The position numbers and the translations under genes are program-made. A stretch of DNA of 30,694 nt from a virus, in the IMG/VR virus record IMGVR_UViG_3300034106_005218, positions 1 through 30,694 of that record; one strand, written 5' to 3'. Of this stretch, positions 1-30,694 are shown piece by piece (within the stretch, counting starts at the first letter, position 1; every line of letters starts with the position of its first letter). The notes under the pieces are model-generated. The model made no database searches. It was not told the DNA's origin and was given only the letters and a program-made list of their open reading frames with translations.

Positions 1-578
1 CACGCCGCCCGCCGCTGTCACCCCTGCCGGAAGCATCCCACCCTCGCCGGCCGAGCATACCCCGGCTGCCCCCGCCAGGGGAAGACCCGCCCGGCCCGGG
101 TGCCCGGGAAGGGCCCCGGGGACTTTGTTATGCTTATGAAACGCGAAAGCGCGTTGCGCCTCTTTGCCCCCCCAAGGAAGGACGGATCTAAGGGTTATAA
201 GAAAGATATACCTATATAAAGAAACTTACCATTTCCTTATTATGGGGGTAGTATTGGAGGATGGTTTCGGTGGAGTGAGAAGGGCGAGCGTGAACATGGC
301 TTTTTTATAAGACTAAACAACTCAAAGCGCCGGTTGGAGGCCGATAGTGTTTTCCTTAGCCGGTCGGATCGAGAGTTATAGAATAGGCGCGGACTGGTTA
401 GAAAGCCCGGTCAAGGGGCAGAACATAGGCGCAAAGCGTAGCACCTACCAGAACTCGCCTATGACATAGGACCGTCCCCTATGCGTTACGCCTTGCCCGG
501 GTCGCAGGGGCCACTGGAGGGCCCCGCGGCGCCGGTCGCCGGGGGCAGCAAATCGGAGGACGCGCCCATCGGCTGATC
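1..578. other. Non-coding, AT-rich island with CATAGG repeats; candidate origin/control region
   Basis: No gene is supported here. Bases 1-120 are GC-rich and may hold the tail of a plus-strand gene: frame 1 stays open from the edge to a TAA at 217-219, but nothing recognisable is encoded. About 121-420 is far richer in A and T than the rest of the window, with TTATAA and TATATA stretches. Within 424-591 the hexamer CATAGG or its complement CCTATG occurs five times (424, 458, 465, 478, 586); the copies at 458 and 465 form a 13-nt palindrome. Melting-prone DNA next to clustered short repeats and a promoter is the usual look of a replication origin or master operator. That role is inferred; no initiator gene is recognised beside it. 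Confidence 0.4.
103..129 (+). terminator. Possible rho-independent terminator
   Basis: CCCGGG at 103-108 pairs with CCCGGG at 115-120 across a 6-nt loop and is followed by GACTTTGTT. The short T-rich tail makes it terminator-like for a plus-strand gene that would end left of position 100. Weak call. Confidence 0.3.
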
Positions 579-607
579 TTGTCAACATAGGGCCCCGCGG
601 ATAGGCT
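579..607 (+). promoter_or_regulatory. Sigma-70-like promoter for the 645 operon
   Basis: TTGTCA (579-584), a 17-nt spacer and TAGGCT (602-607). The -10 is identical to those at 4832 and 5832. A CATAGG copy (586-591) lies inside the spacer. Transcription would begin near 614, leaving about 30 nt before the GTG at 645. Confidence 0.55.
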
Positions 608-644
608 GCGGGAGCGCCCCGCCGTCTGGGGCTTGGAGGCTTCC

Positions 645-1556
645 GTGCCCGTTCTGCCTGTTCCGCCGCCGCTGGCCGTCCCTGCGGCGAGCACCTGGAT
701 CCGTCCCGCCGTCGCGGAGACCCCCGACGACGAGCACACCGAGGCCGAGGAGGCCGACGAGCCCGCCGACGACGGGGCCGACGAGCCCGACGAGCCCATC
801 GAAGCTGCCAAGGTTGCGACTCCGCCCGCCGACGATAGCCGGCGGCGCATGGGCCGCCCCATTCAGTCGCCCGGCTTCCGGGCGTACCTGCAACGGGCGA
901 ACTGCGCGACAAGCGTAGTCGCCAGCCTCCCCTCGATGGTGCGTATGGTCCTGCGGGGGATCGGCGTCGAGGGCGCCGACGCCCCCGCGGAGAGCATCGA
1001 AGCGGCCCGGGCGGAGTACGAGCGGGGGGTCGCCTGGATCACCCAGACCCGCCCGAAGTCGGCCTATTCCGGCTTTTTCGGCGCGTGGCGCCGGTGGGCG
1101 CGGTTCCGGGGCTACGTCCCGGACGATCGGCGGAGGGGATCGGTCGCGGAGGATCTGCGCGCGGAGATCCGCGCCTTCCTGGGTCCGCCGGTCTCGACCG
1201 CGCCCGCGATCCCGGGTCTCTCCCCGCCGCCGTCGCTGGACGCGGCGCGGGTCCGCAAGGCGCGGATCGGGCTGCTGGCCGTCGCCCGCTGGCTGCACCC
1301 GGACCCGTCCCAGGCAACGATGATCGAAAGCCTGCGGCGCTACGAGGGCGCCGGCGCGGCCGACTGGCAAGCCGTCGCCGTCGCGCTGCCCCAGGGCACC
1401 GGAGCGATCGGGCTGGGCCTGCTGCCCCCGGCGCTGCTCGCCGCGGCCCGCGCGTTCGCCGGCGACACGCCGGGCACCCCGATCGTTCCTTTCCGGCCCG
1501 GCGGACGGCCCGCGAGCGCCCGGACGATCGAAGCCTGGGGCGAGGGGGGCGCATGA
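645..1556 (+). CDS. Hypothetical protein, acidic low-complexity N-terminus plus helical domain
   Basis: A 303-residue protein of no recognised family. I place the start at the GTG at 645 because GGAG (635-638) lies six bases upstream, the same GGAG-CTTCC arrangement used by minus-strand genes at the right end; an in-frame TTG at 633 lies before this site. Residues of about 20-60 are rich in Asp, Glu and Pro and probably disordered. A helical region follows, with an Arg/Trp-rich stretch (WRRWARFRGY) recalling the core-binding domain of tyrosine recombinases, but no R-HxxR-Y catalytic set is present. First gene after the AT-rich island, so a DNA-binding or replication role is possible; that is positional inference only. 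Its stop overlaps the next start (ATGA). Confidence 0.75.
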   Translation: MPVLPVPPPLAVPAASTWIRPAVAETPDDEHTEAEEADEPADDGADEPDEPIEAAKVATPPADDSRRRMGRPIQSPGFRAYLQRANCATSVVASLPSMVRMVLRGIGVEGADAPAESIEAARAEYERGVAWITQTRPKSAYSGFFGAWRRWARFRGYVPDDRRRGSVAEDLRAEIRAFLGPPVSTAPAIPGLSPPPSLDAARVRKARIGLLAVARWLHPDPSQATMIESLRRYEGAGAADWQAVAVALPQGTGAIGLGLLPPALLAAARAFAGDTPGTPIVPFRPGGRPASARTIEAWGEGGA

Positions 1557-1948
1557 CGGCGCCCGCGGGGCCTTCGCGGGGGGCGGACGGGAAGCTCCGA
1601 CCCTGCGGGACGTGCCCGTGGCGGCGCACCACGACGACGGGGAAGATCCCCGGCGGGGGCATGTGCCACGCGGCCCGGCCGAAAGTAGAAGACGAGGGCT
1701 GGACCGTGATGGCCTGCCACCTGAGTACCGACGCCGCCCCCGTGGCCTGCGCGGGCTTCGTGGACGCCGAGCGGCGCGGGGGCGCGCGAAACCGAGGACT
1801 CCGGCTGGCCTTGATCGCCGGCTGGGTTTCGCTGGACGACTACGCCGAGCTTGACCCGGCGGAAGTCTACCCGACGATCGGCGCGATGTTCGACGCCCAC
1901 CCGGATCGGCCCCAGGACGACGTTCTGGACGATCAGATAGAAAGTTAG
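1553..1948 (+). CDS. DUF6283-like cysteine-rich protein
   Basis: A 131-residue protein, translationally coupled to the preceding gene through an ATGA overlap. It shows the pattern I associate with DUF6283, a small family common in actinobacterial and phage genomes: CGTCPWR (C18, C21), then MACH (C55, H56), then VACAGF (C66), then an Asn/Arg-rich helix (NRGLRLALIAG). The spaced Cys and His residues suggest bound metal, probably zinc. The function of the family is unknown. The assignment is by remembered motif, so it needs a profile search. Confidence 0.7.
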   Translation: MTAPAGPSRGADGKLRPCGTCPWRRTTTTGKIPGGGMCHAARPKVEDEGWTVMACHLSTDAAPVACAGFVDAERRGGARNRGLRLALIAGWVSLDDYAELDPAEVYPTIGAMFDAHPDRPQDDVLDDQIES

Positions 1949-1958
1949 GCGATCCGGC

Positions 1959-1986
1959 TTGCGCGTTTCCCGAGATCGCATAGGTT
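1959..1986 (+). promoter_or_regulatory. Class A promoter with GCGATC inverted repeat
   Basis: TTGCGC (1959-1964), 16-nt spacer, TAGGTT (1981-1986). GCGATC upstream of the -35 and GATCGC just before the -10 form an inverted repeat. The whole block is nearly identical to those at 4810 and 5809, starting with GTTAGGCGATC. Downstream, an imperfect TGTCG...CGACA hairpin occupies the leader. Confidence 0.7.
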
Positions 1987-2035
1987 GTCAATGTCGGCGG
2001 GCAACGGAGCCCGCGACACTCCCCCGGAGACCGCT

Positions 2036-2338
2036 ATGGCCCTTGTCAGTCGCCTTCAGGCCCTCGACGCGCACCTTTCCACCGCCGGCTTCCGGGGCTA
2101 CGCGACCCCGAAGACGCTCGCCCGGGCGATGCGGGCCTTTGAGGACCGGATCCGCCGGGACGGTTTGGAGGATCTTTACGAGATCCACCAGATCAAGAGC
2201 GGGCCGAACGCGGGCCGGTGGGTCGGTCTGATCGTCCTGGGTCCGTGGGAGGAGATGACGCAGACCCTTTGTTCATACGCGCAGCGGGGCCTTCCGATCT
2301 ACCAGCACCGCGTCCCCGGGCGCATCCCGCCCGCCTAA
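2036..2338 (+). CDS. Hypothetical protein, 100 residues
   Basis: Small soluble protein of unrecognised family. The ATG at 2036 is chosen because GGAG (2026-2029) precedes it by six bases and the predicted transcript begins near 1993; the in-frame TTG at 1985 lies inside the -10 box and cannot be translated. The sequence is a compact alpha/beta-looking domain with a Gly/Trp-rich centre (GRWVGLIVLGPWEEM) and no metal or nucleotide motif. It is the only gene before the hairpin leader of the next transcription unit. Confidence 0.75.
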   Translation: MALVSRLQALDAHLSTAGFRGYATPKTLARAMRAFEDRIRRDGLEDLYEIHQIKSGPNAGRWVGLIVLGPWEEMTQTLCSYAQRGLPIYQHRVPGRIPPA

Positions 2339-2356
2339 TCGAGCCCGCGCCCCGGA

Positions 2357-2455
2357 CGGGGCGCCCCGTGATGGCCCGGTCGCCGGTCTATCACGGGGCA
2401 CGCCGCCCACCTCACCACCACCACCACCGCCACCACCGACACGGAGACCGCCACC
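2357..2455 (+). promoter_or_regulatory. Hairpin plus CAC-tract leader
   Basis: A 12-nt palindrome (CGGGGCGCCCCG, 2357-2368) overlaps a 10-bp hairpin, GCCCCGTGAT (2363-2372) with ATCACGGGGC (2390-2399). Then comes a long CAC/ACC tract (about 2405-2447), CGACACGGAG, and the ATG at 2456. The same order and partly the same sequence recur before 30286 on the other strand. Confidence 0.6.
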
Positions 2456-2851
2456 ATGATCGCCACCACCACCGACGCCTACTACCTCCGCTGCAACGCT
2501 TCCGCGGTGCCGGATGGCCTCCGCTTCGACGTGCCCCGCCGCTTCCAGGGGCAGATCGTGGAATACAGCTTTGCAGATGCGACCCCGGGCCGCGGGGAGG
2601 CCGACGTGGGATCGGTCTGGAAGATGGTCACCGACCGCTCGGACCAGTCCGTTTGGTTCTCGCAGCGCCACATCGAGCTTCGGACGGCCCGCGCGGTTCG
2701 CACCTTCAGCGACGGCTCCCTCTGCCGGCGGTTCCGCGTGGCCCTCGGAACGGCCGTCGTCGAGGCGTGGGATCCGGTCGCGGACCATTGGACCACCTGC
2801 CACTCCCTCACCCCGCGTCAGGTTGCGGCCCTCCGCCGCGCCGCGGACTGA
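2456..2851 (+). CDS. Hypothetical protein, 131 residues
   Basis: No family recognised. The start is fixed by GGAG nine bases upstream at the end of the CAC tract. The protein looks like a mixed beta-rich domain: an aromatic N-terminus (DAYYLRC), a centre with several Trp residues (SVWKMV, SVWFSQRH), and a C-terminal basic helix (RQVAALRRAAD). It has three Cys but no paired CxxC motif. It stands alone between two hairpin leaders, so it appears to be its own translation unit. Confidence 0.75.
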   Translation: MIATTTDAYYLRCNASAVPDGLRFDVPRRFQGQIVEYSFADATPGRGEADVGSVWKMVTDRSDQSVWFSQRHIELRTARAVRTFSDGSLCRRFRVALGTAVVEAWDPVADHWTTCHSLTPRQVAALRRAAD

Positions 2852-2876
2852 CCCCGCCTGCCCCGCCCGACCTGGA

Positions 2877-2955
2877 CGGGGCGCCCCGCGATGGACCGGC
2901 CGATCGCCGGTCCATCCCTGGGCGCTACGCCCTCGCCACCACTGGAGACCCCACC
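2877..2955 (+). promoter_or_regulatory. Hairpin leader, second copy
   Basis: Palindrome CGGGGCGCCCCG (2877-2888) is followed by a perfect 10-bp hairpin, GATGGACCGG (2890-2899) with CCGGTCCATC (2907-2916), loop 7. GCCACCACTGGAG and the ATG at 2956 follow. It clearly resembles the 2357 leader in sequence and order. Confidence 0.55.
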
Positions 2956-3120
2956 ATGATCCGTCCCTGGACCTTTCCCCCCCTCCGCCGTGTGATCGGC
3001 GTCGTCTTCGGGCTGGCTGCCTTCGGGCTGGCCGTGTCCGGCGTGCCCGTCTGGCACGCGGCATGGATCCCGTGTGCCCTGATCGCGTTCCTGGCCCTGC
3101 TTCCGAAGGGCGCAGCATGA
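2956..3120 (+). CDS. Small membrane protein, 54 residues
   Basis: A short gene with a good site (GGAG eight bases before the ATG). After a short basic N-terminus (RPWTFPPLRR) it has two hydrophobic stretches, roughly residues 13-29 and 33-49, split by a Trp/His turn, so it most likely forms a two-helix hairpin in the inner membrane. Small two-helix proteins in phages include holins, spanin partners and superinfection-exclusion factors; nothing here chooses between them. Its stop overlaps the next start (ATGA), so the two are coupled. Confidence 0.65.
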   Translation: MIRPWTFPPLRRVIGVVFGLAAFGLAVSGVPVWHAAWIPCALIAFLALLPKGAA

Positions 3121-3428
3121 AACCCGCCGCCGTCACCCTGACCCTCTGGCCCGCGCTGCGGCGGGCTTTGATTGCGTACCCCATTCCGATCACGGGGGAC
3201 GTGTTCGCGCCCTCCGGGCCCGTGATGCGCGCCGTGTTCGGCGTCTGCGGGACGGACGCCGTAGCCGTCGCTGGCGTCGGGGACCGCCTGGGAGGGCTCG
3301 CCATCTGCGCGCCCGGGGGCGCCGAAGCGTGGCGCGCGGAGCTTGGGCTGGAGCCCGCGCCCGGCGACACCGACGACACCGACGACACCACCGACACCAC
3401 CGACCACCGCCGCAAGGTGACGCCGTGA
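3117..3428 (+). CDS. Hypothetical protein with Asp/Thr repeat tail
   Basis: A 103-residue protein starting at an ATG that overlaps the upstream stop. The N-terminal 80 residues look globular and hydrophobic (ALRRALIAYPIPITGDVFAP). The tail is a DTDDT/DTTDTTD repeat, encoded by a GACACC-type tandem repeat, and ends in a basic HRRKVTP. No family is recognised. The GTGA overlap couples it to the DUF3780-like gene. Confidence 0.65.
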   Translation: MKPAAVTLTLWPALRRALIAYPIPITGDVFAPSGPVMRAVFGVCGTDAVAVAGVGDRLGGLAICAPGGAEAWRAELGLEPAPGDTDDTDDTTDTTDHRRKVTP

Positions 3429-4063
3429 GACGCCGTACAGACTCGACCAACGCAAAGGGCGCAACCGTGCAGGGTTTCGGGTTTGATCCGAACATCGAAG
3501 CGGCCCATTTCCGCGTCGATTGCGCCGCGGACGGCGAGACCGTCTGCGTCTACGATAGCCTCAGCGAGCAGACGGGCGACGGCCTGCGCCTGACGCTGCG
3601 CCGCGACCTCTGGGACGCCATCGCCCCGGCCGTGACCGACGAGTATAACCGGCGTCTGCGGGGCATCGGACTACCGCGGGCCCGCTGGGCTTCCACCGGC
3701 GCGACCTACGTTGCGCGCGTGCTCGGGAAGGAGTTGCTGGTGCTCGCCTGGGCCATCGAGGAGGAGGAGCCCGCAAAGGTTCCGACCGCGATCGCTAACT
3801 GGCTGGCCCTGCTGCCTGAAGAACGTTGGTGGCTGCACACGATGGCATCGACGGCGAGCAAGAGCGCGGGAGATCGCCGGGGCTGGCGCTGCGCCCTGCG
3901 TTTCGCCCTCTGCGAAACCGAACCGCCGTCTGCGGCTGCGGAGCGGGCGTCAATCGTGGAGTACCTGCGTAGTCCCTGCATCGACGGCATCATCGAAGAA
4001 GCCTGCGTCATGGCCGCCGATCAGATCGAACGTGGCGAGCACCGCCGCAAGGAGGAGAAGTGA
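3425..4063 (+). CDS. DUF3780-like protein
   Basis: A 212-residue protein starting at a GTG that overlaps the previous stop, with an AAGG-type site just upstream. It carries motifs I associate with DUF3780: GFGFDP at residues 17-22, a long central block with GKELLVLAWAIEEEEP (101-116) and PEERWWLHTM (131-140), then a basic WRCALRFAL segment. Length fits the family as I recall it (about 190). DUF3780 is known from anti-phage loci alongside DUF499, DUF1156 methylase and HerA-type helicase genes, and also from viruses. None of those partners is in this window, so here it is a stand-alone copy. The biochemical activity is unknown. Confidence 0.7.
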   Translation: MRRRTDSTNAKGATVQGFGFDPNIEAAHFRVDCAADGETVCVYDSLSEQTGDGLRLTLRRDLWDAIAPAVTDEYNRRLRGIGLPRARWASTGATYVARVLGKELLVLAWAIEEEEPAKVPTAIANWLALLPEERWWLHTMASTASKSAGDRRGWRCALRFALCETEPPSAAAERASIVEYLRSPCIDGIIEEACVMAADQIERGEHRRKEEK

Positions 4064-4242
4064 CCACCGAACCGTGCCCGACTTGCAGGGGGGTGTGCTG
4101 CGTGAACAAGTATGGCAGCCCTGTGGATCACGGCTCCGCACTCGCCCTACACTCATGCCCCAAGTGTGACAACGGTCGCGCGCCGTCAAGCGCGCCGTCA
4201 AGCGCGCCGGCGAGGATTGACACCGGAAACCGGAAAGCGTAA
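4060..4242 (+). CDS. Small zinc-finger protein
   Basis: A 60-residue protein with a very strong site (AAGGAGGAGAA) ahead of a GTG that overlaps the DUF3780-like stop. CPTCRGVCC (C6, C9, C13, C14) and CPKC (C33, C36) make a likely zinc ribbon. The Ala/Ser/Pro tail comes from a tandem repeat at about 4186-4209 (AGCGCGCCGTC units). Small zinc ribbons are frequent phage accessory proteins; the function is not predictable. Confidence 0.65.
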   Translation: MTTEPCPTCRGVCCVNKYGSPVDHGSALALHSCPKCDNGRAPSSAPSSAPARIDTGNRKA

Positions 4243-4288
4243 ACCTGATCCGCGCGTACCTTGCGCGTTCACCGACGAGGGAAAGACA

Positions 4289-4711
4289 ATGCACAATCTG
4301 GACACGAAAGCGATCCGCCGGGGCCTGGATCTCGCCCAGGACCGGCTGCTGGCCTGGGACGCGATCCGCGGCCTGTTGCTTGACGAGGGGTACGACGTGG
4401 GGAGCCTGCCCGGCATGATCGCCCAGCTTCGCGGCGCCGGCGCACAGCCCCGCCTGCCCGGCCGCCGCAAGGTCGAGGCCCCGAAGGAGACCCCGAAGGA
4501 GACCCCGAAGGAGGCCCCGAAGAAGGCCCCGAAGAAGGCCAAGGCGATCCGCGCCGCCGCCCCGGTGCCTGCACCCGCCCCGGTGCCTGCACCCGCCCCG
4601 GTGCCTGCACCCGCGCCCATCGTCGCGCCCGCGCCCGTCGTGGAGCGCGTGAACGTCGGTCTGGTCCGGGTGACGATCGGGGACGTGACGATCGAGATCG
4701 TGAGCAAGTAG
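4289..4711 (+). CDS. Hypothetical protein with Lys/Pro and Pro/Ala repeats
   Basis: A 140-residue protein; I choose the ATG at 4289, preceded by GAGGGAAAG. The N-terminal 55 residues form a helical domain. A KETPKETPKEAPKKA linker follows, encoded by 12-nt repeats, and then PVPAPA repeats encoded by three perfect 18-nt units (4561-4614). The C-terminus is a short beta hairpin (VGLVRVTIGDVTIEIVSK). Two small ordered ends joined by a flexible charged linker suggest a tether or nucleic-acid-associated protein; that is inference. It ends just before a strong terminator. Confidence 0.7.
   Translation: MHNLDTKAIRRGLDLAQDRLLAWDAIRGLLLDEGYDVGSLPGMIAQLRGAGAQPRLPGRRKVEAPKETPKETPKEAPKKAPKKAKAIRAAAPVPAPAPVPAPAPVPAPAPIVAPAPVVERVNVGLVRVTIGDVTIEIVSK
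4561..4614 (+). repeat. Three perfect 18-nt tandem repeats
   Basis: CCCGGTGCCTGCACCCGC occurs three times without mismatch (4561, 4579, 4597), coding for PVPAPA units. Perfect identity at the DNA level implies recent slippage expansion and likely length variation between relatives. Confidence 0.9.
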
Positions 4712-4730
4712 GCGAGCGGGAAGCGAGCCA

Positions 4731-4767
4731 GCGGGCGGGCGTACCTGTTGCGCCCGCCCGCTTTGTG
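4731..4767 (+). terminator. Rho-independent terminator
   Basis: A perfect 11-bp stem, GCGGGCGGGCG (4731-4741) with CGCCCGCCCGC (4751-4761), 9-nt loop, then TTTGTG. It lies 20 bases after the 4289 gene and separates it from the next promoter. Confidence 0.8.
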
Positions 4768-4809
4768 CTGGGCGACGATCGAGGGGAACAGAAGGTTAGG
4801 CGATCGGGC

Positions 4810-4870
4810 TTGCGCCTTTCCCGCGATCGCATAGGCTGTCAGTGTCGGACGTTCCCCCGACACTGGAGCC
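4810..4870 (+). promoter_or_regulatory. Class A promoter plus leader hairpin
   Basis: TTGCGC (4810-4815), 16-nt spacer, TAGGCT (4832-4837), with GCGATC upstream of the -35 and GCGATCGC before the -10. The leader then forms a perfect 8-bp hairpin, AGTGTCGG (4841-4848) with CCGACACT (4857-4864), directly followed by GGAG and the ATG at 4875. The hairpin would sit at the very 5' end of the mRNA. Confidence 0.7.
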
Positions 4871-4874
4871 CACC

Positions 4875-5573
4875 ATGACCGCTACCCTCGCGATCCCCGC
4901 TTCCATTCGGGGGGCCGTCGCCCCCTTCCTGCGCGCCTTCATCGGCGCGCTTCCCCCGATCGCCGTCACCGGCGCGCTGCGCTGGAGCGTCGAGGGGGAG
5001 GCCCTGGTGGTCGAGATCGACACGGGGGGCGGCGTGGTCTTCGCCACGTTCACCCGGGAGACCGGCGACGACGACGACGACGGCGCCGCGTTCACCGGGA
5101 CGATCGGCTGGGGAGCCGATCACGGCGACGACGACGAAGACGGCGAGCCCGAGGAGGCGCACACCCTGGCAGCGGCCGATCCGGCCGCGCTGGGGGCGGC
5201 GCTGGGGGCCCTGGTGCCCGGCGACCGCCCGGAGACGAGCGAGGACTACGACGGCGAGGGCGACGACGGCGAGCCCGCGCCGTGGGCGGCGCGTGACTTC
5301 CTGGCGACCCTGATCGGAGAGATCCCCGAGGCCCCGATCGGGGACGTAGACGGCGCCGGCATCACCGGCCCGTGGCTGGTCTCCATCCCGGGCGCCCCCC
5401 TGGTCGAGTTCGGGGCCTACAACGAGGAGGGCCCGCTGGGCCCCGCCTGGGAGGCCATCGTCAACCGGGAGGACGCGGACGGGTGCGTGCCCGCCTGGGT
5501 CGGAGACGACCCCCGGGAGATCGCCATCGAAGCCGCCCGCGCCTTCGCCCGCGCCCTCACGGGTGCCCGGTGA
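4875..5573 (+). CDS. Acidic hypothetical protein, 232 residues
   Basis: The start is the ATG seven bases after GGAG; the upstream in-frame GTG at 4842 lies in the leader hairpin and is rejected. The protein is strongly acidic, with an internal Asp run (GDDDDD, HGDDDEDGEPEE) and an EDYDGEGDDGE linker. These separate an N-terminal domain from a C-terminal domain (WLVSIPGAPLVEFGAYNEEG) that ends in a basic helix. No family is recognised. High acidity is a feature of DNA-mimic inhibitors as well as of halotolerant or linker proteins; there is no further evidence for mimicry. The GTGA overlap couples it to the next gene. Confidence 0.75.
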   Translation: MTATLAIPASIRGAVAPFLRAFIGALPPIAVTGALRWSVEGEALVVEIDTGGGVVFATFTRETGDDDDDGAAFTGTIGWGADHGDDDEDGEPEEAHTLAAADPAALGAALGALVPGDRPETSEDYDGEGDDGEPAPWAARDFLATLIGEIPEAPIGDVDGAGITGPWLVSIPGAPLVEFGAYNEEGPLGPAWEAIVNREDADGCVPAWVGDDPREIAIEAARAFARALTGAR

Positions 5574-5794
5574 CGGTCGAGATCGGCTGGGAGACGGGCG
5601 GCGCCCCCGTCGTCCTGCGCGTGGTCCGCCTGCCCGGCCGCGCCGGCTGGCACGTCGGCGCCCGGTGCGAGGGCGAGGCCCGGGGAGAGGATCGGGTCTT
5701 CGCCCGCAAGGCCGACGCGATCGCCTGGGCCACGATCCGGCGGATCGACGCCGAGATCGACGCCGGACACGCGATCGCAGACGATGACGACTAA
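5570..5794 (+). CDS. Small hypothetical protein, 74 residues
   Basis: Begins at a GTG overlapping the previous stop. The first two thirds look like a small beta-sheet domain (VVLRVVRLPGRAGWHVGARCEG). A helix follows (FARKADAIAWATIRRIDAEID) and the tail is acidic (ADDDD). No known family. Co-translation with the acidic 4875 protein suggests that they act together. Confidence 0.65.
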   Translation: MTVEIGWETGGAPVVLRVVRLPGRAGWHVGARCEGEARGEDRVFARKADAIAWATIRRIDAEIDAGHAIADDDD

Positions 5795-5808
5795 GTTAGG
5801 CGATCGGC

Positions 5809-5885
5809 TTGACGTGCTGGACCCGATCGCATAGGCTACAAGTGTCGGGGGGAGACAAGCCCACCGACACCACCACCACCGGAAA
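5809..5885 (+). promoter_or_regulatory. Class A promoter plus hairpin and CAC tract
   Basis: The best promoter in the window: TTGACG (5809-5814), 17-nt spacer, TAGGCT (5832-5837). GCGATCGG just upstream and CCGATCGC before the -10 form a perfect 8-bp inverted repeat around the -35. GTGTCGG (5842-5848) pairs with CCGACAC (5864-5870). CACCACCACC and GGAAAG then lead to the ATG at 5890. Confidence 0.75.
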
Positions 5886-5889
5886 GACC

Positions 5890-6210
5890 ATGAAGACCGC
5901 CACCGCTACCGCCCCCGCCGCCCGCGCCGCCGCCGCCGCCCTCGCCGCCAAGGCGGCCTACAAGGAAGCCCTCTCCAGCGTGGAGACGGCCACCGCCGCC
6001 CATTATCGCAAGTTCGCGCATGATGCCATGCTCCGGGCGTGCCTCAACGACGGCCGCGCCGCCGCCGCCGTCGCCCGCGCCGTCGCTGCAACCTCCCCCC
6101 GCGCCGCCCGCCGCGCCGCCGCCGAGGCCGTCGAGTTCGCGGAGATCGCCCGCGGCGCCGCCGACGAAGCAGCGTTCTGGGCGGCGGGGGCCGTTGAGGC
6201 CGCCCGCTGA
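5890..6210 (+). CDS. Alanine-rich helical protein, 106 residues
   Basis: The ATG follows GGAAAG at the end of the leader. Ala makes up a large share of the residues, with regularly placed Arg, Lys and Glu (RAAAAALAAKAAYKEAL, RAARRAAAEAVEFAEIARGAA), predicting one or two long helices or a coiled coil. There is no enzymatic motif. It resembles in composition the proteins at 6256 and 30400, whose starts (MTAT) and leaders are also alike. Chromatin-like DNA binding or a structural helix bundle are both possible; neither is shown. Confidence 0.7.
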   Translation: MKTATATAPAARAAAAALAAKAAYKEALSSVETATAAHYRKFAHDAMLRACLNDGRAAAAVARAVAATSPRAARRAAAEAVEFAEIARGAADEAAFWAAGAVEAAR

Positions 6211-6255
6211 AGCCCACCACCACCACCGACCCGACCACCACCGGAGCCCACCACC
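6211..6255 (+). promoter_or_regulatory. CAC-tract leader without hairpin
   Basis: The whole 45-nt gap is CAC/ACC repeats with two CGAC breaks, then GGAG and CCCACCACC before the ATG at 6256. It sits inside an operon, which argues that the tract belongs to translation initiation rather than to a promoter. Confidence 0.5.
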
Positions 6256-6894
6256 ATGACCGCCACCGACACCACCGATTTCTTCGCTGCCACCGCCGCC
6301 GCCGACGCCGCCGCCGCCGACAAGGCCAAGGCCGCCGCGGTCAAGGCCGCCGCCGCCGTCAAGGCCGCCGCCGCCGCGGTCAAGGCCGCCACCGACGCGG
6401 CCAAGGCCGCCGCCTGGGCGGCGGCGGCGGCGGAACACAACGCATGGCTGGCGGAGACGCCCGCCGAGGAGGCCGCCTGGGCTGCGGTGCAGTCCGCCGC
6501 GTGGGCCGTCGCCTCCGTCCTCACGGACGCCGAGGGCGCCGCGGCCCGTGGGGTGCTGGCCCTGGACGCCCTCGACGCGGCGCTGGCCGCGGTTCCCGCC
6601 CCCGCCCCCGCCCCCGAGCTTTCGGCCGTCCTGGAGCGCCTGCGGGCGGACGGGCTGGTGACCTACGCCTACCACAACGCCGAGGAGGAGCGGGTGACGG
6701 TCGTTCTGCCCCTCACCTACCGCAAGGGTGACCCGAACGCGGGTCTGGACGATGCCAGCCGCCTGCGGGCGGACGCCGTGACGGCCGCGCTCTTTGCCGC
6801 CGGCTGGGAGTGGTGGGACGCGCAGATGAACATCGGCGGGGGGGAAGCCTGGATCTATGTCCCCGAGACGCCCCCCGAGACGCCCGCCACCTGA
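6256..6894 (+). CDS. Ala/Lys-rich N-terminus fused to a C-terminal domain
   Basis: A 212-residue protein. Residues of about 10-60 are AAAVKAAAAVKAA-type repeats much like the lysine/alanine tails of histone H1-like bacterial proteins, followed by Trp-containing alanine helices. From about residue 115 a different, ordered domain appears (LERLRADGLVTYAYHNAEEERVTV, then GWEWWDAQMN). The second part resembles no family I know. An H1-like DNA-binding tail joined to a small domain is a fair reading, but it is only compositional. Site: GGAG nine bases upstream. Followed by a terminator-like hairpin. Confidence 0.7.
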   Translation: MTATDTTDFFAATAAADAAAADKAKAAAVKAAAAVKAAAAAVKAATDAAKAAAWAAAAAEHNAWLAETPAEEAAWAAVQSAAWAVASVLTDAEGAAARGVLALDALDAALAAVPAPAPAPELSAVLERLRADGLVTYAYHNAEEERVTVVLPLTYRKGDPNAGLDDASRLRADAVTAALFAAGWEWWDAQMNIGGGEAWIYVPETPPETPAT

Positions 6895-6904
6895 TCGCCG
6901 CCCC

Positions 6905-6950
6905 TTGACGGCGGAAGGGCCCCGGTTACGCTCCCGCGTCCGGGGCCTTG
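6905..6950 (+). promoter_or_regulatory. Class B promoter overlapped by a terminator-like hairpin
   Basis: CCCTTGACG carries a TTGACG -35 (6905-6910), 16-nt spacer, TACGCT -10 (6927-6932). Across the -10 lies an 8-bp inverted repeat, GGCCCCGG (6918-6925) with CCGGGGCC (6940-6947), bordered by AAG and CTT. The hairpin could end the upstream operon, while the hexamers could start the 6973 operon. The -35 context matches those at 11197 and 13964. Confidence 0.5.
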
Positions 6951-6972
6951 TCGTGTCTCGGAAGGAGGCCGC

Positions 6973-7251
6973 GTGGGAGTCTGGCTGGTCGAGGACGAGG
7001 GAGCGGGCGCGGGCCCGCGGAAGGTGGAGATCGCCACCGGGGCCGGGGGCCCCGAGCTTGACGTGGCGACGGCCTGCGCGGTCGCGCACCGCCGGCTGCA
7101 CGGGGCGACGGGGAGCCCGGCGAGCGGGGCCTTCCACGTCCGGCTTCCGTCCGGGGAGCGGATCCGCGTGGTCTGGGCGTGGTCGGGGCACTACCTGGAG
7201 TGTCTGGACGCCGAGGAGATCGACTGGCCGATCGAGGAGGGTACGCCATGA
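6973..7251 (+). CDS. Hypothetical protein, 92 residues
   Basis: Starts at GTG 6973 behind a strong AAGGAGG. The small, probably beta-rich fold has an internal RLPSGERIRVVWAWSGHYLEC stretch (read in two parts: RLPSGERIRV and VWAWSGHYLEC) and an acidic end. No family is recognised. First gene of a three-gene coupled run (ATGA at 7248, GTGA at 7637). Confidence 0.7.
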   Translation: MGVWLVEDEGAGAGPRKVEIATGAGGPELDVATACAVAHRRLHGATGSPASGAFHVRLPSGERIRVVWAWSGHYLECLDAEEIDWPIEEGTP

Positions 7252-7640
7252 CCCGGGCCGATGCGAACATGGATCGGGTGCAGCTTGCCGCGCTGGCCGC
7301 GCTCCAGCCCGAGCCCGCGCCGACGCCGGGCACCGGCGACCTCTGGCTCGACGTGATCGCGCGCACGGCGGATCCGACGCTGCGGGCCCTCTACGAGACG
7401 CGCCGCCGGCAAGGGTTGGAGCGGTACGGCGTGCCCTTGCAGCGGGACAACGGCCGCGATCATCTGGTCGATGCGTTGCAGGAGGCGGTCGATCTGGTCG
7501 TCTACTTGGAAGCTGCGGATCAGCCGGGGCTCCAGCGGAGGGCCGCGGATCTGGTCTCCGCGTTGTGGTCCGTGCTGTCTGCCCGGGGCCTGCTGGGCGC
7601 CGCGCCTGCCCGGGGCCCGCTGGGCGAGGGTGCGCCGTGA
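7248..7640 (+). CDS. MazG-like NTP pyrophosphohydrolase candidate
   Basis: A 130-residue protein, translationally coupled upstream. Residues 51-88 (TRRRQGLERYGVPLQ, NGRDHLVDALQEAVDLVVYL) match the pattern I associate with phage all-alpha NTP pyrophosphohydrolases: an RYGxPL helix, then a helix with ExxD (E79, D82) that binds magnesium. Such enzymes hydrolyse (d)NTPs to monophosphate and pyrophosphate and in phages adjust nucleotide pools or the alarmone response. Only one of the two acidic pairs of classical MazG is obvious, so the call is moderate. Confidence 0.55.
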   Translation: MTRADANMDRVQLAALAALQPEPAPTPGTGDLWLDVIARTADPTLRALYETRRRQGLERYGVPLQRDNGRDHLVDALQEAVDLVVYLEAADQPGLQRRAADLVSALWSVLSARGLLGAAPARGPLGEGAP

Positions 7641-8011
7641 CCGCGGCGCCCTTCGGCTACGCCACGCAGATCCGCGCGACGGCCGGCGGAGAGACCGCCT
7701 GGGCGGTCCTGGACGATCGGGGGACGATCCTGGGGGCCGGAACCGCCCCCACCGAGCAGGACGCGCGGAAGGCCGCCACGCGGGCCGTCCGCCGCGCCCG
7801 GGGGCTCCCGGTCTGGGAGGCGCACCGCGGGGCCTGGACGGCCTCAGACCGCGCCGGCCGGACGCTACGGGCCGAGCGCGAGGGCGAGGGCTGGACGTGG
7901 GCGGCCTACCTCGACGGCGAGCTTCGGGCCGCGGGCAAGGCGACCGCGTGGGCGGAGGCGCGGGAGGCCGCGAGCGCCGCCTGGGAGGCGCTGGGCTGGA
8001 TCTCCCGGTAG
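7637..8011 (+). CDS. Hypothetical protein, 124 residues
   Basis: A GTG start overlaps the previous stop. The sequence seems to contain two related halves: a strand-rich segment followed by a helix (AWAVLDDRGTILGAG then DARKAATRAVRRA; WTWAAYLDGELRAAG then AEAREAASAAWEALG). This suggests an internal duplication of a small alpha/beta unit. No family is known to me. Last gene of the operon, ending against convergent genes. Confidence 0.7.
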   Translation: MTAAPFGYATQIRATAGGETAWAVLDDRGTILGAGTAPTEQDARKAATRAVRRARGLPVWEAHRGAWTASDRAGRTLRAEREGEGWTWAAYLDGELRAAGKATAWAEAREAASAAWEALGWISR

Positions 8012-8061
8012 CGCCCCGAGGCGCCCGGAGCGCCCCGAGGCGCCCCGGGCCGGGCGGGGCC
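8011..8061. repeat. Direct repeats and hairpin in the convergent gap
   Basis: GCGCCCCGAGGCGCCC occurs twice (8011-8026, 8030-8045), and GCCCCG with CGGGGC forms a further hairpin at about 8042-8060. Two operons meet tail to tail here, so a bidirectional terminator is likely, though no T-tract is present. Confidence 0.45.
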
Positions 8062-8379
8062 CTACTCGACCAGTCCGGCCTTGCCGTCGTGCTGGACGAC
8101 GCCGATCAAGATCATCACGGCGAGCATCCGGGCCGCTTCGCAGATTTTCGCGTGCTGGTAGGCGAAGACGAGGCGCCCATCGAACGTGGCGCTGGCGCGA
8201 TACTCGCCGTTGTCCCGGTGCTGGTGGACGTGGAAGGCCCAGGGGAGCGCGTCAAGGTGATCGTGCCCGTGGGCGTCTCCGAGCGCGTCCCAGGCGGTCC
8301 CCAGAACGTACTCCGCCCATTCCTGACAGTCCTTGTCGTCGTGGTGGGTGTCGGGGCGAGCCCGGCGGAAGATCGGCAT
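8062..8379 (-). CDS. Hypothetical protein, 105 residues
   Basis: Last gene of the minus-strand operon, starting two bases after the upstream stop. It is rich in His and Asp in its first half (DTHHDDKDCQEWAEY, DAHGHDHLDALPW, FHVHQH), which could bind metal. The second half is beta-like (ASATFDGRLVFAYQH) with a hydrophobic helix (ARMLAVMILIGVVQ). No family is recognised. Confidence 0.7.
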   Translation of the reverse strand: MPIFRRARPDTHHDDKDCQEWAEYVLGTAWDALGDAHGHDHLDALPWAFHVHQHRDNGEYRASATFDGRLVFAYQHAKICEAARMLAVMILIGVVQHDGKAGLVE

Positions 8380-8381
8380 CG

Positions 8382-8876
8382 TTAGATCCCTGCGGCGCGG
8401 TCGGCGGCGCGCTGTTCTTCGATCGCGCGCACCTCGGCGGAATAGCCCAGGTGGACGGCGACGACCTCGCACTCGATCCCGGGGAGCATGGACGGGCCCA
8501 TCGAAGCCAACACGTCGCCGTCCGCCCATTCGGTACGCGCCAGCCCGTTCGGGTGGTAGCTCTCGGTCTGCTTGCCCGGGCCCCAGGCCGCTTGTAGGGT
8601 CTGCTCCAACGCCGCGCACGTCGGGTAGTCGCGAACGCGGATCACGGCGCCGTACAGCCGGCCGTGACCGTAGGCCCAGGCGGTGAGGAGCTTCAGGTCG
8701 CCCACCTTCTGATCGCAGCCGCCCCACCGCGTCAGGGGCTCCGGGTTGGGGATGCAGTTTGCGCCGGGCGCGGGGAAGGGCGATCGGGGGCCCCAGGTCT
8801 GGCCGAGGATGCCCTGGGCGAGCTTGCCGGCGTGCGCCGGGGCGAGGAGGGCGAGGAGGAGGGAAAGGATCGGCAT
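8382..8876 (-). CDS. Secreted protein with signal peptide
   Basis: A 164-residue protein beginning with a clean signal peptide: Leu-rich core (ILSLLLALLAPAHA) and an AHA/G signal-peptidase I site at about residues 16-17. The mature part has four Cys (in NCIPN, GGCDQ, TCAAL and IECEV contexts), an even number that would fit two disulfides in an oxidising compartment, and several Trp/Gly motifs (QTWGPRSPF, AAWGPGKQTE). Function unknown. An exported protein encoded beside a helicase is unusual for a replication region; superinfection exclusion or envelope modification are possible roles. The leader holds a hairpin and a 22-bp tandem repeat. Confidence 0.75.
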   Translation of the reverse strand: MPILSLLLALLAPAHAGKLAQGILGQTWGPRSPFPAPGANCIPNPEPLTRWGGCDQKVGDLKLLTAWAYGHGRLYGAVIRVRDYPTCAALEQTLQAAWGPGKQTESYHPNGLARTEWADGDVLASMGPSMLPGIECEVVAVHLGYSAEVRAIEEQRAADRAAGI

Positions 8877-8954
8877 GGTGGATGGTCTCGTTGTGGTGGG
8901 TGTCGCGGGCTGGGTTGGTGGGTGTCGCGGGCTGGGTTGTCCCCAGGTTGGGGA
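8877..8954 (-). promoter_or_regulatory. Leader with 22-bp tandem repeat and hairpin
   Basis: Reading on the minus strand: a 6-bp hairpin (8940-8945 with 8949-8954), then two perfect copies of a 22-bp unit (8917-8938 and 8895-8916) each containing CGCGACACCCACC, then CACCACAACGAGACC and the ATG at 8876. This is a variant of the hairpin plus CAC-tract leader, with CGACACC inside the repeat. Confidence 0.55.
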
Positions 8955-9004
8955 TCGCTTGTGGATGGTGCGACGGGCCGCCCGCGGAAGCCCGCCCCCG
9001 AGGG

Positions 9005-9361
9005 CTACTCGATCGCGTCGTCGGTGCCGCGGGAGGCGCAGACGGGCAACGTCTCCGGGGCCGGTTCGGGGGCCGGTTCGGGGGCCGGTGCAGGCAGACG
9101 CGGGCCCATCAGGACGCCCTCGACCTCCGGGTATACCGAGAACAGCCGGACCTCATGGCCCAGCACGTCGCGCCACTGACGCACCCGCTCCCGGGAGACG
9201 CCCATCCGGGCGCCGATCGCCGGGGCCGGTACGCCGTTCTGGAAGTCGGCCAAGAGGGCGACCAGCGCGCCCTTGCCGTACTTTCCCATGATGTTCCGGG
9301 CGACCCGGGCGGCGAGGGCCCGGGCGGCGAGGGCTTGGAGCGAAGACTTGTCAGATCCCAT
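9005..9361 (-). CDS. Helix-turn-helix DNA-binding protein
   Basis: A 118-residue protein whose start overlaps the end of the helicase gene by 11 bases. A helix-turn-helix lies at about residues 46-66 (APAIGARMGVSRERVRQWRD), strongly like sigma-70 region 4 and related regulators, where GVSRERVRQ is the recognition helix. A PAPEPAPEPAPE linker, encoded by 12-nt repeats, ends the protein. It has no sigma region 2, so it is more likely a transcription regulator or DNA-binding accessory than a full sigma factor. It is the obvious candidate to bind the operators seen at the window's promoters; untested. Confidence 0.7.
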   Translation of the reverse strand: MGSDKSSLQALAARALAARVARNIMGKYGKGALVALLADFQNGVPAPAIGARMGVSRERVRQWRDVLGHEVRLFSVYPEVEGVLMGPRLPAPAPEPAPEPAPETLPVCASRGTDDAIE

Positions 9362-11150
9362 CGTCGTTTTCCTGTGCTGCCAGATTGAGGGCGTCGAGGA
9401 TCGACGCAGCGAAGCGGGCGGGATCGTCGTCGGCGCCGCTGAGCGCCCGGGCGGCGCCTTCCAAGCCGTCGAGGCCCACCAGGGCCTCCACGGCGGGGAG
9501 CTTGTCGAGCAGGATGCTCGCCAGATGCTCGTCGGCGGTGCCTTCCGCGATCGGATAGTAGATGGTGACGGGGCGATCTTGCCCGAGCCGGGTAAAGCGG
9601 CCTTCCCATTGGTCGAGTTGACCGGGGGTGTAGGGGAGCAACGCGAAGATCGCGGCGTCGGTGCATTGGAGCCCGTCGATGCCCGTACCCCAGGCTTCGC
9701 CGGTCCCGACCAGAACGCACGGGCCCGGGTGGGCGACGTAGGCGGCGAGCATCGCGCGGCGCTCCTCCTGGTCGTCTCCGCCGTGGCCGCACCAGACCGC
9801 GCAGCCGTCGAGCTTGCGGAGCGCCTGGGCCAGATCCTCGCAATCCTGCCGGCGCGCGGTGAAGATGACGATCTTGTGGCCGGTCTCGGCGTGCTCGCTG
9901 ACACGCGCCACGATGGCCGACCGTTTCGCGCTGGCCGCCATCGCCAGCCGGGCCTCCAGCAACGCGGACGGGCCCGATCGCTCCGCGGAGGCAAGGGCGC
10001 GCTGCCAGCCGCCGGACGGCTTGACCTGCTGGGAGGGCGGGACATACCACGTCTGGCGGCGCTTCGCGGGCAGGCCGGCGCGGGCCTCCGCGCTGCTGAC
10101 GTGATGGAAGACGTACTCCAAGCGGCGCAGTAGCTCCTCCTCGTTGCTTTGCCCGGAGTCGTCCAGGCCGCCATACTGGCCGGGCTTGCCGTCGCAGTAG
10201 CGGAGGGCGAAGGCGCGATAGGGCCCCCACGATCCGGGCTCGATCAGGTCAAGCTGGCCCCACAAGTCGCGCACGCGGTCGGGGATCGGCGTGGCCGTCG
10301 TGGCGAGCCGGCGCGTGCAGGCTGCGGCGAGCCGGGCGGCGCTCTCCGCGACGTTGCGGAGGGGGACCAGCCCCACCTCCTCGTCTGGATACTCCCGGTC
10401 GGGCTTGACGGAGCCGCCTTGTGCGCGCACGCGGGCGACGGCTTCGGCGTAGCCGGGATCGTCGCGGGCGGGGAGGATCACCCGCTCCCACCGCTTGCTC
10501 GCCTTGCCTTTGTGGCTCTCGTCCCAGACGACGGAGACGGGCTGGAGCGCGAGCAGATCGTCCACTACATCGGGCAGGCTCTCCCAGCCGACGACGACGA
10601 TCGGATCTTGTCCCTTGTCGGCGCACCATGCGACGTATTCCGCGAGGGTCTGCCAGCGATCGCGCTTGCGGACCTCCGCCGCGGGCTTGACCGGGAAAGC
10701 GGCCCAGCGGGTGAACCGCTCGACCTCCCGGGCGTACTGCGTGCGCGTGGCGGCGCGGGTGACGATCACCGCGGGGCCCGGGACGGCGACGGCCCAGGCG
10801 ATCGCGGTCCAAGTCTTCCCCGATCCGGTCGGATGGTGGAGCAGGGCGCCGTAGCGGGCGAGGGCGAAGCCGAGGCCGTCGCGCTGGTAGGCCGTGGCCC
10901 ACCCGTCGAGATAGCCGGGGCGGATCACGTCTTCGACGGCTTCCCGAATGATCTCCCAGGCCGTCCGGGCGTCGGGCCCGGGCAGGCCGTAGCGCGGCAA
11001 GGGCTCGCCCAGCAGGGCGGAAAGCGCATCGAGGGCGTGCCAAGGCACGCTGATCCTGGACCCCCAGACCCGGACGCCGGGGATCACGTCGGCGCCGGGC
11101 ACGGCCGGGAAGTCGAGGGCGAGGGATGGCGGACGGCGACGGGGCGGCAT
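9351..11150 (-). CDS. SNF2-type superfamily 2 helicase/ATPase
   Basis: A 599-residue protein with the superfamily 2 motifs in order: HPTGSGKT (106-113, Walker A), VVWDESHKGK (DESH at 210-213, Walker B), ATTATP (motif III, about 283-288), KIVIF (motif IV, about 426-430), GTGEAWGTGIDGLQ (motif V) and QWEGRFTRLGQ (514-524, motif VI). The QxxGRxxRxGQ ending is typical of SNF2-like enzymes, which in phages act as DNA translocases or fork-remodelling helicases in replication. No nuclease domain is evident. The ATG at 11150 lies just seven bases after a predicted -10, so the mRNA may be leaderless. Confidence 0.9.
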   Translation of the reverse strand: MPPRRRPPSLALDFPAVPGADVIPGVRVWGSRISVPWHALDALSALLGEPLPRYGLPGPDARTAWEIIREAVEDVIRPGYLDGWATAYQRDGLGFALARYGALLHHPTGSGKTWTAIAWAVAVPGPAVIVTRAATRTQYAREVERFTRWAAFPVKPAAEVRKRDRWQTLAEYVAWCADKGQDPIVVVGWESLPDVVDDLLALQPVSVVWDESHKGKASKRWERVILPARDDPGYAEAVARVRAQGGSVKPDREYPDEEVGLVPLRNVAESAARLAAACTRRLATTATPIPDRVRDLWGQLDLIEPGSWGPYRAFALRYCDGKPGQYGGLDDSGQSNEEELLRRLEYVFHHVSSAEARAGLPAKRRQTWYVPPSQQVKPSGGWQRALASAERSGPSALLEARLAMAASAKRSAIVARVSEHAETGHKIVIFTARRQDCEDLAQALRKLDGCAVWCGHGGDDQEERRAMLAAYVAHPGPCVLVGTGEAWGTGIDGLQCTDAAIFALLPYTPGQLDQWEGRFTRLGQDRPVTIYYPIAEGTADEHLASILLDKLPAVEALVGLDGLEGAARALSGADDDPARFAASILDALNLAAQENDDGI

Positions 11151-11156
11151 GGCCCA

Positions 11157-11226
11157 CCCCTACCGCCGGGCTATGGGTGTGTCAAGGGCGCAGCCCTTGA
11201 CGCCGGGGGCTCGCCCGGTGTAGACC
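11157..11226. promoter_or_regulatory. Back-to-back divergent promoters sharing an operator-like inverted repeat
   Basis: Minus strand: TTGACA (complement of 11180-11185), 17-nt spacer, TAGGGG (complement of 11157-11162). Plus strand: TTGACG (11197-11202), 18-nt spacer, TAGACC (11221-11226). Both -35 boxes lie in a perfect 9-bp inverted repeat, GTCAAGGGC (11181-11189) and GCCCTTGAC (11193-11201), so one bound protein could control the helicase and the DUF3987 gene together. Confidence 0.6.
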
Positions 11227-11267
11227 TTGACCGCCGCCGCCACCACCACCACCACCACCGGGCACCG
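11227..11267 (+). promoter_or_regulatory. CAC-tract leader
   Basis: ACCGCCGCCGCCACC followed by an unbroken CAC/ACC run to about 11259, then GGGCACCG and the ATG at 11268. The Shine-Dalgarno match is poor here (GGG only), so the tract itself may matter for initiation. Confidence 0.45.
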
Positions 11268-12458
11268 ATGATCTCCGAAGCTGACGCTTGGTGGGCCGTA
11301 CCGCCCGCCGGCTGGGTGCATGACTACATGCGCCACGCCGTCAAACAGACGACGGCCCCCGCGGGCTACCATCTCGCCACGGCGCTGTCTTTGCTCGCCG
11401 TGACGACGCCGACCTCCTACGGGCACCGCTACGCGGGCGACCTGTACGGCAACCTCTACGCCTTGCTGGTCGGCCGATCCGGCGAGGATCAGAAGTCAAC
11501 GGCGCTGGGGATCGGTCTGGAAGTCTTGCAAGCGGTAGATCCGGCCTTGATCGGCCGGCAACCCGGATCGTGGGAAGGCTTGATCGACTCGCTGGCCGAC
11601 CAGCCGAGGCAGATCATCCGATACTCCGAGTTCGGCGCGTTCCTGGCGAAAGCGCAGAAAAAAGGCGGGTACTTTGAGCCGCTGAAGGCCCTACTCACGG
11701 ATCTCTGGGATTGCACGCCTCAGTCCCGAGTGAAGGCGAACGGAAACGGGGCGTCTGTGCCGCACCCGCGCCTTTCGATCTTCGCGGCGTGCTCGCTGCC
11801 TTATCTGGAGCAGCACACCGATCCGCACGACTGGAGCGGCGGTTTCATGGGCCGGTGGGCGGTGATCTACGCGCGCCGGGAGCGGACGGATCCCGATCCG
11901 GTGGGCGACCCATCGCAGATCCCGGTGCTGGCCGAGGCGCTGCGGATCCGCGCGCAGCAGACGCAGGTAGCGCCGTGCATGGGCTTGGACGACGAGGCCC
12001 GGGCCCTCTGGACAGAATGGTACTTTGACCTCGACGCGCGGAAGATCCCCGAAGTGATCGCCGGCGCGAAGACCCGCGCCCCGACGATCGCGCGCAAGGC
12101 GGCCATGCTGTACGCCTGGGACTTCGGGGAGCCCTTGCAGGGCGTCCCCTGGCGGCTGGGCGTTCATCATCTGTCGTGGGGGATCCGGTTTGCCGAGCTT
12201 CATCTGGCGAGCGTGATCGGCATCGCGGACAAGCTGGCCGAACACCCGGAAGCCCGCCTCCGCCGGGACGTGTTGGAGACGATCCCGCTGGGATCTGCCC
12301 GGTCCCTGGGCCAGATCCTCCAGATCACCAAGCTGAAAAAACGCACCCTGGCGGAAGTGTTGGAGGGGCTGGTCCTCGACGGCTCCCTCCGCGTGTACGC
12401 CGTGTCTGCCTCACCGGCCGACGCGCTCTATGAACGGCCCGCGCCCGCCGCGGAGTGA
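11268..12458 (+). CDS. DUF3987-like ATPase, candidate replicative helicase/primase
   Basis: A 396-residue protein. An N-terminal helical segment (residues 10-45, YMRHAVKQTTAPAGYHLATA) leads to a Walker A variant, VGRSGEDQKSTAL (68-80). A RYSEFGAFL segment (118-126) stands where DUF3987 proteins carry their Walker B-like site. The C-terminus (about 345-385) is a winged-helix-like LGQILQITKLKKRTLAEVLE. DUF3987 ATPases occur in prophages and plasmids next to primases and are thought to act at replication initiation, as part of a primase-helicase. No primase active site is present in this chain. The start follows the CAC tract; in-frame codons further upstream are antisense to the helicase and outside the predicted transcript. 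Confidence 0.7.
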   Translation: MISEADAWWAVPPAGWVHDYMRHAVKQTTAPAGYHLATALSLLAVTTPTSYGHRYAGDLYGNLYALLVGRSGEDQKSTALGIGLEVLQAVDPALIGRQPGSWEGLIDSLADQPRQIIRYSEFGAFLAKAQKKGGYFEPLKALLTDLWDCTPQSRVKANGNGASVPHPRLSIFAACSLPYLEQHTDPHDWSGGFMGRWAVIYARRERTDPDPVGDPSQIPVLAEALRIRAQQTQVAPCMGLDDEARALWTEWYFDLDARKIPEVIAGAKTRAPTIARKAAMLYAWDFGEPLQGVPWRLGVHHLSWGIRFAELHLASVIGIADKLAEHPEARLRRDVLETIPLGSARSLGQILQITKLKKRTLAEVLEGLVLDGSLRVYAVSASPADALYERPAPAAE

Positions 12459-12497
12459 CCGCCGCGCTCCCTGCCCCTGCCCGACGAAGGAACCGCC

Positions 12498-13049
12498 ATG
12501 CTCCCGCCTCTGCTGCGTCTCCCGGACTACCTGATCGCCTCCTCCGCGCCGCCCGACGAGGCCGCGCGCATCCACCGCGCGCTGCGGCGCCGGCAAGCGG
12601 ACGGGCTGCGCGCCGACTTCGACCGGCTCGGCCTGTTGTCGGCCGGCGTGCGCCTGGACGATCCCGCCTTCGATCTCGACGCGCCCGAGGGGGAGGCCGT
12701 CATCGTGTCGGCGCTCTACGCGGCGCTGGGCGCGACCTGGGGGGCGATCGCCCTCAACCCTGAAGAATGGTCGGCCCTGGCGGACCTGTTGGGGTACTCC
12801 GACAACCGGGAGGCGCCCGCGCTCCGGCCGCCGCACGGCGAGCGCCGCGTGGTCGAGGTCGTCTGGTGCCAGGGCTGGACGGTTCGGCTGGTCGAGATCC
12901 GCCCGGGCGCGACGACGCGCTACCGGCTGGCCGGGCCGTGTGCCGATCGGGTCTCGGCGCTGGTCGGCGCCGTCCGCTGGGTGGCCGTGCGCGCCGCGTC
13001 CGGCGTGGACGGCCCCGCGGACGGCCCCGTGGTCGAGGTGGGCCAGTGA
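12498..13049 (+). CDS. Hypothetical protein, 183 residues
   Basis: ATG preceded by GAAGGAACC. The N-terminal half is helical (EAARIHRALRRRQADGLRADFDRLG); the C-terminal half looks like a small beta domain (ERRVVEVVWCQGWTVRLVEIR). No known motif. It is coupled by GTGA to the Cas4-like nuclease, so it may assist that enzyme. Confidence 0.7.
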   Translation: MLPPLLRLPDYLIASSAPPDEAARIHRALRRRQADGLRADFDRLGLLSAGVRLDDPAFDLDAPEGEAVIVSALYAALGATWGAIALNPEEWSALADLLGYSDNREAPALRPPHGERRVVEVVWCQGWTVRLVEIRPGATTRYRLAGPCADRVSALVGAVRWVAVRAASGVDGPADGPVVEVGQ

Positions 13050-13933
13050 CCGCCGCCGACGATCCGCGCCTGCTGTTCACCGGCCCCAGCCCGTTCGGCT
13101 GGCACCGCTACGAAGCATTCATGCGCTGCCCGGCGTCCTACGCCTTCGATCAGGAGGCCCGCGCCCGGGGCGACGTGAACGACGCGCCCGCGCTGGTGCA
13201 GGGGACGCTGGTACACCTGGGGCTGGCGCACCACTACGCGCGGCGTCGGGCGGAGCAGAACCCGGACGATCCCAGCCTGGACGCGGCGCGGGATCTGTAT
13301 CGGCCCGGGGAAGCGGTCAAGGCGCTGGCCGAGCGGGAGATCGCCACGCGGACCAGTCCCGCCGCCCGCGAGGTCTGGCAGACGGCCGCCGCGACGGCGC
13401 AGCGGGTCGTGTCGGCCTACGCCGTCCACTACGCGGCCGAGCGCCTGCGGGTGGAGGCCGTGGAGGAGGTCTTCGCGCTCGACCTGGGCGACGGGGCAGC
13501 GTTGACGATGCGGATCGATCTGGTGGCGAGCGACCGGCAAGGCAGGATCTACCTGATCGACCACAAGACCACCGGCCGGCTCACGTCAAACCATCCGGTG
13601 CAGTACGGCGCCTCCGGCCAGTTTCTCGCCTACTCGACGCTGGGCCGGTTGCTCTGGCCCGATCGGTTCGGGGGCTTGATCCTGAACATGATCGAGATCC
13701 AAGGGGAGCGCACGACGTTTGACCGGCCCGCCATCCAGATCGGCCCGGGCAGGCTCGCCGCGTTCATCCCCTCCGTGCGCGACGTGGCCCGGCGAATGGC
13801 CGCGCTCCGCGACGTGCCCGCGGCCGACTGGCCCCGGAACACGACGGAAAACACCTGTTGGACGCGCTACGGCGCGTGCCCGCACCTGGGCGTCTGCGGG
13901 GCGACGATGCCGACGCAGGCCGATCGCGCCTGA
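13046..13933 (+). CDS. Cas4/RecB-like PD-(D/E)XK nuclease with iron-sulfur cluster
   Basis: A 295-residue protein beginning at a GTG over the previous stop. The family signature is complete: HRYEAFMRCPASY (C28), GTLVH (53-57), RIDLV (D158), IDHKTT (D172, K174), GQFLAYS (Q192), and a C-terminal Cys group C271, C278, C284. With C28 these four Cys match the 4Fe-4S cluster of Cas4, AddB and related phage nucleases. Such enzymes are DNA exonucleases that produce single-stranded tails. There are no CRISPR arrays or cas1/cas2 genes here; with the Sak4-like ATPase next door, a role in recombination and DNA end processing is the natural reading. Confidence 0.88.
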   Translation: MTAADDPRLLFTGPSPFGWHRYEAFMRCPASYAFDQEARARGDVNDAPALVQGTLVHLGLAHHYARRRAEQNPDDPSLDAARDLYRPGEAVKALAEREIATRTSPAAREVWQTAAATAQRVVSAYAVHYAAERLRVEAVEEVFALDLGDGAALTMRIDLVASDRQGRIYLIDHKTTGRLTSNHPVQYGASGQFLAYSTLGRLLWPDRFGGLILNMIEIQGERTTFDRPAIQIGPGRLAAFIPSVRDVARRMAALRDVPAADWPRNTTENTCWTRYGACPHLGVCGATMPTQADRA

Positions 13934-13935
13934 CC

Positions 13936-14016
13936 CGATCGCGGCCGACCCGCGCGATCGCCCTTGACGCCGGAAGGACGCAAGGGTACACCCTGAACAC
14001 CACCACCGAGCAGCAG
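13936..14016 (+). promoter_or_regulatory. Class B promoter with two inverted repeats
   Basis: TTGACG (13964-13969), 17-nt spacer, TACACC (13987-13992). Upstream, CGATCGCG (13936-13943) and CGCGATCG (13953-13960) form an inverted repeat. CCCTTG (13962-13967) and CAAGGG (13981-13986) form a second one enclosing the -35 and spacer. The leader is ACACCACCACCGAGCAGCAG, with only a weak ribosome site. Confidence 0.65.
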
Positions 14017-14988
14017 ATGACAACCACCACCAAAGGCAAAGAGCCCGCGTTCGTCCTCGTTTACGGGCGTTCCGGCATCGGCAAGACCAGTGACACGGGC
14101 TTCAGCTTCCCCGGGGGCGTGTTCCTTGCCGCCCCGGGCGCGCTCAAACCGCTTCCGGCGCTTTGCGGCTATGAACCGACGCAGGTTCAGGTTGGCACGA
14201 TTGAGGAGGCGACGGCTGCGATCTCCGCCGTTGTCAAGACCGGCGGGTACGACTCGATCATCGTGGATGACTTCTCGTTTCTGGCCGAGCAGACGATGGC
14301 CGCGCTGGAGCGGAAGCACACCGGGTTTGCCGTGTTCGGCCACCTGCGGGATACCGTGCTGGCCTTTCGGCAATCGGCCCGCTACGCCGGCCTGCACGTC
14401 GTCGTCAACGCCTGGGAGCGCCAGCCGAAGATGAACAACGGCGTTTTTTCGCGGGGCGGCCCGGACCTGACGGGCAAGCTGCCCGAGCAGTTGCCGGCGA
14501 TGTGCGATCTGGTGCTGCGGGCCGACCGCGAGGAGGGCCGGACGCCCTGGGCCGGCGTCTACCGGGTGAACGGGGGCGCGCAGTACGTCGGCAAGGACCG
14601 GGACGCGGGCACGCCCGACCCGGCGCCGATGAACCTGGGCGAGATCCTGCGACACAACGGCTATGCCGTCCAGCGTCTCGCCGGCCTCGACTGGCAGGAG
14701 GACGTGGTAGAAGACCTCGCCCTCCGGCTGTTGGCCGAGCCCGCGAAGAAAGAGCAGGATCGCATGGTGGAGGCGACGTACTCCGACCTGATGGGCCACG
14801 GCATCGACCACCGCCACGCCTATTGGACGTGTCGGGATGGTCTCGACCGGGCGATGCTCCGCCGCGCCGCCGCGGCCCGGCGGTCTACGTTCTTCGGCCC
14901 GAAGCCGACCGGCGCCGCGGGCCTGCTGGCTGGCGGCGCGGCCTCGACGCCGACCGCTGCGACCGTCGCGGCGCCTTCCAAGACTTGA
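14017..14988 (+). CDS. Sak4-like RecA-fold ATPase (phage recombinase family)
   Basis: A 323-residue protein with Walker A GRSGIGKT (17-24) and Walker B YDSIIVDDF (78-86). Spacing and the surrounding text (VLVYGRSGIGKTSDTGFSFP; LHVVVNAWERQ) match phage AAA/RecA-core proteins of the Sak4 type, which promote single-strand annealing together with an SSB. The following gene encodes an SSB-like protein, the arrangement expected for Sak4. The C-terminal 40 residues are Ala/Pro-rich and probably disordered. The ATG at 14017 is the first in-frame start after the predicted transcription start near 14000. Confidence 0.8.
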   Translation: MTTTTKGKEPAFVLVYGRSGIGKTSDTGFSFPGGVFLAAPGALKPLPALCGYEPTQVQVGTIEEATAAISAVVKTGGYDSIIVDDFSFLAEQTMAALERKHTGFAVFGHLRDTVLAFRQSARYAGLHVVVNAWERQPKMNNGVFSRGGPDLTGKLPEQLPAMCDLVLRADREEGRTPWAGVYRVNGGAQYVGKDRDAGTPDPAPMNLGEILRHNGYAVQRLAGLDWQEDVVEDLALRLLAEPAKKEQDRMVEATYSDLMGHGIDHRHAYWTCRDGLDRAMLRRAAAARRSTFFGPKPTGAAGLLAGGAASTPTAATVAAPSKT

Positions 14989-14991
14989 TCT

Positions 14992-15044
14992 GCCCGCAAG
15001 GGCTCAACCGCCCCGCAAGGGGCACCACCGGCCCCGGAAGGGGC
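14992..15044 (+). promoter_or_regulatory. Three tandem hairpins with GNRA-type tetraloops
   Basis: GCCC-GCAA-GGGC (14992-15003), GCCCC-GCAA-GGGGC (15010-15023) and GCCCC-GGAA-GGGGC (15031-15044), separated by TCAACC and ACCACCG, then CACCACC and the start region of the SSB-like gene. Each loop fits the stable GNRA fold. It lies 26 bases before the ATG at 15071. Confidence 0.7.
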
Positions 15045-15070
15045 ACCACCGCAAGCAGAGAGACAAGACC

Positions 15071-15709
15071 ATGATCTTCCTCGATTTCTCCGATGTTCCC
15101 CTCAGCGATGCCGCCGGCGGCGCGCTCCCCGATGGCGTGTTCCCGGTCCTGGTGAAGTCCGCGGCCGTCGTCGCGAACGAGGGCAAGGCGCCTCAGATCG
15201 AGTTCATCCTGACGATCACTGACGAGCGGTACGCTGGCATCGAGCGCCGCACCTGGATCGGGCTGGTCCCCTCCGACGAGAGCAAGCGCAAGGGCTTGAT
15301 GCAGGTCTGGGGCGCGGCGCTCATGTCGATCGGCGTGGACGCCGAGCAGATCAAGGCGATCGGGCGCATCGACGCGAACGAGATCCCCGCGATCTTCACC
15401 GGCCGGGAAGCGTACATCGAGCACACGGCGGGCAACCAGGACGCGGGCACCAAGACGCGGATCAACCTGATCAAGCCGTCCGCCTACGAGGTCCGCCGCG
15501 CCGCGCAGGAGGCGAACGGCGGGCCCGTCGCCGCCGCCCCGGCCGCCGCGCCCGTCGTCGCCGCCCCGGTGATCCCCGTCCAGCGCACGGTCCAGGTTCC
15601 GGCCGCCGCCGCTCCGGTGATCCCCGCCGCCCCCGTCGCTGCCCCGGCCGCCGCCCCCACCGCCGGCAAGCCGGCCGGCGGTCTCGCGGCGCTGCTCCGC
15701 AAGAAGTAG
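15071..15709 (+). CDS. DUF669-like single-stranded DNA-binding protein
   Basis: A 212-residue protein. Residues 1-140 match phage DUF669-type proteins: a GALPDGVFPVLVKSA opening, APQIEFILTITDERYAGIE, RRTWIGLV, and a helical segment before the tail, consistent with an OB-like ssDNA-binding fold. The last 65 residues are Ala/Pro/Val repeats, probably disordered, ending in a basic LLRKK instead of the acidic tip of classical SSB. Its position between the Sak4-like ATPase and the polymerase supports a fork or annealing role. The call rests on family resemblance and context, not on an invariant motif. Confidence 0.65.
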   Translation: MIFLDFSDVPLSDAAGGALPDGVFPVLVKSAAVVANEGKAPQIEFILTITDERYAGIERRTWIGLVPSDESKRKGLMQVWGAALMSIGVDAEQIKAIGRIDANEIPAIFTGREAYIEHTAGNQDAGTKTRINLIKPSAYEVRRAAQEANGGPVAAAPAAAPVVAAPVIPVQRTVQVPAAAAPVIPAAPVAAPAAAPTAGKPAGGLAALLRKK

Positions 15710-15721
15710 CCGCCCGGGCGT

Positions 15722-15752
15722 GGCCCGTCCCGGCCGAAGGCCGGGGCGGGCC
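15722..15752 (+). promoter_or_regulatory. 14-bp hairpin ahead of the polymerase
   Basis: GGCCCGTCCCGGCC (15722-15735) pairs with GGCCGGGGCGGGCC (15739-15752), with one T-G wobble and a GAA loop. It starts 12 bases after the SSB-like stop. There is no T-tract, and CCACC plus GCACCACCCCC follow before the ATG at 15797. It may be a terminator, an mRNA-stability element or the hairpin part of the recurrent leader. Confidence 0.6.
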
Positions 15753-15796
15753 CACCGCGGCCCCCCGCCTCACTCGCACCACCCCCGAGCCATCCC

Positions 15797-18652
15797 ATGC
15801 AAGACCACCCGTACACCCTGGGCGGGGCAAGCATGATCCCGGCGAGCAAGGCGGCGGCCGCGGCGGCGGGGTGTCGCTGCGAGGATTGCCCGCTGCGGGA
15901 CGCGGCGGGCCCGATCTGGCCCGAGCAAGGCGCGGGCGCGCAGGTCGTCGTGCTGGGAGACCACCCGGACGGCGCCGACGTGGCGCAGGGGCGGCCCTTC
16001 GTCGGCCCCGCGGGCCGGGTGCTCGACGATGCGCTTCGGTCGGCCGGCGTGGGCCGTGGCGGCGCCCGGCGCGGGTTTGCGGTGCTCTGCCAGCCCCCAG
16101 ACAACAACATGAAGCGGCTGGTCGCGCAGGTACGCGCGCAGAACACGGCGCGCATGAAAGGCAACGCGGCGCGGGCGGAGCGTGGCGAAGACCCGCTCCC
16201 GCCGATCCCGTTGCCCGTCGATGCGTGTCGGGGTCAGGTGGCCGCGTTCCTTCGCGGGGGGCCCGGCTACGTCCTGGCCGCGGGTCCGCTTGCCGCCGAG
16301 TCGCTGCTGGGCTCCGGCGCGGCCCTGGGGGCCATCCGGGGGGCCATTCTGGACGGGCCGCTGGTCCGGCGGCCTTCGGGGGCGCTGGCGCTGCTCGACC
16401 CTTCGACGCCGGCGGAGGTTCGCGCCGAGCGCGGCGTCGAGGTGCTGGCGGAGGCCCGGATCGTCCCGACGCTCGCGCCGGACTACGTTCTGTTTTCGCC
16501 CCGGTGGACGGAGACCTTCGCCCGAGACGTGGACCGGCTCGCCCGCTGGCGGCATGGCCGGCTTGCCTGGAGCGATCCGGCCGTGGTCTTCCACCCGCCG
16601 CCCGCGCAGCTTGCGGCGTTCCTGGCCGGGCCGGGCCCGTACACCTACGACGTGGAGACGGACGGGATCGAGGCGCTGAGCGCGAACGCGCGCTGTGTCG
16701 GCATCGGGACGGGCGACGTGGTGATGCTGGTGGGGGTCCGCCCGAAGGACACGCCGGCCGACGCGCCCGATTGGCTCGCGGAGACGCGCTGGTACACGCC
16801 CGAGCAGATGGCGGAGATCAAGGCCACGCTCCGCGCGTTCTTTGCGGACCCGGAACGGCTGAAGGTGGGCCACAACGCCGGATATTACGATCGTCTGGTG
16901 ATCCGCCGGTGGCTGGGCGTCGATCCCGAACCGACGCTGGACACGATGCTCCTGCACCGGCTGGCGGAGAGTGAGCTACCGCACGCGCTGGGCTTCGTCG
17001 GCTCCAAGTATACCGACGTGCGCGCGTGGAAGGCCGACCGGGCAGGCCGGAAGATCGCCGTCGATGCCGAGACGGACCATGAACTGCACGCTTACTGCGC
17101 CCTCGACGTGGCGGTGACGGCGCGCGTGCTCGATCCGCTGGTTTCCGACGTGGCCCGGCAAGGCCAAGCGGACTTGATCGCGTCGGACCATGAGGTACAA
17201 CGGGTCTGCGCGGATATGCACGCGGTCGGAATGTATGTCGATCAGGACGTGCGCGGCGCGGTGGAGCGGTCGCTGCTGGCCGAGACGATCCGACTCCGCG
17301 ACAAGCTGCGCGACGTGACCGGGCGGCCCGATCTCAACCCGGGCAGCACCTACCAGCTTCGCCGGCTACTCTTTCAGGAATGGGGGCTGTCCCCGCCGCT
17401 GGACGACGAGATCCGGTTTACAGCATCGGGCGATCCGAGCACGTCCGATGACGTGGTGCGCTCCCTGCTGCTGGGCGCGACCCTCACCGAGCAGCAGCGG
17501 GTGTTTATCAAGGCCCTTCGGAAGTACCGGCGGGCGATGAAAGAGCTTGGAACCTACGTCGTCAAGCTGCGGCCCATGACAGAGGCGATCGCCGGGCTGG
17601 GCTGGGACGCCGACCGCTACGCCGGCGGCGAGGATGCCGAGCTTGCGGGGCGCATGGCGGCGGAGGCCGACGCGAAGGGCTACGGCGAGCGGGGGATCGT
17701 CTGGTCGGATGGCCGGATGCGCCCGGGCTATAACGCGCACGTCGCGGTAACTGGCCGGCTTTCGTCGTCGGCTCCGATCAACGCGCAGAACTTCCCCAAG
17801 CACCTACGGAAGATGGTACGGGCGGCGCCCGGAAACGTCCTGGTGGGCGCGGACGCGGACCAGTTAGAGCTTCGGATCGCGGCGGCCCGGTGGGGCCTTC
17901 GGCGCTATCTCGACGCCTTCGACCAGGGGATCGATCCGCATTCGATGGTGACGGCGGCGGCGATCTTCGGGGACGCCTTTCTGTCCTGCAAAGGTTGGCC
18001 CGGGCCCGAGAACGGCGGCAAGTGGTCGGACGATGCGTATAACTTCCGACAGCTTGCCAAGATCATTCAGTATGCCTTCCAATACAAGGCGAGCGTGGAG
18101 ACGGGCGCGCGGATCATCCAGAGCACCGAGCTTGACGACGGTTCGCTCCCCTACGCCCACCTGACGGTCGCGAAGGTCCGACAGATGCGCGAAGCGTGGC
18201 TCCGCGGGGTGCCCGAACTGGAGCGCGGCTGGGACCGTGAGATCCGTTTCTTCCGGGAGCATCACTTCATCCAGGAGCCCGTACACGGCCGCAAGCGGTT
18301 GTGTCTGGACGGGGAGAACCCGAATGAGCTTGTGAACTTCCCGATCCAAGGCTCCGCGGCCGGGCTTATCAACGACGCGATGATCGGGATCTGGAAGGAC
18401 ATACCCCTCCACCGCTGGGGCCCGGGGACGGGCCTACTCACGCAGACGCATGACGCGCTGGTGGTCGAGTGTCCGGCGGACGGCGCACACTTTGACGCGG
18501 ACGCGAAGCGGTGGATCGTGCCCCCGGGCTCCATCCCGGCGCAGGTTCAGGAGATCATCGAGCACCACATGAACCGGGTACACCCGGCGCTCCCCGGCGT
18601 GGCCTTCACCGCAAAGGCCGACGTGGGTTTGACTTGGAAGGAGGTAGGCTAA
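15797..18652 (+). CDS. Family A DNA polymerase with 3'-5' exonuclease and N-terminal uracil-glycosylase-like domain
   Basis: A 951-residue, three-domain protein. Residues 25-235 resemble family 4 uracil-DNA glycosylases: CEDCPL (C28, C31), GRPFVGPAGRVLDD (65-78), C98, C144, RGA and VPTLAPDY (223-230); all four iron-sulfur Cys are present. The exonuclease follows: DVE (D285, E287), HNAGYYD (359-365), YCALD (433-437). The polymerase has motif A GADADQLELR (684-693), O-helix RQLAKIIQYAFQYKAS (751-766; R751, K755, Y759) and motif C THDALVVE (884-891). It is the element's replicative polymerase. Odd points: the glycosylase catalytic His is Ala at 227; Tyr rather than Phe at the O-helix sugar-selector position; HDA instead of HDE. 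An ATG at 15833 is an alternative start. Confidence 0.93.
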   Translation: MQDHPYTLGGASMIPASKAAAAAAGCRCEDCPLRDAAGPIWPEQGAGAQVVVLGDHPDGADVAQGRPFVGPAGRVLDDALRSAGVGRGGARRGFAVLCQPPDNNMKRLVAQVRAQNTARMKGNAARAERGEDPLPPIPLPVDACRGQVAAFLRGGPGYVLAAGPLAAESLLGSGAALGAIRGAILDGPLVRRPSGALALLDPSTPAEVRAERGVEVLAEARIVPTLAPDYVLFSPRWTETFARDVDRLARWRHGRLAWSDPAVVFHPPPAQLAAFLAGPGPYTYDVETDGIEALSANARCVGIGTGDVVMLVGVRPKDTPADAPDWLAETRWYTPEQMAEIKATLRAFFADPERLKVGHNAGYYDRLVIRRWLGVDPEPTLDTMLLHRLAESELPHALGFVGSKYTDVRAWKADRAGRKIAVDAETDHELHAYCALDVAVTARVLDPLVSDVARQGQADLIASDHEVQRVCADMHAVGMYVDQDVRGAVERSLLAETIRLRDKLRDVTGRPDLNPGSTYQLRRLLFQEWGLSPPLDDEIRFTASGDPSTSDDVVRSLLLGATLTEQQRVFIKALRKYRRAMKELGTYVVKLRPMTEAIAGLGWDADRYAGGEDAELAGRMAAEADAKGYGERGIVWSDGRMRPGYNAHVAVTGRLSSSAPINAQNFPKHLRKMVRAAPGNVLVGADADQLELRIAAARWGLRRYLDAFDQGIDPHSMVTAAAIFGDAFLSCKGWPGPENGGKWSDDAYNFRQLAKIIQYAFQYKASVETGARIIQSTELDDGSLPYAHLTVAKVRQMREAWLRGVPELERGWDREIRFFREHHFIQEPVHGRKRLCLDGENPNELVNFPIQGSAAGLINDAMIGIWKDIPLHRWGPGTGLLTQTHDALVVECPADGAHFDADAKRWIVPPGSIPAQVQEIIEHHMNRVHPALPGVAFTAKADVGLTWKEVG

Positions 18653-19146
18653 TGCACGACGAGCACGACAAGCACGACAACGAGGAGCCCGGGGACGAGG
18701 AGCCTGGGGACGAGGGCTGGGCGACGGGCGACCCGGACGACGCCACGCCCTACGCCTTCCTGGCGCACGCGACGGGCCAGGATGCCGCGCCTCAGACCCG
18801 CGCCGCAAGGCAGGCGCTCCATTCGCTGTACCCCAGCATCGGGATCATTCTGGCCCTCGATGCGTGGGTGCGCTGCGGCGCCGCGGCCGGCGGTTTCGCG
18901 GGCTGGGCCGACTTCGTGGCGGGCCTCCACCTGGACGGTCGGCCGCGTTTCCTGCTGCTGCTGGTCCCGGACGAGCGGGTGGGCCGGGTGACGGCCGATC
19001 TGATCCGGCGCTTCCTCGACGCGCAGCGGCCGGTGATCGCCTACCTGGGTGGCCGGCTCTGGTGGGTGGACGCCCTGATCGCAGACGACGAGACGGACTG
19101 GAAACGCGGCTGGCGCGTGGTCGGCGCCGAGCCCGTGACTGACTGA
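18652..19146 (+). CDS. Hypothetical protein with acidic His/Asp-rich N-terminus
   Basis: A 164-residue protein starting at a TAATG overlap with the polymerase stop, behind GGAGG. The first 30 residues are DEHDKHDNEEPGDEEPGDEG, a charged repeat. The rest looks like an ordered alpha/beta domain (LYPSIGIILALDAWVRCGAAAGG; RFLLLLVPDERVGRVTADLIRR in parts) ending in a strand-rich segment. Tight coupling to the polymerase suggests a partner, such as a processivity or regulatory factor, but no such family is recognised. Confidence 0.7.
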   Translation: MHDEHDKHDNEEPGDEEPGDEGWATGDPDDATPYAFLAHATGQDAAPQTRAARQALHSLYPSIGIILALDAWVRCGAAAGGFAGWADFVAGLHLDGRPRFLLLLVPDERVGRVTADLIRRFLDAQRPVIAYLGGRLWWVDALIADDETDWKRGWRVVGAEPVTD

Positions 19147-19169
19147 CCCCCGACTGAAAGGAGCGAAAC

Positions 19170-19511
19170 ATGCCCGTCTTTGGCCCCGATGGCCTCCCCA
19201 TCTTCGCGAACCGCGCGCCCGACGCGCCCCCCGCCGCGGCGCCCGAGCGCCCGATCGACCGCTTCCCCCGCCTGCCCGACGCCGATCTGGAGCAGATGGC
19301 CCGCATGGTCGAGGGGCTGGTACTCCAAGGCGCCCCGCTGGAAAGCACGGGATCGATCCCGATCCTGATCCTGGGCTCGCTGGTCCGCGCCGCCCGCGAC
19401 TACTCCGCCCTCTCCGCTACGCTGGCCCCCGGCGGCGGCGCGGCGGGCCTCTCCGCGGGCGCCGTCCCCCCGGTCCCCGCCGTCGCTCCCCGAGACGACA
19501 CCGGCGAATAA
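19170..19511 (+). CDS. Hypothetical protein, 113 residues
   Basis: Strong site AAAGGAG ahead of the ATG. Pro/Ala-rich ends enclose a helical core (DADLEQMARMVEGLVLQ, then IPILILGSLVRAARDYSAL). No recognised family or motif. It ends just before the hairpin and CAC-tract leader of the SbcC-like gene. Confidence 0.65.
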   Translation: MPVFGPDGLPIFANRAPDAPPAAAPERPIDRFPRLPDADLEQMARMVEGLVLQGAPLESTGSIPILILGSLVRAARDYSALSATLAPGGGAAGLSAGAVPPVPAVAPRDDTGE

Positions 19512-19551
19512 TGGGCTGGCGGCCCCTTAGCGGCCGTGCTACCGTCTTCCC

Positions 19552-19619
19552 GGCCCTCCGCGTTGCGGGGGGCCGGCTGCTACCACCACCGACACCACCA
19601 CCACCACCACCGGATCGCC
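19552..19619 (+). promoter_or_regulatory. Hairpin plus CAC-tract leader
   Basis: GGCCCTCCGC (19552-19561) pairs with GCGGGGGGCC (19565-19574), one wobble, 3-nt loop. ACCACCACCGACACC and a further CAC run (to about 19611) follow, then GGATCGCC and the ATG at 19620. No convincing -35/-10 pair is visible upstream. Confidence 0.55.
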
Positions 19620-21476
19620 ATGTTGTTCGTCCAGAAAATCGAAGGCACGGTCAAGGGGCTGCGGGGCGAAGTCGCCCTGGGCCCCAAGACCCTGATCGTC
19701 GGCCCCAACGGGGCCGGCAAGTCGCGCATCGTCAACGCCGCCGAGCTTGCCCTGTCCGGGTGGGCCTCCGATGTTGTCGGCCGGCCGGTCGTCAAGGCCG
19801 GCGCCGACCTGATCGCCCTCGCCCCGCCCGACGAGCCGCTGGCGGCCCGGGCGACCCTCTCGGACGGCCGCACGGCGGCCTTCCGCGTCGAGCGCCGCCC
19901 CGGCGGGACGGCGAAGCCGGCGCACGCTCCGATCGCCGGGCTGACCGTGACGTACCCCGCGGTCGAGGCGCTGGCGGCGTTGCGCGGCACGACGGCCGCG
20001 GCGCGGGTTTTCGTCCTTCGCCACGCGGGGCTCGCCACGTCCATTGACGCGATCGCGGCGGCCATGCCCGGGACGGCGGCCGACCTGTTCCGCGCCGTCG
20101 CCGGCGCGCTCGACGGCGAGCCCGTGGATCGGCTGCTGGCGGCGCGGGAGCAGGCCGGGCGTCGGTTGCGCGCCGTGCGCGGCGAGATCAAGGCCCTGGA
20201 GGGCTTGCCCGGCGCCGACTACTCGCCCGGGAGCTACGAGACCGCCGCGGCCGAGGTTGAGGCGCTGCTGGCCGACCTGCCCCGGACGGGCCCGGTGATC
20301 GACCCCGCCGCGAACGCGGCGGCAAAGGCGGCAACGGAAGCGGAGATCGCCCGGCGCCGCTCCGACGCGGCGTTTTCGGACTACTCCCGCCTGGAGGGCA
20401 TCGCCACCGACGCGGCCAACCGCGCGAACGGGGTAGACGAGGAGATCGACGCGCTGCTGGAGCAGATGGCCCAGGCCGGCATCGACCCGGACGGGGCCGA
20501 CGACGAGGAGGCGGGCACGCCGCCCGCGCTCGACGCGCTCCGTACCGTCGTCTCCAGCATGATCGAGGCCGGCGCAGAGGATGGCTGCTGGGTCTGCGGG
20601 ACGCAGGGGATCGAGGGCCGGTTGCCGTCGATGCTGGCCGACCTGGACGGCGCGATCGCCGGCTACGCCGAGCAGGCCGAGCAGGCGGTCCTGGCAGCGG
20701 AGGCCCGCGCGCATCTGGCCGGTCTTCGGGCCCAGCACGCGCGGCTGGTCGAGGAGGCAACCGGGGCCATCGCCCGGGCCGAGCAGGCCGAGCAGGCGGC
20801 CGAGCAGGCCGAGCAAGCCGCCCAGCGGGCGTCCATCGCGGCGACGGCGGCGCAGGCCGCGGTGCGCCCGGCTCCCGCGGCGGAGGGACGCCCCGACGCG
20901 GCCGATCGGCTCCGCGCCGCGCAGGCCCGGGCCGCAACGCTGGCGGCGGCCAAGGGCCGCGCCGAGGCGGCGGCGGAGGCGCGCGACAAGCTCGCCGCGG
21001 CCCGCGCTGAGGCCGCCGACCTGGAGCACCTGGACCGGGCGATCGGGGACGCGATCGAGGATCTGGTCCGCGGCGCTTCCGCCGCGTTCACCGCCCGCGT
21101 GCAGGCGTACCTGCCCGAGAGCGACCGCTTCGCCCTCCGCTTGCAGGACGGCAAAAGCGAGGTCTGCGACTTCGGGCTGATCCGCGACGGCGGGGCCCTG
21201 CATACGGCCTTGTCCGGCGCCGAATGGGCCCGGCTGCTGCTGGCCCTGGGCGCCGCCACGACGCCGACCGGCCCGGACGTGTTCGCCGTCCTGGTGCCCG
21301 AGGAGCGCGCCTTCGACCCGGCGACCCTGGCCGCGGTGATGCGCGCCCTTTCGGATGCTCCGGGGCAGGTGATCCTCACGTCGCCCGTTCGGCCGCGGGG
21401 CAAGACGCCGCGGGGCTGGACCGTGATCGAGGTCGGAACGGAGGCCGGCGAAGCCGGCGGAGAGGGCGCGTCGTGA
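19620..21476 (+). CDS. SbcC/Rad50-like ATPase with zinc hook
   Basis: A 618-residue protein: Walker A VGPNGAGKS (27-35), alanine-rich coiled-coil arms, a zinc hook CWVC (323-326), Glu/Gln repeats (AEQAEQAAEQAEQAAQ, 387-402), and the ABC signature LSGAEWARLLLAL (531-543). This is the SbcC/Rad50/SMC layout, smaller than bacterial SbcC (about 1000 residues) as in phage gp46-type proteins. The Walker B region reads FAVLVPEERAF (555-565): the usual Asp before Glu is replaced by Pro-Glu, so ATP hydrolysis may be altered. No SbcD/gp47 nuclease gene is in the window. Likely role: DNA end processing or tethering. The ATG at 19620 follows the leader; the upstream in-frame His codons are CAC tract. Confidence 0.85.
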   Translation: MLFVQKIEGTVKGLRGEVALGPKTLIVGPNGAGKSRIVNAAELALSGWASDVVGRPVVKAGADLIALAPPDEPLAARATLSDGRTAAFRVERRPGGTAKPAHAPIAGLTVTYPAVEALAALRGTTAAARVFVLRHAGLATSIDAIAAAMPGTAADLFRAVAGALDGEPVDRLLAAREQAGRRLRAVRGEIKALEGLPGADYSPGSYETAAAEVEALLADLPRTGPVIDPAANAAAKAATEAEIARRRSDAAFSDYSRLEGIATDAANRANGVDEEIDALLEQMAQAGIDPDGADDEEAGTPPALDALRTVVSSMIEAGAEDGCWVCGTQGIEGRLPSMLADLDGAIAGYAEQAEQAVLAAEARAHLAGLRAQHARLVEEATGAIARAEQAEQAAEQAEQAAQRASIAATAAQAAVRPAPAAEGRPDAADRLRAAQARAATLAAAKGRAEAAAEARDKLAAARAEAADLEHLDRAIGDAIEDLVRGASAAFTARVQAYLPESDRFALRLQDGKSEVCDFGLIRDGGALHTALSGAEWARLLLALGAATTPTGPDVFAVLVPEERAFDPATLAAVMRALSDAPGQVILTSPVRPRGKTPRGWTVIEVGTEAGEAGGEGAS

Positions 21477-22042
21477 GTGTGATCCGCCGTCGCGGGCGCG
21501 GGCCCGTACCCGCCCCGAAGGTCGCCATCCCCTCGCCCGACGCCTTCGCGGCCGAGCGGGGGCTGTCGCACGTCCGGCTGCTGGACCCGGAAGACGCGCC
21601 CTTTTTCGGCATCCCCGGGAATGAGGCCCCCGTGGTCTACGCGGCCCGGGACAGTGAGGGCTTGCCCTGCTGCCTGCTGTACGACCTGCTGGGTGCGTGG
21701 CGCAAGCTGCCTTGCCCGTCGCCGGTCTACCTGGGCCCGGGGCCGTCCCTGGACGCGCGCCGGCCCGGATCGGACTGGACCGAGATCGACCTGGAGCGCC
21801 GCGCGCCGGCCGCGTGGTTTGACGTGCGCTCGCCCTCGCCGGAGCACCCGGACGCGCGGGGCCGCGTGGCCCTCCTGGGCGCCTACCACTGGCGCCGGCA
21901 CGCGCCGGGGGCGCTGAAGCCGGCCCCCACGGCCGCCGAGAAGCGCGCCGAGCGGGAGCGCCTGAAGGCCGTCGAGCGGGAGGCGAAAGCGGCCCGCAAG
22001 GCGGAGCGGGAAGCGCGCAAGACGGAGCGGGCGAAGCCTTGA
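21473..22042 (+). CDS. Hypothetical protein with basic helical tail
   Basis: A 189-residue protein, GTG overlapping the SbcC-like stop. The N-terminal 140 residues look globular (LSHVRLLDPEDAPFFGIPG; CCLLYDLLGAWRKLPCPSP). The last 45 are a highly charged helix rich in KAERE/RKAERE units, typical of nucleic-acid or coiled-coil contact. It does not show the metallophosphoesterase motifs expected of an SbcD partner (no DxH...GDxxD). Unknown family. Confidence 0.7.
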   Translation: MSVIRRRGRGPVPAPKVAIPSPDAFAAERGLSHVRLLDPEDAPFFGIPGNEAPVVYAARDSEGLPCCLLYDLLGAWRKLPCPSPVYLGPGPSLDARRPGSDWTEIDLERRAPAAWFDVRSPSPEHPDARGRVALLGAYHWRRHAPGALKPAPTAAEKRAERERLKAVEREAKAARKAEREARKTERAKP

Positions 22043-22302
22043 CCGTCCGGCGCCGGCATCCGACCGCGGACGACTTCGCGGACGCCGCGGTGATCGGCTG
22101 GCTCCGCGACGTGATCGCGGATCGGGTGCTGGCGCTGGCCGACGATGCCGCCGAAGACCAGCGGAGCGAGGGGAGGGCGGCGCGGGCGACCGCCGCCGCC
22201 GAGCTACACCGACTCGACCGGCTCCTCCGCGGCTGGCTCGACTCCATGCCGCCGGAGAGCGTCGAGGGGTACGATGCCGAGGATCGAGAGGGTGCCCTAT
22301 GA
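22039..22302 (+). CDS. Small hypothetical protein, TTG start
   Basis: An 87-residue helical, acidic/basic protein starting at a TTG that overlaps the previous stop (TTGA). The overlap pattern, continuing ATGA at 22299, supports this rare start. It contains helices such as AAVIGWLRDVIADRVLALADDAAED and LHRLDRLLRGWLDSM (first one read in parts); no motif is recognised. Confidence 0.6.
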   Translation: MTVRRRHPTADDFADAAVIGWLRDVIADRVLALADDAAEDQRSEGRAARATAAAELHRLDRLLRGWLDSMPPESVEGYDAEDREGAL

Positions 22303-22763
22303 CGAAACCCGCGCCGTTGCTGACCGCTGATCCCCGGTTGCCCGCGTTCATCGCGGATCATGCCTTGACGCTCGCCCATCGGATGCGCCGACAGGTGGGC
22401 GGGGATGCCGACTGGAGCGCGCATCTGCGCCTGGGACGGGCGCAAGACTTCCCGATGGATCGGGACTTTGCGTATTGTTCCGCGGACCCGGCGACGGGGC
22501 GGATCGAGATCGTCCTGGCGCCGCGCATCGTGGCCGAGGCCGCGACGGCGCGGGGCCGAGACAGGATCTCCGGGCTGCTGCGGCATGAGTTCGCCCACGG
22601 GCTGTTGTTGTTGGCCGGGCTCGACCATTCCGAGCGGGACGCCGATCGGGTCGCCGCGGACGTGTTCGGCCTCCCCGTCTGGTATGACGCCGACGACGTG
22701 CAGACCGTCAACCCCAAGGCGCCCGGAGCCCGTCGCCCGCGGCCCGCCTACCTGCCCGCATGA
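22299..22763 (+). CDS. Putative zinc metallopeptidase (HExxH)
   Basis: A 154-residue protein, coupled by ATGA on both sides. RHEFAHGLLLLAG contains HEFAH (96-100), followed by SERDADRVAADVFG with E112 and D114 placed as the third metal ligand. The pattern HExxH plus a downstream E/D, then an Ala-rich helix, is that of small gluzincins, including ImmA/IrrE-type peptidases that cleave repressors. If it is an ImmA-like protein it would cut a regulator; no partner repressor is identified, though the HTH protein at 9005 is one candidate. Catalysis is inferred from the motif only. Confidence 0.65.
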   Translation: MTKPAPLLTADPRLPAFIADHALTLAHRMRRQVGGDADWSAHLRLGRAQDFPMDRDFAYCSADPATGRIEIVLAPRIVAEAATARGRDRISGLLRHEFAHGLLLLAGLDHSERDADRVAADVFGLPVWYDADDVQTVNPKAPGARRPRPAYLPA

Positions 22764-23653
22764 CGCGCCGACCTACCCGCCCGGCGCCGCCTGCGCCGCC
22801 GAAGCCCGAGCCGGCCGAGGCGGACCTTGCCGCGTTCGCGGAGCATCTGCGCGTGGACCTGGGGCTGTTGGAGCGCACGCGGCAAGCGTACACCGGGGTC
22901 ATTCGGCGGGCCGGGCCCGATCCGGTCGGCGTGCTGCGTCGGCTGGTCGGCGCCCGGGCGCCCGAGGGGACGGTTCTTCAGGCCCGGGCGGCGGTGGGTC
23001 ACTGGCTCGCCTTCCGGGGCCACGGGCCCGAGGAGATCGCCGCCATGCTCCCCGCGGCCCGGGGCCGCAAGAGCACCGAGCGGGACGCGCTGCCCGAGGA
23101 GGCCCTGGCGGTGTACCTGCGGCTGGTCGAGGCGGTCCCCGAGCCCGTTCGATCGGTCCTCGCGCTGCTGCCCCGGTCGGGGCTGCGCGTCTCCGAGGCT
23201 TGCGGGCTGCGCCGGTCTTCGACCGTCGAGCACCGCGGGGGGCTCGCCTTGCGGATCTATGGCAAGGGCGACAAACCGCGGACAATCCCGCTGGGCGCCG
23301 AGGGCGCCGCCATCGTTAGGGCCGCGCTCGCCGCGGCCGGGCCCGACAAGGACGCGCCCCTGTTCGCGGGGCGCCGCGGGCCGGTCTCGACCAACCATAT
23401 CCGCGACTGGTGCGCCGTGCTCCGCGACCGGGAGGCCGAGCAGGCCGCCGCGGAAGGCCGCGCGCCGCTGCTGGGCGCGCTTTGCCCGCACGTCCTCCGG
23501 CACACCTACGCAACGCGCGCCCTGGTGGCCGGGATGGACCTACGGACGCTTCAGGTGATCTTGGGCCACGAAAGCATCAAGACCACCCAGCGGTACTTGC
23601 ATCCGGGGCTTGACGATCTGGCCGTGGGCGTTGCCCGCGTGCCTGGGCTGTAA
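22760..23653 (+). CDS. Tyrosine recombinase/integrase
   Basis: A 297-residue protein starting at an ATGA overlap. A Pro-rich head is followed by a SAM-like core-binding domain (22-90) and the catalytic domain with R143 (SGLRVSEACGL), K169 (YGKGDKPR), H244-x-x-R247 (HVLRHTYATR), H270 (LGHES) and Y279 (TTQRYLHP). The set is complete, so the enzyme should be active. Size and motifs fit XerC/D-like recombinases better than long phage integrases. It could integrate the element or resolve multimers. Unlike most integrases it sits deep inside a coupled operon with no visible attachment site next to it. Confidence 0.92.
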   Translation: MTRRPTRPAPPAPPKPEPAEADLAAFAEHLRVDLGLLERTRQAYTGVIRRAGPDPVGVLRRLVGARAPEGTVLQARAAVGHWLAFRGHGPEEIAAMLPAARGRKSTERDALPEEALAVYLRLVEAVPEPVRSVLALLPRSGLRVSEACGLRRSSTVEHRGGLALRIYGKGDKPRTIPLGAEGAAIVRAALAAAGPDKDAPLFAGRRGPVSTNHIRDWCAVLRDREAEQAAAEGRAPLLGALCPHVLRHTYATRALVAGMDLRTLQVILGHESIKTTQRYLHPGLDDLAVGVARVPGL

Positions 23654-23671
23654 CGACGACGAGGGGGGGCC

Positions 23672-24184
23672 ATGAAGGACGACGAGAAGGACGCCGGGAA
23701 GCCGGGGACGGGCGACAACGGGCAGACCGCGGGCGAGCAGGCCGGGGGCGCGCTGGCGTTGCTCCCCGCGGCGGTGCGTGATGCGATCGTGGGCGAGGTC
23801 GCGCTGGCCCTGCAAGGCCAGTTTGACGCGCAGGTGGCGAAGCTCCGCGTCGAGGTTGCGCGGGGCGTCGAGTCCGCCCACCAGGAGGCGGCGCAGGAGG
23901 TCCACCGGGTCAAGTATTCGGCGGCGGCCCGGCTGAATGACGGGATCGCGCTCATCAACGATATGCCGATCCCGCCCGATCTGACGTGTCTTCCGCCGCT
24001 GCCCGAGCCGGTGCGCGCGTGGTTCGCCCGGTATTCGACCTGGATCGAGTTCCGCCGGCGGGAGTACGGCGCGATCATGGAGGCGCCGCCCGACGATCTG
24101 GACCCGTCGCAGCTTCCGAAGCCGGTAGCGGGCGGCTTCCAAGCCGTTGAGGGCGGCCCGACGATCTCCCGGTGGGGGCGCTGA
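23672..24184 (+). CDS. Hypothetical protein, 170 residues
   Basis: Preceded by a G-rich site (GAGGGGGGGCC). Charged N-terminal 25 residues, a helical middle (AVRDAIVGEVALALQGQ; VESAHQEAAQEVHRVK) suggesting a coiled coil, and a Pro/Trp-rich C-terminus (PEPVRAWFARYSTWIEFRRRE). No family known. Its stop overlaps the methyltransferase start by one base (TGATG), so the two may function together, perhaps as an accessory subunit. Confidence 0.7.
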   Translation: MKDDEKDAGKPGTGDNGQTAGEQAGGALALLPAAVRDAIVGEVALALQGQFDAQVAKLRVEVARGVESAHQEAAQEVHRVKYSAAARLNDGIALINDMPIPPDLTCLPPLPEPVRAWFARYSTWIEFRRREYGAIMEAPPDDLDPSQLPKPVAGGFQAVEGGPTISRWGR

Positions 24185-25659
24185 TGCCGGCCGAGGTTCT
24201 GCAAGGGGATTGCGTCGAGGTCATGCGCGAATGGGAGGACGGGGTGATCGATGCGATCGTCTGCGATCCGCCCTACGGGCTGGAGTTCATGGGGAAGGAG
24301 TTTGACCGGCTGGGCGACGGCGAACGGATGCAAGGCTGGCATCGGGCATGGGCGGAGGAGGCGCTGCGCGTGCTGAAGCCGGGCGGCTACCTGCTGGCGT
24401 TCGGCGGTTCGCGGACCTATCACCGGCTGGCGTGCGCGATCGAGGATGCCGGGTTTGAGATCCGCGACTGCGTGATGTGGCTGTACGGGTCGGGGTTTCC
24501 GAAGTCGCTGGACGTGTCCAAGGCGATCGACAAGATCGATCGGGTGGGCCCGATGGAGGCTCGCGCCCGGCAGTTCACGGCCTGGATGCGTTCGACGGGG
24601 ATCACGGCGCAGCAGATCAACGAGATCACGGGTACTTTCATGGGGTCGCACTACACCACCGACAAGTCCCAGCCCTCCGTCGCAACCGCCGACCTGTTCG
24701 ACAAGCTCCGGCCCTACCTGCCCGCGGTCCCGGCGGAGATCGAGGAGTTGGTGCGTTCGCGCACGATCGAAATCGAGAACATGAAGCGCCGGAAAGTGGT
24801 AGGAGAGCGCGCTGTTCCTGTCGGTCACGCCTTCGCGGGCGAGGTCTACGGCCGCGAAGGCTCGGCTTCCGCCATCGTACCTATCACCCTCCCCTACTCC
24901 GAAGACGCCCAACGCTGGGCCGGCTGGGGAACGGCGCTGAAGCCGGCGCATGAGCCGATCGTGGTCGCCCGCAAGCCCTTGATCGGGACCGTCGCCGCGA
25001 ACGTCCTACGCCACGGGACGGGCGCGCTGAACATCGACGGGTGCAGGGTGGGGACGGAAAACACGCGAAGATCGAATGTGGAGTCAATCGGATATGGTGG
25101 CAGCAATAGACCATTTGAGTCTGGATCGGACTCCGGCCGCTGGCCCGCGAACGTGATCCACGACGGGAGCGAGGAGGTACTGGCCGGGTTTCCGGTGACG
25201 ACGAGCGGGAAACCGGGGATCATGCGGAAGGGGATCAACGACGGCGCAGCCTACGGCGCGGAAAGTCGGCCCCCGGGTACTCCCATGTCAGGCTTTGGAG
25301 ACTCCGGCTCCGCCGCCCGGTTCTACTACTGCGCGAAGGCGAGCAAGGCGGAGCGGGAGGCCGGGCTGTCTGCGCCGGCCGGCAAGCGCGCAAACGTGCA
25401 TCCGACCGTGAAGCCCGTCGCTCTGATGAAGTACCTCCTCCGGCTGGTCCTGCCCCCCGGGGGGATCGCCCTCGACCCGTTCGCGGGCTCGGGGACAACC
25501 CTGGTCGCAGCGGCGGAGCTTGGCATGACGGCGATCGGCATCGAGCGCGATCCGGCCTACGTCGAGATCGCAGCGGCCCGCGTGCAGGCCGCCGAAGCCC
25601 GCGCCGCCCGGGGAGACGCCGACACGGACGCCGACACCGACGAGGAGGGCGAAGAATGA
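24184..25659 (+). CDS. Beta-class site-specific DNA methyltransferase (N6-adenine or N4-cytosine)
   Basis: A 491-residue enzyme. LQGDCVEVM opens the chain, then DPPYGLEFMGKEFD (DPPY 28-31, motif IV), AFGGSRTYHR, and at the end HPTVKP (406-411) and DPFAGSGTTL (431-440, motif I), with IGIERDPAYV after it. Motif IV before motif I is the beta order of DNA amino-methyltransferases, which use S-adenosylmethionine. A segment of about 80 residues (124-205: ITAQQINEITGTFMGSHYTT, KLRPYLP...) interrupts the fold where the target-recognition region lies. No restriction enzyme gene is adjacent, so this is likely a protective or regulatory orphan. ATG 24184 is chosen over GTG 24172 because of the TGATG overlap. 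Confidence 0.9.
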   Translation: MPAEVLQGDCVEVMREWEDGVIDAIVCDPPYGLEFMGKEFDRLGDGERMQGWHRAWAEEALRVLKPGGYLLAFGGSRTYHRLACAIEDAGFEIRDCVMWLYGSGFPKSLDVSKAIDKIDRVGPMEARARQFTAWMRSTGITAQQINEITGTFMGSHYTTDKSQPSVATADLFDKLRPYLPAVPAEIEELVRSRTIEIENMKRRKVVGERAVPVGHAFAGEVYGREGSASAIVPITLPYSEDAQRWAGWGTALKPAHEPIVVARKPLIGTVAANVLRHGTGALNIDGCRVGTENTRRSNVESIGYGGSNRPFESGSDSGRWPANVIHDGSEEVLAGFPVTTSGKPGIMRKGINDGAAYGAESRPPGTPMSGFGDSGSAARFYYCAKASKAEREAGLSAPAGKRANVHPTVKPVALMKYLLRLVLPPGGIALDPFAGSGTTLVAAAELGMTAIGIERDPAYVEIAAARVQAAEARAARGDADTDADTDEEGEE

Positions 25660-26261
25660 CCGCCTGGATGGTCCTGGACACGGAGACGACGGGCCTACCG
25701 GCCGACGACCGCGCCCGGTGCGAGGTTCGCGCGGTGGCGGTGGGCGTGGCGCTGGTCGGCCCGGGCGGGGTGCTGGCCTCTCGCACGCTGCTGGTCTGCC
25801 CGCCGGTCTGGTCCTACCAGACGCAGGCCGCCGAGAAGATCCACGGCCTGAGCCGGGCGTACATCACGGCCCACGGCATGAGCCCGGCGGAAGCCTGGGC
25901 CACGATCAACGGCTGGACCTTGGAATGGCAGCCGGCCGGGTTGCTCGCTTGGAACGCATCGTTTGACGCCGAGATCCTGGCCCGGCTCGCCCTCGACGCG
26001 GGCCAGTCCGCGCCGATCCCGTGGCCCGCCGTCTCCCTCGCCGTCCGGCCCGGCGTGCCCGACGTGGCCCCCGAGGGGTGCCTGCTCCGCTGGTACAGGG
26101 CGCTCCGCGAAGCCCGCGGCCAGTCGCGCGGCCGGGTGGCGCTCGCCGCCGCGGCGGCGGCGGAGGGCATCGCCGGTCGATCGGGCGCGCTCCACGGCGC
26201 CGAGGAGGACGCGCGGATCGCCGCGGAGATCCTGCTGCGCTCCCTCGCCCCCGTCCCCTGA
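25656..26261 (+). CDS. DnaQ-like DEDDh 3'-5' exonuclease
   Basis: A 201-residue protein coupled by ATGA to the methyltransferase. LDTETTGLP gives D8 and E10; WNASFDAEIL gives D104; ALHGAEEDAR gives H180 and D185. This is the full DEDDh set, as in DnaQ (polymerase III proofreading subunit), RNase T and phage exonucleases. Because the polymerase here has its own exonuclease domain, this enzyme more likely trims DNA or RNA ends than proofreads. An Ala-rich stretch precedes the catalytic His. Confidence 0.88.
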   Translation: MTAWMVLDTETTGLPADDRARCEVRAVAVGVALVGPGGVLASRTLLVCPPVWSYQTQAAEKIHGLSRAYITAHGMSPAEAWATINGWTLEWQPAGLLAWNASFDAEILARLALDAGQSAPIPWPAVSLAVRPGVPDVAPEGCLLRWYRALREARGQSRGRVALAAAAAAEGIAGRSGALHGAEEDARIAAEILLRSLAPVP

Positions 26262-26276
26262 CCGCCGGAGCCCGCT

Positions 26277-26900
26277 ATGCCCGTGCCCGCCGATGTTCTC
26301 GACCGCTACCGGAAGATCGCCGCCGTCGCCGCCCCCGGGAGCGGCGCCACGGACGGCGAGCGGGCCAACGCGGGCCGGCTGCTCGCCGGCCTCGCCGCCC
26401 GTCACCCGGGGATCGCCCAGGAGGCCGCCAGGGCCGCCGCGGGGCCCGCGGGCGGGTCTGCACCCGGCCCGACGCCCGGCGCGGCCCCAGGGCCCTATCC
26501 TGGCCCCGTCCCGGGCCCCTTCGACGCGGGGGCCTACGGGGGCCGAGGGCGCCGACCCGCGCCGGCGCCCGGGCCGAGCCCGGCGCCCGGTCCCGGGCCG
26601 GGCCCCGCCGCGGGCGCCGCTTGGTGGGACGCCATCGCCGGCAAGGCGCGCGACTTCGTAGCCGACGCGCTCAACGACCTGGGGCTGGGGTACTCCCTCT
26701 CCGACCTTGCCGACGCGCGGACGGAGGTAGAGGTCAAGGCGAACAGCCGGACGATCCACGTCCACGTCCGCATCCCCGTTGACGTGCTGGAGAGCATCGC
26801 GGACCTGGGCGAAGGGTCCGGGGGTACTTACGCGAAGCTGCTGGGCGCCCGGGTCGGCGCGACCGTGGCCGACGTGCTGAGGCGCAACGGCCTAACGTAG
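26277..26900 (+). CDS. DUF2786-like N-terminus with Pro-rich linker and C-terminal domain
   Basis: A 207-residue protein with a GGAG site six bases upstream. Residues 5-50 (VLDRYRKIAAVAAPGSGATDGERANAGRLL, read in parts) look like the short helical DUF2786-type repeat of phage proteins. A 60-residue Gly/Pro/Ala linker (PGPTPGAAPGPYPGPVPGP) follows, then an ordered C-terminal domain (WWDAIAGKARDFVADALNDL; SRTIHVHVRIPVDVLES). Function unknown. It is the last gene of the long plus-strand block, ending 29 bases from a convergent gene. Confidence 0.65.
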   Translation: MPVPADVLDRYRKIAAVAAPGSGATDGERANAGRLLAGLAARHPGIAQEAARAAAGPAGGSAPGPTPGAAPGPYPGPVPGPFDAGAYGGRGRRPAPAPGPSPAPGPGPGPAAGAAWWDAIAGKARDFVADALNDLGLGYSLSDLADARTEVEVKANSRTIHVHVRIPVDVLESIADLGEGSGGTYAKLLGARVGATVADVLRRNGLT

Positions 26901-26929
26901 TCCGTCCGTGTATACGGATAGACACCTAC

Positions 26930-27442
26930 CTATCGGCGGGCGCCGTGCCCGTCGCTGCGCGCGTGCCCGTCGCGGCCGTCGCGGCGCATCGCGTCCAGCG
27001 CCGCCTCGATGCGGCCCAGGTGGTCGCCCAGACCCTCGACCTTTTCGGCCAGCCGGCCGAGCACGACGGCATCCTGACGGTCGCGGGCGTCCATCCCGGC
27101 TACCGTCGTCTCGATGGTCCCGATCCGCGTCTCCAAGCTCGCCATCTTCGCGAGGAGATCGACCGGGGGCGCCGTCGCGGGCTGCGCCGCGGGCGCGGCC
27201 GTCGATTGCCGGGCCGGAAGAAAACCCAGCCGATCGAGCAGGACAACGGCGCCGACGACGACGGAGACGCCGAGCCCGACCGGGCCGGCTACGGCGTCCA
27301 TGCCCGCGGGCAGGCCCGCAGCGGCGCCTTCATGCGCCGCCAGCGGCGGCGGGGACGTGGGCGCCCCCGCGCCGGGGCCCGGAGCGGTGGGGCCCGGGGC
27401 GGTGGGGCCTCCCACCAGTCCGGCCTGCTGCTGATCGCTCAC
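26930..27442 (-). CDS. Membrane-anchored coiled-coil protein
   Basis: A 170-residue protein (GTG start overlapping the previous stop as GTGA). The first 45 residues are Gly/Pro/Ala-rich. One hydrophobic segment follows at about residues 50-75 (AGPVGLGVSVVVGAVVLLDR), then a Gln/Ala/Pro linker, then a coiled coil (LLAKMASLETRIGTIETTV; VVLGRLAEKVEGLGDHL). The His/Arg/Asp tail is basic. A single membrane helix plus coiled coil is seen in some phage holin-like and DUF2746-type proteins; a lysis role is possible but not shown. Confidence 0.65.
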   Translation of the reverse strand: MSDQQQAGLVGGPTAPGPTAPGPGAGAPTSPPPLAAHEGAAAGLPAGMDAVAGPVGLGVSVVVGAVVLLDRLGFLPARQSTAAPAAQPATAPPVDLLAKMASLETRIGTIETTVAGMDARDRQDAVVLGRLAEKVEGLGDHLGRIEAALDAMRRDGRDGHARSDGHGARR

Positions 27443-27792
27443 GGGGCGACCTCAACGGCGCTGTTGATGAACTGGAAGGAGACTGAGGGCGTACCGCCTA
27501 CCCCCTCCAAGCGGAGGGCGACGGCCCGGCCGGCGCCGATGCCGCCGCAAGGCCGGAAGCGGGCCCACCCGATCCGGTAGGTGATCGATCCGCCCGGGGG
27601 GATCGTCGCGCTGTTCGACGCGGTTAGGTTGGTCCCCTGGGGCACAAACCCGACAAGCGCCGAGAGCGTACCGTCCAGGTTGTAGACGATGACCGTGTGT
27701 GTGTTGTCGTCCGGCTGCTTCGACACGTCGGCCGTCGTCCCGTTGCCGGCGGTATCCGTGGCGTAGTCTACAAGGTTGGGCGAGAGGGCCAA
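27439..27792 (-). CDS. Candidate structural or surface protein
   Basis: I start this gene at the TTG at 27792 because GGAG lies six bases upstream (GGAGCGCACC); an in-frame GTG at 27834 would add 14 residues but has no site. The 117-residue product is rich in Thr, Asn, Gly and Ser with alternating beta pattern (THTVIVYNLDGTLSALVGFV; GTNLTASNSATIPPGGSITY) and few charges, like small phage decoration or tail-associated beta proteins. It is the only hint of virion material in the window. It is coupled by GTGA to the membrane/coiled-coil gene. Assignment is compositional. Confidence 0.55.
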   Translation of the reverse strand: MALSPNLVDYATDTAGNGTTADVSKQPDDNTHTVIVYNLDGTLSALVGFVPQGTNLTASNSATIPPGGSITYRIGWARFRPCGGIGAGRAVALRLEGVGGTPSVSFQFINSAVEVAP

Positions 27793-27899
27793 GGTGCGCT
27801 CCGGGGCCGGGCTGGCAGGCTCCAAGGCTACCACGCGGGCAGATCGGCGGAAAGGGCGAGGATGCCGCCCGGCGCGGGCCTTCGGCCGCGGCGCCCCCG

Positions 27900-27923
27900 A
27901 ACACGCGCCAGAACACGCGCCAG
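27900..27923. repeat. 12-bp tandem direct repeat
   Basis: AACACGCGCCAG occurs twice back to back (27900-27911 and 27912-27923) in the gap between the 27439 gene and the structured element. A third, degraded copy may follow (GACGCGG). Possibly a protein-binding site; no further support. Confidence 0.6.
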
Positions 27924-27937
27924 GACGCGGTTTCTAA

Positions 27938-28051
27938 GCGTTCAGACTGACAGTATGGGCCCCGGCGAGAAGGTGGCATTAGCACCGGGGGCAGAAAGCA
28001 CGGGCGAAAGCCGACAATCCGCCGGCTTACCCATACTGTCAGTCTGAACGC
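27938..28051. ncRNA. 114-nt element with 22-bp perfect terminal inverted repeats; structured RNA or MITE candidate
   Basis: The arms 27938-27959 and 28030-28051 are perfect inverted repeats of 22 bp and are less GC-rich than their surroundings. The 70-nt interior can fold into two smaller stems: AAGCCG (28008-28013) with CGGCTT (28023-28028), and CCCCGG (27960-27965) with CCGGGG (27985-27990), giving a three-way-junction layout. It begins one base after the stop of the Dam-type gene (minus strand) and is not followed by a T-tract, so a plain terminator fits poorly. Alternatives are a non-coding RNA, a miniature inverted-repeat transposable element, or a processing site. No convincing reading frame runs through it. 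Confidence 0.55.
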
Positions 28052-28052
28052 C

Positions 28053-28667
28053 TTACGGAACGCGCGGGCGAAGGCCGAGATCGCGCAGCGCGGGCGCAAA
28101 GGCTTCAGTGTCCCAGCGCCAGTAAGCATGGCGGAGGGGGCCGGCGGCGCGCAGCATGGGCGGGCCGTAGACGATCAGGGCGTGGCCCTTCGGGGCGCCG
28201 CTCCGGGCGTCGGGCTCCTCGGGGAGCACGAAGCGCACCCGGGGGCCCAGGAAGATCACGCCGAGCGCGGTAGGGGCCAAAACGACGTGCTGGTGCCAAT
28301 ATTCGGTGTCGGTGTTCGCGGGGATCAGGACGCAGACGACGATCCCCGTCGCCGCCTCGCCAGCCGCCTTTGCGAGCCAGTCGCCCACCGCGCGCCCGTA
28401 GGGCGGATTGAGCCAGACGGTCGGGATCGTCGTCCGGGTACGCCGGGGGCAGAAGTCGCGCCAGCGCACGGCCAGCCCGTCGTCTGCGGGCCCGATGAAC
28501 GCATCGGCGCGGGCCTCCTCGGCGGAGCCGGCGGCGGCGTCCAGGTCAAACCCCATCACGGCGTCGATCGGGTCGTAGACCTCGGGCGGCGTCGTCCAGT
28601 CGTCGCGGCCCAGGGTGCGGGTTGTCGGAGCCGGGCCCGTCGTGGGGGCGGCGCGCTTGCGGGGCAT
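28053..28667 (-). CDS. Dam-type phage DNA N6-adenine methyltransferase
   Basis: A 204-residue protein. RDDWTTPPEVYDPIDAVM (21-38), FDLDAAAGSAEEARADAFIG (40-59) and VWLNPPYGRAVGDWL (84-98; NPPYG is motif IV) match the phage Dam family (PF05869 type), which methylates adenine, classically in GATC. Length fits. No GATC endonuclease gene is seen, so it is an orphan methylase, able to protect DNA or to mark it for regulation. GATC occurs in the paired half-sites of the class A promoters. The start is the ATG at 28667 at the end of the hairpin and CAC-tract leader. Confidence 0.85.
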   Translation of the reverse strand: MPRKRAAPTTGPAPTTRTLGRDDWTTPPEVYDPIDAVMGFDLDAAAGSAEEARADAFIGPADDGLAVRWRDFCPRRTRTTIPTVWLNPPYGRAVGDWLAKAAGEAATGIVVCVLIPANTDTEYWHQHVVLAPTALGVIFLGPRVRFVLPEEPDARSGAPKGHALIVYGPPMLRAAGPLRHAYWRWDTEAFAPALRDLGLRPRVP

Positions 28668-28715
28668 GGTGGGGCTCGGTGGTGGTGGTGGTCGGGGCCC
28701 GCGGGGGGCGGGCCC
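28668..28715 (-). promoter_or_regulatory. Hairpin plus CAC-tract leader
   Basis: On the minus strand, an 8-bp hairpin (28695-28702 with 28708-28715) is followed by CCGACCACCACCACCACCG, then AGCCCCACC and the ATG at 28667. Ribosome site is weak. The hairpin lies 8 bases after the preceding gene's stop. Confidence 0.5.
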
Positions 28716-28723
28716 GGGGCGGG

Positions 28724-29206
28724 TCAATCGACCGGGGCGGCGTCGGGGTCGTCCAGCAGCAGCGCGGCGTCGTCGGCGTCTCCCGCGACGTTGCCGAACC
28801 GATCGCGGAGGGCGCGGAGCCCGGACAGGTGATGCGGGCCGGGCTCGACTCGGTGGACCCGGGACTCGACGGCGAGCACCGCGAGGGCGGCGTCCGCCGT
28901 CGCCAGGGCCCCCTCGGCGGCCTCGCAGACCGCGAGGATGCCCGGGTGATCGTCGGCCTCGTCATACAACTGCCCCACCGCCGCCTGCGCCCGGTTGAGC
29001 GCGCCTTTGACTTTGCCCGCGACCTCCTGGGCTGTCTCCCAGGCATACCCGAACTCTCGATAGCTGTCGTCGTCGTCGTCTGCGACCAGCGCCTCCAGCG
29101 CCTTGATCGCGTCGTCCACGCTCTCCTCGGCGGCGGTGGCGCGGTCGGCCAGCCGGGTAAACGCGCGGGCGGCGGCCTCCGCGAGCTTGGTCTGTTTCGG
29201 GGTCAT
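28724..29206 (-). CDS. Helical hypothetical protein, 160 residues, MTPKQ start
   Basis: The start at 29206 is fixed by GGAG within a 36-bp sequence repeated exactly at the next gene. The protein is largely helical and Ala/Asp/Glu-rich (RAFTRLADRATAAEESVDDA; AVCEAAEGALATADAALAV) with an acidic run (ADDDDDSY), probably a coiled coil. No family recognised. Confidence 0.7.
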   Translation of the reverse strand: MTPKQTKLAEAAARAFTRLADRATAAEESVDDAIKALEALVADDDDDSYREFGYAWETAQEVAGKVKGALNRAQAAVGQLYDEADDHPGILAVCEAAEGALATADAALAVLAVESRVHRVEPGPHHLSGLRALRDRFGNVAGDADDAALLLDDPDAAPVD

Positions 29207-29226
29207 GGGGGGATCTCCAGTGAGGG
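29191..29226 (-). repeat. 36-bp leader/start repeat, copy 1
   Basis: Perfect 36-bp direct repeat with 29700-29735. It spans the end of the leader (TCACTGGAGATCCCCCC), the ATG and the first five codons (MTPKQ) of two otherwise different genes. Confidence 0.9.
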
Positions 29227-29240
29227 GAAGGGAAGCGGGC

Positions 29241-29267
29241 CCGGGCCCGGGGGATAGCCGGGCCCGG
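29241..29267 (-). promoter_or_regulatory. Hairpin between two minus-strand genes
   Basis: CCGGGCCCGG (29241-29250) and CCGGGCCCGG (29258-29267) are each palindromic and pair across a 7-nt loop, starting 8 bases after the stop of the 29275 gene. Terminator or leader hairpin. Confidence 0.55.
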
Positions 29268-29274
29268 GGGACGA

Positions 29275-29715
29275 TCAGTAGCGGCGGCGGGAGCGCATCG
29301 TGCTGGATGCTTCCGCGGCGGCCCGCAGGTTGTCCTCGTCGGGATCCCCGATGAACTCCATCGTTTCGGGGTCCAGGACGGCGGCGGTCTCCCACTTGAT
29401 CTCAGACGGCGAGATCGTGATCGTTTTGACCATCTCAAAGCTGTACCCGTCCGTGAGGATCAGGTCCGCATTAGTGAACTGGGAGTCCACGCTGCCGGCA
29501 TGGATCAGGACGCCCAGATACCAGTCGGTGTCCCCGTAGTACGTTTTGGCTTCGTCCAGCGTCTCTCCGCGGTTTTTGGAGATACGCTTCAGGGCGTCGG
29601 CCTTGGTTCCGGCCGCGCCGCGCTTGACGGCGGCGCCGATGACGACGGCGGCGGCGTTGATGCCCTCCTGATCTTCCAGGCGGTTGACGGCGCGCATGAT
29701 CTGTTTCGGGGTCAT
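29275..29715 (-). CDS. Hypothetical protein, 146 residues, MTPKQ start
   Basis: An alpha/beta protein with no known motif: an N-terminal helical part (IMRAVNRLEDQEGINAAAV), a basic linker (RISKNRGETLDEAKTYY), a strand-rich centre (WYLGVLIHAGSV; ADLILTDGYSFEMVKTITIS), and a Ser/Arg tail. Base composition is less extreme than its neighbours, with more Ile, Thr, Lys and Tyr codons. That hints at a different origin from the surrounding GC-rich genes. Its leader and first codons duplicate those of the 28724 gene. Confidence 0.75.
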   Translation of the reverse strand: MTPKQIMRAVNRLEDQEGINAAAVVIGAAVKRGAAGTKADALKRISKNRGETLDEAKTYYGDTDWYLGVLIHAGSVDSQFTNADLILTDGYSFEMVKTITISPSEIKWETAAVLDPETMEFIGDPDEDNLRAAAEASSTMRSRRRY

Positions 29716-29735
29716 GGGGGGATCTCCAGTGAGGG
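29700..29735 (-). repeat. 36-bp leader/start repeat, copy 2
   Basis: Partner of the repeat at 29191-29226. The perfect match stops soon after the fifth codon, as expected if a leader-plus-start cassette was copied or kept by gene conversion. Confidence 0.9.
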
Positions 29736-29806
29736 AAGCGGGACAGGGAAGCGGGCCCGGGTGAACCGGGGATAGGCCGGGGACAGACCGGGAGGATAGC
29801 CCAGCA

Positions 29807-29838
29807 GGGCCCCGCGCCGCAAGGCGCGGGCGGGGCCC
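29807..29838 (-). terminator. Strong hairpin after the 29849 gene
   Basis: CCCGCGCC (29811-29818) pairs with GGCGCGGG (29823-29830) across GCAA, and flanking GGGCC/GGCCC extends the stem with a bulge. It lies about 10 bases past the stop on the minus strand. No T-tract, so termination is inferred from position. Confidence 0.5.
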
Positions 29839-29848
29839 CGCGGGGCGG

Positions 29849-30286
29849 TCAGGACCGGACGCGGACGCCGATCGCGGCGGCGATCGCCTTCACGTCGGCC
29901 AGCGGGGCGTCCGTCTCGTCTGCGATGGCGGCGGCGTTCGCCACGCCGATCTCGCCCTCGCCCGCGCGGTGCGGGTAGACAAAGGCATCGTGATGGATCG
30001 CCTTCGCGATCGAGAAGGTCTCGCTCGTCAGGGCCAATCCGGGCGCGAAGACGTGCGCGTAAGCGCCGCCGGGGATCGTCCCGGACGTGCGGGTGTAGCC
30101 GGCCAGACCGCCCACCGGGGCGTCCGTGGCCTTGGTGAACGCGGCGAGCGCCGCGGCGGCGTGGTTCCCCGGGGCGGAGAGGGCGTGATCGTAGGGGCGG
30201 GACAGACGGCCCCCGTCCCAGGTGGCGATGATGCGCGACCCGCGGGTGTTGGTGGGACCGGCGTAGCGGGTGAGGATGGCGAACAT
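29849..30286 (-). CDS. Conserved phage-type hypothetical protein, 145 residues
   Basis: The start MFAILTRYAGPTNTRGSRI, followed by a PGNHAAAALAAF segment, resembles a small orphan family I have seen in phage genomes, where a PTNTxGSR motif and an NH-Ala helix recur. The activity is unknown. The rest is an alpha/beta domain with HAFAP-type loops and an Ala-rich C-terminal helix. The ATG at 30286 has GGAG six bases upstream (GGAGCTTCCC), the same spacing as the first gene of the window. Confidence 0.75.
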   Translation of the reverse strand: MFAILTRYAGPTNTRGSRIIATWDGGRLSRPYDHALSAPGNHAAAALAAFTKATDAPVGGLAGYTRTSGTIPGGAYAHVFAPGLALTSETFSIAKAIHHDAFVYPHRAGEGEIGVANAAAIADETDAPLADVKAIAAAIGVRVRS

Positions 30287-30392
30287 GGGAAGCTCCGTGT
30301 CGGTGGTGGTGGCGGTGGTGGGTGGGCGACGTGCCCCGCGGTGCAGCCGAACGGGCGGCCGGATGCACCGCGGGGCCCCCCGCCCGGGGGGC
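30287..30392 (-). promoter_or_regulatory. Hairpins plus CAC-tract leader
   Basis: On the minus strand: a 7-bp hairpin (30375-30381 with 30386-30392) just after the upstream stop, a perfect overlapping-edge 13-bp hairpin (30333-30345 with 30364-30376), then CGCCCACC, a CAC/ACC tract, CGACACGGAG and CTTCCCATG. The order and several words match the leader at 2357-2455 on the other strand. Confidence 0.65.
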
Positions 30393-30399
30393 GGGAAGG

Positions 30400-30648
30400 T
30401 CAGCGGGCCACGCGGGCGGCGGCGGCAACCCCGGCGGCAACCTCGGCGGCGGCCTTGGCCTCGTCGGCGGCGGCCCAGGCGGCGGCGTCGGCGGCGGCGT
30501 CGGCGGCGCCCCCGGCGGTGGCCTTGGCGGCGGCGGCGGCGGCGTCGGCGGCGGCTTTCCAAGCGGCGGCGGCGGCGAGGGCGGCGGCGGCGGCGCGAAG
30601 GCGCTCGATGGCGAGGGTGCGGGTGGCGGTGTCGAGGGTGGCGGTCAT
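30400..30648 (-). CDS. Alanine-rich helical protein, 82 residues
   Basis: More than half of the residues are Ala, with Lys, Asp and Glu at intervals (AAAWKAAADAAAAAAKA; AWAAADEAKAAAEVAA), encoded by GGC/GCC-type repeats. It begins MTAT, as do the proteins at 4875 and 6256, with GGAGCTTCCC before the ATG. It appears to be a third member of the alanine-rich set. A long helix or DNA-coating role is possible; low complexity makes homology unreliable. Confidence 0.65.
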   Translation of the reverse strand: MTATLDTATRTLAIERLRAAAAALAAAAAWKAAADAAAAAAKATAGGAADAAADAAAWAAADEAKAAAEVAAGVAAAARVAR

Positions 30649-30694
30649 GGGAAGCTCCGAGACGTGGCGGTGTTGGGGTGAGGGAAGGTCAGCG

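Follow-up and report, generated by a model that had tools for sequence, protein, structure and literature searches.

An inverted-repeat element between p131 and a methylase gene

The window, i.e. the whole stretch of 30,694 nt that was analysed, is a viral sequence from IMG/VR (record IMGVR_UViG_3300034106_005218, positions 1 to 30,694). At positions 27938-28051 it contains inverted arms that match perfectly over 22 bp and lie 70 nt apart, an arrangement far above chance expectation. The features of the locus, together with the recombinase gene considered below, are as follows:

22760..23653, + strand: XerC/XerA-like tyrosine recombinase, 297 aa, R-K-H-R-H-Y residues present; the proposed enzyme for the site
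26930..27442, - strand: 170 aa, possible membrane segment and coiled coil; the next gene, in the same direction as p131
27439..27834, - strand: p131, 131-aa protein of no assigned function; syntenic marker downstream of the element in relatives
27938..27959, + strand: left arm (putative accessory box), GCGTTCAGACTGACAGTATGGG; conserved outer CGTTCA at 27939-27944, an outer hexamer that also occurs in related records
27967..27983, + strand: core, the proposed crossover site, GAGAA-GGTGGCA-TTAGC, 28 nt from the outer end
27984..28029, no strand: longer flank, from core to right arm; its length is fixed in relatives and its sequence weakly conserved
28030..28051, - strand: right arm, perfect inverted copy of the left arm; conserved outer TGAACG at 28045-28050
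28053..28727, - strand: Dam-type N6-adenine methyltransferase, likely start near 28667; its stop lies one base from the element

Much of what an earlier note had read from this DNA was borne out. The arms (27938-27959 versus 28030-28051) are identical over 22 bp and enclose 70 nt, as it had described, and the methylase stop (TTA at 28053-28055, read on the + strand) is indeed one base away. The composition differs from the surroundings, with a G+C content of 61% in the element and 55% in the arms versus 72% in the window. A scan of the element found no T-tract, in agreement with the note, and also no terminator-like site and no sigma-70 promoter. The note had further suggested a search for other copies: the element is single-copy in the window, where no additional arm copies with up to three mismatches were found (0.00 expected in shuffles). 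Among the 381 kb of loci that were compared, perfect arms of at least 20 bp occurred only in this element and in that of a sister contig (see below), the next longest being 18 and 17 bp.

The hairpin that the element can form in the window is very stable on both strands (fold z -8.9 and -9.9), while the 70-nt interior folded alone reached z values of only -1.35 and -2.0. The possible three-way junction of the earlier note did not survive this analysis: when forced, it had energies of -64.0 and -68.1 kcal/mol on the two strands, versus -70.3 and -73.8 kcal/mol for the minimum-energy extended hairpin, i.e. it was about 6 kcal/mol worse on either strand and was rejected. No family match was obtained when the element was searched against Rfam. 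An integron attC site was also considered. The attC core is AAC/GTT, which the AAG/CTT at the stem base of the element does not fit.

Several other features of the window were recorded in passing. A 54-nt direct repeat is present three times (1944-1997, 4795-4848 and 5795-5848; GTTAGGCGATCG...CGATCGCATAGG..AGTGTCGG), apparently in intergenic positions ahead of + strand ORFs, and is likely to be a shared promoter or operator. Two neighbouring - strand genes have a duplicated leader comprising the ribosome-binding region and first codons (MTPKQ) at 29181-29252 and 29690-29761. Other long, imperfect GC-rich hairpins lie at 2354-2408, 2874-2932 and 30324-30385; the left arms of the first two are copies of a direct repeat.

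Diverged versions of the element in related phages

Searches of IMG/VR with 19-nt and 15-nt arm words, a 17-nt interior word and two gapped 10-nt half-arms returned the sister contig and otherwise chance single-arm or coding matches. A 17-nt arm word searched in GTDB genomes likewise gave chance single-arm or coding matches only, with no arm pair, and BLASTN of the element against phages and plasmids produced nothing convincing. In the sister contig (IMGVR_UViG_3300031857_018318), the element is 114/114 identical, at the same place and in the same orientation. Since SNPs occur on both sides of it, an assembly artefact is unlikely; the complete identity also means that this contig provides no covariation information. 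A separate observation from the same pair of contigs concerns the DNA methyltransferase gene at 24172-25659, which differs at up to 60 positions per 100 bp within 24600-25300, while most of the surroundings differ at 0-3. The pattern resembles that of an exchanged specificity region.

Searches with the flanking proteins returned the sister contig alone. More diverged relatives, 80 loci of related phages, were reached with a profile of the family-A DNA polymerase encoded at 15797-18652, which carries a fused N-terminal family-4-like uracil-DNA glycosylase (UDG) domain; the fusion extends to the related phages at 32-59% identity. The related records are all IMG/VR contigs, which may be incomplete. 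Homologues of p131 marked the syntenic place in 8 of the 25 records searched.

Upstream of p131, an inverted-arm block was found in four related lineages, namely G002, G003 (with near-duplicate G004), G006 and G014 (with near-duplicate G009). In all four, the outer CGTTCA...TGAACG boxes span exactly 112 nt, as they do in the window (27939-28050). The rest of the arm sequence is lineage-specific (GACTGACAGTATGGG in the window, CACCCCGATCAT in G014 and CACCCGCGTCC in G006), and within the relatives the two arms match each other imperfectly. The relatives also share a palindromic core, GATAA-N7-TTATC, at a fixed offset of 28 nt from one outer end and 67 nt from the other. Their GATAA-GGATACA-TTATC aligns without gaps to GAGAA-GGTGGCA-TTAGC of the window, and positions 27967-27983, which lie at exactly the offset seen in the relatives, are the best match (12/17) to this core among 61,356 positions on both strands. 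Gap-free comparison of the element interior with the relatives gave identities above those of shuffles (p 0.0001-0.0009). Both half-sites of the window core are degenerate (GAGAA, TTAGC), which may reflect either a shifted recombinase specificity or decay. In G014 and G006, the core is oriented oppositely relative to p131.

Three more distant records (G015, G017 and G018; polymerase 37-39% identical) contain a core with a 6-nt spacer inside inverted arms of unrelated sequence. Here the span is 101-105 nt and the core lies 35-36 nt from the nearer end and 50-53 nt from the other. Positions drawn at random from these genomes rarely had arms that scored as well (p 0.005 or less). By the same score, the arms of G002 and G003 alone were not better than random (p 0.05 and 0.19), and the membership of these two rests on the shared outer boxes, span and core.

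Some relatives show additional features around the element. In G014 (locus L132), the 18-bp arm box is present five times within about 720 bp (2389-2406, 2449-2466, 2543-2560, 2637-2654 and 3088-3105), and the last two boxes abut the start codons of small genes. The putative arm-binding protein may thus also be a gene regulator in G009/G014. Extra arm-box matches at 96.9-97.0 kb of G009 fall in repetitive coding DNA and were taken as chance. In L135 and L137, a promoter-like TTGACG...TACGAT is located downstream of the element, in the interval between it and p131, so that transcription of p131 in these phages probably starts from a separate promoter. Finally, G011 contains a weak 115-nt inverted repeat (15969-16083, locus L169) about 290 bp upstream of p131, the inside of which does not fit; it may be a diverged version of the element.

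The tyrosine recombinase and its association with the core

The recombinase encoded in the window is 41-51% identical to its homologues in the relatives, with the R-K-H-R-H-Y residues conserved. Its profile matched archaeal XerA (4a8e) over the full length (E 1.1e-37), and XerA (5hxy) was also the top Foldseek match of its AlphaFold2 model (mean pLDDT 83, pTM 0.62). With the complete set of catalytic residues and this full-length match, the protein qualifies as a candidate Xer-family partner for the core. As in two-domain Xer proteins, helices start at residue 18 and the PF00589 domain at residue 127; no extra N-terminal arm-binding domain of the lambda type is evident in the 297 residues.

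A PF00589 recombinase is present in 11 of 30 related records, which form the basis of the following counts. The pattern GATAA-N6-8-TTATC occurs exactly once in nine of the 11 recombinase-bearing records and in one of the 19 without recombinase (Fisher p 3.5e-5, or 2e-4 after collapsing duplicates), the absences among the latter being weakened by the fact that these records are fragments and partly more distant. The sole recombinase-less record with the pattern also contains the reversed control pattern. The two recombinase-bearing records that lack the core are the 13.6-kb fragment G001, which stops about 1 kb past the gene, and G011 (39 kb, with p131). In every case, some 1.8-5.5 kb separate the element from the recombinase gene; the two are not adjacent. 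In G015, G017 and G018, the recombinases are more diverged. Spacer class and geometry thus differ along with the recombinase subfamily, two recombinase classes pairing with two core-spacer classes and two geometries.

Taken together, the anatomy of the element, its conservation and its association with the recombinase gene indicate that 27938-28051 is probably a conserved phage recombination site, used by the phage's own Xer-type recombinase. The palindrome conserved inside the element speaks for recombination at the DNA level, a reading absent from the earlier note. According to the mechanism that we propose, the XerC/XerA-like recombinase would bind, cut and exchange strands at the dif-like core (27967-27983), which would consist of two inverted half-sites around a 7-bp overlap. 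The arms would bind an accessory DNA-binding protein or extra recombinase subunits, and the arm-bound protein would fold the DNA so that the reaction becomes directional. An accessory protein is proposed because the recombinase has no extra N-terminal arm-binding domain. The outcome would be either i) integration into the host chromosome, with the element as attP, or ii) resolution of phage or prophage-plasmid multimers, both of which are compatible with the data. Having just one core per genome favours an intermolecular or dimer-resolving reaction over inversion. We observed no recombination event, attB, attL/attR or integrated copy, and no lysogen was found. A search of 294 genomes from the phylum of the Phycisphaeraceae, to which the host does not necessarily belong, gave no core pattern either.

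The proposal provides a candidate recombinase-site pair for an uncultivated group of high-GC phages with UDG-fused PolA polymerases. Such a pair would tell whether these phages are temperate, and the core sequence would help to look for attachment sites in their hosts. Arms that diverge while spacing and core remain fixed would be useful for studying how accessory proteins direct Xer-type recombination. The case also calls for some caution, as what stands out as a perfect hairpin may be two binding sites for a protein, placed in inverted orientation.

Alternative explanations and known recombination systems

The earlier note had left the choice between ends of a mobile element and a selected structure, such as a structured RNA or a processing or packaging signal. 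Selection is the part that stands, given the conservation of outer boxes, 112-nt span and internal core in diverged phages; mobility is not. Perfect terminal inverted repeats, small size and a possible TA at both sides (27935-27936 and 28054-28055) would suit a MITE or another miniature transposable element, but there is one copy in the window instead of many and no arm pair was found elsewhere in IMG/VR or GTDB genomes by exact arm words. The homologues keep span and core, are single-copy and hold their position upstream of the same gene, which the note itself had named as evidence against a MITE, and we regard this reading as refuted to the point of being barely credible. An invertible segment, i.e. 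a phase-variation switch flipped between the 22-bp arms by a tyrosine recombinase, is highly improbable too. Such an enzyme is encoded, recombination could keep perfect arms identical, and the opposite core orientations in G014 and G006 would agree with inversion. However, the dif-like core is single, conserved and placed inside, the arms have no core-like palindromes and are imperfect in relatives, no flanking crossover sites were recognised, and both contigs of the window lineage show the same orientation. Selection on a structured RNA, which the note had considered, would make the element an RNase III processing hairpin in the methylase mRNA, comparable to transcribed Correia/NEMIS repeats, whose hairpins are cleaved by RNase III (PMC2649163, PMC10969869). 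This precedent, the very stable hairpin in the window and its start one base after the stop codon speak for it. Against it, a check of the homologues for compensatory changes, as the note had proposed, found uncompensated arm mismatches in the relatives and loss of the fold (z -1.1 to -2.3 in G002/G003 versus -9 to -10 in the window). There is no Rfam family, and no Dam homologue was found in relatives with the 112-nt element; those of three other relatives are in records or places without it. We therefore give the RNA reading little credence, and all three explanations are disfavoured as the identity of 27938-28051.

Two further readings also treat the element as protein-bound DNA. As a replication origin or a replication/partition site, the palindrome and inverted iterons would be bound by a phage initiator or partition protein. 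The fixed geometry, intergenic location and occurrence once per genome, in genomes rich in replication genes, are compatible with this. Still, we recognised no conserved initiator gene beside the element, which is tied to p131 and the recombinase and not to the polymerase/helicase module, and phages with the same polymerase lack such a core when the recombinase is missing (pattern in 1 of 19), so that an origin appears improbable. Somewhat less remote, though still unlikely, is a regulatory region, with a repressor or another regulator of the genes on either side using arms and core palindrome as its operators. The five arm boxes within about 720 bp in G009/G014, two of them abutting start codons of small genes, would also fit the operators of a regulator; inverted operators at a fixed spacing could loop, and G002 and G003 have the promoter-like TTGACG...TACGAT in the interval from element to p131. 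On the other hand, only two arm boxes are present in the window, and it would be left unexplained why a dif-like core with a 6- or 7-nt spacer is present, why it occurs once per genome and why it is associated with recombinase genes.

A recombination site is thus the reading that we compared with known systems. In bacterial dif, the inner half-site ends ATAA/TTAT surround a 6-nt centre, as seen in the sequences of E. coli and F. alni (PMC3025954). The phage core CTTACGATAATGTATCCTTATCGGAACG resembles dif of F. alni (CACGCCGATAATGCACATTATGTCAAGT) and E. coli (GGTGCGCATAATGTATATTATGTTAAAT) (PMC3025954); its centre is 6 nt in G015/G017/G018 and 7 nt in G002/G003/G006/G014, with the degenerate GAGAA-N7-TTAGC in the window. 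The single-recombinase systems XerA, XerH and XerS, of which archaeal XerA works by itself on a dif-like site (PMC5357621), likewise use one Xer-type recombinase with core-binding and catalytic domains and inverted half-sites around a centre (6 nt in dif, 7 in the clade of the window). In contrast to the phage case, where recombinase and site are both carried by the phage, dif (28 bp) is chromosomal and has no inverted accessory arms at a fixed distance. Phage P1 Cre/loxP shares the phage-encoded two-domain tyrosine recombinase and, as one possible role, multimer resolution, whereas the 34-bp loxP needs no accessory arms. Correia elements (CREE/NEMIS) are similar in size (104-108 bp), inverted ends and the possible strong transcribed hairpin, but they are multi-copy and mobile, unlike the single-copy element of the window with its conserved position and core.

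Systems with accessory DNA come closer in layout. ColE1 cer has a core of about 30 bp plus accessory DNA that includes an 18-bp ArgR box 98 bp away, and its reaction is directional (PMC2409434). Both combine a core with accessory DNA in which an 18-bp protein box keeps a set distance (PMC2409434), and the arms, as putative protein boxes, are likewise found at fixed distances of 28/67 or 35-36/50-53 nt from the phage core. Yet cer depends on host XerC/XerD, PepA and ArgR and extends for about 180 bp on one side, whereas the phage element has its own recombinase and inverted arms on both sides. Lambda-type attP shares core-type sites around a 7-bp overlap, flanking arm-type sites and a phage-encoded recombinase. 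It differs in that the recombinase here is Xer-sized, without evident room for the arm-binding domain that a lambda-type integrase has, so that an accessory protein would be required, and in the gap of 1.8-5.5 kb between gene and site. The element is best explained as an Xer/att-type site that carries accessory arms, in a new variation on this kind of site. It is also conceivable, and we put this forward tentatively, that these phages possess a self-contained Xer system, in which a single phage recombinase acts at a dif-like core set in a compact 101-112-bp site between mirror-image arms bound by a phage protein, and the arms diversify from lineage to lineage while core and geometry stay fixed. 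If true, directional recombination sites would have a design not seen before.
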